Shown here: positions 1-64,000 of the stretch, piece by piece
Numbering within the stretch: the first letter of the stretch is position 1
Layout of the letters: each line of letters starts with the position of its first letter
NCBI GenBank assembly: GCA_010671905.1
Contig: JAAHII010000001.1
Location: 5,022,001 to 5,086,000 of the forward strand
Origin: Leptolyngbya sp. SIOISBB
GTDB lineage: Bacteria; Cyanobacteriota; Cyanobacteriia; Phormidesmidales; Phormidesmidaceae
DNA length: 64,000 nucleotides
Direction of reading: 5' to 3'
Position numbers and translations under genes: made by a program
The notes under the pieces: generated by a model
The model's database searches: none
Seen by the model: only the letters and a program-made list of their open reading frames with translations
What the model was told of the DNA's origin: nothing

Positions 1-651
1 GATTTACCGCGCGGGCAAATTGTGATCATGACCGGCCCTTCGGGGTCTGGTAAAACGACCTTACTCACATTGGTTGGGGCACTGCGGACAGCTCATGAGG
101 GCAGTTTGCAGGTGCTCGATCAAGAAATTGTCGGTCTCGGTAGCCGTAAGTTGGTCGGCATTCGACGCAATATTGGGTTCATCTTTCAAGCGCATAATTT
201 ATTCGAATCCCTGACAGCCTCTCAAAATGTGGAGATGGCGGTGGAATTGAAGGGAGAGTTTCAAACGAAGCGATCGCAGGCAGTCGAGATTTTAGAAAAA
301 CTGGGGCTAGGCGATCGCGTCGACTACAAGCCCGACTCACTCTCGGGCGGGCAAAAACAACGGGTGGCGATCGCCCGTGCTCTGGTCAATCAACCCCCCC
401 TCATTCTCGCGGACGAACCGACAGCGGCACTCGATAAAAAATCTGGCCGCGATGTGGTCACCCTGATGCAAAAGCTGGCGAAAGAAGAGAACCGCACGAT
501 CCTCATGGTCACCCACGACAATCGCATCCTGGATGTCGCCGATCGCATCATTAACCTCGTTGATGGCCGCCTAGAGTCTGACGAAACCCTTGAAACCTTC
601 GTCGAAACCCACGACCCCAAAACTCTAGATCGCCGCATGTTCATTATGTAG
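1..651 (+). CDS. devA: DevA-type ABC exporter ATP-binding subunit (5' end cut by window edge)
   Basis: ATP-binding subunit of a DevBCA-type exporter. The DevBCA complex moves glycolipids or other envelope material out through a TolC-like channel. The reading frame is open from base 1 (DLPRGQIVIMTGP), so the true start lies upstream of the window and the GTG at 22 is not the start. Visible motifs in order: Walker A GPSGSGKTT, Q-loop FIFQAHNL, ABC signature LSGGQKQR, Walker B ILADEPTAALD, and switch THD. The string DEPTAALDKKSGRDVV is close to what I recall of heterocyst DevA. Many non-heterocystous cyanobacteria carry paralogues, so the family is secure but the substrate is not. The permease and fusion subunits (devB, devC) would be expected just upstream, outside the window. 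Confidence 0.88.
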   Translation, partial: DLPRGQIVIMTGPSGSGKTTLLTLVGALRTAHEGSLQVLDQEIVGLGSRKLVGIRRNIGFIFQAHNLFESLTASQNVEMAVELKGEFQTKRSQAVEILEKLGLGDRVDYKPDSLSGGQKQRVAIARALVNQPPLILADEPTAALDKKSGRDVVTLMQKLAKEENRTILMVTHDNRILDVADRIINLVDGRLESDETLETFVETHDPKTLDRRMFIM

Positions 652-730
652 CGATGTGTTTTGGTCTGCTAGGTTCTAGCCGTTTGGGCGTGATAACATG
701 CCCCTCAATCTATCAAGAGTCTAGCAAGCG

Positions 731-801
731 GCTCGGGGAGCAATAGACCGAGCTTCCCGGCGGTGGCACACTGCCCTACCTCAGCCGGTTAGGGGCTGAG
801 G
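731..801. other. Two tandem hairpins downstream of the DevA-type gene
   Basis: Two perfect inverted repeats sit close together: GCTCGG (731-736) with CCGAGC (748-753), and CCTCAGCC (779-786) with GGCTGAGG (794-801). Neither is followed by a T-run, so they are not classic intrinsic terminators. They may be 3'-UTR structure of the upstream transcript. Function is unknown. Confidence 0.35.
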
Positions 802-909
802 CTGCTGGTTGATAACCTAAAAGAACCCTCTACCAACGATAACGAACTGGGCCAAGGAGCTACCTTTACTCTCTGGCTGCCACAAGTATTAGGGGGCAGT
901 CAGAGAGTG
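793..909 (+). pseudogene. Possible relic of a histidine-kinase C-terminus
   Basis: In frame after a stop at 790-792, the sequence reads ...NDNELGQGATFTLWLPQV... around 835-891. GxGATFTxWLPQ is the usual end of HATPase_c domains in cyanobacterial sensor kinases (G2 box followed by the last beta strand). No start codon and no upstream kinase body are present, so this looks like a decayed 3' fragment left by a deletion or rearrangement. It is short and could be coincidence. Confidence 0.35.
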
Positions 910-927
910 TTATCCTGGTCAGTCGCC

Positions 928-1302
928 CTACACTGCGGCAGGCGTTGCCGTTACAGGGACCGGTTCATACAGGTATTCAAACCAGTTACCGTCGGGATCT
1001 TTACCGTAAAAAGACGCGGTGCCGTCCCGGTGCTCGTGAACTTCAGTGACAAATACGCCGTCGGTTTTGAGGCGCTCGTAGGCCGCATCCACCTCGGCGC
1101 GATCGCTAAACACAAAGCCAAAGTGAGGGCCAGCTTGTTCATATTGAGGGCTCATTAAGGCAAGGCCATCTTCACCAGCTTTGACATAGGCCCAGTCTTT
1201 ATCATGCCAGGCCACTTCCATCCCTAACCCCTGGTAAAACTCCACAGCCCTATCAATATTTTCTACACAAATGGCCACATGGCCGAGACGAGTGGGTTTC
1301 AT
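928..1302 (-). CDS. VOC-family (glyoxalase/bleomycin-resistance fold) protein
   Basis: A 124-residue single-domain vicinal-oxygen-chelate protein. The N-terminal strand LGHVAICVENIDRAVEFYQGLGM gives the first beta-alpha-beta unit. The second half ends FYGKDPDGNWFEYLYEP, the usual DPDGNxxE metal-ligand segment. The first metal position (H in GHVAI) and the Glu of WFEY are present. Family members include lactoylglutathione lyases, dioxygenases and antibiotic-binding proteins, and the sequence does not tell which. It starts at ATG 1302 and stands alone between convergent or unrelated neighbours. Confidence 0.85.
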   Translation of the reverse strand: MKPTRLGHVAICVENIDRAVEFYQGLGMEVAWHDKDWAYVKAGEDGLALMSPQYEQAGPHFGFVFSDRAEVDAAYERLKTDGVFVTEVHEHRDGTASFYGKDPDGNWFEYLYEPVPVTATPAAV

Positions 1303-1535
1303 AAGTGCGTCAACCTGTTAATCGATCGTTCAATTTCATTGTAGAAGGGGCGTCAGCTTTGACGTCCAGTTGATTTTCCGATTGTTTCTGGGCTCAGCCC
1401 CGTGATTGGAGATGCTGACCTGGAGACGTGGGTCTAGTACTGCATGACAGAAGTCATGAAACCCCTGCCAGTTTTCGCCCCTTGGCTCCCTGTTTCCCTG
1501 GCCCATCATCAAGGATGGTCAAGTGACGCTGCATC

Positions 1536-2300
1536 TTACTCGTTGGCAGTGTTCAGGTGGGGGCAATCGTTGAACCGCTTGATTTGCCATAAATCGCTGA
1601 TGTGCCGAGCCATGCCCGACTGTGACCAGCGATCGCGATCGAGCCAAAATTCAAAGAGCGCGGTGTTGGGCATCGTGATTTGCCAAGTGCGATCGCTGCC
1701 CAGTAGTACCGCAATCAAATGCTCCAAAATCCACTGATGCGCCATCACCCAAACGGCGTCCCCATTGCCATGGTGCGCCAATAGATGCTCAATCAGAGCT
1801 TGTGCTCGTTGCTTCCCTTGATGAGGGGTTTCTGCGGCGGGAATGGGAACCCAGTCAAGGCTCGTTTCCAGAGTGCGACAGAGGTTGGGATAGCGCTGCT
1901 GCGCCTCTGGCCAAGTCAAGCCAGTCAAAATTCCTGCCTGGAACTCTTGCAAGTGGTGAGAGATCAAGAACTGTGGTGCGGCCTGCGGACCTTTGGCAAA
2001 GAGCGGTATTAGCATCGCTGCGCCTCTGTCTTCGCCAACTTCCGTCTCCGGTGTTGGGGACTTTTCCGGTCGTAATTGCCATTGCCAGGGCAACAACAAT
2101 TCCTCTACTGACTCTAGGGCTCGGTTCAATGGACTGCTATAAATGTGAGTTGGGTGCCAGTTTCGTTTATGTAGCCAAGCCGCTAGCTGCTGACACTGTT
2201 GATGTCCGCTATCTGTGAGGGAGGCATGGTCTTGCCCAGCCATCCGGCGATCGCGATTACTGATCGACTCACCATGACGCATCAATAACAGTTTCAACAT
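1536..2300 (-). CDS. Histidine phosphatase (phosphoglycerate-mutase-like) family protein
   Basis: About 254 residues when started at the ATG at 2298-2300 (MLKLLLMRHGESISN). The open frame continues upstream to 2438, but the extra 46 residues do not resemble the family. The RHG catalytic motif (phosphohistidine acceptor) lies at residues 8-10, and the second catalytic His is in WVMAHQWILE near the C-terminus. An insert between the two halves is longer than in small SixA-type enzymes. The substrate cannot be inferred; the branch includes phosphoglycerate mutases, phosphatases for sugars and cofactors, and regulatory phosphatases. Transcribed alone on the minus strand, divergent from pfkA. Confidence 0.82.
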   Translation of the reverse strand: MLKLLLMRHGESISNRDRRMAGQDHASLTDSGHQQCQQLAAWLHKRNWHPTHIYSSPLNRALESVEELLLPWQWQLRPEKSPTPETEVGEDRGAAMLIPLFAKGPQAAPQFLISHHLQEFQAGILTGLTWPEAQQRYPNLCRTLETSLDWVPIPAAETPHQGKQRAQALIEHLLAHHGNGDAVWVMAHQWILEHLIAVLLGSDRTWQITMPNTALFEFWLDRDRWSQSGMARHISDLWQIKRFNDCPHLNTANE

Positions 2301-2779
2301 GGCTGATGGTGATTGGGCAGTTTCATCCGGCTTCCAGATTGTACTCAGAGCCGTGAGCCGCCTCAGTTCAATCTCGGTTTGTGCCTCAGTACACAAGTTT
2401 CCCAACTTTATAAAAGACAGTAAAAAAATCCATATCAATTAGCGGCCTGAGATCGGCCATCTATTCGTTTCAAACGTTTAAGAAGGGGCGAGGAACTGAG
2501 GCCCGGCTCTACGCACTCACTTTTCCGATCAACAGCAATCTTGGGGAGCCACTAAGGGGATGGAACCGATGACCAACTCAAGGGCTGAAGAGTCTGAACA
2601 GCCTTGCTTCCAGACACGAAAATCCGTAAAAAGTCATGAGCATACACAATATTTTAAGATGCCAAAAATCACCCATTTAATGCAGTATTTATTCACATAA
2701 ATCTGAAAAAAAGATTGCAGAACTCTCTTGTTTTCTATATCGAGACGATATTCAGATTGTTGATGGAGAACTAAGAGCA
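2301..2779. other. Divergent intergenic region upstream of pfkA
   Basis: 479 bp between the histidine phosphatase and pfkA. No ORF with family resemblance, RNA gene or strong inverted repeat was seen. The last 120 bp are A/T-rich and probably hold the pfkA promoter. A GGAG at about 2765 precedes the pfkA ATG. Confidence 0.5.
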
Positions 2780-3892
2780 ATGGCAGACATCAAACGCATC
2801 GGAATTTTGACGAGTGGTGGAGATTGTGCCGGGCTCAATGCGGCTATTCGGGCTGTGGTTCATCGTGCAGTTGATACTTACGATTGGGAAGTTTATGGCA
2901 TTTCACGGGCGACCCATGGACTCTTGCAGCGTCCCCCTGAGTTTCATCCGTTAACCCGTATCCAAGATGATTATGACCTCTTGGCCAAAGGGGGAACGGT
3001 ACTGGGTACGACGAATAAGGGTAATCCCTTTGCGTTCCCCATGCCGGATGGCACGATTGGCGATCGCTCTGAAGAAATCATCGAGGGCTACCACCAACTA
3101 GGGTTGGATGCCCTCATTGGTATTGGCGGCGACGGCAGTTTGGCAATTTTGCGACGCTTAGCTCAGCAGGGCAACATCAATTTGGTTGCCATTCCCAAAA
3201 CCATTGATAACGATTTAGGCAGCACCGAGCGAGCCATCGGCTTTGATACTGCAGTCAATATTGCCACCGAAGCCGTGGATCGCTTGCACTTCACTGCGGC
3301 GAGTCATTCTCGCGTCATGGTACTAGAGGTCATGGGTCGTGATGCCGGGCACATCGCGATGAGCGCTGGTATCGCTGGGGGCGCCGACATCATTCTGATT
3401 CCAGAAATTCAATATTCTATGGATCGCATCTGCGACCACATTACGACGCTGCACCAGCGCGGCAAAAACTACGCCATCATGATCGTGGCCGAAGCCGTGT
3501 GCAACGAAAACGGTGAAAAAATCACCCATGATCTGGCTCTGAGCCAGTGTCGTCTGGGCGGCGTGGGTCAATATCTGGCAGATAATATCTCGTCTCGTAC
3601 CGCCGCCGAAACTCGCGTTACCGTTCTGGGGCATGTGCAACGGGGCGGCATTCCTTCGCCGCTAGATCGGCTGACCGCTACCGTTTTTGGCGTGGCGGCG
3701 ACTGATCTGATTGCCGAAGGTCGGTTTGATCGGATGGTGAGTTGGCAAAATCGTCAGGTGGTTGATGTGCCCATTGAGAGTGCGATCGCCCATTATCAGG
3801 CGGTCGATCCTAACGGTACTCTCGTCAAAACCGCTCGCGCGATGGGGATTTGCCTGGGCGAAAAAATCCGCGTGCCGATCGGCGTGTCATAA
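2780..3892 (+). CDS. pfkA: 6-phosphofructokinase
   Basis: Phosphorylates fructose 6-phosphate to fructose 1,6-bisphosphate in glycolysis. 370 residues, longer than the about 320 of E. coli PfkA. The nucleotide loop reads LTSGGDCAGLNAAIR near residues 10-24, GIGGDGS near 114-120, and the catalytic segment PKTIDND at about 139-145. The later substrate-binding blocks MGRDAGH and GHVQRGG are present. The Gly of GGDGS is typical of ATP-dependent enzymes, whereas the Lys of PKTIDND is the residue found in PPi-dependent and plant/trypanosome-type ATP enzymes; E. coli has Gly there. This puts it in the Gly/Lys ATP-PFK group usual in cyanobacteria. The phosphoryl donor (ATP, ADP or PPi) is not proven by sequence. 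Confidence 0.94.
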   Translation: MADIKRIGILTSGGDCAGLNAAIRAVVHRAVDTYDWEVYGISRATHGLLQRPPEFHPLTRIQDDYDLLAKGGTVLGTTNKGNPFAFPMPDGTIGDRSEEIIEGYHQLGLDALIGIGGDGSLAILRRLAQQGNINLVAIPKTIDNDLGSTERAIGFDTAVNIATEAVDRLHFTAASHSRVMVLEVMGRDAGHIAMSAGIAGGADIILIPEIQYSMDRICDHITTLHQRGKNYAIMIVAEAVCNENGEKITHDLALSQCRLGGVGQYLADNISSRTAAETRVTVLGHVQRGGIPSPLDRLTATVFGVAATDLIAEGRFDRMVSWQNRQVVDVPIESAIAHYQAVDPNGTLVKTARAMGICLGEKIRVPIGVS

Positions 3893-3965
3893 CTGAGGCA
3901 CCAGCTACCAGTGAGGCGATCGTCGGGGTAAACCTGCGCTTCACGGTAAAGTCGGTAGAGAGGTT

Positions 3966-4000
3966 ATCTGCCTTCTCGTCCATCAGGTGAGAAGGCAGAT
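3966..4000. terminator. Perfect 12-bp inverted repeat downstream of pfkA
   Basis: ATCTGCCTTCTC (3966-3977) and GAGAAGGCAGAT (3989-4000) are exact complements with an 11-base loop. There is no T-run directly after the stem; a T6 occurs at 4015-4020. It may end pfkA transcription, protect its 3' end, or act in the leader of the CDF gene that starts about 20-30 bp downstream. Confidence 0.5.
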
Positions 4001-4018
4001 AGCAACCAATGACGTTTT

Positions 4019-4957
4019 TTGCGTTCTGTCGTGGCTCCTGAGTTTTCTGCTCCAACCGCTGCAGGCAAACTGTCGCAAGATCATCGCCAAGCGGTTCGCC
4101 GGGTTTTGATCATTACTTTGGTGCTCAACCTGACGGTGGTCATACTCAAATCGATCGTCGGCTTTTGGACGGGGTCTTTGAGTTTGCTGGCGGATGCGCT
4201 ACACAGCGTGACGGATAGCGCTAACAACGTTTTGGGCTTGGTGACCAATCAATTAGCGTCGCCGCATCCTGATCGCGATCATCCCTATGGCCATCAAAAA
4301 TATGAGGCCGTCGGCGCTCTCGGCATTGCCGCGTTTTTAGGGATTGCGTGTTTTGAGATTGTGCAAAATACTGCAGAACGCCTGTGGTTCGGTGGTGACC
4401 CGGTGACGATGTCAGCGATCGCGCTCTGGTTGATGCTGGCCGTTCTAGGCATCAACATTGCTGTTGCCTTTTATGAACGTCGAGTGGGCCTGAAGCTGCG
4501 CAACAAAATCTTGATTGCGGATGCCCACCACACCATGAGTGACGTGTGGATTACCATCTCTGTTTTGGGTGGTCTCATTGGGGTGTGGCTGGGCTGGCAA
4601 TGGCTGGATTTAGTGATGGCTGTTCCTGTCGCGTTATTGGTGCTCAAAAGTGGCTGGAAAGTGCTGCGGGAAAATTTGCCGTGGCTGGTCGATGAAATGG
4701 CGATCGCCCCCGAAGCCATTCATACAACAGTTATGCAGGTGCCGGGTGTGGTTAACTGCCATAAAATTGCCTCTCGTGGTCTGCTTGGGCGTCAAGTTTT
4801 CATCGATATGCATCTCATCGTGGAACCCCACGATGTGCAAGACGCCCACGAAATTACCGAGCGTGTGGAAGCCATTTTAGAGGCCGCCTATGGACCTACC
4901 CGCGTGACGATTCATCTCGAACCGCTCGGCTATCAATCCCCCGAAATCACTTATTGA
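4019..4957 (+). CDS. Cation diffusion facilitator (CDF) family metal transporter
   Basis: Proton-coupled efflux pump for divalent metals in the inner membrane. 312 residues from TTG 4019. GTG 4031 is an alternative start, and no ATG is in frame nearby. Six hydrophobic segments are followed by a cytoplasmic C-terminal domain (DEMAIAPEAIHTTVMQVPGV onward) of the metal-sensing ferredoxin-like type. Metal-site residues lie in TM2 (ADALHSVTD) and TM5 (ADAHHTMSD), the HxxxD pattern of Zn/Fe/Mn exporters. A DHPYGHQKYE loop between TM2 and TM3 is typical of the FieF/MamB branch. Metal preference cannot be read from sequence alone. The 12-bp inverted repeat at 3966-4000 lies just upstream. Confidence 0.9.
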   Translation: MRSVVAPEFSAPTAAGKLSQDHRQAVRRVLIITLVLNLTVVILKSIVGFWTGSLSLLADALHSVTDSANNVLGLVTNQLASPHPDRDHPYGHQKYEAVGALGIAAFLGIACFEIVQNTAERLWFGGDPVTMSAIALWLMLAVLGINIAVAFYERRVGLKLRNKILIADAHHTMSDVWITISVLGGLIGVWLGWQWLDLVMAVPVALLVLKSGWKVLRENLPWLVDEMAIAPEAIHTTVMQVPGVVNCHKIASRGLLGRQVFIDMHLIVEPHDVQDAHEITERVEAILEAAYGPTRVTIHLEPLGYQSPEITY

Positions 4958-5081
4958 TGGATGAGTGTCTTACACAGTGCGAGGGACAGCATTTGGGGAG
5001 GTTGGGCTCTGGCCAGGGACAACTAGTGAGGACGTTAATCGGTAGGGTAAAGTTACATGCCCTTCCTCCATACGGCTTGAC

Positions 5082-5609
5082 ATGATGAATTTGCCCACTT
5101 GGATTACCGTTTCTCGTCTGCTGGGGGCGCCGTTTGTATTGATCCTGCTGCTGGACCCGACGCCGCTGCGGACTTGGTGGGCCGTCGGCATCTTTTTACT
5201 CGCAGCCAGTACCGACTGGGTCGACGGCTACTTAGCGCGGCGCCTTGATCAGGTGACTGACTTAGGCAAGTTTTTAGATCCGCTCGTCGATAAACTACTG
5301 GTATTTGCGCCGTTATTAGCGCTGATCGAGCTCGGTCAAGTGCCTGCCTGGGGCGTATTTCTGATTTTGATGCGAGAACTGACGATCGCGGGTTGGCGAG
5401 TCAACCCCACTTTTCAAACGCAGTCCGTGCCGGGGGCTAATCTATGGGGTAAGGCCAAGACGGTTTTGCAAATTGCGGCGATCGCCTGTCTCTTAGCCCC
5501 TCTGCCAGCGATCGGCCATCAGATCGGGATGGTCTTGTTTTGGGCCGCCGTTATTTTGACCTGGGTATCAGGCTGGTTGTACATGATGCCGCGATCTGCA
5601 GACGACTGA
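5082..5609 (+). CDS. pgsA: CDP-diacylglycerol--glycerol-3-phosphate 3-phosphatidyltransferase
   Basis: Makes phosphatidylglycerol phosphate, the committed precursor of phosphatidylglycerol, which thylakoid membranes require. 175 residues, close to the normal length. The CDP-alcohol phosphotransferase signature DG-x2-AR-x8-G-x3-D-x3-D is complete (DGYLARR, then GKFLDPLVD) at about residues 48-71. The N-terminus MMNLPTWITVSRLLGAPFV is the usual PgsA opening, and RELTIAGWR is also conserved. Several membrane segments follow. The start at 5082 or the adjacent ATG at 5085 are equivalent. A MITE-like element begins 69 bp after the stop. Confidence 0.93.
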   Translation: MMNLPTWITVSRLLGAPFVLILLLDPTPLRTWWAVGIFLLAASTDWVDGYLARRLDQVTDLGKFLDPLVDKLLVFAPLLALIELGQVPAWGVFLILMRELTIAGWRVNPTFQTQSVPGANLWGKAKTVLQIAAIACLLAPLPAIGHQIGMVLFWAAVILTWVSGWLYMMPRSADD

Positions 5610-5677
5610 CTAACCTGTGGCAAAAGTTGGCTGCTATCACGCTTCAACACTCAGCACTCTGCTAGCTTTTGAGAACT

Positions 5678-5810
5678 CTAGAGCGCGTCGTCAATTAATC
5701 TCAGAAACCATTTTGGAATGGGCATTACCGCGCCCGCATTCACTCCATAGGCAAGGGGCGGTCGTCCCCTTGCTGCAAGGATTTGACGGCTAAATGATGA
5801 CAGCTCCTAG
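5678..5810 (+). repeat. MITE-like element, family 1, copy A (CTAG-bounded)
   Basis: A 133-bp element between pgsA and the LysR gene. It starts and ends with CTAG (5678-5681 and 5807-5810) and has imperfect terminal inverted repeats (AGCGCGTCGTCAATTAA against the complement of the right end, AGGAGCTGTCATCATTTAG). It aligns over its whole length with the reverse complement of 36299-36430 at about 73% identity by hand count. Conserved cores are CGCGCCCGCATTCACTC and AGGATTTGAC. It has no coding capacity. A CTAG (YTAR) target duplication is what IS5-group transposases make, so a non-autonomous IS5-type derivative is likely. Confidence 0.72.
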
Positions 5811-5932
5811 TAGACTGGGCCATGGTTTAGCAATGATTGTTACCAAGTTGTGACGCAGTATCTGTTAACTGGTTATTAATAGTTCACTCTCACTCAGTTC
5901 CACCTGGGAGTATTTCACCAGACCCAAACAGC

Positions 5933-6877
5933 ATGCGCATAGAGCAGGTCGAAGCTTTTTTATCCGTTTCAGAAACTGGCAGCTTTCAACAGGCCGCAAA
6001 ACAGTGTGGTGTCACGCAATCGACCATTAGCCGTCAAATTCAAGCGTTAGAAACGGAATTGGATGCGCCGCTGTTGCATCGCGGTGCGCCGATTAAGTTG
6101 ACGGTTGCTGGTGAAGCGCTGTTGCCCAAAGCCCGGCGCATGTGTCAAGACTGGCGACAAGCCACTCGCGATATTGCCGATTTAATGGCGGGCAAACAGC
6201 CAGAGTTATGTATTGCGGCCATTCAGTCGGTGTGCTCGCATTTGCTACCGCCGGTCTTGCAACAGTTTTGCCATGACTATCCGCACGTGCAGTTGCGGGT
6301 GACGGCCCTGGGGAGCGATCGCTCTCTCAAGGTGCTACGCGATGGCTTGGTCGATGTTGCCATTGTGATGGATAACGAACGGCTGACCACGAGTCCTGAC
6401 ATGAGCGTGCAGTCTTTGTATGAAGAGCCGGTGGAAATCTTGATGGCGGCGAATCATCCCCTGGCTGCGTTCGAGCAGGTGCCCTGGTCAGCCTTGGCCC
6501 AGTATCCCCAAGTCGTCTTCAAGGATGGCTATGGCATGCAGCGTCTTGTCCAAGCTCAATTTGACCGTAGCGGTGGCGAATTGCAGGTAGCGGTCGAGCT
6601 CAATACCCTCGATGCCTTTCGCGGGGTGGTGCGCCAAGGCAATTTGACGGCGTTGTTGCCTCAATCAGCTCTCACGGAAAGCCGTCGGGATTCCACATTA
6701 GCCATTCGCCCAACGGAAGCTCCCCAACTCACCCGCAAAGTTGTATTGGTGACCACGGGCGATCGCTTACTCATTCCCATCATTCAAACTTTCTGTCAGT
6801 TGGTGTTAGAACGCGGAACGATCTTTTTACCTCAGCCGTCTCTCGCTGAACTTATGCCGGTAGACATCCCTAAGTGA
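5933..6877 (+). CDS. LysR-family transcriptional regulator
   Basis: About 314 residues from ATG 5933 (MRIEQVEAFLSVSETGSF). The frame is open further upstream to 5837, but those residues do not match the family. The N-terminal winged helix-turn-helix is clear (FQQAAKQCGVTQSTISRQIQALE at about residues 19-41). The periplasmic-binding-protein-like effector domain fills the rest. The ligand is unknown. It lacks the features of RbcR/NdhR that I can recall, so no symbol is given. The stop codon is one base from the ATG of the TrpD2-like gene, so the two are almost certainly cotranscribed. MITE copy A lies about 120 bp upstream, in the likely promoter region. Confidence 0.9.
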   Translation: MRIEQVEAFLSVSETGSFQQAAKQCGVTQSTISRQIQALETELDAPLLHRGAPIKLTVAGEALLPKARRMCQDWRQATRDIADLMAGKQPELCIAAIQSVCSHLLPPVLQQFCHDYPHVQLRVTALGSDRSLKVLRDGLVDVAIVMDNERLTTSPDMSVQSLYEEPVEILMAANHPLAAFEQVPWSALAQYPQVVFKDGYGMQRLVQAQFDRSGGELQVAVELNTLDAFRGVVRQGNLTALLPQSALTESRRDSTLAIRPTEAPQLTRKVVLVTTGDRLLIPIIQTFCQLVLERGTIFLPQPSLAELMPVDIPK

Positions 6878-6878
6878 T

Positions 6879-7936
6879 ATGAGTAAAGTCTTTTGCGAGT
6901 TGCTTAAAAAAGTCGGCAGCGGTCAGCATACCTCCGAAGTGCTGACCCGCAGTGAAGCGTCGCAAGCCGCCCAACTGATGTTGTCAGGAGAGGCTACTCC
7001 AGCGCAGATTGGGGCCTTTATGATTGCCCACCGCATCAAGCGCCCCAAACCCGTAGAACTGGCGGGCTTTTTAGATGCCTATGCGAAACTGGGGCCAACT
7101 TTACACCCGATTGCTGCCGATTATCCAGCCCTGGTATTTGGCTTGCCCTATGACGGACGCTCCCGCACAGCCCCCGCACAGCCTTTAGTCGCGCTGATGT
7201 TAGCAGCATGTGGTTGCCCTGTCGTGCTGCATGGGGGTAATCGCATGCCGACCAAATATGGTTTGCCCCTGGTGGATATCTGGCAGGCGATCGGACTGGA
7301 CTGGACTGGTCTACCCCTGGCGGCGATTCAAGGCATCTTGGAACAGACAAAGCTCGGCTACTTACACTTACCCGATCACTTTCCCAAAGCTCAAAGTCTA
7401 GTGCCCTACCGTGAACAAATTGGCAAGCGGCCCCCTCAAGCCACTTTAGAGTTAATGTGGTGTCCGTATGCTGGCGACTGCCAGGTCATCGTTGGCTATG
7501 TACACCCCTCCCTACCGAAGGTTTGGCTCAAGGCACCTTAGCCGCGATTGGGGTTCCTGACTTCACCACAGTCAAAGGATTAGAAGGGAGTCCAGATCTC
7601 CCCCGAGCTCGGGCTGCCATCGTCGGCGTCCATACCCCCAACGGGGAAGAACGTTTGGTGCTCCATGCGCGTGACTACGGTTTAGGCGATCAGAGCGAAA
7701 CTCCATTAGAGTCAGAGTCGACTTATCTAGAAACTCTGCAGAATACACTGGCGGGCAAGCCTACGCATCTCCAAACCATCGCTCTTTGGAATGGTGGCTT
7801 TTATCTTTGGCGCAGTGGCGTCGCCAATAGTTTAGTGGACGGTATCGATAAAGCTCGTAATTTGCTTGACAGCGATCGCCTCACTCAATACATCATTGTT
7901 ATTCAGCAAGCGATCGCTCTTTACCGTGAAAAATAG
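6879..7936 (+). pseudogene. TrpD2/YbiB-like anthranilate phosphoribosyltransferase-family protein, frameshifted as sequenced
   Basis: Two overlapping frames together make one protein of about 350 residues. The first (from 6879) gives the helical N-domain (SEASQAAQLMLSGEATPAQIGAFMIAHRIK) and the phosphoribosyltransferase core through CQVIVGYVHP at about 7505. The second continues PTEGLAQGTLAAIGVPDF to the stop at 7936. Dropping the two bases TC near 7509, or adding one base, restores GYVHPPTEGL, so a single indel explains it. The GTGGD and KHGN motifs of true TrpD are replaced (GLPYDGRSRT, LHGGNRMP), as in TrpD2/YbiB proteins that bind nucleic acid rather than make tryptophan. The break could be a real mutation or a sequencing error. 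The 3' end overlaps the convergent phosphoesterase by 38 bp. Confidence 0.78.
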
Positions 7937-8804
7937 ATCCCATCGCTCCGGCATCCTGACACTCCGCAACCTGACGCACTAGCCGGATGACCGTCACCTC
8001 TGGTGGGCAAAACAACCGTCCCGGAAAGTAACTGGCAAGTCCTCGATTGACATAAAGTTGATTGGGGCCAACTTGATGGAGTCCAGAGGCCCACTGCCAA
8101 TTTCGGAACACAAGATCGCAATCTTGTTTCAAAAAAGGGATCCAACGCCTTGCCCAGGTTGGAACCCCCGAGCCCCAGGCCTGTAAAATTCCTGGTAAAG
8201 CTCCCCGTCCAGGAATTGCTACCTGACCACCGTGGGTATGCCCTGACAAGACTAAATCCGCTCGGGACTGTTGCAGGATAACGAAACTATCAGGATTGTG
8301 AGACAGAACTAGACGAGGTATATGTTCATCAAGTCGCCCCAAGACTGACTCTGGTTGGAAGGCCCGCGAATAATAATCCGCCAAGCCGACTACAGGAAAA
8401 TCAGCTCCGAAGGGATAAGCGATTTCATTCCATAAAGTTTGAATCCCAACCGATTGCAGACCGGCTCTTACTACAGTCTGCATATTGGGATATCGATTAT
8501 CGTGATTGCCCAATATGGCATAGATTCCATTGCGACTTTTGAGGTCTTTGAGATAAGGCGACAATCGGTCAATATCTTTTGCCTGATCGGTAATGAAATC
8601 ACCCGTAAGGACTACCAAATCTGGATTGATTTCATTACATTGAGCGATCGCTGCTTCCAGGATGTTGGCTGACAGGCTACGACCATCAAAATGAAAGTCA
8701 GATAGCTGTACTACTGTTGCCCCCTGTAATCGCTTGGGTAGATCAGAGATCGTGATCGTGATGTGTTCTGTGGTTAGCGGCTCAATGAGAACGGGAGGTA
8801 GCAA
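7899..8804 (-). CDS. Metallophosphoesterase (YkuE-like calcineurin-fold)
   Basis: 301 residues. All metal-binding blocks of the calcineurin-like fold are present in order: SDFHFDG (DxH), LTGDFI, LGNHDNR, LSHNPD and SGHTHGGQ. This order and spacing fit the YkuE-type branch, which acts on phosphoesters and possibly lipid or UDP-linked substrates at the membrane. No N-terminal membrane anchor is visible from the ATG at 8804, unlike many YkuE relatives. The last 38 bp overlap the 3' end of the convergent TrpD2-like gene. Confidence 0.88.
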   Translation of the reverse strand: MLPPVLIEPLTTEHITITISDLPKRLQGATVVQLSDFHFDGRSLSANILEAAIAQCNEINPDLVVLTGDFITDQAKDIDRLSPYLKDLKSRNGIYAILGNHDNRYPNMQTVVRAGLQSVGIQTLWNEIAYPFGADFPVVGLADYYSRAFQPESVLGRLDEHIPRLVLSHNPDSFVILQQSRADLVLSGHTHGGQVAIPGRGALPGILQAWGSGVPTWARRWIPFLKQDCDLVFRNWQWASGLHQVGPNQLYVNRGLASYFPGRLFCPPEVTVIRLVRQVAECQDAGAMGSIFHGKERSLAE

Positions 8805-9051
8805 GGGACATTTTCTGGATGACTATATTATTGATCTTAACTATTCTCTCAGCCCGATGGGCAGCTACTCTGCGCTTGAACTACAAAAACCGGGTATACT
8901 TCTGCGCGGATGCATCGTATCAAGGTTGTTTTAGAGTCTTAAGAATTTAACTTATACAGTCTCTTCGTCTTTTGCACGTATCCAAAGACTTTTGATCGAG
9001 TATGATCGATGGGTTAATTTATTCAGACCTGCCACGGACGCTGTGCCCGAC

Positions 9052-9660
9052 ATGACTGATTTTCCTCAGCCTCCGCAAACACCGGACAATCCCGCTAGTA
9101 AAAATACCGAACACAAAACTAACCCCGTAGTCGAAGGGATTCAAACCCTGGGTCTTAGCATTGTATTAGCCCTTGGCATTCGTGCCTTTGTCGCTGAGGC
9201 GCGCTATATTCCATCAGGTTCGATGGAGCCAACCTTAGAAATTAATGATCGCTTAGTCATTGAGAAAATCAGCTATCATCTCAATCCCCCTCAACGGGGC
9301 GATATTATCGTTTTTTGGCCTCCCGAAAGCATATATGAAAAAGAAGAAGAAGAGCCACGCAAAGATGCCTTTATTAAGCGTGTGATTGGTGTCCCTGGTG
9401 ATACGGTCGAAGTGCGTGACGGTACCGTATTGATTGATGGAGTTCCTCTTGAAGAGGACTACATTAAAGCTGAACCCAACTACACGTGGGGACCTGAAAC
9501 TGTCCCACCTGAAGCCTATTTGGTTTTAGGCGATAATCGTAATAGCAGTTACGATAGTCATGCTTGGCCTTCGCCTGATTTCTTCGTACCCGAAGACAAC
9601 ATCATCGGTAAAGCTGTGGTGCGTTTCTGGCCGCCTAGCCGCCTCGGTGGTCTGAATTAG
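9052..9660 (+). CDS. lepB: Signal peptidase I
   Basis: Membrane serine protease that removes signal peptides from exported and thylakoid-lumen proteins. 202 residues from ATG 9052 (MTDFPQPPQTPDN). The frame extends back to a TTG at 8992, but ATG 9052 gives the usual short polar N-terminus before a single transmembrane helix (IQTLGLSIVLALGIRAFVA). The catalytic Ser is in IPSGSMEPTL (about residue 57) and the general-base Lys in FIKRVIGVPGD (about residue 109). The GDNRNSSYDSH box follows. The KEEEEEP-rich insert before the Lys box is acidic and somewhat unusual. Confidence 0.94.
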   Translation: MTDFPQPPQTPDNPASKNTEHKTNPVVEGIQTLGLSIVLALGIRAFVAEARYIPSGSMEPTLEINDRLVIEKISYHLNPPQRGDIIVFWPPESIYEKEEEEPRKDAFIKRVIGVPGDTVEVRDGTVLIDGVPLEEDYIKAEPNYTWGPETVPPEAYLVLGDNRNSSYDSHAWPSPDFFVPEDNIIGKAVVRFWPPSRLGGLN

Positions 9661-9729
9661 TTGTTTTGGTTGGATGCTAGCTTCCCCATACAAAGGCATT
9701 CGAAATAAGTTTGACAACGCGATTTGGGA

Positions 9730-9864
9730 TAATACAACGAGAGTTTTTCAAGGCAACTAAGTGAGGCATACTCCGATTTGGAGGACGACGACAGTGAGGG
9801 TATGACCTGGGTGTCTAAAACTGCAGAGTTGGTGAGTAATCTGCAGTTAGCTCAGGTCATTTTA
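9730..9864 (+). ncRNA. Candidate small structured RNA ending in a terminator-like hairpin
   Basis: No gene is encoded here on either strand. A TAATAC box at 9730-9735 could be a -10 element; the TTGACA at 9711 is only 13 bases away, too close for a standard -35. Downstream is a small stem CTCC/GGAG (about 9771-9783). Then comes a long nested hairpin: ATGACCTG (9802-9809) with CAGGTCAT (9853-9860), enclosing AACTGCAGA (9819-9827) with TCTGCAGTT (9840-9848). A T-run (9860-9863) follows. Together this could give an RNA of about 120 nt. It is not recognised as Yfr1, Yfr2 or 6S RNA by motif. Confidence 0.4.
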
Positions 9865-9870
9865 AATCGC

Positions 9871-9921
9871 TGAGATTGCTATTCAGTTGAGATTGCTATT
9901 CAGTTGAGATTGCTATTCAGT
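9871..9921 (+). repeat. Three perfect tandem copies of a 17-bp unit
   Basis: TGAGATTGCTATTCAGT is repeated exactly at 9871-9887, 9888-9904 and 9905-9921. Exact copies imply recent slippage or selection as clustered binding sites. It lies between the candidate small RNA and the rpoC2 terminator. Nothing else was found in 9922-10240. Confidence 0.9.
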
Positions 9922-10240
9922 AAGGATGCTAATTCTAATCGCTGACGCTGTCATAGTCATGCTTCAATTATCCTCATGCCCATTCAGGTCAAATTACCGT
10001 AGTTTTCGAACGCTGACTTGGCCTGATGTCAGTGATGAACAATACTGTGTTGCTCGGACTCAATCGTCATTCCGGTATTCAGTGTATCCCAGAATTAAGC
10101 AGTGCTCGAAAGCGATATTCTGTGCGGCAGATTGGACTGTTGTCATCCTCCGGTCATGCGGAAGTGCGTGCCTTGAGTTGATCTAGGCCGGACGTTCCTA
10201 TGGGAGCAGTGTGATTGTTGCCTGAGCGATCGCCTCGTAA

Positions 10241-10271
10241 ACAAAAACCAGCCCTCATCTGAGGACTGGTT
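10241..10271 (-). terminator. Intrinsic terminator of the rpoB-rpoC1-rpoC2 transcript
   Basis: On the minus strand the stem AACCAGTCCTCA / TGAGGGCTGGTT (12 pairs, one G-T wobble, 2-base loop as drawn) is followed by TTTTTGTTT. It lies about 30 bp after the rpoC2 stop codon. Confidence 0.88.
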
Positions 10272-10299
10272 GCATCACAATGAGCTGTCGCTCAATTCC

Positions 10300-13200
10300 T
10301 TAGATGATGTCGCTGTTATCATCGATCAGCAAATTATCATCGTCCAAGATGGGGTTTTGCGCAGGTGAAATATTGCCGGTTTTTTCACCAGTGCCGTCAC
10401 CATTATCAACAAAACCCACCATCTCATCATCTTTTAGGATTTTGCCCAAGCCACTATCGAGTTGGTAGTTGCGAGCAGTTGCATCATCTAGTACCACATC
10501 ACGAGCTAGGGCATCATCAATCATCGCTCCTTCGAATCCGGCATTCGGGTCAGTTTCCAGGCTGGGTGCCGGTTCTTCATAGGCATTAAAGCCAGTACCT
10601 GCCGGAATCAGACGACCGATAATCACGTTCTCTTTGAGTCCGCGCAGCCAGTCAGACTTACCTTCAATGGCTGCTTCTGTCAGCACCCGAGTTGTCTCTT
10701 GGAAGCTCGCTGCAGAGATGAAGCTATCGGTATTCAACGACGCCTTAGTAATCCCTAATAAGACGGGGGTGTATTCTGCTGGTGCCCCACCAGTGATCGC
10801 CATGGCTTCATTAACCTGCTCGATTTGATAAATCTCCATCAGTTCACCTGGCAGCATGGTGGTATCACCGCCATCCTCTACCCGGGCTTTGGAGGTCATC
10901 TGCCGCACAATGACTTCAATGTGCTTATCAGAAATATCTACCCCTTGTGACTGGTACACTGACTGAACTTCGTTCACCAAGAAGGTTTGCACTTCCTGCA
11001 AAGCTTTCATGGCGGCTGAGTGAATGCCTTCACCCTGGGACTTGTGATATCCAAAGAAAATTTCCAGAATCTGGTGGGGATTGGCTGGGCCGTCAGTTAA
11101 CGGTTCAGCCGCTTCCACATATTGACCATCATTGATCAATAGGTTTTGGCCCGGACTCAAGGGATATTCTGTCACCACTCCGTCAGCTTCAACGACCTTA
11201 ACGTTGGCTGTCTCATCGTCAGTGAAGACAACTTCTGCATTGCCTGGTCGTTCCACTAGGACACAGGCTTCTTTCGGTTTCCGAGCCTCCAAGAGTTCCT
11301 CAATTCGAGGTAGACCCTGAATAATATCACCGGTCTTAGCTCGCTCAAATACCAGGAGTACTAAACTATCACCCCGTTGTACTAGGTCACCATTCTCAAT
11401 ATGGAGGACGGCACCAGTCGATACCCGATAAGGCCGAGCAATCCGGAAGGTGAGTTGAGTATCCGTGATCTCAGTGATTTGACCAGACTCTTCTAGGGTA
11501 ATACCGGGTGCAACTTCGGTGCCGTCGACGATCAAATCACCCACGGCAACTGTCGGTTTCTGGCCATTTAATTCAAGCTGAACCAAATCATTAGCTCTCA
11601 CGACCAAAATTCGACGAATGGCCTCGGTACCTTCCCGAATTCCGCGCACTTCCCCTTCTTCTTTACATTGGATCTCGGTGCGGGCAACAACAGCTCCGGG
11701 TTCAATTTGCTGCCCCTCCTCCACCAAAATACGAGTCAAAGTGCTGCCTTGGGTCTGGTCAGCTACCACGTCTCGACGGATGATAATGGATTCCAAAATG
11801 ACCAGTTGCAGGCGCATCACATCGGGATCATTTTCGTCAGGCACCTGCTCGATGTCGGCTTCTAAGTGCGATGACTCTTCACCGATTTCTAGGACAAGTT
11901 GCGTTCGCAATAGTTCTTGGCCTTCTACTGACTTAACGCGATCGCCGTCCTTGAAAGAAATCCGCTGCACTGCGCGCAAGCGAATATGACAGCCCGAGTC
12001 ACTAGTGGAATCTTGGCTAGGCACAGAGGGCTCATCCGGCACGTTGAATTCTTCAACGGGACGCAGCAAAAGTGCTGGCCCTTCCGGAGATTCTACAAAT
12101 TCCACATAAGTTAGTTCGGATGTGGTGAGTCCAGCCATGAGTGTCTCACCGGGGGGCACGATCGTCCCGTCCCGATCCATTACTTCTTCGGGATTGTCCA
12201 CCATGTGCAGAGCACCAGGCTTAATCACGATCTCTCGCAGAATGTCATTTTTCTGGGTAACTTCAACGACCCCACTGCTTTGGCAGAAGATGTCTTTGAC
12301 GACTTCTGTACCGGCATCTACATATTGACCATCTTCTACGAGTAGCAAAGACAAGTCTTTGTTAACTTCATGGGTTTCTTCAGGAATCCACAAAAGCTGT
12401 CCGCCCTTCGTGACTTCGTAGCCCTGCTTACCTTTGCCTTTTTTGGCGGCTTCGACACCTGAGTATTTGATCATGCCGCCGGTACTGGTGCGGTAGGTGG
12501 TTTCTTCCATCTCCGCCACGACACCATTGTTGAGGAGCTTAGTCCCAGGGGTGGCGATCAGCGAAAATCGCTGACCGTTAGCGGTCTCGATAACATAGTG
12601 TTCACCCCCCTGACCACTCTCCATTTTGACTTCGGCTTGATCCAGTAAAACCGAGGCCGTAATCACCTCGACTTCACGAGCATCTTTTCCTTCTGGGATT
12701 TCTGGGAGGCGTACCAGTCCCCCCCGTTCGCTGACCTGACGAGTTTCAGCAATGACACTATCAGGCGTAATGCGATCGCCATTTTTAACGACAGGTTCAG
12801 CATTGGGTGGCAGATTATAGACTTCACCAGAAAGCACCCAAATCAAGCCACCACGCTGAGCTAAGCGAGTGGTATTGCCCTGCCGGTCAATTTTTTCTTC
12901 CTGCACTAGGCCAGCAAACTTGACTTCTCCAGAAAGATCGCTGTTAACGTCTTTCGTCGCTTTCTCAGTGACCTTGCGAACTCGACTGGAAGTCGGCATT
13001 TCCGCCAATAATTGGTCTTTAGTAACGCGACTGCCTTGATCTACGAACAAGATCGCCCCTTGAGGTAGCGTCTCTGACTGATTTTTGCCGGTGTCGCTCT
13101 GCACTACGAGCTTGGTTGAACTTTCCAAAACCAAGGCATCCTCACCATGGCGAGTCCGAAATGCACGGTTCTTAAACTTCGCGGGTAATTCGATGGTGCC

Positions 13201-14292
13201 ATCGCGCTTCGCCCTGACTTGGGGGGCCATTTCTCCTGTGAACGTGCCACCCGTGTGAAAGGTCCGCATCGTTAATTGTGTACCCGGTTCCCCAATCGAC
13301 TGAGCCGCAATAATGCCCACGGCTTCGCCCAAATCAACCATCTCCGAATGCGCTAGACTCCAGCCATAACAGAGCTGGCAAACAGAACGCGTCGCTTCAC
13401 AAGTCAGCCCAGACCGAACAAACACTTCTTCAATACCTGCTTCATAAATCTCATCAGCTCTCGCTTGAGACAGGGCTTCATTACGCTGGGCAACGACCTC
13501 ACCCGTTTTGGGATGAATAGCGTCTGCCGCTAAGACTCGACCCAGCAGCCGATCCGATAGCGGGATCAAGACCTTCTCGCCAGCTGTCATGCTCCGTAAG
13601 GGGATCCCTCGCTCGGTGCCACAATCTGTTTCGCGGATGATGACATCCTGTGAAACGTCCACCAAACGCCGCGTCAAATATCCGGAGTCAGCGGTTCGCA
13701 AAGCCGTATCTACTAATCCTTTACGCGCTCCGTAAGAAGAAATCACGTATTCTGTCACGGACAACCCTTCCCGGAAGTTAGTGCGAATTGGTTGGTCAAT
13801 GATTTCGCCTTGGGGATTCGCCATCAACCCCCGCATGCCAACGAGTTGACGCACCTGAGAGATGTTGCCCCGGGCCCCCGAAAAGGCCATCATATAAACC
13901 GAATTGAGGGGGTTGTTTTCCTTAAAGTTTTTGACAACTTGATTTTTGAGTTCTTCACTAGTGCCATTCCAGGTGTCAATTACTTTCTGGAAGCGCTCCA
14001 CTTCCGTGATTTCACCACGGGTATATCGTTCTTCAGTGGTGCGAATTTGCTCGTCAGCGGCGTCTAGCAACCCTCGTTTCTCAGAAGGGACTTGCAAATC
14101 TTCCACGCTAATGGAGACCCCGGCTCGAGTCGCATAGTGAAATCCCAGAGTTTTCATCTGGTCAGCCATTTGCGAGGTTCTAGCCGTACCAAAACTCTCA
14201 AAAGACCAAGAAATCAGTTTTTTAAGCTGTTTCTTGTCAATGATTCGGTTGCGAAATACCATCGGGGATTGATTGGTTGCCTGCTCTGCCAT
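10300..14292 (-). CDS. rpoC2: DNA-directed RNA polymerase subunit beta-prime (C-terminal part, cyanobacterial rpoC2)
   Basis: C-terminal portion of the split beta-prime subunit. In cyanobacteria rpoC is divided into rpoC1 and rpoC2. About 1330 residues from ATG 14292 ([19 protein letters not shown]). A GAGAGG sits 5-6 bases upstream, which favours this start over one at 14349. Near residues 130-150 the block [23 protein letters not shown] contains the F-bridge/trigger-loop entrance. [28 protein letters not shown] is the trigger loop. A long beta-barrel-rich insertion (about 600 residues, SI3 of cyanobacterial enzymes) splits the trigger-loop region before [15 protein letters not shown]. Ends acidic (LIDDNSDII). 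Last gene of the operon, followed by a strong terminator. Confidence 0.97.
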
Positions 14293-14381
14293 GTCGCCTC
14301 TCTGCCCTTTTCTGATTGACTGCTCAAGTGATTTAAGAGGGGAAATCACGCTCTCAATCCCCTCATCTCATAACGATGTTG

Positions 14382-16253
14382 CTAATTAGCTAATGCGTCA
14401 TGCACCGTCTTGTTGTAAATAATTCGTCCTGCAGTGGTTTTAATGTACTGGGAAATCAGATTACCCTCGGCGTCTTCTCGTGTCCGACGTTGAGAATAAA
14501 GCCGACGAATGGTGCCATCGGCCTCGGTCTTCTCTTCAACGAGTTCGTCAGGGCCGTCAGCTTCGACAGGACCGTCAAACCGTAACCACACCTTTGAGTG
14601 GAGACCAATTAGCCCTTGTTCAAAAGCCAAAATGGCATCTTCCATCGTGCCAAAAGTCTGGCCAGCACCCTTCTGTTCATAAGGATTTTCAGCGGTGAGA
14701 TAGTAACAGCCCAGCACCATATCTTGACTGGGAGTAATAATGGGTCGTCCCGTTGCTGGCGACAAGACATTATTCGAGGCCAGCATTAACAACCGCGCTT
14801 CTGACTGGGCCTCTAGCGATAAGGGCACGTGTACGGCCATCTGGTCACCGTCAAAGTCGGCATTAAAGGCGGGACAGACTAGAGGATGCAACTGAATGGC
14901 TCGTCCCTCAACCAAAATGGGCTCAAAGGCTTGAATGCCTAAACGGTGGAGAGTCGGAGCCCGGTTCAGCAATACTGGATGACTTTCAATGACCTCCTCC
15001 AACACTTCCCACACGCTAGGGTCATTACGTTGAATGAGTTTCTTGGCAGCTTTGATATTATTGACCAAGCCTTGACGAATCAGGCGATGAATCACAAAGG
15101 GTTGAAATAGCTCGATCGCCATCTCTCTAGGCAAACCACACTGATGAATGTGCAGTTTGGGACCAACTACGATCACCGAGCGGCCTGAGTAGTCGACTCG
15201 TTTACCTAAGAGATTCTGCCGGAATCGGCCTTGCTTCCCCTCAATAATGTCAGATAAGGACTTCAGGGGTCGGTTATTGGCTCCTACCACCGTGCGGCCT
15301 CGACGGCCGTTGTCAATCAACGCATCGACCGCTTCTTGCAGCATCCGCTTTTCATTTCGTACAATGATTTCCGGAGCTAGAATCTCTTGCAGCCTCGCAA
15401 GGCGGTTGTTGCGATTGATGACTCGACGGTATAGATCATTCAAGTCAGAAGTCGCGAACCGACCACCGTCAAGCTGCACCATGGGGCGCAAATCTGGTGG
15501 AATTACTGGAATCGCATTGATCACCATCCACTCAGGTTTCGAGCCGGTGGCAATGAAGTTGTCAATGACGCGCAATCGCTTGATGAGCTTGGCTCGCTTC
15601 TGTCCTTTAGAAACGCTAATTTGCTCCCGCAGTTGTTCAGCTTCCTCTTCTAGTTTGAGATCTTGAAGCAACCGCTGCAGAGCTTCCGCCCCGATGCCAA
15701 CTTCAATGCCTACGAGCTGCGATTCTTCGTCATAGAGCTGATCTTCAATCTCGATCCACTGGTCTTCCGTCAGTAGCTGTTTGTAAGACAGGTTATCCGC
15801 GTTGCCGGCATCCAGCACGACATAGGCGTTGAAGTAAACGATCTGCTCAACATCCTTCAGAGGCATGTCTAACAAAATCGCGATATAGCTAGGAATGCCC
15901 TTCAGATACCAAACATGGGCTACGGGAGCCGCCAGCTTGATATAGCCCATGCGATGACGTCGCACCCGGGATTCTGTCACCTCAACCCCGCACCGTTCAC
16001 AGACAATGCCCCGGTGCCGCACTCGCTTGTACTTACCGCAGTGACATTCCCAATCTTTGGCGGGGCCAAAAATGCGTTCACAAAACAAGCCATCCATCTC
16101 AGGCTTGAGGGTCCGGTAGTTGATCGTTTCTGGCTTGGTGACTTCACCGACTACCATGCCGTTAGGAAGGGTCCGCTCACCCCACTGGCGAACTCGCTCA
16201 GGAGACGCCAATCCAATCTTGACGTAGTCGAAACGCTGCTCTAGCTTTGCCAT
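14382..16253 (-). CDS. rpoC1: DNA-directed RNA polymerase subunit gamma (N-terminal part of beta-prime, rpoC1)
   Basis: 623 residues, the normal cyanobacterial length. The N-terminal zinc ribbon is seen as [21 protein letters not shown]. The active-site Mg loop [16 protein letters not shown] is intact (three Asp ligands). The clamp/rudder region ([20 protein letters not shown]) and [16 protein letters not shown] are conserved. Start ATG 16253 ([15 protein letters not shown]). It lies 83 bp after rpoB and about 90 bp before rpoC2 on the same strand, in the usual operon. Confidence 0.98.
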
Positions 16254-16336
16254 GCTCAGCTCTTTCCTTTAGATATGCGCTTAATGTTTATTGATTCACG
16301 GCTGGGCTGAATGAGATCAGCCCAAAACGTAGTCGA

Positions 16337-19643
<3,307 letters not shown>

Positions 19644-20090
19644 GCGTCTCCTCAGGCGGAAAAACCCTACAGTTTCTACAAAAAAGCTCATCACAAGCAA
19701 CCCCATTCCCTTTGGTTGACATCAGGAATGTGGACAGCTACTGGACCTCAGCGTTGGCAATCCAGTGACAGGCTGAGTTGAATATTCTTGATGAAATCCA
19801 AAACACTAAGTCTCGATCCCATTTGGGTCGCTTTGACGAGCTGAACGATAACAGATGCGAATGATTTCTAGCGCTAAATCACTAGAAGATTGATGAGTAG
19901 TCAAATTTTAATAACGGCTTCAGACAGCAGCAATACATTACCCCAAGACCCTATCTGTCAGTTTGTCGTGCTTCGAACTAGCTTAGCAAAAAGAACGCAC
20001 TTTAAGTCATTTGTCAACACCCATTTTCCTGGAAAATATGCTAAGTCGCGGACTGAGATTGACCAAATAGTCTCTCAGAATCCGTCATGA
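19644..20090 (-). promoter_or_regulatory. Long leader/promoter region of rpoBC1C2
   Basis: 447 bp separate tatD from rpoB on the minus strand, much more than elsewhere in the block, so rpoB probably has its own promoter here. A short inverted repeat TTCTAG/CTAGAA lies near 19865-19886. Two translated frames in this stretch have no family resemblance. No specific promoter boxes can be claimed. Confidence 0.5.
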
Positions 20091-20900
20091 TTACAGTTGA
20101 CTGGCCAGCTCACGACTATGGGCTGGTAGTCGAAACAGCGAAATGGCATTGCGCGTTGTTCGCGCCGCTAGTTGCTCTAGGGGTTCTTGTCGAAGTTCTG
20201 CCAAGTAACTTGCGACGTAGAAGACATTCGCGGGCTGATTGCGGCGCTCCTTGCGCTTGGGCACAGGGGTCAAAAAGGGACAATCTGTTTCCACCAGTAG
20301 ACGATTGCTGGGAACCATCAGTGCCGACTCTTTCACTGTGTGAGCGTTTTTAAACGTCACAATGCCGCTAAAACTCACGTAGAAACCTAGATCTAAAAAC
20401 CATTGAGTCTCTTCAGGGGTGCCAGCCCAACAATGCATGACACCGGTGACTGTACCGACTTCATGATGAAATGCTCGAATTAACTGGGCTGTGCGCTCAG
20501 CGGCATCTCGACAATGAATAATCACCGGTAAACCCAGCTGATGGGCAATTGTCAACTGCGCCCAGAAAGCTTGCTCTTGCACTGCATGGTCATCAGCCTT
20601 GTAAAAGTCCAGTCCAGTCTCGCCGATGGCGACAACTCGCGTATCCGACTTTGCTAGAGACTCAATCGTGGTTGCCGTGCTTGACATCCACTTATCCATA
20701 TCTAATGGATGCAGCCCAATAGACAGAAACACTTCAGAGAAGCGATCAGCAATGGCTTGCATTTCAGTGAACTCACTGGGCTCAACGCAAGAATGCACCA
20801 AGTGAGTAATGCCTTGGGCCCGCCAAGTCGCTGCAATCTCGTCGAGATCGGGACGAAAGTCAGCAAAATTTATGTGAACGTGAGTATCAATCAACTGCAT
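20091..20900 (-). CDS. tatD: TatD-family metal-dependent hydrolase (3'-5' DNase)
   Basis: 269 residues, normal length. TIM-barrel metal ligands are all seen: IDTHVHI (HxH), [12 protein letters not shown] (Glu), PVIIHCRDA (His), MHCWAGT (His) and [11 protein letters not shown] (Asp). TatD proteins are Mg-dependent 3'-5' exonucleases linked to DNA and RNA quality control; some act on oxidised DNA. Located between rpsT and rpoB, as in many cyanobacteria, 58 bp after rpsT. Confidence 0.93.
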
Positions 20901-20958
20901 TTTGCAGTTTCATCTCCTCTATGGCAGGTTGGTCAATCAGAGGGCGAACCAAAAATCT

Positions 20959-21264
20959 TTAAGAAGCTACTGCCTGTTGGGCTTCGACAGCTTTCAGCGC
21001 TTTACTCAAGCGAGCCTTGCGACGAGCACCGGCGTTGCGGTGATAGACCCCTCGCTTCACTGCCTTATCAATTTGACTAAAGGCAGTAGACAGTGCTGAT
21101 TGTGCTGCTGCCAAAGTCGTAGAGTTTTGATCGTCAGCATACGCATCTAGCGCCTCTAAGTAACGCTTGGTCAGCGTTTTCACTGCCGATTTGTAAGACT
21201 TATTGCGCAATCGGTTACGCTCAGATACCTGGATGCGTTTAATTGCAGACTTGATATTTGCCAC
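20959..21264 (-). CDS. rpsT: 30S ribosomal protein S20
   Basis: 101 residues. [26 protein letters not shown] is the S20 signature start, followed by the three-helix bundle and the late [10 protein letters not shown] segment. Binds 16S rRNA early in 30S assembly. First gene of the rpsT-tatD-rpo block, divergent from hisD across 213 bp that should hold both promoters. Confidence 0.97.
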
Positions 21265-21477
21265 AGCTTGCCCAAACTTCTACTAATCAACTGAACAGAA
21301 GAAGTATCATAGCATCAATTCTCTATTGCTGAGTGGAGAATCTTACGGATAGTCAAACAGAACCGCGCTAAGCTATAAGACAGAGAAGCTTGCCCTTCCT
21401 CCACGCTGGAAACTGATTGGGGTTCAATCCAGTCAGGTTTTGGCGTTGCCGATTACTTAAGTCAGGTTTTGTGCGAA

Positions 21478-22806
21478 ATGTTGCGCATTATCAACCAGTT
21501 AGCTGATGCTCAGGTAGAGTTGCAGCGCATTTGTGAACGTACCCACGACGATCAGGTTGTTCACAAAGAGGCGACGGTACGAGAGATATTGCAAACTGTT
21601 CAGCGCAAGGGCGATGAGGCATTACTGCAGTACACAGCTGATTTCGATAAGCAAGAATTAACTGTCGACCAATTGCGCGTCCGCGGTTCAGAAATTGATG
21701 CTGCTTACCAGCAAGTTTCGAAGGAACTCATTGATGCTATCCGTTTGGCTCACCAAAATATCGATCGCTTTCATCGGCGACGAGTGCCAGCGAGTTGGGT
21801 GGAGTTTGAAGAGGGTGTCGTTTTAGGGAAGCGCTATCATCCCGTTGATTTAGCCGGTATTTATGTGCCGGGTGGTCGAGCGGCTTATCCCAGTACTGTA
21901 TTGATGAATGCAGTGCCTGCTAAAGTCGCTGGTGTTGAGCGCATTGTGATGGTGACACCACCGGGTGAAAACGGGGCTGTCAACCCTGCAGTCCTGGTTG
22001 CCGCCCAAGAGGCAGGCGTAACGGAAATCTATCGAGTCGGAGGAGCGCAGGCGATCGCGGCGCTAGCCTATGGCACGGCGACAATTCCTGCGGTGCATGT
22101 CATTACCGGGCCAGGCAATATTTATGTCACCTTGGCGAAAAAGCAGGTGTTTGGCACGGTGGGCATTGACTCTCTGGCTGGACCTTCTGAGGTTTTGATT
22201 ATTGCTGATCGCAGCGCTGACGCCGTCCATGTTGCCACTGATTTATTGGCACAAGCTGAGCATGATCCGATGGCAGCGGCGATTCTAATTACACCAGACG
22301 CAATTTTGGCAGAGCGAGTCGCTGCAGAAGTGGCGCGTCAGTTAGAGGGGCATCCGCGACAAACGCTGACCGAAAAGGCGATCGCCAATTATGGCGTGGC
22401 TATTGTCGTGGATACTTTAGACACGGCTGCTGAGTTGTCTAACCAATTTGCGCCAGAACATTTAGAACTAGAAGTGAATGATCCGTGGGGCTTGTTAGAA
22501 CGCATTCGCCATGCGGGAGCAATCTTCTTAGGCCATGCGACCCCTGAGGCCATAGGCGACTATCTGGCTGGCCCCAATCATACGCTGCCGACTTCTGGGG
22601 CGGCTCGCTATGCGTCGCCGCTCAGCACCGAAACCTTCATGAAGCATTCCAGCCTGATTCAGTACTCGCCTAAAGCGTTGAATGAAGCGGCTGATGCGAT
22701 CGCTCACTTAACTGAGGCAGAAGGGCTCCCCTCCCATGGGGATTCGGTCAAATTTCGCACGACCCCTCAGCAGTCGCCGCCGCGTGAGGGCAACAGCGAT
22801 GCCTAA
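21478..22806 (+). CDS. hisD: Histidinol dehydrogenase
   Basis: Last two steps of histidine synthesis: oxidises L-histidinol to L-histidine with two NAD+. 442 residues from ATG 21478 (MLRIINQLADAQ); a TTG three codons upstream is less likely. Conserved blocks: YVPGGRAAYPSTVLMNAVPA (about residues 122-141), GGAQAIAALAYGT, GPGNIYVTLAKK, DSLAGPSEVLIIAD, AQAEHDP, and the late APEHLEL and GAIFLGHATPEAIGDYLAGPNH with Zn-binding residues. It is not in a his operon here, as is common in cyanobacteria. A weak hairpin follows the stop before the convergent deoC. Confidence 0.97.
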   Translation: MLRIINQLADAQVELQRICERTHDDQVVHKEATVREILQTVQRKGDEALLQYTADFDKQELTVDQLRVRGSEIDAAYQQVSKELIDAIRLAHQNIDRFHRRRVPASWVEFEEGVVLGKRYHPVDLAGIYVPGGRAAYPSTVLMNAVPAKVAGVERIVMVTPPGENGAVNPAVLVAAQEAGVTEIYRVGGAQAIAALAYGTATIPAVHVITGPGNIYVTLAKKQVFGTVGIDSLAGPSEVLIIADRSADAVHVATDLLAQAEHDPMAAAILITPDAILAERVAAEVARQLEGHPRQTLTEKAIANYGVAIVVDTLDTAAELSNQFAPEHLELEVNDPWGLLERIRHAGAIFLGHATPEAIGDYLAGPNHTLPTSGAARYASPLSTETFMKHSSLIQYSPKALNEAADAIAHLTEAEGLPSHGDSVKFRTTPQQSPPREGNSDA

Positions 22807-22916
22807 AAACGCTCCAAAATTTGGATCGTTTCCAGGTACATTCCACAACTGCTCGACGATACTGTAATGACGATGCTCGGGCGAAGCTATTTCAGCACTG
22901 TGTGGTTGTGGAGCGC

Positions 22917-23609
22917 TCAACCTGCAATGAAGGCTTCTTGTTGCTGAATCAAGTCTGGTCCTCGGGAAGTCCCGAGTCGGGTGGCGCCTGCTTGAACTAG
23001 CTGGAGTGCCTGTTCGGCAGTGCGGATGCCACCGGACGCTTTGATCCCGACGCGCCCTCGTGACCGCTCGTGAAGTTGGCTAATGACCTCTATCGTTGCT
23101 CCCCCTTGCCAACCGGTGCTGGTCTTTAAAAAACTCGCGCCAGCATCCATGCAAAGGTCGGCAGCGGTGCTGAGTTCTGCTGGCGTTAACAAGCTGGTCT
23201 CAAGAATCGTCTTGACCGGCGTATTGGTCGTTTCACAAATTTCCGCGATCTCGCGATGCAGCAGATCATGCTGCCCCGACTTGAGCCAGCCCAGGTTGAT
23301 CACCACATCTAGTTCCGTCGCCCCATTTTCAACGGCTTCTTGTGCTTCATAGAGCTTGCATCCAGATGTGGTAGCGCCAGTTGGGAATCCAATGACTGTG
23401 CAAATCGCGATCGCCTTATTTTGTAACTGCTCGCGGGCTAGGGCGACATGAGTTGGTGCGATGCAAATGGCCGCAAATTGATAGCGATCGCATTCACTAC
23501 ACCATTGCCTTACCTGCTCAGGTGTTGCCGTTGGGAGGAGCAGAGAATGATCAATTAATGGAGCTAAATCAACCTGAGGCAGGTCTCGCGAGGCAGAATA
23601 ACTATTCAT
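22917..23609 (-). CDS. deoC: Deoxyribose-phosphate aldolase
   Basis: Class I aldolase cleaving 2-deoxyribose 5-phosphate to glyceraldehyde 3-phosphate and acetaldehyde. 230 residues. The Schiff-base Lys lies in FLKTSTGW, the second active-site Lys in [11 protein letters not shown], and the Asp in [11 protein letters not shown]. The N-terminal [15 protein letters not shown] corresponds to the IDHTLL-type opening of the family. Phosphate-binding GGIRT and RLGTSRG are intact. Convergent with hisD. Confidence 0.96.
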
Positions 23610-23753
23610 TCATCAATCCTTAATTAGAGGCCATGCCCGCCATTCCCTCATGGATATTAACTTACTGTGAACCTTGGGTCTGAGTAGCTGATATCCCGTC
23701 CGTAATGAAGAGAATGAAACCATGAGCGGGAATGCTTAAAACGGGTCAATTCA

Positions 23754-24710
23754 ATGTCTACGTCGAGTGGAGTATCTCTCATGTCCCCACCGCGCATTTC
23801 AGCGATTATTTGCACTCATAACCGCGATGAGTATCTTGGCGCTGCGATTGACAGCTTGCTCGACCAAGACTGTGACGCTTATGAGGTCATCGTGGTTGAC
23901 AATGCTTCAACTGACGAAACTCGTACGGTGGTCGAGGCTCGTCTGGCCCATCCGCGCCTGCAGTACATATATGAAGCCACCCTGGGCCTGTCAACGGCGC
24001 GTAATGCTGGAGCCCAGGCTGCACAAGGCGAAATTTTAGCTTACTTAGATGACGATGCCGAAGCTAGTCGAGGGTGGTTAAAGGCTCTGATCGAAATCTA
24101 CGATCAGAACTCCCAAGTGGCGATCGCGGGCGGTCGCGTGACTCTGATTTGGCCAGAGAATCAAACTCCCCCCAATTGGCTTTCCGTGAACATGACTGGT
24201 AATTTGGGGGCTTATGACTTAGGCAATGAGATTACCTACATTACGCAACCGGGACTCACCCCTCGGGGGTTAAATTACTCTATCAAAGCTGATTTTCTTG
24301 ACAAAATTGGTGGCTTTGATACCAAGCTAGGGCGTGTGGGCAAAAATCTGCTTTCTAACGAAGAGCTCTATATGACAGAAAAGGCTCTACAGCAGGGTTA
24401 CCAGGTGGCTTACCTGCCTCATGCTTTGGTGGCTCACAACGTTGCCCCTGGTCGGTTAGCCCCTGCTTGGTTTATGAGCCGTAGTTGGTGGCAGGGTATC
24501 AGTGAATGTTACCGCGAGCAGGTAGCGGGTCGCTCGGGTTGGCATCAGTTACAGCTGGGAGGAGAGCGGCTGATTAGAGGACTTTATAAAACCCTCAAAT
24601 ATCTGCCTGATCCGGCCCAGCGATTTGAAAATTTACTCTATGCCTACGGTCAAGTTGGGTACCTTAGCAGTGTCCTTCGGACGATGCTGTGGCCTGCTTC
24701 TGCCGGTTGA
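23754..24710 (+). CDS. GT2-family glycosyltransferase
   Basis: 318 residues. GT-A fold: nucleotide-binding start RISAIICTHNRDEYLGAAIDSLL, VIVVDNASTDET, and the DXD-type metal site AYLDDDAEASRGW. GLSTARNAG is typical of family-2 enzymes that add single sugars to cell-surface polysaccharides. A WLSVNMTGNLGAYDLG segment and a C-terminal amphipathic region (WFMSRSWWQGISECYREQ) suggest membrane association. Start ATG 23754 chosen; an internal ATG at 23781 also precedes the conserved region. First gene of a three-gene sugar-modification cluster with the next two on the same strand. Acceptor and donor unknown. Confidence 0.88.
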   Translation: MSTSSGVSLMSPPRISAIICTHNRDEYLGAAIDSLLDQDCDAYEVIVVDNASTDETRTVVEARLAHPRLQYIYEATLGLSTARNAGAQAAQGEILAYLDDDAEASRGWLKALIEIYDQNSQVAIAGGRVTLIWPENQTPPNWLSVNMTGNLGAYDLGNEITYITQPGLTPRGLNYSIKADFLDKIGGFDTKLGRVGKNLLSNEELYMTEKALQQGYQVAYLPHALVAHNVAPGRLAPAWFMSRSWWQGISECYREQVAGRSGWHQLQLGGERLIRGLYKTLKYLPDPAQRFENLLYAYGQVGYLSSVLRTMLWPASAG

Positions 24711-24784
24711 TAGCTCGCCCAAGTGGCTCAGAGATAATTGCTTAACTAACCGTTTCTAACTGCTTATTTTCCCCCACATTATTC

Positions 24785-25765
24785 ATGACTCAAACATCAC
24801 CTATGTCTTCTAAACTTCCGGTCTCAGTCCTTATTCCAGCAAAAAATGAGGAAGCCAACCTGCCCGCTTGTTTGGCCAGCGTGGCACGGGCTAATGAGGT
24901 CTTTGTGGTGGACTCGCAGAGCGAAGATCGTTCCGTAGAAATCTGTGAGCAAAACGGGGCACAAGTAGTTCAGTTTCACTTCAATGGTCGCTGGCCGAAG
25001 AAGAAAAACTGGTCTTTGGAAAATCTACCGTTTAAGCATGACTGGGTATTGATCGTTGATTGTGACGAGCGCATTACTGATGAACTCTGGGATGAGATTG
25101 CCGAAGTCATTCAAAAGCCCAATTACAGCGGTTACTACTTGAACCGTCGAGTCTTTTTCTTAGGCAAATGGATTCGGTTTGGGGGCAAATATCCTGACTG
25201 GAATTTGCGACTATTTCGTCATGCCCACGGACGCTACGAAAACTTGCACACCGAGGAAATCCGTAATACTGGGGATAATGAGGTGCATGAGCATGTGGTG
25301 ATTGAAAGCGGTGAAGTCGGTTATCTCAAAAGCGATATGTTGCATATCGACTTTCGTGACTTGTATCACTGGCTACAGCGCCACAATCGCTACTCTAACT
25401 GGGAAGCCCGAGTGTATTACAACATCCTGAACGGCATGGGTGAAGACGGGACAATTGGGGCCAATTTATTTGGCGACTCTGTGCAGCGTAAGCGTTTCCT
25501 GAAAAAGATTTGGGTGCGCCTACCGTTCAAACCTTTCCTGCGGTTTGTGCTGTTTTACTTCCTGCGTTTAGGCTTTTTGGATGGCCGTGCTGGATACATC
25601 TATGGTCGATTGCTGAGCCAATACGAGTATCAAATTGGCGTCAAGCTCTTTGAACTACAGGAGTTTGGCGGTCATCTCAATGTGCAACAAGCCCATGGGG
25701 CAGAGGCTGCAGACGCACCTGCTGAGTCATCACCTAAAATCGCTTCTGCTGAAGCTCAAAGCTAA
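24785..25765 (+). CDS. GT2-family glycosyltransferase (WaaE/LgtF-like)
   Basis: 326 residues. The catalytic half shows VSVLIPAKNEEANLPACLASV, EVFVVDSQSEDRSVEI and the metal site LIVDCDERIT. The middle GGKYPDWNLRLFRHAHGRYENLHTEE is characteristic of the WaaE/KdtX/LgtF branch that glucosylates LPS core or exopolysaccharide. The C-terminus has hydrophobic stretches (FLRFVLFYFLRLGFLDGRAGYIYG) that would bind the membrane. Starts at ATG 24785, 74 bp after the previous transferase, and is followed 8 bp later by the acetyltransferase, so an operon is likely. Confidence 0.9.
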   Translation: MTQTSPMSSKLPVSVLIPAKNEEANLPACLASVARANEVFVVDSQSEDRSVEICEQNGAQVVQFHFNGRWPKKKNWSLENLPFKHDWVLIVDCDERITDELWDEIAEVIQKPNYSGYYLNRRVFFLGKWIRFGGKYPDWNLRLFRHAHGRYENLHTEEIRNTGDNEVHEHVVIESGEVGYLKSDMLHIDFRDLYHWLQRHNRYSNWEARVYYNILNGMGEDGTIGANLFGDSVQRKRFLKKIWVRLPFKPFLRFVLFYFLRLGFLDGRAGYIYGRLLSQYEYQIGVKLFELQEFGGHLNVQQAHGAEAADAPAESSPKIASAEAQS

Positions 25766-25773
25766 ACAGCGTT

Positions 25774-26406
25774 ATGACTTACTTTTTTGGCAGCAAGTCA
25801 GCGATGGCGCAGAATCGTGATCATCTATCCATGGAGCAGTCGGGCATTGGCGATCCGGCATGGATCGATTTGCGGCAATATGACCAGTCATGGTACTCAC
25901 CTGGGCGGCCCAAGTGGCTAGTCCTGCTTTGGTGGCTAGTACAGGCGGTTGTGTTCCCCCTGACGTTGCATGCCCACCATGCTCCCCGCCGTTGGCTATT
26001 GCGCTGCTTTGGTGCCCGGATTGGGCAGGGGGTGGTGATCCGTCCCTCCGCCCGGTTTCACTATCCTTGGAAGGTGGAAATTGGCGACCACAGTTGGATC
26101 GGTAGCGGGGTCGAATTCTACAGCCTAGAGCATATTCGTATCGGCAATCATTGTGTGGTTTCCCAGAACAGTTATCTGTGTACGGGTTCTCATGACCTCA
26201 GAGATCGCGCCTTTGGCTTAAAGGTCGCCCCCATTACGGTGGAAAATGGCGCATGGGTTGCGGCTGGTTGTTTCATCGGTCCAGGAGTCACAGTCGGGGC
26301 AAACAGTATCGTCGGTGCTCGCAGTAATGTATTTGGCGACTTGCCAGCCGGGCACATTTGTCTAGGCAGCCCGTGTCGCCCGCACAAGCCTCGGACAATG
26401 TGCTGA
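25774..26406 (+). CDS. WcaF-like hexapeptide-repeat acetyltransferase (exopolysaccharide)
   Basis: 210 residues. Left-handed beta-helix made of hexapeptide repeats (IGDHSWIGSGVEF, IRIGNHCVVSQNS, ITVENGAWVAAGCFIGPGVTVGANSIVGARSNV). The GSHDLRDRAFGL loop carries the catalytic His and is typical of WcaF/colanic-acid acetyltransferases. The N-terminus has the family opening DLRQYDQSWYSPGRPKW and a hydrophobic helix. The exact start is uncertain: ATG 25774, 25804 and 25831 are in frame. O-acetylates a sugar of the polymer likely made by the two preceding transferases, 8 bp upstream. Confidence 0.9.
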   Translation: MTYFFGSKSAMAQNRDHLSMEQSGIGDPAWIDLRQYDQSWYSPGRPKWLVLLWWLVQAVVFPLTLHAHHAPRRWLLRCFGARIGQGVVIRPSARFHYPWKVEIGDHSWIGSGVEFYSLEHIRIGNHCVVSQNSYLCTGSHDLRDRAFGLKVAPITVENGAWVAAGCFIGPGVTVGANSIVGARSNVFGDLPAGHICLGSPCRPHKPRTMC

Positions 26407-26487
26407 GGCCACGGTAGCGCCAATCGTTCCCTCATGTGCTCTTCCCAGTCTCTGCGATAATGGATATCTTTCTACTCATCGATATCC

Positions 26488-27393
26488 ATGACTTCTGTCA
26501 ACGCCAAAAGCCCGGTTGCCTGGCTCAGACGACTGAAGCCGAAAGGGCAGGGCGCTAATATATCAGCGCTGTTTATGATGATGGGCATTGCCATCACCGG
26601 CACATTTGTGTTGATTGCGTTGCTGGCTCCAGTGTTGCAGTCTTGGGGGCTGTTGCAAGATCCCACAGCGGCGCTACAGAATCCCGTCCATCAGCCACCT
26701 TCACCAGAGCATTTACTGGGTACGACGCGCCAGGGCTACGATGTGCTCTCGCGGGTGCTGTTTGGTACTCGTGCAGCCTGGCAAGTGGTGCTGTTAGCCA
26801 CGCTGATGAGTGTATTTATTGGTGTGCCAGTTGGCATGTTGAGTGGTTATCTGGGCGGTAAGCTCGATCGCGTCCTGCTGTTTTTTATGGATACGATTTA
26901 CACGCTGCCAGGGCTGTTGCTGTCAGTGACGCTTGCGTTTGTTGTCGGTAGAGGCGTGATCAACGCGGCGATCGCTCTCAGCATTGCCTACATTCCGCAA
27001 TACTATCGAGTCGTTCGCAACCATACGGTCAGTGTCAAAACGGAGCTGTTTATCGAAGCGGCCCAAGCTATGGGGGCACCCACCTGGACAGTGCTTAGCC
27101 GCTACCTGTTCTTAAATGTAGTGCAGAGCATTCCCGTCCTGTTTACCTTGAACGCCGCCGACGCCATCCTGATTTTGGGAGGACTCGGCTTTTTGGGGTT
27201 AGGCCTGCCGGAACAGACGCCTGAATGGGGGGCCGACATTCGCCAAGCTTTGGATGCTCTGCCTACGGGCATTTGGTGGACAGCACTCTTTCCAGGACTC
27301 GCCTTGACATTGATGGTGACAGGTCTTTCTCTCGTGGGTGAAGGGTTAAACGAATTGGTGAATCCGCTGCTGCGCCGGGAGAACTGGAAGTAA
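26488..27393 (+). CDS. ABC transporter permease, DppC/OppC type
   Basis: 301 residues with six membrane segments. The N-terminal cytoplasmic piece plus first TM (GIAITGTFVLIALLAPVLQ) and the region HLLGTTRQGYDVLSRVLFGTR are the family's OppC_N signature. The EAA loop that contacts the ATPase reads EAAQAMGAPTWTVLSRYLFLNV. Imports peptides, nickel or glutathione-type substrates. It stands alone here: the DppB partner and ATPases are not in the window. A matching class-5 solute-binding lipoprotein lies 6 kb downstream at 33509-35197, a plausible partner. Scattered subunits are common in cyanobacteria. Confidence 0.92.
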   Translation: MTSVNAKSPVAWLRRLKPKGQGANISALFMMMGIAITGTFVLIALLAPVLQSWGLLQDPTAALQNPVHQPPSPEHLLGTTRQGYDVLSRVLFGTRAAWQVVLLATLMSVFIGVPVGMLSGYLGGKLDRVLLFFMDTIYTLPGLLLSVTLAFVVGRGVINAAIALSIAYIPQYYRVVRNHTVSVKTELFIEAAQAMGAPTWTVLSRYLFLNVVQSIPVLFTLNAADAILILGGLGFLGLGLPEQTPEWGADIRQALDALPTGIWWTALFPGLALTLMVTGLSLVGEGLNELVNPLLRRENWK

Positions 27394-27563
27394 GTGAGGC
27401 GCCTGAATGGCTGTCCACCGTCCGTCGGCGAGTGGCTGCTTGAGAGTTACAAGGGTGAGTGGCTTTAGCCATCTCGTTAATGAAGGGCGGTTTTAGAAAC
27501 AGGATTGCCATCGCAGAGCCCTCGACATGCCGCTCAAGACTGCCCGGTGCTGATACGCGATCT

Positions 27564-28157
27564 TTAATCCAGGGCTCTTCTGCCTTCGAGTGCCCGTGCT
27601 AGCGTCACCTCGTCGGCGTATTCTAGGTCGCCGCCCATTGGTAGCCCAAAGGCAATGCGGGTGACTTTAGTAAAGGGCTTGAGCAATTGGCCAATATACA
27701 AAGTCGTTGTATCCCCTTCAATGCTGGGGCTAATGGCGATGATAGTCTCTTGAATGTCGTCTTTATTCACCCGATGTACTAAAGGCCCGATATTAAGTTG
27801 TTCTGGCCCAATTCCTTCCATCGGTGAAATTAATCCGCCAAGCACATGGTATTTACCGCGATATTCACGTGTTTTTTCCAAGGCAATCACATCTCGTGAA
27901 TCAGCGACGACACAGAGTGTTTGCCCATCGCGACTGGTAGATTTGCAGATGTCGCATACGGGCTCTGAGGACAAGTGAAAACAGATAGAGCAATAGCCCA
28001 TTTGAGATTTGGCATCGATTAAGGCCTGAGCTAAGGCCTGGACTTCCGCATCGGGACGCTTGAGTAAATGCAAAGCGAGCCGTTGAGCCGTCTTGGGGCC
28101 GACTCCTGGGAGCTTTTGCAACTCTTCGATCAAACGGGCAAGGGGACGAGCGTAAAT
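27564..28157 (-). CDS. recR: Recombination mediator protein RecR, apparently with an ATT start
   Basis: RecFOR-pathway protein that helps load RecA. Homology to RecR ([31 protein letters not shown]) continues upstream of the first usable TTG (28134-28136). It begins directly after an ATT at 28155-28157, which has a GGAGG at 28167-28171, nine bases before it. With this start the protein is 197 residues, the normal length. Helix-hairpin-helix [11 protein letters not shown], the zinc finger [16 protein letters not shown] and the TOPRIM segment [27 protein letters not shown] are intact. No ATG or GTG lies in frame near it. Start chosen on homology and the RBS. Confidence 0.92.
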
Positions 28158-28166
28158 GGTCTGAGT

Positions 28167-28171
28167 CCTCC
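28167..28171 (-). promoter_or_regulatory. Shine-Dalgarno site that fixes the recR start
   Basis: GGAGG on the minus strand, nine bases upstream of ATT 28157. The spacing is normal for ATT and too long (about 30) for the downstream TTG, so it supports the non-standard start. Confidence 0.6.
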
Positions 28172-28387
28172 AGAATATGAGAGGGCAGTGAGGGATGCGT
28201 GCGTTGGCGAGTTGCCCAACGGGTTAAGGGCGATAGGTTGGTGGGTGCAGACACACATCCAAGCCTGAGTTTTATGCCCGGATGAATTTTAAGGGAAATC
28301 GCCGCATAGGTGATGAGCTTTGGTTTGATAACTGATCCCTGCGACGACGTCTCGACTCCATAAGTCCGACAAGTCAAATCCTTTCAA

Positions 28388-29227
28388 CTAATCAAGCGGA
28401 AAGATTTTGACACGATTGCGGCCTCTTTGTCGTGCCTGGTCTAGCGCTGCTTCAGCAGTCTGGAGGAGTTGATGACTGTCCGTCACGTGGGTTGTGTCTG
28501 CGATCGCTCCCCCGACACTCACATCGAATTCTATTGCTTGGCCTGTTGAGGACACTGGTGGATTTGCTAAAATCGCGGCTTGCAAAGCTTCGCCGTGTTG
28601 GGTGACTGCCTTGGTATCAAGTCCAGAAATCACCGCCGCAAACTGCCCCTGACCGTTGCTGTATAGCCAAGTATTGGCGGTCGCATTCTGCTGAAGGAGC
28701 TTAGCAACGGCGGCTAATAAATCCGGCAGAGCCGAGTCGTCGCCAAGCACTGGCAACACTTTGAGCAGTAGTACACTCAAGAAATTTGTGGACGGTAACT
28801 CATTAGCTTGGCTGTGAGTCTGCTTGAGGTGCGCGGCGATCGTCTGGGGGAGCAAATCCTGGCGAATTAGCGTTGTGACTGGATCTAGCACGCCAAGGTG
28901 GTTTAATTTCTGCTCGTAATCCTGTTGCACAGCAAAGACTTTTTGCGACTCGGACTGTAACAGCTGTGTTTGGTCATTAACTTGCTGCAATAAACTCTCT
29001 CTCTGTGTATGCAAGCGCGCGATCTGAATGTTGCGTCGAATCATCGCAGGCACCGAAACCAACAATCCGACAATCACCCCGATGGCTAAGGTTCCTAAGA
29101 GAATGAGCGCTAACGATTGCTGATATTCCCAGATAAAGAGTTGAATTGTAGCCAGATTTGTGTTCTGAAGCGCGAATAAGATAGCAAGGAAGGCTATCAT
29201 CAGCGCTGAGACGACATACAGTCGCAT
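28388..29227 (-). CDS. LapA-domain membrane protein with degenerate GGDEF domain
   Basis: About 279 residues from ATG 29227 (MRLYVVSALMIAFLAILF); a TTG-started longer frame to 29356 adds a low-complexity leader. Two membrane helices bracket NTNLATIQLFIWEYQQSL, the LapA/DUF1049 pattern. A coiled coil follows (LHTQRESLLQQVNDQTQLLQSESQKVF). The C-terminal part has the fold landmarks of GGDEF cyclases (LDPVTTLIRQDLL, the late VSVGGAIAD, AEAALDQARQRGRNRV). The signature loop reads GQGQF instead of GG[DE]EF, so it probably does not make c-di-GMP. It may bind nucleotide or act as a structural sensor. Upstream of recR on the same strand, about 230 bp away. Confidence 0.78.
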   Translation of the reverse strand: MRLYVVSALMIAFLAILFALQNTNLATIQLFIWEYQQSLALILLGTLAIGVIVGLLVSVPAMIRRNIQIARLHTQRESLLQQVNDQTQLLQSESQKVFAVQQDYEQKLNHLGVLDPVTTLIRQDLLPQTIAAHLKQTHSQANELPSTNFLSVLLLKVLPVLGDDSALPDLLAAVAKLLQQNATANTWLYSNGQGQFAAVISGLDTKAVTQHGEALQAAILANPPVSSTGQAIEFDVSVGGAIADTTHVTDSHQLLQTAEAALDQARQRGRNRVKIFPLD

Positions 29228-29413
29228 GATTTCCCCACCCACTGTCCTTCCTTTCAATCCTAATGGCAAGTGGTTTCTGGATGGAGATCGACTTTGCCCC
29301 TCAGGATTTTGAGTGTCAACGCTGGGATCAATGGTTGCTAGATTGAGTTCCGGCAACTGGATGGTACGGCGTCAGCTCAAGGATTACAGAGAGCAACTTT
29401 CAGACTTAGAGGC

Positions 29414-29800
29414 ATGACGACGACGACGACAAATAATATCAGCGGATGTTGGTTGGGCACGTATTGGCAAGCTGGACAACCGATTCAATTTGAGGCTGCC
29501 TTTGTACAAGGCGGTAGTGTGGTTGATGGCCGAATTCTGGATGCCAACTACTTAGGAGAATCATCTATCAAAGGTGAACTTCTTGGACACCGGATCTTCT
29601 TTATCAAAAGATATTTAACAACTTCGCCAAATCCGATTCGCTACAGCGGAACGCTTGCCGAAGAGGGTAAGTATATGTATGGTCATTGGCGCATTGGATC
29701 TTTTGATTCTGGCCGTTGGGAAGCGTACCGTAGCCATGATGGTCTGTCTGAAGAACTGGCTGCTTTTGTCGTAGCCCTTCCTGCCGAACAACCTGAATAA
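29414..29800 (+). CDS. Conserved hypothetical small beta-rich protein
   Basis: 128 residues, not assigned to a named family. Alternating polar/hydrophobic strands with Gly and Trp turns (SGCWLGTYWQAGQPIQFEAAF, IKGELLGHRIFFIKRY, IRYSGTLAEEGKYMYGHWRIG, SGRWEAYR) suggest a small beta-barrel or lipocalin-like sandwich. No signal peptide, no metal cluster. It begins at ATG 29414 with an unusual run of Thr codons (ACG repeats). I have the impression of cyanobacterial homologues but no function. Confidence 0.7.
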   Translation: MTTTTTNNISGCWLGTYWQAGQPIQFEAAFVQGGSVVDGRILDANYLGESSIKGELLGHRIFFIKRYLTTSPNPIRYSGTLAEEGKYMYGHWRIGSFDSGRWEAYRSHDGLSEELAAFVVALPAEQPE

Positions 29801-30131
29801 CTAGAGGATGATTTCTTAGAAATTTGAGAATGATTGACTGACTCTGATGTAGAGAGATGGGAGCCGCGATCGCTGCCAAGATGGTGATGCGTTCCTTTGG
29901 TTTGAAATTTCAAGTGGTTGTCAGCCTGTGCTAATTTCCGATGGCCTGCAGTCGGTCAACGATTCAGTCTTAGCTGATCGGCGAGTGCGTAACTGCTGGG
30001 CGATCGCGTCAATAGCGAGTCGCGAGGGCAGGACCTGGAACAAGGCAAGACATTGCCGATTTGATGTGGAGGATTTTTAGGGGCATCAGCTACGCTGCTG
30101 TCGTTGCAACCTCAACTATCTGCTGTCCGGC
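29801..30131. other. Intergenic stretch with no recognisable feature
   Basis: 331 bp between the small hypothetical gene and the convergent pentapeptide gene. Short ORFs in other frames show no family pattern. No terminator or repeat was seen. Confidence 0.5.
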
Positions 30132-31229
30132 TCAAGGGCTATATAAATTTCCGTCGGGCATGACCGCATCGATGAGGCAGGCATCTTTGAGATTAGCTTG
30201 CCAGACATTCGCTTGAGACAAATCAGCTCCGGTGAGGTTGGCCCCTCTGAGATTGGTTTCTGACAAGTTCGCCATTTTTAAATCGGCAAATCGTAAATTC
30301 GCCCCCTGCAAATCAGCTTTCCGTAAAATGGCTTCACGCAAATCAGCATTCTCAAAATTGGTGCGGATTAGTTTGGCTTGGTGAAGATTAGCCCCAATGA
30401 GATTGGCGCCAATGAGCGTCGTGCCCTCTAAGCAAGCACGGCTGAGATTGGCCATACACAAGTTGGTCAGGCTGAAATTGGCAATCGTGAGATTGGCCCC
30501 ATGTAGCGCCACCCCAATCATGTTGGCGGCGCTGCAAATAGCGGCACTGAGATTGACGTCATGCATCAACGCATCCTGTAAAGTCGCCATGGCGAAGTTC
30601 GCCTCTCGCAGGTCAGCACCGTTGAGAGTGGCGCTAGCTAAATTGCAACGACTCAGATCGGCAGTGTACAGGGTTGTGTTGCTGAGATCGGCCCAGGCTA
30701 AATCAGCTTCCGAAAATTGCACCATACAGGCATCGGCTTGATTCAGCGAAGCCTGCCGCAAATCTGCTTGGCGAAATTGGGCTTCTCGCAAAACGCTGCG
30801 AGTCAAATCGGCATTGGTCAAAACTGCTGAGTTAAGCGTTGCTGCCTGCAAACTGGCATCATGCAGCGACACTTCGCGAAGGTCAGCACCGTTGAGGTTG
30901 GCGTAACCTAGCTGGGCGTAGCTGAGGTTGGCGGTGTACAACAGCGCCTCTCTCAGATTGGCATAGCGTAGATCTGTTTCGCGGAGGTCAGCCATGCAAC
31001 AATCGGCCGCTGACAGGTTGATTTCGCGGAGGTTCGCTTTCTTCAGCGGTGCTTCTCGCAGGTCAATCCGACTGCCTCGATGCCCGACTAGGGTGGAACC
31101 GGCTTCTTGCGATCGCCATTGATTCCATGCGCCAACTCCTTTAGCTAGCAGGCCTAGGGGTTCAGCCGGCGAAATGCTGGTAGGGGCAAGCGATGACGAT
31201 ATATCAGGAGGCGATAACGGTTGAAGCAC
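30132..31229 (-). CDS. Pentapeptide-repeat protein
   Basis: 365 residues. From about residue 55 to the end the protein is a nearly unbroken run of A(D/N)LxX pentapeptides (for example ANLREINLSAADCCMADLRE, then ADLRYANLREALLYTANL), more than 50 units. This folds as a right-handed quadrilateral beta-helix. The N-terminal 50 residues are different (PLSPPDISSSLAPTSISPAEP), Pro/Ser-rich, without a clear signal peptide. Cyanobacteria have many such proteins; most are unstudied, and a few mimic DNA and protect gyrase. No partner gene gives a clue. Confidence 0.93.
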   Translation of the reverse strand: MLQPLSPPDISSSLAPTSISPAEPLGLLAKGVGAWNQWRSQEAGSTLVGHRGSRIDLREAPLKKANLREINLSAADCCMADLRETDLRYANLREALLYTANLSYAQLGYANLNGADLREVSLHDASLQAATLNSAVLTNADLTRSVLREAQFRQADLRQASLNQADACMVQFSEADLAWADLSNTTLYTADLSRCNLASATLNGADLREANFAMATLQDALMHDVNLSAAICSAANMIGVALHGANLTIANFSLTNLCMANLSRACLEGTTLIGANLIGANLHQAKLIRTNFENADLREAILRKADLQGANLRFADLKMANLSETNLRGANLTGADLSQANVWQANLKDACLIDAVMPDGNLYSP

Positions 31230-31415
31230 AGGATTCCTGCCGCTGTGGGGTGGATGCTGTTGAGCAAAATGCTTTAGGCGGCTACGCCTAGTCTGCCCAA
31301 GAAGTGTGGCGTCCTACAACCAGCTCAGGTTTCATCACGACTGCAGCGATCGCTCCAGGTTGTCAGTTACCATGGGTGTCTCGTTATCGATGCTGCCCGC
31401 GTTGCCGGAGCCCTT

Positions 31416-31850
31416 ATGACTGCCACTGCGATTACACATCACTATCAAAAAGTGCTCGATATCTCGACTCGGGGTAAATCATTACAGCGCTTCACCCGCC
31501 AAGTGCAGGGCGTCGTCAGTGAGTCTGGGATTACTACCGGCATGTGTACGGTCTTTATTCGTCACACTTCCGCCAGCCTCACAATTCAAGAAAATGCTGA
31601 TCCCGATGTCTTGGTCGATCTCGAAAATTTTCTCGCCAAATTGGTACCTGATGGTGATCACTATGTTCATAGTGCGGAGGGACCAGATGATATGCCAGCG
31701 CACATTCGCTCTGTGCTGACCAGTACCTCTGAGACGATTCCCATTGTCAATGGACGATTGGCGTTAGGTACTTGGCAAGGCCTCTATCTGTGGGAACATC
31801 GCGATCGCGGTCATACCCGTGAGATTGTTATTCACCTAATCGGGAGTTAA
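31416..31850 (+). CDS. YjbQ/UPF0047-family protein (thiamin-phosphate-synthase-like)
   Basis: 144 residues, typical length. Conserved SGITTGMCTVFIRHTSASLTIQENADPDV, metal-binding DHYVHSAEGPDDMPAHIRS and GRLALGTWQGLYLWEHRDR are all intact (the UPF0047 signature includes GTWQ). E. coli YjbQ has weak thiamin-phosphate-synthase activity, but the physiological role is unknown. Start ATG 31416. Four bases separate its stop from the era start, so the pair is likely cotranscribed. Confidence 0.93.
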   Translation: MTATAITHHYQKVLDISTRGKSLQRFTRQVQGVVSESGITTGMCTVFIRHTSASLTIQENADPDVLVDLENFLAKLVPDGDHYVHSAEGPDDMPAHIRSVLTSTSETIPIVNGRLALGTWQGLYLWEHRDRGHTREIVIHLIGS

Positions 31851-31854
31851 GCCC

Positions 31855-32793
31855 ATGGTTAATAGTTTGGGGTTATCTTCAATTCCTGTTGCGCCGCCAG
31901 ATTTTCGCTCCGGTTTTGTCGGCATTGTGGGGCGTCCCAATGTGGGCAAGTCGACCCTCATGAATTATTTGATTGGGCAAAAGGTGGCGATCACCTCGCC
32001 TGTGGCTCAAACGACGCGCAATCGACTCAGAGGGATTTTGACCACCGAGGCGGCACAGATCATTTTTGTAGATACACCGGGTATTCACAAACCCCACCAT
32101 GAGTTGGGCAAAGTGCTAGTTCACAATGCCCGCACCGCGATCGCTTCGGTTGACCTCGTGCTATTTGTGGTGGATGGTTCAGTGGCGGCAGGGCGAGGCG
32201 ATCGCTTCATCGCTGATTTGTTGGCCCAGCAGTCTACCCCGGTTTATCTGGGCATGAACAAAATTGACCTGCGCTCCGCCGATAACGCAGCGGCCATGGT
32301 AGAGAGTTATCAAGCCCTCGCCGCTGAACACAACTGGCCCGTGCTGGAATTCTCTGCGGTCACGGGTGATCACGTTTCTGACCTGCAAAGCCGACTGATT
32401 GAAGGACTCGAAACGGGGCCTTACTACTATCCTCCAGACCTGGTCACAGATCAGCCGGAACGATTCATTATGGGCGAGCTGATTCGTGAACAGGTGTTGT
32501 ACCACACCCGTGAGGAAGTTCCTCATTCCGTCGCTGTCGCTATTGACCGCGTTGAAGAAGACGAAAAAATTACTCGCATTCTTGCTACCGTGCATGTTGA
32601 ACGCGATTCCCAAAAGGGGATCCTCATTGGCAAAAAAGGCAGCATGATGAAGGCGATCGGCACGGGGGCGCGTGAGCAAATGCAAAAGCTCATTACGGGC
32701 AAGGTGTACTTAGAAGTTTTTGTCAAAGTCCAGCCGAAATGGCGACAGTCTCGCACACGCTTAGCCGAACTCGGCTACCAACGAGAAGAATGA
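31855..32793 (+). CDS. era: GTPase Era
   Basis: Ribosome-associated GTPase for 16S rRNA maturation and 30S assembly. 312 residues. G1 GRPNVGKST, G2 (TTRNRLRG effector), G3 DTPG, and G4 NKID are present, followed by a C-terminal type-2 KH domain (KGSMMKAIGTGAREQMQKL...VYLEVFVKVQPKWR). Directly after the YjbQ gene. rnc, a functional neighbour of era in many bacteria, lies about 3.7 kb downstream. Confidence 0.97.
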   Translation: MVNSLGLSSIPVAPPDFRSGFVGIVGRPNVGKSTLMNYLIGQKVAITSPVAQTTRNRLRGILTTEAAQIIFVDTPGIHKPHHELGKVLVHNARTAIASVDLVLFVVDGSVAAGRGDRFIADLLAQQSTPVYLGMNKIDLRSADNAAAMVESYQALAAEHNWPVLEFSAVTGDHVSDLQSRLIEGLETGPYYYPPDLVTDQPERFIMGELIREQVLYHTREEVPHSVAVAIDRVEEDEKITRILATVHVERDSQKGILIGKKGSMMKAIGTGAREQMQKLITGKVYLEVFVKVQPKWRQSRTRLAELGYQREE

Positions 32794-32950
32794 GACCAAT
32801 CAAGTCTCGATTTGATGAGTGGGTTAGTGGGTGGCCAACGTCCGCGAGTGAGCGGATGTGAGGAGACTTCTAACGGCTGATCCCTAAGCTTTGGCCCCAT
32901 CTGGCGAGTAATTTTTCTACAGTAGAGAGCGTACTGAATTGCGATCGCCC

Positions 32951-33434
32951 ATGTTCATTCCGACTGCGACTGATCTAGAAAACATTTTTCAAGTTGCCAA
33001 CCTGTTTGTACTGCCATTTTGGGGACTCATGGTGTTATTGCCAAACTGGTCTCTAACCCGTCGAGTCATGCAGTCCTATGTTCCCTTTGCCGCCTTGGCA
33101 AGCCTCTACGTTTATCTCTTTGTGACGCTAGATGGCGGTGTTCTCGAAGCCTTTTCCGATCCCCCAACTGGAACTCACGGGGTTGGCGGGTATGTTTGCT
33201 AATTCCCAGGTGATGGCGCTGGGCTGGGTCCATTTTCTCGTGATGGATTTGTTTGTCGGCCGGTGGATTTACCTGCAAGGCCAAGAGAATGGGATCTTTA
33301 CCCGTCACTCTCTAGCGTTTTGCTTGTTTGCTGGTCCCTTTGGGCTATTAATCCACTTTTTTACAGCTGCCATCACCCGTAGATTCTTTGCTCCCGCAGA
33401 CGACAATGCCTCAGCCGAGCCATCTGCGGTATAA
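32951..33434 (+). pseudogene. ABA4-like (DUF4281) membrane protein, frameshifted as sequenced
   Basis: Two overlapping frames make one protein of about 160 residues. Frame 1 from ATG 32951 (MFIPTATDLENIFQVANLFVLPFWG) runs through LYVYLFVTLDGGVLEAF. Frame 2 continues PIPQLELTGLAGMFANSQVMALGWVHFLVMDLFVGRWIY and ends at 33434. Deleting one T from the TTTT at 33152-33155 gives AFPIPQL and joins them. The WVHFLxxDLFVGRW block is the core of the ABA4-like family; plant ABA4 is needed for neoxanthin, and the cyanobacterial role is unproven. Four predicted membrane helices. Break is either a genuine mutation or a homopolymer error like that in rpoB. Confidence 0.78.
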
Positions 33435-33508
33435 GGTCTGATTGACAGGGGTTACAAGACAAGAGTTAATAAAGCTCATTTAGGTTCTGTGAAGCTTGGG
33501 GTTGACCT

Positions 33509-35197
33509 ATGGTCTCTTTGGTTCGGTCTCGTTGGCGGCAACTATGTCGCGCTTGGTCCCGTCGGCGGTGGCGATCGCTCCTGCGATTTAGCACATTGCT
33601 GAGTATATGTTTCGCATTTATTGTCGCCTGTACGAGCAGTCCGACAACCGAAACCGATGCCCCAGCGGACTCAACAGCCGATACCGGGAGCGATCGAGTC
33701 TCCATTGGCACCACTCTCTCTGTCAGGACTTTGGACCCTGCTGACGCTTATGAGATTCTTCCCGGAATTTTGCTACATAACCTAGGGGATCAGCTGTATG
33801 CCTACGAACCTGGCACCACTGACCTGATTCCTCAACTGGCAACAGACATGCCTACCATCAGCGACGATGGCCTGACCTACGTCATTCCCCTGCGGGATGA
33901 TGTGGTCTTCCATGACGGCACTCCTTTTACCGCCGAGGCGATGGCCTTCTCTTTAGAAAGATTTATGCAAAATGGTGGTCGCCCAGCGTTTTTGTTGGCT
34001 GATCGCATCGAGTCTGTTGAAGCCACCGGTGACTATGAACTCACCGTTACCCTGAACTCGCCGTTCGCCGCGTTTACGGCATTAATGACCTTTTGGAGCG
34101 TGACCCCAGTCCCCCTTGATGCTTATGAAATTGCTGAGGGAAGCTTTGTCCCGGATAACTTCATCGGTACGGGTCCCTACAAGCTTGCGGCTTTCAACAG
34201 TGATTCCATTAAGTTGGACGTGAATGAGGATTACTGGGGGGAGAAGCCCGCGAATGGTGGTATTGATATTCAGATTTTCAGCAGCCCTGCCAACCTCTAC
34301 AACACGTTCAAAACCAATGGGATCGATGTAGCTTACCAAACCCTCGATCCCGACCAGATTGCTGATCTAGAGCGGACTGCCGAAGCAGGCAATTGGCAGG
34401 TAATTGAAGCGGGCACGACCGTCATCAACTACATGAGCCTGAATCAAAAAATTGAGCCGCTGAACGACGTGCGCGTGCGTCAGGCGATCGCGGCCATGAT
34501 TGACCGTAACTTGGTCAATGAGCGAGTTTTTCAAGGTCAGGCAGAACCGCTTTACAGTCTGATCCCCACTAGCTTCGACGTTTATGAGCCGGTGCTGCAG
34601 GATGCTTACGGTGATGGTAATTTTGAACTGGCGGAGCAATTACTCAGAGACGCTGGCTTTTCAGAAGAGAATCCGTTCATTTTTGAGATCTGGTATCCCA
34701 CCGCTTCGACCACTCGCAGCGTCGTAGCCAATACCCTCAAAGAGTCTTTTGAGACGGGCTTGCCAGGATTAGTCAGTGTGACCGTGCAAACTGCCGAGAG
34801 TGCGACACTTTGGAGCAACCTTGATCAAGGTGTGTATCCTTCAGTGCTCGCTAACTGGTATCCCGACTACTATGATGTCGACACCTTTGTACAACCGTTC
34901 TTGAGCTGTGAACAGGGGTCTGAAGCCACCCTCTGCGAAGAAGGGCAAAGTCAAGGCAGCGGTTCCTTTTACTACAGTGAAAGAGCCAATGAACTGGTGA
35001 ATGCCCAGCAATCGGAACAAGATCCGGCAGCTCGCAAAGCCATCATCAAAGATATTCAAACCTTGCTTCAGGAGGATGTACCCTATATTCCTCTCTGGCA
35101 AAATAAGGATTACGTCTTTGCCCATGACGGGATTGAGGGGGTCGCCATTCAACCGACTCAACAATTCTTGATGTGGCAAATAGGCAAGGGTAGTTAG
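33509..35197 (+). CDS. ABC transporter solute-binding lipoprotein, peptide/nickel (DppA/OppA) family 5
   Basis: 562 residues. Basic N-terminus, hydrophobic core and lipobox IVAC give a lipoprotein signal with Cys at about residue 41, then an acidic linker (SSPTTETDAPADSTAD). The SBP_bac_5 domain follows: VSIGTTLSVRTLDPADAYE, FHDGTPFTAEAMAFSLERF, GTGPYKLAAF, LNDVRVRQAIAAMIDRNLV and DVPYIPLWQNKDYVFA. Ligand not predictable. Likely partner of the DppC-like permease at 26488-27393, though not adjacent. The start ATG 33509 supplies an Arg-rich n-region. Confidence 0.93.
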   Translation: MVSLVRSRWRQLCRAWSRRRWRSLLRFSTLLSICFAFIVACTSSPTTETDAPADSTADTGSDRVSIGTTLSVRTLDPADAYEILPGILLHNLGDQLYAYEPGTTDLIPQLATDMPTISDDGLTYVIPLRDDVVFHDGTPFTAEAMAFSLERFMQNGGRPAFLLADRIESVEATGDYELTVTLNSPFAAFTALMTFWSVTPVPLDAYEIAEGSFVPDNFIGTGPYKLAAFNSDSIKLDVNEDYWGEKPANGGIDIQIFSSPANLYNTFKTNGIDVAYQTLDPDQIADLERTAEAGNWQVIEAGTTVINYMSLNQKIEPLNDVRVRQAIAAMIDRNLVNERVFQGQAEPLYSLIPTSFDVYEPVLQDAYGDGNFELAEQLLRDAGFSEENPFIFEIWYPTASTTRSVVANTLKESFETGLPGLVSVTVQTAESATLWSNLDQGVYPSVLANWYPDYYDVDTFVQPFLSCEQGSEATLCEEGQSQGSGSFYYSERANELVNAQQSEQDPAARKAIIKDIQTLLQEDVPYIPLWQNKDYVFAHDGIEGVAIQPTQQFLMWQIGKGS

Positions 35198-35493
35198 CGG
35201 TTGGCAGAGTTATCTATTCTCTGCAAAGTTGTGCTTGGTATGCAGTGGCTAGCTCTACGGTTTCCATGACCTTGAGTTGGCTGCTGTGATTAAGCTTTTC
35301 GGTGTGTTTACCAGTCTAGGTAAAGCTCTAGCTGATTCAACAGACGTCTAGACGAGGGCGGCTAATCAGTTGCGGAGTAACCTAGGACACAAGCTTGTGA
35401 AGGGTTCGTTATCGTGGAATAGGAGAAAGAAATCTCCTAAATATCGCGAACCTGCGATTAAAATCAATGCGAACCGTAGGTGGTTGCTGTTCT

Positions 35494-36135
35494 ATGACCG
35501 TTGCTTTGAATAAAACTGATAAGGCTACTCAAATATTGAACGGTGCGCTTCAAGAGTTTTTAGCGCATGGCTACGCGGGTACCAGTATGGATCGGGTGGC
35601 CGCAACGGCAGGGGTTTCTAAACCCACGGTTTACAATCACTTTCAAGACAAAGAGGGGCTCTTTCGAGCGCTAGTCCAAAAAATCGCGCGGGAGCGCTTT
35701 CAAATCAAATTTAATTCAGAGGTCTGTAGTGGCAAGCCTGAGGAGTCTCTACCCCGGTTGTTGGCTTCGATGGTTACCACCATTTCAGACGATGATGATT
35801 ATCAAGATTTTGTGCGGTTAGTGATCGGTGAGTCTGGGCGCTTCCCGGAACTGGCGAGAACCTTTGTGACGTATCTTGCCAAACCGGGACTGCAGCAGAT
35901 GCAAGACTATTTGGAACAGCATCCGGAATTTCGATTTGCCGATTCTCAAGCGATCGCTCAAATCATTCTCGGCTCCGCTGTTTACATGTGCCTCACCCAA
36001 TGCATTTTGCATGGTTGTGACATCATGCCCCTGAGCAAAGAGAACTACATTGACGCCATGGTGCGATTGATGCTCAACTCTGCCCTCTCTGAGGCTGCTC
36101 AAGCTTCGTCAAGTGCAGCAACTGCCTCTGCTTAA
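35494..36135 (+). CDS. TetR-family transcriptional regulator
   Basis: About 213 residues from ATG 35494 (MTVALNKTDKATQILNGAL), with AGGTGG upstream; ATG 35467 adds nine residues. N-terminal helix-turn-helix TSMDRVAATAGVSKPTVYNHFQDKEGLFRALV is typical. The ligand domain (VIGESGRFPELARTFV, GLQQMQDYLEQ) resembles the AefR/TetR_C_33-like group that governs efflux or envelope genes. Ends with an Ala/Ser-rich tail. No divergently transcribed target is adjacent, so its regulon is unknown. Confidence 0.9.
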   Translation: MTVALNKTDKATQILNGALQEFLAHGYAGTSMDRVAATAGVSKPTVYNHFQDKEGLFRALVQKIARERFQIKFNSEVCSGKPEESLPRLLASMVTTISDDDDYQDFVRLVIGESGRFPELARTFVTYLAKPGLQQMQDYLEQHPEFRFADSQAIAQIILGSAVYMCLTQCILHGCDIMPLSKENYIDAMVRLMLNSALSEAAQASSSAATASA

Positions 36136-36298
36136 AATAGACATATTGCTCTCAAGATCATCAGCGTGAGCGGCCTCGCGGCAGGTTCTTAAGTCCCTTC
36201 CCTCACGTCTGCGCCGCTCCAAGAGACGCTATCGAAAATATATGATTTGCCCAGCGAACTGCCTGAGGAGTCGGACAAACTGGATGCAGTGCGGGCTT

Positions 36299-36430
36299 CT
36301 AGGGTCTGTCATTCGGTCGCGGTCAAATCCTTTCCACAAAGGAACGACAGCCCCTAGCCTGTTGAGTGAATGCGGGCGCGGGTGTGCTTAGCCCCAAAGG
36401 TGTCTGGAATTAATTGATGACGCACCCTAG
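36299..36430 (-). repeat. MITE-like element, family 1, copy B (CTAG-bounded)
   Basis: 132-bp element bounded by CTAG (36299-36302 and 36427-36430), inverted relative to copy A at 5678-5810. Terminal inverted repeats are CTAGGGT-CTGTCAT at one end and CTAGGGT-GCGTCAT at the other. Best-conserved parts with copy A are CGCGCCCGCATTCACTC and AGGATTTGAC. A small internal hairpin (CCTTT/AAAGG) is kept, with different bases, in copy A. It ends 46 bp before the rnc start codon, so it probably lies in the rnc leader or promoter. Confidence 0.75.
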
Positions 36431-36476
36431 GACTGCTCGGTATTCAGCCTGACGATTTCTAATACGGAAGAAGGCG

Positions 36477-37148
36477 ATGGCAAGTCTGCCAGGATTTCAA
36501 AATGCAGCGCTGTTGACGCAAGCAATGACTCACAAGTCTTATGCGCGGGAAAACCCTCAGGCGGGCAGTGATAATGAACGCCTGGAGTTTTTGGGCGACG
36601 CGATTCTCACGTTTTTGTGTGGCGAATTTTTATTTGCTCGCTATCCGGCCAAACCTGAGGGGGCACTGACACCGTTGCGAGCCTCTTTAGTGGATGCGAC
36701 CCAGCTCGGCAAGTTCGCTCAGGAACTCTCGTTGCAAACGCATCTGCGACTTGGCAAAGGGGTTGAGGGCAGCGGCGGTCGCACCAATCCGAGACTTCTG
36801 AGCAGTGCTTTTGAAGCTTTGGTAGGCGCGTACTTTTTAGATCAGCGATCGTGCATTGAGCCGGTTCGGGATTTTGTTGTTCCCTTATTTGAGTCTGTGG
36901 TTGAGGTGCTCGCTGATCCCACTCAGAATGTTAACGAGAAAAGTAAATTGCAGGAATGGTCGCTGGGGCAATCAGGCATCATTCCCACTTACGACATTGT
37001 GGATGAGTCCGGGCCAGACCACGCCAAGGAGTTTACTGCGGTCGTCCGGATTGATGGTCAGGTGCTTGGCCAGGGCCAAGGTCACCGCAAACAAGATGCT
37101 GAGAAAGCATCGGCTCGTGATGCCTTGCAACAGCTCGGCCTGCTGTGA
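36477..37148 (+). CDS. rnc: Ribonuclease III
   Basis: Endonuclease for double-stranded RNA (rRNA processing, mRNA turnover). 223 residues. The catalytic domain has NERLEFLGDAIL and SSAFEALVGAYFLD with the Mg-binding acidic residues. The C-terminal dsRNA-binding domain runs from NVNEKSKLQEWSL to AEKASARDALQQLGLL. The start ATG 36477 has AAGAAGG upstream, and an in-frame stop at 36450 rules out a longer N-terminus. The MITE-like copy B sits just upstream. Convergent with the amidohydrolase, 16 bp apart. Confidence 0.96.
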   Translation: MASLPGFQNAALLTQAMTHKSYARENPQAGSDNERLEFLGDAILTFLCGEFLFARYPAKPEGALTPLRASLVDATQLGKFAQELSLQTHLRLGKGVEGSGGRTNPRLLSSAFEALVGAYFLDQRSCIEPVRDFVVPLFESVVEVLADPTQNVNEKSKLQEWSLGQSGIIPTYDIVDESGPDHAKEFTAVVRIDGQVLGQGQGHRKQDAEKASARDALQQLGLL

Positions 37149-37164
37149 AATTGGGCCATGCGCT

Positions 37165-38412
37165 TCAGCTCACCGAAGCTAATTGCCAAAGAGCTTGGGA
37201 CTGTAATTGGGTTTTAGCGACGATTTTGCCTGCTTTGAAGACAGTGCGGTTGGGGGTGGCCGTGGCGATCGCTTCCGAGGCTGATTGGGCGCCTAACAGG
37301 ACTAAGTCGGCGGCACATCCCGGTGCCACTCCATAGTTTGTAATGCCGATCGCCCGCGCCCCTTGACGGGTCACCAGATCCAGGCAAAATTCCTGACGGG
37401 CGGTCGTTCCCAATTGCAAGACTTGGGCTAACAGCGTCGCAATTTTGAGGACGTCGCCATCTCCAAAGGGCGTAAACAGATTTTGAATATTGTTGGTGGC
37501 AGTGCCCACGGTGACCCCCCAATCAGAGAGTTGGTGCAGGGGGGCAACGCCGCGACGCACATTGTGAGAATCTTGGCGTGACATCATGTACAGGTCCGAA
37601 GCGGGGAGCGCTAGCACTGAAATGCCCGCTTCCTGAAGCTCCGCTGCGATCACGGCTAGTTGCTCTGGTCGCAGAGCTGCCAGCTTCGTCAGATGTCCCA
37701 GGCAGACGCGTCCTTGCCAGTGCCGCTTGCGAGTTTCGGCAATGACTAGCGGTAACTGTAACGGTTTATCGTCATCCAAAAAATCGAGGTGAAAGTCCAC
37801 ATCACAGTCGAATTCTTGAGCAATGTCAAAAATGATCTCGATATTGCGCTGAGGATCCGGATCCACATAGGGAGCCGACCCAATGACGTCGCCGCCCATG
37901 GCCATGGCTTGTCGCAAGAGAGCTTCGGTACCCGGCTGCTGAGTAATGCCCTCCTGAGCAAATACCGCCAGTTGCAAGGTAATACCAGGTTGATAAGCCT
38001 GTTTGAGGGGCAACAGCGCTTGCATCGAGGTTAACCCTAAGACCGGATCTACCTCAACATGACTACGCATTGCTGTAATGCCAAAGGCGATCGCCTTTTC
38101 CAGCACGATCCGGGCGCGTTGTTGAATATCCTCAACGGTGTACTGCTCCTTGAGCCGGAAGGTGGTGCTTAAAGCTTCGGCAAAGTCGCCTACTTGAGCA
38201 GGGGCTTGGTTCAGTAAAAAAGCTTTGTCTAAGTGAATATGGGCATCGACGAACCCTGGCACCAGTAGCTGTCCCTGGGCGTCAATGATGATATCGGCGG
38301 GGATGGCGGTGGTGGGTGTGACCGTTGCGATGGTGCCATCTTGGATCGCGATCGCCCAAAGACCAGAACGTCCCACTAATGCTGCATTCTCAATGACACA
38401 ATCAACTGTCAT
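37165..38412 (-). CDS. Cytosine-deaminase-like amidohydrolase
   Basis: 415 residues, amidohydrolase superfamily TIM barrel. Metal ligand blocks: PGFVDAHIHLDKAFL (HxH), MRSHVEVDP, DVDFHLDFLDD and CLGHLTKLA. The segment that in E. coli cytosine deaminase supplies the catalytic Asp (HDDVFDPW region) reads TNNIQNLFTPFGDGD here, with Asn in place of Asp. Related proteins of uncertain substrate share this NN pattern, so the enzyme may act on a different ring amide or N-substituted triazine or pyrimidine. Start ATG 38412. Alone on the minus strand, divergent from the CHASE2 kinase. Confidence 0.82.
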   Translation of the reverse strand: MTVDCVIENAALVGRSGLWAIAIQDGTIATVTPTTAIPADIIIDAQGQLLVPGFVDAHIHLDKAFLLNQAPAQVGDFAEALSTTFRLKEQYTVEDIQQRARIVLEKAIAFGITAMRSHVEVDPVLGLTSMQALLPLKQAYQPGITLQLAVFAQEGITQQPGTEALLRQAMAMGGDVIGSAPYVDPDPQRNIEIIFDIAQEFDCDVDFHLDFLDDDKPLQLPLVIAETRKRHWQGRVCLGHLTKLAALRPEQLAVIAAELQEAGISVLALPASDLYMMSRQDSHNVRRGVAPLHQLSDWGVTVGTATNNIQNLFTPFGDGDVLKIATLLAQVLQLGTTARQEFCLDLVTRQGARAIGITNYGVAPGCAADLVLLGAQSASEAIATATPNRTVFKAGKIVAKTQLQSQALWQLASVS

Positions 38413-38695
38413 GTGGGCCTAATACTGTTGTTGGCAAAACTATGAAAGGCATTATCCTAACGTATTTGGTCATGATCAATCAGGCACTCGGCCTATGCAA
38501 AAATTAGCCGGCTAAGTTGAGTACGCGTTAGCTCAACTCATGTAATTTGCCCGGTGGATGGCGCAACTGCCGGTTAAGCAATCACACTGGTATCGACAAA
38601 CAGTTATGGTATGACTGAGCGCATCTACAGTCGGGCTAGGATCGCCTGAACAGCACCGACAGACTAGGACAGACGCCCCTTGCTCAGGATCTTCT

Positions 38696-41056
38696 ATGCC
38701 CCATTCTGCGACAGCCACTCAGTCCAAGACTCAAACGAGTCAGCGTTCGTTTCAGCTCCCTTGGCAAAAACTGTTGGCGGGTGGTTGCCTCTCCCTGGTG
38801 GCAATTGTCACCGCAATCAACAGTCCCTTTTTAGCCGGTTGGGAAAAAGAACTACAAACGCTATTTTTTGAGGTGAGAGGGCCGAAGCTAGCACCTGAAG
38901 ACATTGTGATTTTGGCGATTGATGAAGAGTCGTTGTCACAGGTGGAGCATTACCGCAGTGATCCCAATAGATATGCCGATTTAGAATCAATTCAGCAGTG
39001 GCCTTGGCAACGCGAAGCGTATGCGATCGCAATTGAAAGATTAGTGGCTGCGGGAGCGAAGGCCGTTTCTCTGGATCTACTGCTATCGACTGAGAGCGCC
39101 TATGGCCCCGCCGATGACGAGCAATTAACCCGGACTCTAGAGCGGTACGGCGATCACGTCACCCTAGCCATGAAATATGACGATACTCAATTGCGACAAG
39201 GGTCGATACTACAGCCCACCTTGCCGCTAGAGCAGTTTCGGCAAGTGGGGGTAAAACTGGGCAACCTCAATTCCCTTCTAGAAGCTGACGGTCGCATTCA
39301 TCGACAAGGGCATGCTTACTTTGAAGCCCTCGCCCAGTCGGCTCTGGTGCTAGAGACTGGCAGTGATCCAACGCACTGGACAGAGCAACTCAGTTTTGCC
39401 CAGGCCACGCTGCTAGCCGCCAATGAAACATTAGCACCTGCTCAAGGGGATTACACCCACTTTCTGGGGCCGGTGCAAACCTTTGAACATGTGCCGTTTT
39501 GGTATGTTTTGGACGCTGATCTCTGGGAGAACTATTTGCAATCAGGTGCCTTCTTTGAAGACAAGATTGTGTTGATTGGTTCGACGGCGAGTGTGCATCA
39601 AGATTTTCATCATGTGCCCTTCGCCCAAAGTCGAGGATACCCTCTCCGGATGCCTGGGGTCGAGGTTTTGGCGAATGACATTGCGACGTTGCGAGCGGGT
39701 ACCGCCCTATCTGAACTCTTGCCCAACCCCTTAAGTCGTGCGAGCTTTTTGCTCGTCGTTGGCGGCGGCTTTTGGCTTCTCCTGATGCGTCACGACCGGA
39801 CAGTTTATCGCTTGTTGTGGACCGCGATCGCTGGCGTTGGGTGGCTGCTCATCAGCTTTTTGGGGTTTGTGGGATTGGGGGTCTTTTTACCCACAGCTGG
39901 CGTGGCGATCGCCCTGCTAGCCACCGGGGGCTGCTACACGACTGCGGGCCTGATTAGCGAACAGCTACGCAAACAACGTTTCCGTCAAACCTTGGCACAG
40001 TACGCTACCTCACCCATCGTGCAAGAAATCATCAGCCAAGAAGAAGAATTCCAGGATTTGTTAGAAGTCCGACAGGCGGAAGTGGTCGGCACGGTCTTGG
40101 CAGCGCGCTATCAAGTACAAGCCGTGCTTGGGGCTGGGGGCTTTAGCGAAACCTATACGGCGGCTGACACGCATCGCCCCGGTAATCCGCTTTGTGTCGT
40201 CAAACGGTTGCGCATTTTGAGTGATGACCCCAAGTCACATCAGTTGGCCCATCGTCTGTTCATCTCAGAAGCCCAAACTCTGGAACGCTTGGGACATCAC
40301 CCTCAGATTCCCCGGCTGTTGGCTCACTTCGAAACCGGTTCCTCGTTTTACCTCGTAGAAGAATTGGTCGAGGGCAATATGCTCAAGGATGAACTCACTT
40401 CACGGCAGCCTAAATCACCTGCGTGGGTCATGAATTTTCTGCTGGATATCCTGCCCGTGGTGGAGTTTGTTCACCAGCAAGGGGTTATTCATCGGGATAT
40501 CAAACCCTCAAACCTGATTCGTCGAGCTGGCGATGGTCGGTTGGTGCTGATTGACTTCGGCTCTGTGAAGGAATTGCCCAATCAATTGGCAGAAAATGAG
40601 CCCCACGTGACCTCTACGATCGGGATCGGCACTAAAGGATACATGCCGAGCGAGCAGTCGGCAGGGATGCCTCGCTTGAGTAGCGACTTATATGCAATTG
40701 GCATCACGGCGATCGAGGCCTTAACCGGCATTTCGCCCTATAAGTTGCAGTACGACGATCGCGGTGACGTTATCTGGCAATATTGCGTTCCTGACCTCCA
40801 TCCCACGCTGGCGACGGTGATTAGCAAACTGGTGCGGTATGACTTTTCTCAGCGCTATGATTCTGCAGAACAAGTACTCGCCGCCTTACGAGAAATTCCC
40901 GTAACCTTGCCGGATGCGGCGCTCATTCATGACAACGTGGTTTTAGAGATGAGTGCTCAAGGCACCGATGACGACGATGATCGCTGGGATGAAGCAACTG
41001 GCTACTTGCCTACTGGCTGGGCTGACGCAACCGAGCAAGATCATCGTGTTAGGTAG
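38696..41056 (+). CDS. CHASE2-domain membrane sensor fused to a Ser/Thr protein kinase
   Basis: 786 residues. Order: TM helix (about 25-45), extracytoplasmic CHASE2 domain (about 50-335; EDIVILAIDEESLSQVEHYR, WPWQREAYAIAIERL, FFEDKIVLIGSTA), three TM helices (about 340-425; FLLVVGGGFWLLLM, AGVGWLLISFLGFVGLGVF), then a Hanks kinase from about residue 467. Kinase motifs: GAGGFSETY, Lys in CVVKRLR, HRDIKPSN, DFGSVKEL (DFG) and GTKGYMPSEQ. All catalytic residues are present. Senses an unknown signal outside the membrane and phosphorylates proteins inside. The C-terminal tail is acidic. The start in the listed frame is ATG 38696. Confidence 0.92.
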   Translation: MPHSATATQSKTQTSQRSFQLPWQKLLAGGCLSLVAIVTAINSPFLAGWEKELQTLFFEVRGPKLAPEDIVILAIDEESLSQVEHYRSDPNRYADLESIQQWPWQREAYAIAIERLVAAGAKAVSLDLLLSTESAYGPADDEQLTRTLERYGDHVTLAMKYDDTQLRQGSILQPTLPLEQFRQVGVKLGNLNSLLEADGRIHRQGHAYFEALAQSALVLETGSDPTHWTEQLSFAQATLLAANETLAPAQGDYTHFLGPVQTFEHVPFWYVLDADLWENYLQSGAFFEDKIVLIGSTASVHQDFHHVPFAQSRGYPLRMPGVEVLANDIATLRAGTALSELLPNPLSRASFLLVVGGGFWLLLMRHDRTVYRLLWTAIAGVGWLLISFLGFVGLGVFLPTAGVAIALLATGGCYTTAGLISEQLRKQRFRQTLAQYATSPIVQEIISQEEEFQDLLEVRQAEVVGTVLAARYQVQAVLGAGGFSETYTAADTHRPGNPLCVVKRLRILSDDPKSHQLAHRLFISEAQTLERLGHHPQIPRLLAHFETGSSFYLVEELVEGNMLKDELTSRQPKSPAWVMNFLLDILPVVEFVHQQGVIHRDIKPSNLIRRAGDGRLVLIDFGSVKELPNQLAENEPHVTSTIGIGTKGYMPSEQSAGMPRLSSDLYAIGITAIEALTGISPYKLQYDDRGDVIWQYCVPDLHPTLATVISKLVRYDFSQRYDSAEQVLAALREIPVTLPDAALIHDNVVLEMSAQGTDDDDDRWDEATGYLPTGWADATEQDHRVR

Positions 41057-41643
41057 CTATCCTCAGCCTTGGAAAACATAGGGGGACAAATAAAAGGTTC
41101 TTCCATCAGGACTGACATTGTGAGCACCCGACCTTAACGCATAAAATTGTGACCTTGCAAGGGCTTTACTTCCTCTCCTATTGAGGAATCAGTGACATGG
41201 AATGTATCACCCCCTATAGCAGAATGCGGAATGCAGAGGTCGGAATGCGGAATTGAAATGCAAGCCAGAAAACAGTTTCAACAATCCATGGCAACCTGAT
41301 CAAACTGCGGCTTGCTATAGCAAGGGAGTGCCGAAATAGCTGATAGGAGGGTGCTAGAAGTCATGAGAAGGGAGCTTCTAGATATCCATCGCTATCCATC
41401 GCATTCCAATACTGAGAGATATTGGCATAAAGGATTACCAAGTCAACCATATTGCCATGCTGTATAAAACCAAGAAACCCTTATGAAGGTCGTAATCTAA
41501 GATCAGGTAAGAGATGAGCGATCGATTATTACCCTGGCAGAGAAATAGAGTTCCGTGAATAACCTAAAAACTTTGCTCAGTTAGGGTTTACTGTACGAGA
41601 TGAGCGCTGCTTATTTGCTGAGTAATAAGTGCAAATTCTTGAT
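41057..41643. other. Intergenic region holding a MITE-like element
   Basis: 587 bp between the kinase and the secreted protein. The 105-bp element at 41216-41320 is the only recognised structure. The 3' portion is A/T-rich and probably contains the promoter of the large secreted protein gene. Confidence 0.6.
41216..41320 (-). repeat. MITE-like element, family 2, copy A (TATAGCA-bounded, 105 bp)
   Basis: Begins TATAGCAG and ends TTGCTATA, with terminal inverted repeats TATAGCA. Its reverse complement aligns without gaps to 58146-58250 over all 105 bases with 16 mismatches (about 85% identity). Best conserved are TATAGCAAGCCGCAGTTTGA at one end and the last 45 bases. TATA ends and a TA target fit IS630/Tc1-type mobilisation. 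No coding capacity. Confidence 0.8.
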
Positions 41644-44600
41644 ATGTATAGAAATTCTCAAAGAATACTCGCCGTCTCTAATAGAGTAATTTCTATCAAA
41701 CTTGCACGAGCGAAACTTGCTTGGTCATGTATCTTTTATTGCACAGGAGTCATTACCTTTGGAGTTGGAGGCCTCAGCTTTAATTTCCCAGCATTTGCCC
41801 AATCAATTACCTCAGCAGCAGATGGCACCGGTACCGTTGTTACTGTTGACGGTCAACAGCTAATCATAGAAGGCGGCTCTCTTTCTGGAGATGGCGCCAA
41901 CTTATTTCACAGCTTTGATCAGTTTGATCTCTCCTCTCAGCAAACGGCTAATTTCATCACTCAACCAGAAATTCAAAACATTTTAGGTCGGGTTGTTGGC
42001 GGCAATCCTTCCATGATTGATGGTCTGCTGCAAGTTACAGGAGGTAACTCAAATCTCTATGTCATTAACCCAGGGGGCATTATCTTTGGGCCAAATGCGC
42101 TCTTAAATGTATCTGGAAGCTTTACCGCAACAACGGCCGATCGCATCGGTTTTGAGGGCGCTTGGCTTAACTCAGTTGGTGACAATGATTATCAAGCTTT
42201 GATAGGCTCCCCCAATCAGTTTTCTTTTTTGAATTCTCAGCCAGGAGCCATTATTAATGCGGGCGACTTAACCGTTGATGCAGACGCGAATCTTAGCCTC
42301 ATCGGGGGGACCGTTATCAACATCGGCATCATTGAAGCGCCGGAAGGGGATGTCACTTTAGCAGCGATTCCTGGCGATAATGTGGTGCGCATTTCCCAAG
42401 AGGGCCGAATTCTAAGTTTAGAGGTTCCTACAGAATCCTTGACTGGGGGGATTACGCCCACTGACCTGCCTGAATTATTGACTGGTTCCTCCTTATCTGG
42501 AACAGAACTGGAGATCGCCGCAGATGGCACCGCCGCCATTGGAGAGACGATTATCCAATCCGGAGATATCGTGATTGGCGGCGCAATTTCTGGAGACAAT
42601 GTTAGCCTCAACGCCGCTAATCAGGTTACGCCCCTGGCGTCTGAGACGCCTCGGGTACTCACGAGGGATGGCGCCTATAGCGCTCCTACCGTCAGGCTAT
42701 TTCCCAAAAGTGCTGATGATGCCACTGCCTATGTCTTTATTGATGCCACCGTTCCGGATTATGAAACCTTTCTCTATGGTGGACAGCCGGGAACGATCTC
42801 GGTTGTCATCACTCCAGAGGAAAACGGCATCACCAAAATTACAGGTACTTTACACGGCGTCACCGGAGTCGATGCCCTGCATATCTTGTCTGAGGGCAAC
42901 CAGGGTAACTTCTGGTTAGGGAACAGCTTTGTTAGTGGGGATAACGTTGAGCAGTATAGTGCCGACCTGCAGATTTGGGGAAATTCCCTCACAAGCTTAG
43001 CGGACATCCTAATTTACGCCTGTTTTACCGCCTTGGGCTTAGAAGGAGAAGCCCTTGTGCAGGCGATTAGCGATTTCACCGGGGCAGATGTGGCTGCTTC
43101 TACGACCCTAACCGGGAGTCCTGCTCTAGGAGGAGACTGGGTGCTGGAGGCAAGCACCGGAAATATTGAATCAGGCTTAGCGTTTCGGCAAGCAAGCCTG
43201 AATGCCTATGAAGATACGCTAGCCGTGATCACGGTTACCAGTAACTTGGACAATACCCTGCCTGATGGTCAGGTCACGCTGCGAGAAGCCATTAATGCAG
43301 CGAATAATGATGCCGATGGGCTGGACACGATGGCCACTGGGATCTTTGGCGATGACGAAATCCGCTTTGCTGCCAGTATGACCATCAACCTGGGCGGGAC
43401 AGAGTTGGCAATTAATGATAATGCCGGAAACTTAACTATTGATGGACAAGCGAATCAGGTCATCGTTGATGGTTCGGCCACAAGCACTGTCTTCGAGATT
43501 AATAATTCAGGTGGCAATGCAGATGTCAGCTTTAGGAATTTGACGATTCAGAATGGCAATGTTGGTGGTAATGGCGGTGGCATTCTCAACAGCAGCAATG
43601 CAGCAACCGTGACCCTTGAGAACGCGACAGTGGCGGGTAACACTGCCACAAATGGAGGTGGTATTTATAGTCAGAACGGTAATGTGACCTTAATCAATAG
43701 CACCATTTCTGGCAATGTTGCGACTTCAAACGGTGGGGGCATTGTCGCTTCGGGTGGAACGATTACCAATTCCACCATTACCAACAATACGGCTGGTGAT
43801 GTGGGGGCGGGTAATGGGGGCGGGGTCTACAGCGCCGCCTCGATTACAGTCCAGAACAGCATTATTGCGGGGAATTTCGACAACAATGGCGTTCAAAATC
43901 CAGATGTCTCAGGTACGTTTGTTGATAATGGCAATAATCTAATTGGCATCAGCGAGGGTAGCGCGAACTTCACCACCAGTACCTTGGTTGGCACTTCTGC
44001 AAACCCTGTTGATCCTGTTTTGGCGCCTCTCGGTGACTATGGTGGGTCTACTCAAACCCATGTTCCTCTACCGGGGAGTCCGGCGATTGATGCCGGTGCT
44101 GATATCGCTGCTGTTACCACCGACCAGAGAGGACAACCGAGGGCCAATGGTGCTTATGACATTGGGGCCGATGAAGTCAGTGCCGACCTGGCGGTGAGTC
44201 AAACGGTGAGCAATGCGAATCCCAGTCCTGGGGATAGCGTTACTTTCACAATCCTGGTTACTAATAACGGTAATGATGCGGTAGGAGATGTTTCGTTGAA
44301 TAACCTCCTACCTGTTGGCCTTACCCTGACGGGGGTTATTCCTAGCTCGGGAAACTACAACCCCAGTACAGGAGATTGGACAATAGGGGACTTGGATGGC
44401 AATTTTGACCTGATTCCTGAAGGGGCTACCGCCAGCCTAAGCCTCACAGCTACTGTTGACTCTAATGCCAGCGGCACCCTGACGAATACGGTGCAAAATC
44501 TGAATGGACTGGGGGCAGATCCCAATCTAGTTGACAATTCAGTCGTGGCTGAAATCGCTATTGATGCGGCCAGCACGCCGCCGCCGCCTGATCTTAGTGA

Positions 44601-44826
44601 TCCTTTAGCTGGGACTGAAATCGCTAGCACTACTAGCGTTGAATCTTTGGAGGCATTATGCTCACCGAGAGCACTGCCTGCTGGTGGGGAAAATCTTTAC
44701 CGATTAATTGACATCCGAGTTGTTGGAAACCGGGGGAGGGCTTATACCTTCACCTGCCACCTACCGCTTTCAGACTTTAATGACTGGGAAACCTTGAGAG
44801 ACGAGTTTCTGCTGGATACCCAGTGA
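41644..44826 (+). CDS. Large secreted adhesin: TPS (filamentous-haemagglutinin N) domain, DUF4347, beta-helix, DUF11
   Basis: About 1060 residues from ATG 41644; a GTG at 41629 adds five. Signal peptide is long, with a hydrophobic core (SCIFYCTGVITFGVGG) and cleavage near AFA-QS (about residue 54). Next, a two-partner-secretion domain with NPGGIIFGPNALL (about residue 140). Then DUF4347 (about 385-507; DALHILSEGNQG ... DILIYACFTA ... TGADVAAS ... GGDW). Then a parallel beta-helix of the choice-of-anchor-Q type (about 530-840; TLREAINAAN opening, repeated GGGI...NSTI turns), a DUF11 domain (about 845-965; DLAVSQTVSNANPSPGDSVTF), and a 70-residue tail. The DUF4347 His-Gly pair reads SEG. No TpsB transporter is adjacent. 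Confidence 0.85.
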   Translation: MYRNSQRILAVSNRVISIKLARAKLAWSCIFYCTGVITFGVGGLSFNFPAFAQSITSAADGTGTVVTVDGQQLIIEGGSLSGDGANLFHSFDQFDLSSQQTANFITQPEIQNILGRVVGGNPSMIDGLLQVTGGNSNLYVINPGGIIFGPNALLNVSGSFTATTADRIGFEGAWLNSVGDNDYQALIGSPNQFSFLNSQPGAIINAGDLTVDADANLSLIGGTVINIGIIEAPEGDVTLAAIPGDNVVRISQEGRILSLEVPTESLTGGITPTDLPELLTGSSLSGTELEIAADGTAAIGETIIQSGDIVIGGAISGDNVSLNAANQVTPLASETPRVLTRDGAYSAPTVRLFPKSADDATAYVFIDATVPDYETFLYGGQPGTISVVITPEENGITKITGTLHGVTGVDALHILSEGNQGNFWLGNSFVSGDNVEQYSADLQIWGNSLTSLADILIYACFTALGLEGEALVQAISDFTGADVAASTTLTGSPALGGDWVLEASTGNIESGLAFRQASLNAYEDTLAVITVTSNLDNTLPDGQVTLREAINAANNDADGLDTMATGIFGDDEIRFAASMTINLGGTELAINDNAGNLTIDGQANQVIVDGSATSTVFEINNSGGNADVSFRNLTIQNGNVGGNGGGILNSSNAATVTLENATVAGNTATNGGGIYSQNGNVTLINSTISGNVATSNGGGIVASGGTITNSTITNNTAGDVGAGNGGGVYSAASITVQNSIIAGNFDNNGVQNPDVSGTFVDNGNNLIGISEGSANFTTSTLVGTSANPVDPVLAPLGDYGGSTQTHVPLPGSPAIDAGADIAAVTTDQRGQPRANGAYDIGADEVSADLAVSQTVSNANPSPGDSVTFTILVTNNGNDAVGDVSLNNLLPVGLTLTGVIPSSGNYNPSTGDWTIGDLDGNFDLIPEGATASLSLTATVDSNASGTLTNTVQNLNGLGADPNLVDNSVVAEIAIDAASTPPPPDLSDPLAGTEIASTTSVESLEALCSPRALPAGGENLYRLIDIRVVGNRGRAYTFTCHLPLSDFNDWETLRDEFLLDTQ

Positions 44827-44948
44827 TTCATTTGACAGCGATCGTCACTGTTACACAACTCTGTTGACTAGCCCATATCGTGAGATTTGGGGAGCATCTA
44901 GTCTGAGCATCTAGCCACACGAATCGGAAGGCACTATGTTCATCCATA

Positions 44949-44979
44949 AAGCAGAACTTTTATGCTGCTTGCTATAGTC
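44949..44979. repeat. Possible solo terminal repeats of family 2
   Basis: The stretch reads approximately ATAAAGCAGAAC...CTGCTTGCTATAG. Its ends resemble the family-2 TIRs (TATAGCAGAA... and ...GGCTTGCTATA). Could be an internally deleted copy. Weak, because the match is short. Confidence 0.25.
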
Positions 44980-44982
44980 GAA

Positions 44983-46983
44983 CTACTTGTAGGTGGCTGG
45001 GGCCATTTCTGGGGGCTGGGCAGAGGTGTTCGCTAGCAAAATGTCGCGGATGAACCGTGCAGCCGCTCGCTGAGTCAGATTGCCGACGATGCGCTGCCCC
45101 ATGTCGCGGGTTTCGCGCTTGACTAGCACCTGAGGTAGTTGTCGCGCCAGTAGGGTGGCGTCGAAACCGTCGGTTTTGCGCAGAATATCTACGATGCGTA
45201 AGATGCGGTCTAGATTACTGTCAGTATTGTTAGGCTGAATCGTAATGGTGGTTTGACTGGCGGACGGTGCTTCCCAACCGAGTCGTTGCCTTACCTTCTG
45301 TTGGAAGGTTTGCATCATGTTGCTACCCAAGTGATCGAGTTCTTTGGCGACTTCATCAGCAATGCGATCGCGAATGAATTCTCCCCGCTCTGAAAACAGG
45401 AACTCAATGGTCTGATCGAGCACCTTTTCCATATCGTAGTCATCGCTATTGCTGGCGTTGCGCAGCAGATTCTCCAAGCGGTTCCAGCGAAACTCACCAT
45501 CTCTAAAGAGCAGGTTTGAGAGGGAAGAGCGCAGTTCGGGAGAGGGGTCGGTTAACAATCGCTTGGCGACATAGGGATAAGCTTTGCTCAGTACCTTGAA
45601 TTCTGGATCGACATTGATGGCAATGCCTTCCAGGGTGACGAGCGATCGGATAATTAAGGCGTAATAGGCGGGCACCCGGAACGGATACTCATACATCAGC
45701 GCCGAAAACTCGTCCGTAATACTCTTGAAATTGAGTTCGGCGACACTAGCGCCTAAAGCATTGTTGAACACCTCTGCCAAGGCTGGAATAATGGGGCGAA
45801 GATCCGTATCAGGCGTCAAAAATTCCAACTTGACGTAGTCACCGGCCAAACCTTCGAAGTCGCGGTTCACCATATGGACAACCGCCTCAATTAGGCCGTA
45901 ACGTTGGTAGGGTTTGACTTCGCTCATCATGCCAAAGTCGAGATAAGCCAATTTGCCATCACGCATCGCCAACAGATTGCCCGGATGCGGATCGGCATGA
46001 AAAAAGCCATGCTCTAGTAGCTGGCGCAGAGAGCACTGGACGCCCACATCAATCAAGTGGGTAGCATCGATGCCTTGGGCGGCCAACTCTTCCAACTTAG
46101 TCAGCTTGGTCCCGTCAATCCACTCCATGGTCAAGACCCGGCGGGCCGTGTACTCTGGATAAATTCTGGGCACGTAGATATCTGCCAGATGGCCATAGAG
46201 TGCCGCAAAGCGAGTGGCGTTTTCCCCCTCATGGGTGTAGTCCATCTCTTCAAAAATGCGTGCGCCAAACTCATCCATAATGGCGACAAGGTCACTGCGA
46301 ATTTGCGACACATTGTTAGTCGCCCACTGCGCGAGCTTTCGCAAAATGTAGAGGTCGAGGGTAATGCGCTGGGCCAAGCCGGGGCGTTGTACCTTTACTG
46401 CAACGGTTTCGCCCGTCTGGAGTCGGCCTTTATAGACCTGTCCCAAAGAAGCCGCAGCGACTGGATTTGGGGACAGTTCGGCGTAAATTTCTTCTGGGGT
46501 GGCTCCGAGTTCTTCCTTGATATACCGAAAGGCTACGTTGTTTGGAAAGGGCGGCAGCTGATCTTGAAGCTGCGTCAACTCATCTAGGTAAATGGGAGGA
46601 ACCAAATCAGGGCGTGTCGATAACGCCTGACCGATTTTGATGTAGGCCGGCCCCAGATCGGTCAACAGTTCCCGTAAACGCTTAGCTTGTCGGCGCTGGG
46701 CTTTCTCAGAGGTGCCGCCGCCCCGACCGTTCCACCAAACGCGGGTCGCAAACGTCAGCAACGGCCAAACCACGGTCAGCACGCGGACGATGACGCTGGG
46801 TAAACGATGCTGGTAATAAGCGTTGATGCCCTCAGGATCGTAGGCTAAGTCTTCGAAGGGATCAAATTTGCGTCGCGATCGCTCGCCCACAGAAGACCTA
46901 GGAGCCGCAACCACTTGATTAGCTGCAACGCTCTCAGTTTTTACGATAGCTGATGTATCAGGTGATTGGATGGTCTGAGTCAC
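44983..46983 (-). CDS. ABC1/UbiB-family atypical kinase
   Basis: 666 residues. The ABC1 domain occupies the middle: KIGQALSTRPDLVP (KxGQ motif), AAASLGQVYKGRL (Ala-rich loop), VAVKVQRPGL (Lys), HADPHPGNLL (catalytic) and LDFGMM (DFG). This family supports quinone biosynthesis and prenyl-lipid balance; cyanobacterial members are related to chloroplast ABC1K kinases of plastoglobules. The N-terminus is polar, with a hydrophobic stretch VLTVVWPLLTFATRVWW, and the C-terminus extends past the kinase. Start ATG 46983. Several paralogues are usual in cyanobacteria. Confidence 0.93.
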   Translation of the reverse strand: MTQTIQSPDTSAIVKTESVAANQVVAAPRSSVGERSRRKFDPFEDLAYDPEGINAYYQHRLPSVIVRVLTVVWPLLTFATRVWWNGRGGGTSEKAQRRQAKRLRELLTDLGPAYIKIGQALSTRPDLVPPIYLDELTQLQDQLPPFPNNVAFRYIKEELGATPEEIYAELSPNPVAAASLGQVYKGRLQTGETVAVKVQRPGLAQRITLDLYILRKLAQWATNNVSQIRSDLVAIMDEFGARIFEEMDYTHEGENATRFAALYGHLADIYVPRIYPEYTARRVLTMEWIDGTKLTKLEELAAQGIDATHLIDVGVQCSLRQLLEHGFFHADPHPGNLLAMRDGKLAYLDFGMMSEVKPYQRYGLIEAVVHMVNRDFEGLAGDYVKLEFLTPDTDLRPIIPALAEVFNNALGASVAELNFKSITDEFSALMYEYPFRVPAYYALIIRSLVTLEGIAINVDPEFKVLSKAYPYVAKRLLTDPSPELRSSLSNLLFRDGEFRWNRLENLLRNASNSDDYDMEKVLDQTIEFLFSERGEFIRDRIADEVAKELDHLGSNMMQTFQQKVRQRLGWEAPSASQTTITIQPNNTDSNLDRILRIVDILRKTDGFDATLLARQLPQVLVKRETRDMGQRIVGNLTQRAAARFIRDILLANTSAQPPEMAPATYK

Positions 46984-47380
46984 CGCCCGTACCTCGCGTC
47001 AATTTACCTTTCTTAACCATTGTAGTGAGTTGCGGGCCGAAAGATGAGTGGGAAAAACCCGCTGCTGCAACTGTTTGGTTCATTTGTATCGGTATGCGAT
47101 AAATTAATCGCAGGTTCCAAGACGTCAGGGCGTCCGGTCTTTGCCCATCGGTCCTGGCCGTGTATAGGGTGTCTTCGTAGAGTTGTGTCGGATGATTTTG
47201 GCGTCAGGGCAATTGCCATCCACTCGATACAATGGCTCCTGAAGGCGTATGGGCTTGGTGGTTGGTTCGGTGCACGCGCTAGGTGCTCTCAGCGATCTTG
47301 ATTGCAGTTCGTCTAAATCCCATCAGATAATGTTTTTGAGTGCCTACTGTTTTCCCTTCTAAGGATTTTGTCAATCGCCC
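46984..47380. other. Divergent intergenic region upstream of recN
   Basis: 397 bp. No feature recognised beyond the presumed promoters of the ABC1 kinase gene (minus) and recN (plus). ORFs across it do not resemble proteins. Confidence 0.5.
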
Positions 47381-49144
47381 ATGCTGGTCGCCCTAAAGAT
47401 CGAGAACTTCGCCCTAATTGATCACCTGGCATTGGAGTTGCAAGCGGGGCTCAATGTGCTGACGGGGGAAACGGGGGCCGGTAAGTCGATTATGCTGGAT
47501 GCCCTGGATGCGGTGTTGGGTGGACGAGTCAGTCAGCGGATGATTCGCTCTGGCGAAAAACGCGGCGTGATCGAAGCAACATTTACGATTACAGATCGCA
47601 CGCGAATTTGGCTCAAAGACCACGATGTGCCGGTGGAGGGCGATCGCCTCACTTGTGTCCGTGAACTCACGGCGGGCAAAAATACCGTCCGCAGTCGTTC
47701 GCGCTTGAACGGCGTGAATGTCAACAAGCCCCAAGTCGAAGCGCTGCGCCTGCATCTGGTGGAAATTACCGCCCAGGGACAAACACTGCAGGTTGGTGAT
47801 CCGCAAATGCAACTGCACTGGGTCGATGGGGTTGGCGGCAAAGCGATCGCTCAGCAGCGGCAGGTCGTCGCGGAGCGCTATGAAGCAATGACCGCAGCCA
47901 AAACTCAACTAGAGCGCCGTCGTCGGGCTGAGCAGCAGCGACAAGATCAGCTGGATTTGTTTGACTATCAGTGGAAAGAACTTAGTGCTGTGGGGTTAGA
48001 AGACCCTAATGAGCTGTCTCAACTTGAGCAAGAACAACAGCGCCTCAGCCATGCGGTAGAACTGCAGCAGCACAGCTATCAGGTCTACCAACTGTTGTAC
48101 GAGAGTGATCAGGACAGCGCTGCTGCTGCTGATCTGCTGGGGCGAGCCTCTCAAACCCTAGAAGACATGCTGCAGTACGACAATGCTGTAGAGCCGATTC
48201 TGGATTTGGTTAACGATGCTCTGGCGCAAGTGGAAGAGGCCGGACGACAAATCAACCACTACGGCGAAGATGTGGAAACGGATCCTCAAAGATTACAAGA
48301 TGTGCAGGCTCGGATCAGTCAGCTCAAGCAACTCACTCGTAAATATGGCAAATCCCTGCCCGAACTCATCGAATACGTGCAAGAAATTCAGGATTCCCTC
48401 GCTTTGTTGAATGGTGAGGGACAATCTTTGGAAGCGCTGGAAGCCACCTATGAACAGGCTCAAACGGCTCTGGCCAAAGACTGTGACAAGCTCACCAAAC
48501 TACGCCAAAAGGCCGCCAAAACTTTAGAAAAGCAGCTGGTCGCAGAATTGAAACCGCTCGCCATGGAGCGCGTCCAGTTTCAGGTGGATATTTCCCCGAT
48601 TGAGCCGACCACTCTGGGAGCCGATAAGGTTCAGTTTTTATTCAGCCCGAATCCAGGCGAACCTTTACAACCCCTGGCGGAAACTGCGTCCGGAGGCGAA
48701 ATGAGTCGCTTTTTGCTAGCGCTAAAGGCTTGCCTCTCGCAATTGGATGTAGTCAATACCCTGGTCTTTGATGAAGTGGATGTCGGGGTCTCGGGTCGGG
48801 TCGCCCAGGCGATCGCAGAAAAATTGCACCAGCTAGGGCGATCGCAGCAGGTGCTCTGTGTCACTCACCAGCCGATGGTGGCCGCCATGGCCGACGCCCA
48901 CTTTCGCGTGGGTAAAGAGGTGATTGAGCCAGTGCTAGCCAGCGGCAGCAAAAAGCGGCAGGCGAAACCCAAAAGCAGCAATACGGCCAGCGACCAAGTC
49001 CGCACCGTTGTTAGAGTCACACCCCTCGACGAAGCCATGCGTCGCGATGAACTCGCCCAACTCGCAGGTGGCCAATCTCACCAAGAGGCACTATCGTTTG
49101 CCGATTCGCTACTGACCCAAGCAAAAAAACTCCGGCAGCGTTAG
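47381..49144 (+). CDS. recN: DNA repair protein RecN
   Basis: SMC-like ATPase that acts early in double-strand-break repair. 587 residues, close to usual. N-terminal Walker A GETGAGKSIML (about residues 30-40) with the LKIENFALIDHLALEL opening. Long coiled-coil arms span about 165-370 (QLERRRRAEQQRQDQLD, LEQEQQRLSHAVELQQ). The C-terminal half has the signature ASGGEMSRFLLALK (about 436), Walker B TLVFDEVDVGVSG (about 460) and the His switch VTHQPMVAAM. Start ATG 47381. No neighbouring gene in the same operon. Confidence 0.97.
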   Translation: MLVALKIENFALIDHLALELQAGLNVLTGETGAGKSIMLDALDAVLGGRVSQRMIRSGEKRGVIEATFTITDRTRIWLKDHDVPVEGDRLTCVRELTAGKNTVRSRSRLNGVNVNKPQVEALRLHLVEITAQGQTLQVGDPQMQLHWVDGVGGKAIAQQRQVVAERYEAMTAAKTQLERRRRAEQQRQDQLDLFDYQWKELSAVGLEDPNELSQLEQEQQRLSHAVELQQHSYQVYQLLYESDQDSAAAADLLGRASQTLEDMLQYDNAVEPILDLVNDALAQVEEAGRQINHYGEDVETDPQRLQDVQARISQLKQLTRKYGKSLPELIEYVQEIQDSLALLNGEGQSLEALEATYEQAQTALAKDCDKLTKLRQKAAKTLEKQLVAELKPLAMERVQFQVDISPIEPTTLGADKVQFLFSPNPGEPLQPLAETASGGEMSRFLLALKACLSQLDVVNTLVFDEVDVGVSGRVAQAIAEKLHQLGRSQQVLCVTHQPMVAAMADAHFRVGKEVIEPVLASGSKKRQAKPKSSNTASDQVRTVVRVTPLDEAMRRDELAQLAGGQSHQEALSFADSLLTQAKKLRQR

Positions 49145-49261
49145 TCAGCCAACTGCCTCAGAGCTACAAACTGTAAATGTTCAAAATGAGAGTCCCATGT
49201 TTGGCGACAGCCTTTAAGGTAATGTCTTGAATGGCAGTCTTAAAACTATCCGCCCAAGCCT

Positions 49262-50878
49262 ATGCAATTTCCCTTGTTGCTGGTCGAAGCCACCCTAGAA
49301 GATCCGTTGATTGAAGAAGGGTTACGGCAATTCTTATTGGTCTTGTCGGTCTCTTTGGGCGTAGCAACGCTGTCCAGAGCCCTCAGCTGGCTACGCAACA
49401 TCCCCTATACCCTGTTGTTATTGCTTGTGGGTCTCGGCTTGGCGACCTTGGACGTGCGCCTGATCAACCTCTCCCCAGAGCTGATCTTATTTATCTTTTT
49501 GCCGCCACTGCTGTTTGAGGCGGCGTGGAATATCAAATGGTCGAACCTGAAGCGTGACTGGTTGCCAATCGGACTATTTGCGATCGTGGGTGTCATTATC
49601 TGCGTGGGCGGTCTGTTTTTGGGCTTGCAGCAGTTTGCGGGAGCTTCTCTGGCAACGGCGCTACTGGTGGGGGCAGGGTTATCCGCGACAGATCCGGTTT
49701 CGGTGGTCGCCCTGTTTCGAGAGTTGGGGGTGGATAAACGGCTCACTACCCTCATGGAAGGGGAAAGTCTCTTCAATGACGGGGTGGCAGTCGTCGCCTA
49801 CAACTTGTTGCTGGGGATTGCGTTAGGCGTTGAACAGTTTGACATCCCGGTCACGATTTCTCGCTTTCTTGTGTTTGTGGGCATTGGGCTGAGTATTGGT
49901 GGCCTCATTGGCTTTGGGATTTCCTATCTGACTCAGCGGTTTGACCTGCCCTTGGTAGAACAGTCCCTGACCTTGGTTTCAGCCTATGGCACCTATCTGG
50001 TCGCGGAGCAGCTCGGCGGCTCTGGGGTAATTGCGGTGGTCACCACGGGGCTGATCCTCGGTAATTTCGGCTCGCGTATTGGCATGAGCCCGCGGACGCG
50101 ATTATCGGTGTCAGAATTTTGGGAATTTGTTGCCTTTTTCGTCAATTCGATTGTGTTTCTGCTGATTGGCGATCAGGTCATATTTGATGGCTTGATTGAG
50201 AATTTAGACACGATTCTCATTGCGATTTTAGTCATGACTGTAGCGCGCGCCGTCAGTATCTTTGGCCTCAGTGCCCTCAGTAATTGGTGGGGCAAGTCAG
50301 AGATTACGGTGCCCAATCAAGTTGTGCTTTGTTGGGGCGGGTTACGCGGCTCCGTCTCGGTGGCATTGGCGCTGAGCGTTCCGGAATCGCTGGCGGAGCG
50401 AGAAGACATCATCGCCATTATTTTTGGGGTGATGCTCTTTACGCTGTTGGTGCAGGGGTTGACGACCAAGCCGCTCTTACAATTTCTCAATTTGCTAGGC
50501 GACCAACCACTGCGCCAAGAGTTTGTCCAAAAGATTGCGCGACGCGTGGCTCTGAGTCGAGTCATGGACGAACTCAAAGATGTGAAGAAGGGCAATTCTA
50601 TCGATGCGGAATACTGTGACTATCAGATGGCCCTCGTAGAGGGACAGCTTGAGGAAATTCAAGCAGAGATGAAGGTAATGCAGCGTGATCATCCCGAGTT
50701 GTCAAAGATTTTGATCGATCGCTTAAATGAAAGTCTGGTGGCGATCGAAGCGGACACTTACGCCCAATTTATTCGGGCGGGTTATTTGAAGGAAGAAATG
50801 CAACCTCTGCTAGAGTCGGTTTTAGAGTCTACCAGTGAAGCCGACGGTGAGCAGTTAGCTTCGGAAGCTTTAACGTAA
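49262..50878 (+). CDS. CPA1-family Na+/H+ antiporter (NhaP/NhaS1-like)
   Basis: 538 residues. About 12 membrane helices in the first 410 residues. The ion-binding core is ATDPVSVVALFRELGVDKRLTTLMEGESLFNDGVAVV, with the DP and ND acidic pairs of CPA1 exchangers. RGSVSVALALSVP corresponds to the conserved arginine helix. A cytoplasmic tail (about 410-538) is largely helical and charged. Similar to cyanobacterial NhaS1-type exchangers that keep sodium and pH balance. Start ATG 49262. Convergent with the PhzF-like gene. Confidence 0.92.
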   Translation: MQFPLLLVEATLEDPLIEEGLRQFLLVLSVSLGVATLSRALSWLRNIPYTLLLLLVGLGLATLDVRLINLSPELILFIFLPPLLFEAAWNIKWSNLKRDWLPIGLFAIVGVIICVGGLFLGLQQFAGASLATALLVGAGLSATDPVSVVALFRELGVDKRLTTLMEGESLFNDGVAVVAYNLLLGIALGVEQFDIPVTISRFLVFVGIGLSIGGLIGFGISYLTQRFDLPLVEQSLTLVSAYGTYLVAEQLGGSGVIAVVTTGLILGNFGSRIGMSPRTRLSVSEFWEFVAFFVNSIVFLLIGDQVIFDGLIENLDTILIAILVMTVARAVSIFGLSALSNWWGKSEITVPNQVVLCWGGLRGSVSVALALSVPESLAEREDIIAIIFGVMLFTLLVQGLTTKPLLQFLNLLGDQPLRQEFVQKIARRVALSRVMDELKDVKKGNSIDAEYCDYQMALVEGQLEEIQAEMKVMQRDHPELSKILIDRLNESLVAIEADTYAQFIRAGYLKEEMQPLLESVLESTSEADGEQLASEALT

Positions 50879-50923
50879 AAACTGTTTGCGATCGCTCGAA
50901 TAAGCACCGTTTTGAAATGTTCT

Positions 50924-51709
50924 TTAGAAGGTAATGTATCCCTCTAAAAACGTGACTGCTTGTCCCGCGATCAACACTCTTTCACCCAGATGCTGGCAAA
51001 GTAGTTTTCCACCTCTGGAGGATAGTTGCTTTGCCACCATGGCATCCTTGCCCAGTTTTTGACTCCAATAGGGAATCAAGGAGCAATGGGCCGAGCCTGT
51101 CACGGGATCCTCAAAAATACTCGCCCGAGGAGTGAAAAAACGGGATACGAAGTCCACTTGCTCTCCCCTGGCGGTCACAACGACACCACCCGGATCAAGA
51201 TTGATTTGATCCAGGACACGCTGGTTGGGATTGAGATGTCGAATGGTCTCTTCATCTTCGAAGACCAGCACATAATCTCTGGACTTCAAAACCTCTATGG
51301 GTTCATGCTGAATCGCGTCCAAGATGATTTGTGGAGCCTCACTGGGTGCGGGCGGGCGCGAAGGGAAGTTTAGGAACAGTAACTCATCCTTAATTGATAC
51401 GGTAAGCTCTCCACTTTTGGAGTGAAATTGGATGGATGGCCCGGAAAAATTGAGATGCTTGGCAATCACATGAGCCGTAGCCAATGTGGCATGCCCACAC
51501 AAATCCATTTCAATTTCGGGCGTGAACCAACGGATCTCAAAGCCTTGTTCTACCGGAATAAAGAATGCCGTCTCAGCAACTGCATTCTCCATCGCGATAC
51601 GCTGCATCACGTCATCAGGTAGCCACTGCTCAAGGGGACAAACCGCAGCAGGATTGCCATTAAACGCTTGATCGGTAAACGCATCAACTTGGAATATTGG
51701 CAATTTCAT
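50924..51709 (-). CDS. PhzF-family isomerase
   Basis: 261 residues. Two-domain diaminopimelate-epimerase-like fold: QVDAFTDQAFNGNPAAVC, catalytic Glu in NAVAETAFF, IRWFTPEIEMDLCGHATLATAHV, and the second-domain DPVTGSAHCSLIPYW. The family isomerises small metabolites; only some members take part in phenazine synthesis, and nothing here suggests that pathway. Same strand as ispH with 65 bp between, so it may be read from the ispH promoter. Confidence 0.92.
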   Translation of the reverse strand: MKLPIFQVDAFTDQAFNGNPAAVCPLEQWLPDDVMQRIAMENAVAETAFFIPVEQGFEIRWFTPEIEMDLCGHATLATAHVIAKHLNFSGPSIQFHSKSGELTVSIKDELLFLNFPSRPPAPSEAPQIILDAIQHEPIEVLKSRDYVLVFEDEETIRHLNPNQRVLDQINLDPGGVVVTARGEQVDFVSRFFTPRASIFEDPVTGSAHCSLIPYWSQKLGKDAMVAKQLSSRGGKLLCQHLGERVLIAGQAVTFLEGYITF

Positions 51710-51774
51710 AGCAGCCTGAAGTGCTGACCAATCTTGTCGACGTTTCCGGTGCTTACCCCTAAAAGTAAAACTCC

Positions 51775-52992
51775 TTATTCAGCAGCCACCAGTGAAGCGC
51801 TGTTTTTAAGTTGAAAGATGCGCTCGATCGCTTCCTCAACGGCGCGATCTGGGGTAGACGCACCAGACGTCACACCGACGGTAATTGCCCCCTCTGGTAA
51901 CCAGTTGTCGGTTGTGGTGAGCTCGCCGTGCAACTGCTTGTGTTCAATGCGGTTGTCGGCACCAATGCTTTCTGGTCCGTCGATATGGTACGAGGGAATG
52001 TCGCGCTCGATCGCAATTTCCTGCAAGTGAGTCGTGTTGGATGAGTTATAGCCACCAATGACCAACATTAGGTCAACCGTTTCATCCACCAGCTCAAGCA
52101 TGGCATCTTGACGCTCTTGGGTGGCATCACAAATGGTGTTGAAGGCTAAGAAATGGTCATTCAGCGCGAGCGGCCCATACTTCTGCAGCATGGTCTTTTC
52201 AAAGAGTTTACCGATCGCTTCAGTTTCACCTTTGAGCATTGTGGTCTGGTTTGCTACACCAATGCGCTCTAAATCCTCATCAGGATCAAACCCTTCGGAG
52301 TGAGCATGTTGAAACTTAGCGAGGAATTCTTCCCGGTTGCCACCGTGCAAAATGTAATCGGCGACATACTGTGCCTCAGCCAAATTCAGGACCACTAAAT
52401 AGGTCTTGGCAAAGGAGCTCGTCGCGACCGTTTCCTCATGCTTATACTTGCCGTGAATGATCGAGGTATGGTCTTTCTTTTTATGCTTCTCAACGCTGTT
52501 CCACACTTTTGAAACCCAGGGGCAGGTGGTATCGACAATGGTGCAACCGCGATCGTTCAGCAACTGCATTTCTTGCACGCTAGCCCCAAAGGCCGGCAAG
52601 ATGACCACATCACCTTCACCTACAACAGAGAAATCTTTTTGGCCATCAATCACTGCAATGAAATGAACATTCATGTCGCGCAGGCGCTGATTGACCCCTG
52701 GATTATGGATGATTTCATTCGTAATCCAAATGCGTTCAGTGGGAAAGTGCTGCCGGGTTTCGTAGGCCATGGCGACGGCTCGCTCAACGCCCCAGCAAAA
52801 GCCAAAAGACTTCGCCAGGTAAATCGTGACGTTCCCCTCTGTCAGGACGTAATTGTGGTCACGGATTTTCTGAATCAGGCCGCTTTGGTACTCCGTCTTC
52901 ATTTGGTCGGCGACCTGCTCACCGTGGCCCAAACTTTTGCGGAAATATTTGTCAGATTGATTCAGCGATCGCTTAAATGCTTTGGTATCCAT
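51775..52992 (-). CDS. ispH: 4-hydroxy-3-methylbut-2-enyl diphosphate reductase
   Basis: Last step of the MEP isoprenoid pathway, yielding IPP and DMAPP. 405 residues, the long form found in cyanobacteria and plants, with an N-terminal extension ([20 protein letters not shown]). The [4Fe-4S] cysteines lie in [22 protein letters not shown] and [12 protein letters not shown]. Conserved [21 protein letters not shown] and [10 protein letters not shown] are present. In cyanobacteria the enzyme takes electrons from ferredoxin. Confidence 0.97.
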
Positions 52993-53165
52993 GACACTCC
53001 TAGAGGTCGCCCGCTACACGCTAACTAGGATAACGGTTTGTGATGCCTTCCCTGGGGCTTTTTGATTGGAAAGCTCAATACCTGACACCGAAAAATGTTG
53101 TGGGTGCGCGTGGGCAAATGCCCGGCCCGACCTCATTCCCAGAACCTTTCGCGATGACAAATGCG

Positions 53166-54461
53166 TTAAGCAAAATATTGACGATGCTGAGGGCTGCCTA
53201 ACCATTTGAGCAGCACCACCTCTTCGCGCAGTTGAGCGCCAGTCGCGGTGGCGATGCGGGTGCGAAACAGGTCTCGTCCTTGTACTTCGTAACCCACCTC
53301 GGCCGCAATTTCTTCCAACAATTCTCCAGTACGGATCATGATTTGAAAAAAAGAGGCTTGGTCGCCGACCACATAAGCCAGTTGCGCTCCTGATTGCAGT
53401 GCGGGCTGCAACGCTTGAAAATGCCGTTTCATGCCGCCAAAGTAGAGACTAGTGACTCGATGATAAAGTCGCTCAAAGCCTGAGGTCTTTTGCAGCTCTA
53501 GCCGCCGGGCTTCGATCGCCTGCGCGAGGTCGGTCACTTGACTCTCCGACGCGAGGACCTGGTCATCGTTATCGACGGCGTAGACATTGCGCGTGTTGGA
53601 ACGAATGAGCGCTTGTTTGAAGTGGCGTAAGTCTTGTTTGTTGTGCAGAAAGCCCAGGAGCACCGATTCCAGGCGAGTGGTGCGGGTGTAGTCTTTTTCG
53701 TTGGGATAGGGGGGCGAGGTGATGATGGCACTGATCGATTGAGGGGCTAGCAGCGATCGCAGCGATCGCGCATCACCCTGATGACAGTGGGCTGTAACTG
53801 CCGCCAAGTCTTGATGGGCGGCCAAATCTTCTACCATTTGGTCAACTTTGGCTTGCCAACAGACCAGTACCGGCACGTCCTCCCGTTTGCGGCGCCGGAT
53901 GCCCACCTCGGGGCCAAATTTGAGATTGCTAGCATCGTGCACTGCGACGTAGGCCAAGGCCAACTCAAAGAGGTCTTTGACCGCAGATGCGGTCACCGTA
54001 GCGATGGCATTTCGCAGTACCAAACACTGGTGCAGCGGGCGATCGCTCATGGAATTCTTGACCACGATCGCCTGCTGCTCTGGTGTAAAACTCAGCAGCG
54101 GCAGTGTCGCCATCTGTGGTGCCGCCATCGCGATGACTTGCTGTTTGGCGGTTTCCACCGCTGCTAAATCGAGCTGCCACTGCACCTTAGTCCGGCAGGC
54201 AAACTGCGACATGGGCACGGCCTCAACGCCAATGGATGCCAGCCCCAGCTTCTTCGCCTCCACAATCGTGGTGCCAGTCCCGCAGAAGGGATCTAAGACG
54301 ATGGCATCATCCCCCAGCGCAAATTGGTCGACATAGTGACGCACCAAATGAGGGGGGTATGACAACACAAAGCGATACCAGTCATGAAAGGCGCGATCGC
54401 GCGACTGCAGCTTGTTATTGCTCAGGTCTTCGGGGTCAGAGCTGATGGTCGATACAGTCAT
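53166..54461 (-). CDS. Site-specific DNA methyltransferase (N4-cytosine/N6-adenine type), orphan
   Basis: 431 residues. SAM-binding motif I VLDPFCGTGTTIVEAKKLG (about 53-71) and catalytic motif IV TSPPYPNEKDY (about 250). SPPY is usual for N4-cytosine enzymes. The motif order is I before IV, with a long region between that may carry target recognition. The N-terminus SRDRAFHDWYRFVLSYPPHLV resembles conserved cyanobacterial methyltransferases; the GGCC-specific enzyme of Synechocystis (sll0729) is a candidate homologue, but I cannot confirm it. No restriction gene flanks it, so it is probably a solitary epigenetic enzyme. Confidence 0.82.
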   Translation of the reverse strand: MTVSTISSDPEDLSNNKLQSRDRAFHDWYRFVLSYPPHLVRHYVDQFALGDDAIVLDPFCGTGTTIVEAKKLGLASIGVEAVPMSQFACRTKVQWQLDLAAVETAKQQVIAMAAPQMATLPLLSFTPEQQAIVVKNSMSDRPLHQCLVLRNAIATVTASAVKDLFELALAYVAVHDASNLKFGPEVGIRRRKREDVPVLVCWQAKVDQMVEDLAAHQDLAAVTAHCHQGDARSLRSLLAPQSISAIITSPPYPNEKDYTRTTRLESVLLGFLHNKQDLRHFKQALIRSNTRNVYAVDNDDQVLASESQVTDLAQAIEARRLELQKTSGFERLYHRVTSLYFGGMKRHFQALQPALQSGAQLAYVVGDQASFFQIMIRTGELLEEIAAEVGYEVQGRDLFRTRIATATGAQLREEVVLLKWLGSPQHRQYFA

Positions 54462-54872
54462 GGGCCAGGCAGCAACGTTGGCACCAGGTAACTAGTGCTG
54501 ATGATCTACAAAGTTGTCCTAACTATATCGGCTTGGCAGCCATTCCGCACGGTTTGAGGCTTTTGAGGTTAACGATATAGAGATCGTTTCAAAAGACCCT
54601 GTAGTCATGGCCCAGACTGGGCACATGGCTGACGCGATCGGCCCTTCTGTGGACTCTATCGCGACGCCATTTGATCAGTCTGTGGAAATTACGTTAAATT
54701 TAGTTAACTAACACTCATATTCTGATCTGTAGCGGTAGTCGCCCTGCGAATTACCCCATTCGCTACAGTGCAGTTGAGTCATATTTAAGAAAAAGCTGTG
54801 TTTCTGAGAACGCTCAGCGTTGTCACAAGCCAAAACTTTGTCGTTTAACGATGCATTAGAGGCCACCTGGTT
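54462..54872. promoter_or_regulatory. Divergent promoter region between the methyltransferase and ftsH
   Basis: 411 bp. The only clear symmetry is the perfect 12-bp palindrome TTAGTTAACTAA at 54700-54711, about 160 bp before ftsH, a possible operator. No ORF was supported. Confidence 0.45.
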
Positions 54873-56759
54873 ATGAAACTTTCTTGGAGAGTCGTCCTGT
54901 TGTGGGCACTACCCATTCTGGTCGTCGGATTCTTCTTTTGGCAGGGGGCATTTTCGACCAATGTCATGGATACCGGTCAGAATGCTGCTAACACTCGGAT
55001 GACCTACGGTCGCTTTTTAGATTATTTGGACGCCGGTCGCGTGATTGCGGTCGATCTCTACGATGGTGGCCGCACCGCTATTGTCGAAGCGATGGATACG
55101 CAACTTGACAATCGGGTTCAGCGCTGGCGCGTTGACTTGCCGGGTAACACCCCGGAACTGGTCACTCGCATTAAAGAAGCGAATGTCAGCTTGGATTCTC
55201 ATCCTCCTCGCAGTACCGGCGCACTCTGGGGCGTTTTGGGTAATCTGCTGTTCCCTTTCTTGTTGATTGGTGGTTTGTTCTTCTTGTTCCGCCGCTCGAA
55301 CAATTCTCCGGGTGGTCCTGGACAAGCGATGAACTTCGGGAAGTCGAAGGCGCGCTTCATGATGGAAGCTAAGACCGGCGTGGTGTTCGACGATGTCGCT
55401 GGGATTGAAGAAGCGAAGGAAGAGCTTCAAGAGGTGGTCACCTTTTTGAAGAAGCCCGAGCGCTTCACTGCAGTCGGTGCCCGGATTCCTAAAGGGGTGC
55501 TTCTAGTCGGCCCTCCAGGAACCGGTAAAACGCTCTTGGCGAAGGCGATCGCGGGTGAAGCTGGCGTACCTTTCTTCTCTATCTCTGGTTCCGAATTTGT
55601 AGAAATGTTTGTCGGTGTGGGCGCTTCTCGCGTTCGCGACCTGTTCAAAAAGGCGAAGGAAAGTGCGCCTTGCATCATCTTTATCGATGAGATTGACGCA
55701 GTGGGGCGTCAGCGGGGTGCTGGCATCGGCGGTGGTAACGATGAGCGTGAGCAGACTCTGAACCAGTTGCTGACCGAGATGGATGGATTTGAAGGCAACA
55801 CTGGCATTATCGTCATTGCGGCCACCAACCGGGCTGACGTGCTGGATTCGGCGCTGTTGCGTCCCGGCCGGTTTGACCGTCAAATTATGGTTGATCCGCC
55901 GGATGTTAAGGGTCGTTTGGAGATTCTCGACGTTCACGCTCGTAACAAGAAGCTGTCTGATGAAGTTTCTTTGGACGCGATCGCGCGCCGGACTCCGGGC
56001 TTTACCGGGGCTGACTTAGCTAACCTGTTGAATGAAGCGGCCATTTTGACGGCTCGCCGTCGTAAAGAAGGCATCACCATGACCGAAATCGACGACGCGG
56101 TGGATCGCGTGGTTGCGGGTATGGAAGGTACTCCGTTGGTCGACAGCAAGAGCAAGCGCTTGATTGCTTATCACGAGGTGGGCCACGCTATTATCGGTAC
56201 CTTGGTGCAGGCTCATGATCCCGTTCAAAAGGTGACGCTGATTCCCCGTGGACAAGCTCAGGGTCTGACCTGGTTTATGCCAAGTGAAGATCAGACATTG
56301 ATTTCTCGCTCGCAGATTCTGGCTCGCATCAAAGGGGCGCTGGGTGGCCGGGCGGCAGAAGATATCATCTTTGGGGATGCTGAAGTGACGACTGGTGCAG
56401 GCAATGATCTGCAGCAAGTTACAGGCATGGCGCGTCAGATGGTCACCCGCTTTGGGATGTCTGATTTGGGACCTCTGTCGTTAGAGGGTTCTCAGGGCGA
56501 AGTTTTTCTGGGTCGTGACTGGATGAATCGTTCTGAGTATTCTGAGAACATTGCTTCCCGGATTGATGTTCAGGTCCGCCAGATTGTCGATGCCTGCTAT
56601 GAAGACACGAAGCAGATTATCCAAGACAACCGGTCGGTGATTGACCGTCTCGTTGATCTCCTGATTGAGAAGGAAAGCATCGATGGTGATGAATTCCGGC
56701 GCATTGTCTCTGAGTACACGATGGTTCCTGAGAAAGAGCAGCTCGTGGCTCAACTCTAA
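54873..56759 (+). CDS. ftsH: ATP-dependent zinc metalloprotease FtsH (FtsH2-like)
   Basis: Membrane AAA+ protease. 628 residues. N-terminal TM ([17 protein letters not shown]), a lumenal or periplasmic segment (about 27-110), a second TM (about 114-134; [17 protein letters not shown]), then AAA+: Walker A GPPGTGKT (about 213), Walker B IIFIDEID, and [15 protein letters not shown]. Zinc site HEVGH (about 433), with the third-ligand Asp in [10 protein letters not shown]. The whole N-terminus ([31 protein letters not shown]) is close to Synechocystis FtsH2 (slr0228), which removes damaged D1 from photosystem II. Followed by a strong terminator. Confidence 0.97.
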
Positions 56760-56789
56760 GTCGCGGTTCTGCGGCCTCTATTGCTGATT

Positions 56790-56822
56790 AAAAGGCTCGT
56801 TCCTTCGGGAGCGGGCCTTTTA
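56790..56822 (+). terminator. Intrinsic terminator of ftsH
   Basis: Stem AAGGCTCGTTCC with GGAGCGGGCCTT (two G-T pairs) capped by a TTCG tetraloop, followed by TTTTA. Lies 30 bp after the ftsH stop. Confidence 0.9.
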
Positions 56823-56899
56823 TTGTGAGCAGTTTAGCCTGAGGACTGGCCAGCATGATTCAATACGACAGACTGCAAAAATATCTCGAAGGAAAGAGC

Positions 56900-57976
56900 A
56901 TGTCTGCCAAAACGCTCTATGTCGCTATCACTAATCATGGCTTTGGCCATGCCACCCGCGCGACATCCGTGGCAGCTACCGTTAAGCAGCTTCGCCCCGA
57001 TGTCAGTCTGATTCTGGCGACCACTGCACCTCGCTGGCTTTTATCGAGTTATTTTGATGGACTTTTTGCTTTGCGAGATGTCGCATTAGATATTGGCGTC
57101 CTGCAGCAAGACAGTTTAACTCTCGATAAAGCGGGGACTTTGGCCGCTTTGCAAAGCATTCGCGATCGCCAAGCGGAAATGGTCGAGCAGGAGGCGGCTT
57201 TTCTGCAATCTGCGGGTGTAGATTTGGTGCTCGGAGATATTCCCCCGTTGAGCGCGCTTGCCGCCAAAGCTGCGAAGATTCCTTGTTGGATGATGAGTAA
57301 CTTTGGTTGGGATTTTATCTACCGCCCCTGGGGCGGAGAGTTTATTGAGATGGCTGACTGGATTGCCGATTGTTTTGGCCAATGCGATCGCCTTTTTCGC
57401 CTGCCCTTTCATGAACCGATGAGCGCCTTTCCTCACATTACGGATGTGGGACTTACAGGTGGTATACCCCGACTCTCTGAGTCCGAAGCCAGATCGCGCT
57501 TTCACCTCACCGCACCGCCAGCTAAAACCATCCTCCTGACTTTTGGCGGCCTTGGTATCGCTGGTATTCCTTACCAAAACCTGTCGCGCTTTCCCGACTG
57601 GCAGTTCATTACCTTTGACTGCGCTGCACCGGCTTTGCCCAACCTATGCAAGGTGAAAGATCACACCCTGCGGCCTGTGGATTTCATGCCATTCTGTGGT
57701 CGCGTGGTCTCGAAACCTGGTTTCAGTACCTTTGCCGAAGCCTGTCGTCTAGAATTGCCCATCGTTACGGTTACCCGCGACAACTTTGCCGAAGGCCCAG
57801 TATTAGTGACCAGTATGAAACAGTACAGTTATCACCAAGTGATGACACCACAAGAATTGGCAGAAGGTACCTGGGACTTTTTACACGCCGAGCCGCAACC
57901 ACCGCTGACTGATCAAAAGCTCAGCAAAACCGGTAACCAAGATATTGCCGGGGCGATCGCCAACTTCTTGAATTGA
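56900..57976 (+). CDS. GT-B-fold glycosyltransferase-like protein
   Basis: About 358 residues from ATG 56900 (MSAKTLYVAITNHGFGHATRA), preceded by AAGGAAAG; ATG 56855 adds 15 residues. N-terminal NHGFGHATR is the glycine-rich nucleotide/acceptor loop of GT-B enzymes. The second Rossmann half has KTILLTFGGLG and SKPGFSTFAEACRLELPIVTVTRDNFAEGPV, which places it among UDP-sugar transferases and the N-terminal half of L-arabinokinases. The FMPFCGRVVSKPG segment is the donor-binding site. Sugar and acceptor unknown. Independent of ftsH (terminator between). Confidence 0.82.
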   Translation: MSAKTLYVAITNHGFGHATRATSVAATVKQLRPDVSLILATTAPRWLLSSYFDGLFALRDVALDIGVLQQDSLTLDKAGTLAALQSIRDRQAEMVEQEAAFLQSAGVDLVLGDIPPLSALAAKAAKIPCWMMSNFGWDFIYRPWGGEFIEMADWIADCFGQCDRLFRLPFHEPMSAFPHITDVGLTGGIPRLSESEARSRFHLTAPPAKTILLTFGGLGIAGIPYQNLSRFPDWQFITFDCAAPALPNLCKVKDHTLRPVDFMPFCGRVVSKPGFSTFAEACRLELPIVTVTRDNFAEGPVLVTSMKQYSYHQVMTPQELAEGTWDFLHAEPQPPLTDQKLSKTGNQDIAGAIANFLN

Positions 57977-57986
57977 TTCGTCGTGA

Positions 57987-58262
57987 ATTAGGCGATCGCC
58001 TACACCTCAAAACACCCACCCCAAAAGCGATTTTGATTCGCAACCAGGGTGCCTCCTCGCCATCGAGATCGCCTTAGACAAGCGGGAAAGGATGCTCAAA
58101 CATGAGTTCAGCATCGATGATCCTTCGGTGTATTGGTTTTTGTCGTATAGCAAGCCGCAGTTTGATCAGGCCGACCTGGATAATTGGAACCAGCTTCTGG
58201 CAAGCATTTCAATTCCGCATTCCAACCTCCGCATTCCGAATTCTGCTATAACGCTTCGCTGA
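57987..58262 (+). pseudogene. Open-frame remnant running into a MITE-like element
   Basis: After a stop at 57984-57986 the frame is open to TGA 58260-58262. The part before the element reads ...GCLLAIEIALDKRERMLKHEF then SIDDPSVYWFLS, which looks like coding sequence (balanced, amphipathic). From 58146 the frame is translated from the MITE itself. The only ATG gives a 56-residue product (58092-58262). Not recognised. It may be a small gene whose 3' end was replaced by the insertion, or a dead fragment. Confidence 0.35.
58146..58250 (+). repeat. MITE-like element, family 2, copy B (TATAGCA-bounded, 105 bp)
   Basis: Starts TATAGCAAGCCGCAG and ends TTCTGCTATA; exactly 105 bp, as copy A, but in the opposite orientation (16 differences). 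TATA at both ends and the TIR TATAGCA/TGCTATA fit mobilisation by an IS630/Tc1-type transposase. Contains two copies of GCATTCC. Confidence 0.8.
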
Positions 58263-58386
58263 GTGCGTCTCGACCAAGACACTCAACTAAAAAGGACACT
58301 GAAGAGACTCCAGTGCCCACACACAATGATTTAGAACAAAACAAGGTCCGGTCCGAGGGTTTGATCAATAACCTCAGCAAGCCTGC

Positions 58387-58836
58387 CTAGTCTAGGTAAC
58401 CCATCAACACTGACGGGGTCGGATCAACCACGTCATTGGGAGCGATCGGACGATTGCCAGGTAAAAACTGTAAATCTGAAATGGGTAGGGTGCTGACTGC
58501 CACAGGACGATGTCCAGGCAACAAGTCTGTTGTTGCGACTTCAAACCCGGTAGACATGATGGGGCGCTCTCCAGCCATGTCGAGGCTGCCAACAACCTCA
58601 AATTCACTTAGAGCAATGGGGCGGTGATTTGGCAAGTATTCAGTGGGGGTAATCCGAGTGGTGTCATTCAGGACAAACACAACTTCACCGGCATCTTTAG
58701 ATTCTGCCTTAACCAGATTACTCTTAGTCTGACGACGAGACGTAGAAGTTGCCTTAGTCGTCGACTTAGCGCTGCCACTGCTACTGGATGCTTTTGGTGT
58801 CGCTTGTTCGTTGGTGGTTCCGTTTTGGCTGGTCAT
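58387..58836 (-). CDS. Hypothetical protein with four RPI/RPV repeats
   Basis: 149 residues. The first 45 are low-complexity Ser/Thr/Lys (KASSSSGSAKSTTKATSTSR), probably disordered and basic. Then four tandem repeats of about 19-20 residues, each centred on a turn: LPNHRPIALS, MAGERPIMST, LPGHRPVAVS and LPGNRPIAPN. No signal peptide or membrane segment. The basic tail might bind nucleic acid. No function known to me. Lies head-to-head with ssrA across 345 bp. Confidence 0.75.
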   Translation of the reverse strand: MTSQNGTTNEQATPKASSSSGSAKSTTKATSTSRRQTKSNLVKAESKDAGEVVFVLNDTTRITPTEYLPNHRPIALSEFEVVGSLDMAGERPIMSTGFEVATTDLLPGHRPVAVSTLPISDLQFLPGNRPIAPNDVVDPTPSVLMGYLD

Positions 58837-59181
58837 GCGTCAACCTCTTACTGCTTGGCGTTATCATAGTCTGCCCTTGAGAGCGTTAATCTGAGACAGA
58901 CTCAGCTCCTGCCAATGCCTCTGAACTCTGTAGGGAGAACCTGCAAGGCCAGAAATAATCAGCAATCGTTAAGTAAATATTATCGTAAAAAAGGACACAA
59001 TTAAGTTTACGAAAGATTATGTGTCTAATAATGTGAGCGATCGCGTTCTCCTAAACTGAGCTATCTGCCAGCATCTGTAGCGATCTACTGATCAACGCAG
59101 CCATAGTTGTATTGCCACTATTGAGTGAGGGAACCCACACCCTAATCAGGAAACGGATGCGTTAATCTAGATTTAGAACAA
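58837..59181. promoter_or_regulatory. Divergent promoter region of the RPI-repeat gene and ssrA
   Basis: 345 bp. One plausible ssrA promoter is TTGAGT, 16 bases, TAATCA around 59121-59150. A second A/T-rich stretch (58970-59035) is nearer the repeat gene. Neither is certain. Confidence 0.35.
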
Positions 59182-59569
59182 GGGGCCGTAACGGTTTCGA
59201 CGTTTTGACGAAAGTCATTTTGTGATTCAGACCGAGAGGGAGTCTACTCTCGTTAATCCAGGCTCAAAACAAACGTAACTGCGAACAACATCGTTCCTTT
59301 TGCTCGCAAAGCTGCACCTGTTGCTGCTTAAAAACTAACTCACGTTAGCGAGCGTCTGCGGTTTGACTCCGTTAAGGATCGCGGACCAACCCCCAACGGA
59401 TGCTCCTAAAGGGTTCCTCTGGTAACGCTTTAGGCTAAGACATCACTAGAGCATCCCACCGCTAGGGATAATTAGCGGTTCCCGCCTTGAGGGTTAGAAA
59501 GGCTATGTCTGTGAATGAATGGAATGTTACTACTCGAAGCGGACACGGGTTCGACTCCCGTCGGCTCCA
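59182..59569 (+). ncRNA. ssrA: Transfer-messenger RNA (tmRNA)
   Basis: 388 nt. Rescues stalled ribosomes by trans-translation with SmpB. The 5' acceptor strand GGGGCCG (59182-59188) pairs with CGGCTCC (59562-59568), discriminator A at 59569. The T-arm is CGGGTTCGACTCCCG. The resume codon GCG is at 59281, and the tag reads ANNIVPFARKAAPVAA with TAA at 59329-59331, a characteristic cyanobacterial tag. CCA is not encoded. One-piece form, not permuted. A perfect 11-bp hairpin follows at 59611-59637. Confidence 0.97.
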
Positions 59570-59610
59570 TTTGTATGAACTTTATTGTTCTTTGTTGAAC
59601 ATTTTTTATC

Positions 59611-59637
59611 TCTAGAGTTTGTTAGTCAAACTCTAGA
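59611..59637 (+). terminator. Hairpin downstream of ssrA
   Basis: TCTAGAGTTTG (59611-59621) and CAAACTCTAGA (59627-59637), perfect 11-bp stem with a 5-base loop, then AATTTGGG. The T-run is weak. Likely the ssrA terminator or 3' processing structure. Confidence 0.6.
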
Positions 59638-59738
59638 ATTTGGGCATGTTTATACTGTGAGATACAGCACTGACATTGATGGTCGATGCGTCAGCGATCA
59701 CGCTTGATCTCCACTGTAAACTTTTCTCCTCGCTCATT

Positions 59739-59918
59739 ATGAACTCTCAGCATAATCTGCATACTTTTCCTCTTTGGGCTTATTTGAAACAACCGATTTT
59801 TAGCTCTCGTTACAAACTTAAGCTTAACCCTCGGAAATTCTGGCATTCTCAGCGTCTCTGTCACCTGGAACAGTGCTGGATGAGGGTCTACAAGCCAGAA
59901 GAACACTACAATTCTTGA
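59739..59918 (+). CDS. Possible small protein followed by a terminator
   Basis: An ATG at 59739 opens a frame of about 59 residues (MNSQHNLHTFPLWAYLKQPIF...), rich in aromatic, Lys and Arg residues and ending KPEEHYNS. A longer frame starts at 59676. No clear RBS is seen. The stop is 16 bases before a strong intrinsic terminator, which suggests a transcript ends here. Not recognised; may be chance. Confidence 0.3.
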   Translation: MNSQHNLHTFPLWAYLKQPIFSSRYKLKLNPRKFWHSQRLCHLEQCWMRVYKPEEHYNS

Positions 59919-59933
59919 TATTTATTACGGGTT

Positions 59934-59960
59934 AAAGCCAGCGATACGCTGGCTTTTTTT
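59934..59960 (+). terminator. Strong intrinsic terminator
   Basis: AAAGCCAGCG (59934-59943), loop ATA, CGCTGGCTTT (59947-59956), with T7 at 59954-59960. Clear plus-strand polarity. It ends whatever reads through from ssrA or the small ORF at 59739. Confidence 0.85.
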
Positions 59961-60568
59961 ATGACTGGATGTTTGGAAGGTAACCTTGAAAATTCTAAGT
60001 ATGGCGATCAGAAAATCATAAGGATAATTACAAGATCTCTTGCTCGAAATAACTATTTTTGGATTGTTTTTTTGTGAATTCTTGAGAAGATGACTCTGAC
60101 TTTAAAGGAGATGAGTGGATGAAGTGTCCTATCAACCACTCGTTGCAATCGGTCTTAAGAAAAGTGGTATGTCAGGAAAGCGTTACTTTTGGATGCGGTG
60201 TCTTCCTCCTGATCCAGAAGTTTAGAAAATCCTGCTTGGTCAGTACCTTCGGTTTTAAGTCGCTAGTTGAGTGTGGCGTCAGTCCTGGTTCCGCCTAAAC
60301 AGGTGTCATTAGTTTGGCGTTCCCGATTGCGCGCGCGTGCAGCAACCAGATTCGAATAAGCAAGCTATGGCTAGAGCGCTTATGTTTGCTGTGCTCTCGC
60401 TGCTCGTTTTTAGGGATAAGCGCTTTTAACCTTTGCGGCAGCTTGTAGAGCAAGGTCGCTGTGGTCTGAGCCCTGCTCTGCGGCAAATTTTGCTAATGTT
60501 CTGAACCTTTAGTCCAGCTTGGTTGTTCGCGTAATGAGTACTGCTGACTCTTGGGCTAGGCCGTTGCG
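59961..60568. other. Intergenic stretch between the terminator and purD
   Basis: 608 bp. ORFs in it show no recognisable pattern. No tRNA-like cloverleaf was noticed. Near 60340-60420 the sequence has several GC-rich short palindromic bits but nothing solid. Confidence 0.45.
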
Positions 60569-61840
60569 TTACCGGACGCGAAAACCAATGTCGCGACGGT
60601 AGTACATCGAGTCAAACTGGATTTCTGCGATCGCTGCATAGGCTTGTTCTAGAGCTTGTTCAAAGGTCTCTCCAAGGGCCGTTACACTCAGGACCCGACC
60701 GCCATTAGCCTGTACTTGGCCCTGCGACAGTTGCGTCCCAGCATGGAAGACAACGGCCCCTTGCTCTGCCGCTGCTGCCAGTCCGGAGATCGTCATCCCC
60801 TTGGCATATTGCTCAGGATATCCCCCAGCGGCAGCCACGACACAGGCGGCAGAAGCTGGCTTCCACTGTAGGGGGGGCAAATCGGCTAAGCGGCTTTCGG
60901 CACAGGCCAACAACACCTCATCCAAGGGCGTTTCCAGTAAAGGCAAAACTACTTGAGTTTCGGGATCGCCAAATCGACAATTGAATTCAATGACGGATGG
61001 TTCCCCGGTGGGGGAGATCATCAGGCCAGCGTACAAGATGCCGCGATAGTCGATACCGCGTTGCCGCAGCGTCGCGATCGCCGGTTCTAGGATTTGCTCT
61101 TGAACTTGATCTAAGATTTCTGGCGTGACGATTGGAGTTGGCGCATAGGCTCCCATACCGCCAGTATTCGGGCCAGTATCGCCTTCCCCAATTTGTTTGT
61201 GATCTTGGGCGGGCATCAAGGGGATGATGGTCTCGCCATCGGTGATGGCTAAAACCGAGGCTTCTTGGCCGGTTAAGAAGGCTTCAATCACGACCTGATT
61301 GCCTGCGGCGCCAAACTTGCCTTGAAAAGCATCTTGCACAGCCGCGATCGCAGTTTCGAGGGTTGGAGCGACCGTGACGCCTTTGCCAGCGGCAAGGCCA
61401 TCGGCTTTGATCACGATGGGTAGAGATTGCTGTTGTAGGTAAGCGATCGCCGACGATGCGTCGGTAAAGACGTCAGAGGCAGCGGTGGGAATCCCGGCCT
61501 CAACCATCAGAGCCTTGGCCCAGGCTTTGCTGGCTTCAATTTGGGCACCGGCTTTGGAGGGGCCAAACACCGTTAACCCTTGCTGTTGTAGATAATCGGT
61601 AATGCCATCGGCTAAAGGCTGTTCTGGTCCTACTACCACCAGACTTAAGTTATTCACCAGCGCGACTCGGGCAATGCCTTCGAAGTCATCTAGCGCCAGC
61701 CCTAGATTCCGACAGCCAGGTAATGTCGCGGTGCCTCCATTACCCGGCACGCACATGACTTCTTCGATGTGTGGTGATGTCAATAATTTCCATGCCAGGG
61801 CATGTTCCCGTCCACCCCCACCAAGTACTAGCGCTTTCAC
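60569..61840 (-). CDS. purD: Phosphoribosylamine--glycine ligase
   Basis: GAR synthetase, second step of purine synthesis. 423 residues, normal length. ATP-grasp enzyme: MKALVLGGGGREHALAWKL (N-domain), GPSKAGAQIEASKAWAK, PIVIKADGLAAGKGV (ATP loop), MPAQDHKQIGEGDTGPNTGGMGAYAP and FNCRFGDPETQ with metal-binding residues. The C-domain AACVVAAAGGYP and NGGRVLSVTALG are intact. Start ATG 61840. Divergent from the multi-PAS gene over 514 bp. Confidence 0.97.
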   Translation of the reverse strand: MKALVLGGGGREHALAWKLLTSPHIEEVMCVPGNGGTATLPGCRNLGLALDDFEGIARVALVNNLSLVVVGPEQPLADGITDYLQQQGLTVFGPSKAGAQIEASKAWAKALMVEAGIPTAASDVFTDASSAIAYLQQQSLPIVIKADGLAAGKGVTVAPTLETAIAAVQDAFQGKFGAAGNQVVIEAFLTGQEASVLAITDGETIIPLMPAQDHKQIGEGDTGPNTGGMGAYAPTPIVTPEILDQVQEQILEPAIATLRQRGIDYRGILYAGLMISPTGEPSVIEFNCRFGDPETQVVLPLLETPLDEVLLACAESRLADLPPLQWKPASAACVVAAAGGYPEQYAKGMTISGLAAAAEQGAVVFHAGTQLSQGQVQANGGRVLSVTALGETFEQALEQAYAAIAEIQFDSMYYRRDIGFRVR

Positions 61841-62354
61841 TGAATTCGTTACCTTGTATCAACAACTGGTTGAGAAGACTTCTCCAAGGCCGTCAGCGAT
61901 CTCTCACCCAGTGTGCTGCTTCGCGTCAATGACCTTATTACCTGTAGAAGACTCGCCAATCCGGCTAAAAGATGTGCATCATGAGTGCATATGGCCCTCA
62001 CTAATGCTAAGCGGGCTCCTAATGCCCCGCATCTACGACCCTTTCTCTATTTTAGGATGACATCTTCCCACGTCAGCGGTCGTTGTCTCCGGGATTCAGG
62101 CAAATTTCTTGACCTTAAACCGATGTTTTGAAGGGAATGCAGTGTCGGATTTGATTTGGCAAATTAACCGGAATCTGAATTGGAGCGATGGATTAAGTAC
62201 TTAGCCGCTCTAAGTTTGTTGCTCTGGTAAACCATTGATGTAACGGATCGCTATCTTGGGATTGCCCCCTTTCATTGTTGGGGCCGTCTTCTCTAGGGTG
62301 ATGGCAGTGGCTCCTAGAAACTGTCTGGACTGTTAGAAAAACGGAATCTTATCA
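61841..62354. promoter_or_regulatory. Divergent region between purD and the multi-PAS sensor
   Basis: 514 bp. Two GTGCAT direct repeats lie near 61972-61990, and a short GCGGG/CCCGC hairpin near 62010-62030 could be in the purD leader. No riboswitch class was recognised. Confidence 0.35.
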
Positions 62355-64000
62355 ATGACTGAGCGATCGCCGTTTTCGCAATCAAATAAGGATGCCACAC
62401 CGTCTCCTGCGATGCCGCAGGACGAAGATGCCTTGCGGCAAGAAATTCTGAACCTGAAGCGTGAGGCGATCGACCTGAAGGCAGAGCTTCGCGATCGCAC
62501 CCAAGAGCTGCACACCGCACAGTCTGAAATTGCGGATCTAAACCAACGATTTGCTGCCCAAACGGCAGCTTTACGAGAATCAAACGACACCCTGGTGGCG
62601 GAAGTGGTCGAGCGCAGCCAGGCTGAAACCAGTCTCAGAACTGCCCGCGATCAACTCCAAGCCATCCTCGATGCCGTGCCTGGGATCGTGTCTTGGATCA
62701 GTGATGACCTGAGATATCTCGGCGTCAATAATCATCTGGCCCAGACGTTCAATATGCCGATTGATGCCTTCATTGGTCAGGATATTGGTTTCCTACACAC
62801 CAGTAACGAATTCAATTTATTTGTCCAAGACTTTTTCCAAAGCAATCAGTTAGATGCCTATCGAGAAGTCTATGCACAGGTTGCAGGTGAACAGCGCCGC
62901 TTTTTGATCGTGGCGCAAAAGTACAACCAGGGTAAAGCCGCGTTTACCGTTGGGATCGACATTACGGAGCGCGATCAGGCTGAAACCGCTCTACGGGAAG
63001 CGGAGTCGAAATACCGCAACATTTTTGAACATGCGGTGGAAGGGATCTTCCAAACGACTCCTGAGGGGCATTATCTGAGTGCCAATCCGGCCCTCGCGCA
63101 CATCTATGGGTATGAATCTGCGGCCACCATGATGGGCGAATTGACGAATATTCAGCAACAGCTGTATGTAGAGCCAGGGCGACGCCAAGAGTTTGTCCAA
63201 GCTTTGCAACGTGATGGTGCCGTGACCGGATTTGAGTCTCAGATTTATCAGCGTAACGGCGCTATTATCTGGATTTCGGAGAATGCCCGTGCCGTTTATG
63301 ATGCCCGAGACAACCTGCTTTATTACGAAGGCACCGTTGAAGATATTACCCAGCGGAAAGAAGTGGAAGCGGCGCTACAGCGGGCCAATGAAGAATTAGA
63401 ACTCCGAGTCGAGCGACGAACCGCGGCCTTGACTGAGTCGAACCAGCGATTGTTATCGGAAATTCGGGGCCGTCATCGGGTCGAAGAAGCCTTGCGGGCG
63501 TCGGAAGCAGAACTCCGCGCCCTATTTGCGGCCATGACTGATGTCATTACGGTGTTTGACGGCGATGGTCGCTATCTCAGCATGGTGGCGACTAACTCGC
63601 AACTGCTCTATAGCCCTGGCAAAGAGCGCATCGGTCAAACGGTTTACGAAATTCTGCCGCCTTACCAGGCCAGTCTCTTTATGCGTCACATTCAGCAGGC
63701 CCTCAATACTCGTAAACCGGTGCGGTTAGAGTACAGCTTACCCATTGGTGACTGGCAGCAGCTGGGTGACGCGAGCGGTCAAGCGGCCCCCGATGATTTT
63801 GACAATACTGCCTGGTACAACGCCATCATTTCTCCCATGCCTAATAATCGGGTGATTTGGGTGGCGCGAGATATTACGGAAAAGCGCCGCTCTGATATTG
63901 CCTTACAGAAGGCCGAAGAAAAGTACCGCAGCATTTTTGAAAATAGCGCTGAGGGTATTTTTCAAGCGAGTCCTGATGCTCGCTACCTGAGTGTGAATCC
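62355..64000 (+). CDS. Multi-PAS sensor protein (3' end beyond the window)
   Basis: Open from ATG 62355 to the end of the window, at least 548 residues without a stop. The N-terminus (about 25-105) is a coiled coil (LRQEILNLKREAIDLKAELRDRTQEL). At least four PAS domains follow: about 110-205 (ILDAVPGIVSWISDDLRYLGVN ... VGIDITERDQAE), 215-335 (YRNIFEHAVEGIFQTTPEGHYLSANP ... EGTVEDITQRKE), 390-505 (LRALFAAMTDVITVFDGDGRYL ... VARDITEKRR), and the start of another (YRSIFENSAEGIFQASPDARYLSVN). A second coiled coil (ANEELELRVERRTAALTESN) lies between PAS 2 and 3. The output domain (histidine kinase, GGDEF or cyclase) is not visible. Soluble as far as seen. Confidence 0.88.
   Translation, partial: MTERSPFSQSNKDATPSPAMPQDEDALRQEILNLKREAIDLKAELRDRTQELHTAQSEIADLNQRFAAQTAALRESNDTLVAEVVERSQAETSLRTARDQLQAILDAVPGIVSWISDDLRYLGVNNHLAQTFNMPIDAFIGQDIGFLHTSNEFNLFVQDFFQSNQLDAYREVYAQVAGEQRRFLIVAQKYNQGKAAFTVGIDITERDQAETALREAESKYRNIFEHAVEGIFQTTPEGHYLSANPALAHIYGYESAATMMGELTNIQQQLYVEPGRRQEFVQALQRDGAVTGFESQIYQRNGAIIWISENARAVYDARDNLLYYEGTVEDITQRKEVEAALQRANEELELRVERRTAALTESNQRLLSEIRGRHRVEEALRASEAELRALFAAMTDVITVFDGDGRYLSMVATNSQLLYSPGKERIGQTVYEILPPYQASLFMRHIQQALNTRKPVRLEYSLPIGDWQQLGDASGQAAPDDFDNTAWYNAIISPMPNNRVIWVARDITEKRRSDIALQKAEEKYRSIFENSAEGIFQASPDARYLSVN

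Follow-up and report, generated by a model that had tools for sequence, protein, structure and literature searches.

A nested hairpin in the unusually long lepB–rpoC2 spacer of a Leptolyngbya genome, possibly a 3′ untranslated element of lepB

Introduction

Several trans-acting small RNAs (sRNAs) have been described in cyanobacteria, among them Yfr1, PsrR1, IsaR1, and Nc117, with listed lengths of 65 to 131 nt, and Yfr1, PsrR1, and IsaR1 are conserved in cyanobacteria (excerpt of PMC6202907). In other work, stretches that begin at a start mapped by experiment and end at a predicted terminator served as sRNA candidates, after which their conservation was asked about (excerpt of PMC4734099). A different class of structure, the intrinsic (Rho-independent) terminator or 3′-UTR stem-loop, lies on the sense strand past a stop codon and is followed by a short run of T.

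Here we analyze a hairpin in the spacer between lepB and rpoC2 of Leptolyngbya sp. SIOISBB, within a window (the whole stretch of DNA analyzed, 64,000 nucleotides, whose coordinates are used throughout). A first-pass annotation had proposed this spacer as the site of a candidate small RNA, either independent or part of a long lepB 3′ UTR. Like the cyanobacterial sRNAs of the PMC6202907 excerpt, the candidate is intergenic and falls within their range of lengths. Unlike the conserved Yfr1, PsrR1, and IsaR1, the hairpin is found in one genome only and has no Rfam match, and the locus is not among the sRNAs named in that excerpt. Set against the approach in the excerpt of PMC4734099, the hairpin has neither a called terminator nor an accepted homologue and is known from sequence alone. 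With intrinsic terminators and 3′-UTR stem-loops it shares a sense-strand position past a stop codon and a short T run, but it differs from intrinsic terminators in its two-part stem, its 6/1 internal loop, and its three free T, and it is not called as one. We found no paper on the lepB–rpoC2 locus in a literature search that was not aimed at proving absence.

Results

The host genome, 8.34 Mb in two contigs, carries lepB (signal peptidase I) on the plus strand at 9049–9660, where the Peptidase_S26 domain is recognized by Pfam PF10502 with an E-value of 5.7e-47; the start was picked by eye inside the ORF 8992–9660, and the stop codon ends at 9660. The rpoC2 ORF lies on the opposite strand with its stop at 10300. 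Both gene names are presumptive, assigned from the Pfam families. The convergent spacer between them spans 639 bp (9661–10299) and exceeds the length of its counterpart in three syntenic relatives. This stretch of 640 bp had been described as gene-free, and the longest listed ORF between the two stops encodes 86 aa. The description is uncertain, since the hairpin lies within a stop-free frame of 46 codons whose codon use is coding-like.

To place this spacer among its relatives, we compared five other genomes of the same genus and found lepB in all six. The adjacency of lepB and rpoC2 is seen only here and in G001, G002, and G003; the contig of G005 ends too soon after lepB to show its neighbor. 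The wider set of lepB neighborhoods comprises 59 loci, some of them non-cyanobacterial, of which 55 are distinct (four are on duplicated contigs); no further genome in it has this adjacency, although some contigs, such as L049 and L056, end soon after lepB (in these two within about 165 bp), where the neighbor is not visible. Measured to a common marker at the rpoC2 end, the gap is 643 bp here versus 228, 194, and 319 bp in the three relatives, and blastn aligns G001 with the window as far as 9659 and then from 10248 onward, with nothing between.

Each of these three relatives has one hairpin just before rpoC2 that is common to both genes; on the lepB side, the letters after it are TTTATT in G001 and TTTTTGATC in G002 and G003. 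Its counterpart here (10246–10271) is about 585 bp from lepB and is followed on that side by TTGCATC, without a T run, a contrast that is weak for G001, where the lepB-side run is hardly better. On the minus strand, the same 10246–10271 hairpin is the rpoC2 intrinsic terminator, one of two sites called in a terminator scan of 8700–10600 against 1.4 expected in shuffled sequence, and it matches the position of the hairpin in the three relatives. The structure studied here lies upstream of it and is separate, although gene pair and spacer are the same. We did not find it in the lepB–rpoC2 gaps of G001, G002, or G003, and since these gaps hold nothing like it, there is no sign of selection.

The nested hairpin occupies 9802–9860 on the lepB strand, beginning 142 nt past the lepB stop. 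Reading the letters confirms the arms as first reported, with perfect outer arms of 8 bp (ATGACCTG at 9802–9809 and CAGGTCAT at 9853–9860) and perfect inner arms of 9 bp (AACTGCAGA at 9819–9827 and TCTGCAGTT at 9840–9848). It is a genuine stem-loop in an unusually long gap. The TTTT noted after it is present at 9860–9863, but its first T already belongs to the 8-bp arm, as the final base, leaving TTT free. A smaller CTCC/GGAG stem of 4 bp with a 5-nt loop had also been proposed; its letters are present on the plus strand at 9771–9783 (arms 9771–9774 and 9780–9783), and it occurs in the minimum-energy fold of 9661–9900, but it is missing from those of 9730–9872 and 9739–9862. Directly 3′ of the hairpin, at 9871–9921 on the plus strand, are three perfect tandem copies of the 17-bp unit TGAGATTGCTATTCAGT, which was found nowhere else in the host genome with up to one mismatch allowed.

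The stability of the hairpin exceeds chance in part. The best-folding 60-mer of 9661–10240 starts at 9802, with −26.4 kcal/mol, and is equalled in 6 of 300 shuffled spacers; across the plus strand of the window 40 of 10,657 overlapping 60-mers, the hairpin's own counted, fold as well. In dinucleotide-shuffled sequence, exact 8-bp and 9-bp arms nested in this way are expected 0.03 times per 64-kb strand (60 shuffles), by a criterion chosen after the feature had been seen. Shuffling gives z = −3.18 for the fold of 9730–9872 (1 of 200 as good), and the fold of the 240 nt from 9661 to 9900 is not unusual (z = −0.89; 30 of 200). After correction for GC content, 567 of 6388 stretches of the window are at least as stable as the putative transcript 9739–9862; a more exceptional stretch is that of the 124 bases beginning at 9801 (residual z = −2.92).

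Evidence for a promoter is at chance level. The TAATAC cited as a −10-like element is present at 9730–9735 but does not end in T as a −10 would, and an extended −10, TGGGATAAT at 9725–9733, reads better. It is the only one on the plus strand of the spacer, and at least one such match occurs in 18.8% of 500 shuffled spacers. The distance of 11 nt between a TTGACA at 9711–9716 and GATAAT is too short for a −35, so that the promoter-like letters of 9711–9735, picked out by eye on the plus strand, are poorly spaced. No sigma-70 site was called on the plus strand of 8700–10600. Nor did the terminator scan of this region call the hairpin at 9802–9860, and by the rule of a GC-rich stem followed by a run of T, its strong stem comes with just three free T and falls short of an intrinsic terminator.

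Covariance scans against Rfam, with gathering thresholds and at a permissive E-value of 10, returned nothing on the hairpin, in agreement with the earlier remark that it does not match Yfr1, Yfr2, or 6S RNA. In the E-value scan of 9600–10340, four weak matches appeared, all below gathering, on the other strand, and within 9962–10330. Across the window, the sole Rfam match at gathering is a tmRNA at 59182–59572 (+). At the DNA level, 9690–9890 matched only itself among 59 genomes at an E-value of 0.001, the 58 others giving no match. The whole spacer is single copy in its own genome (other matches with E of at least 1.3), and its matches within the genus, in three genomes, are 22 to 24 bp long with E-values of 0.04 to 0.07. 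A mobile repeat of the MITE or REP type was rejected on the single copy of the hairpin in its own genome, and a plasmid or phage remnant on the lack of a match in plasmid or phage records.

A covariance model of little power, built from one sequence entered twice, found in 39 genomes the hairpin itself and one match, in G018 (L110 1501–1630, minus strand), with an E-value of 0.16 for that genome. In the model-fitted alignment 19 of the 27 pairs form, including all 9 inner ones, and 8 are broken; taken alone, this count speaks for a relative. When only 12 chosen loci were searched (61 kb in all, this locus included), the E-value was 0.0016. One match with a score like this is expected by chance when 39 genomes are searched. 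The match sits inside a 1043-codon open frame with Cadherin_3, Cadherin_4, and Big_9 domains. Its codon phase agrees with that of the 46-codon frame of the window, and the 43 residues that it encodes there gave no alignment with the 46-codon frame. On its E-value in one of 39 genomes searched and its place within a cadherin-repeat frame, we judged it to be a chance match. The first-pass annotation had named the lack of a transcript together with a lack of conserved stems as grounds for giving up the candidate, and the latter is what we find: no second copy that would reveal compensatory changes across the relatives' gaps was accepted in the genomes and gaps searched.

Two small reading frames on the plus strand overlap in this part of the spacer. 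The first, of 28 codons, runs from ATG to TAA at 9674–9760; it is weakly coding-like and may be the first part of a small protein, but its codon score is ambiguous, with 12% of coding stretches scoring as low and 11% of non-coding ones as high. The second is the 46-codon stop-free frame at 9733–9873 (codons 9733–9870, TGA at 9871–9873), which overlaps the hairpin. Its codon use is coding-like: among the true coding stretches in the window 36% score no higher, and 0.75% of the non-coding stretches without stops reach its score. The spacer has 12 stop-free stretches of at least 25 codons, of which this one scores best, and over all 12 the 0.75% becomes about 9%. The two frames overlap at TTTTT 9744–9748, a possible joining point.

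Homologues of these frames were sought as follows. The joined reading found none but the locus itself in 388 genomes at an E-value of 0.01, and the 46-codon part likewise only the locus itself in 77 genomes at an E-value of 0.1; neither the 46-codon part against plasmids nor the joined reading against phages gave a homologue. Pfam and NCBIfam returned nothing for the 28- and 46-codon parts, these two being the only searches made with the 28-codon frame alone, which entered the genome searches as part of the joined reading. For the joined reading, Pfam gave Syndetin_C at an E-value of 0.12, far below the cut-off and not credible, and it returned nothing for six further frames without stops in the spacer. 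By eye, there is no clear ribosome site before 9674.

Discussion

Our tentative reading, at rather less than even probability, is that the lepB mRNA carries the hairpin in its 3′ untranslated region, as a stem-loop specific to this lineage. As the gap lengthened, the hairpin at 9802–9860 may have become the point where lepB transcripts stop or down to which they are trimmed; it would serve to terminate transcription weakly or to keep exonucleases out at the 3′ end. That the gap is longer and a T run is missing follows from comparison with the relatives; in which direction the gap changed, and what the hairpin does, we infer. In favor of this reading are the fold strength, a position and orientation that fit lepB, the lack of a promoter of its own better than chance, and the common hairpin of the relatives, which has a lepB-side T run that its counterpart here is without. 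Against it are the three free T, the failure of the terminator scan to call the hairpin, the weak T-run contrast with G001, the absence of anything similar from the relatives' gaps, the equally strong 60-mers elsewhere in the window, and the ordinary fold of the 240 nt. There is no need of a separate regulatory RNA to explain the hairpin, and a long lepB 3′ UTR remains more economical than an independent sRNA.

Nearly as likely, though still improbable taken by itself, is that the spacer is neutral, an expanded and unconstrained gap that holds a palindrome by chance, in which case the hairpin would be functionless. The absence of a copy from the relatives' gaps and, by DNA, from the other genomes searched, the single copy at home, and the private 17-bp tandem repeat that adjoins the hairpin all fit this explanation, as do the promoter letters at chance level and the shuffled spacers that contain an equally strong 60-mer; the rarity of the nested arms, by their post hoc criterion, argues the other way. 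We consider it unlikely that the palindrome is incidental in coding DNA, with 9674–9760 and 9733–9870 forming one reading of about 66 codons, broken by an indel at the T run, that belongs to an intact or decayed small protein gene. The coding-like 46-codon frame and the overlap of the two frames at TTTTT point toward such a gene, and two other apparent frameshifts in the window, one of them in the presumed rpoB, suggest indels in the assembly. Weighing against it, the codon score loses much of its force once 12 stretches have been scored, the 28-codon frame is ambiguous, and the reading has no homologue in genomes, plasmids, or phages, no credible Pfam match, no NCBIfam match for its parts, and no clear ribosome site.

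More doubtful again is an independent sRNA of about 120 nt, reaching from the extended −10 at 9725–9733 to the hairpin and T run that end at 9863. The spacing of about 120 nt between TGGGATAAT and the hairpin with its short T run, the fold z of −3.18, and the pairs formed by the G018 match in its model-fitted alignment would suit it. Yet the independent RNA of the first-pass annotation is not supported: the promoter is not above chance, a −10 of this kind being common in shuffled spacers, the 124-nt stretch is unexceptional in stability, there is no Rfam family, DNA homologue among the 59 genomes, or copy in the syntenic gaps, and the G018 match lies inside a cadherin-like frame. Very improbable is a single transcript with two roles, as a structured RNA and as the mRNA for an orphan small protein (9674–9870), its frames joined across T5, species-specific and born in the expanded lepB–rpoC2 gap. 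If a stable transcript existed, it would represent a young RNA or small gene that emerged between convergent genes, beside a polymerase gene. Without a second genome, a large gap that contains a good-looking hairpin and a −10-like word is weak evidence for an sRNA, and the significance of this one is at present little.

The reading frames of the window can also be compared with those of G001, of which 24 ORFs were matched, four of them split into two or more pieces. Among these four, two are collinear frame breaks. One lies in the minus-strand region 16355–19685, which matches a 1125-aa G001 ORF that we take, from its position, to be RNA polymerase beta (rpoB); the break, near 17031–17080, consists of one extra base relative to G001 and is probably an assembly error. 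As RNA polymerase beta is essential, a broken frame there suggests that the assembly contains indel errors, and these suspected indels call for caution on base-exact features of the spacer. The other is a gene with Glycos_trans_3N and Glycos_transf_3 domains at 6879–7936 (+), present as two frames split near 7508, whose G001 homologue is intact at 351 aa. The remaining two split G001 ORFs are antisense to known genes and match at low identity.
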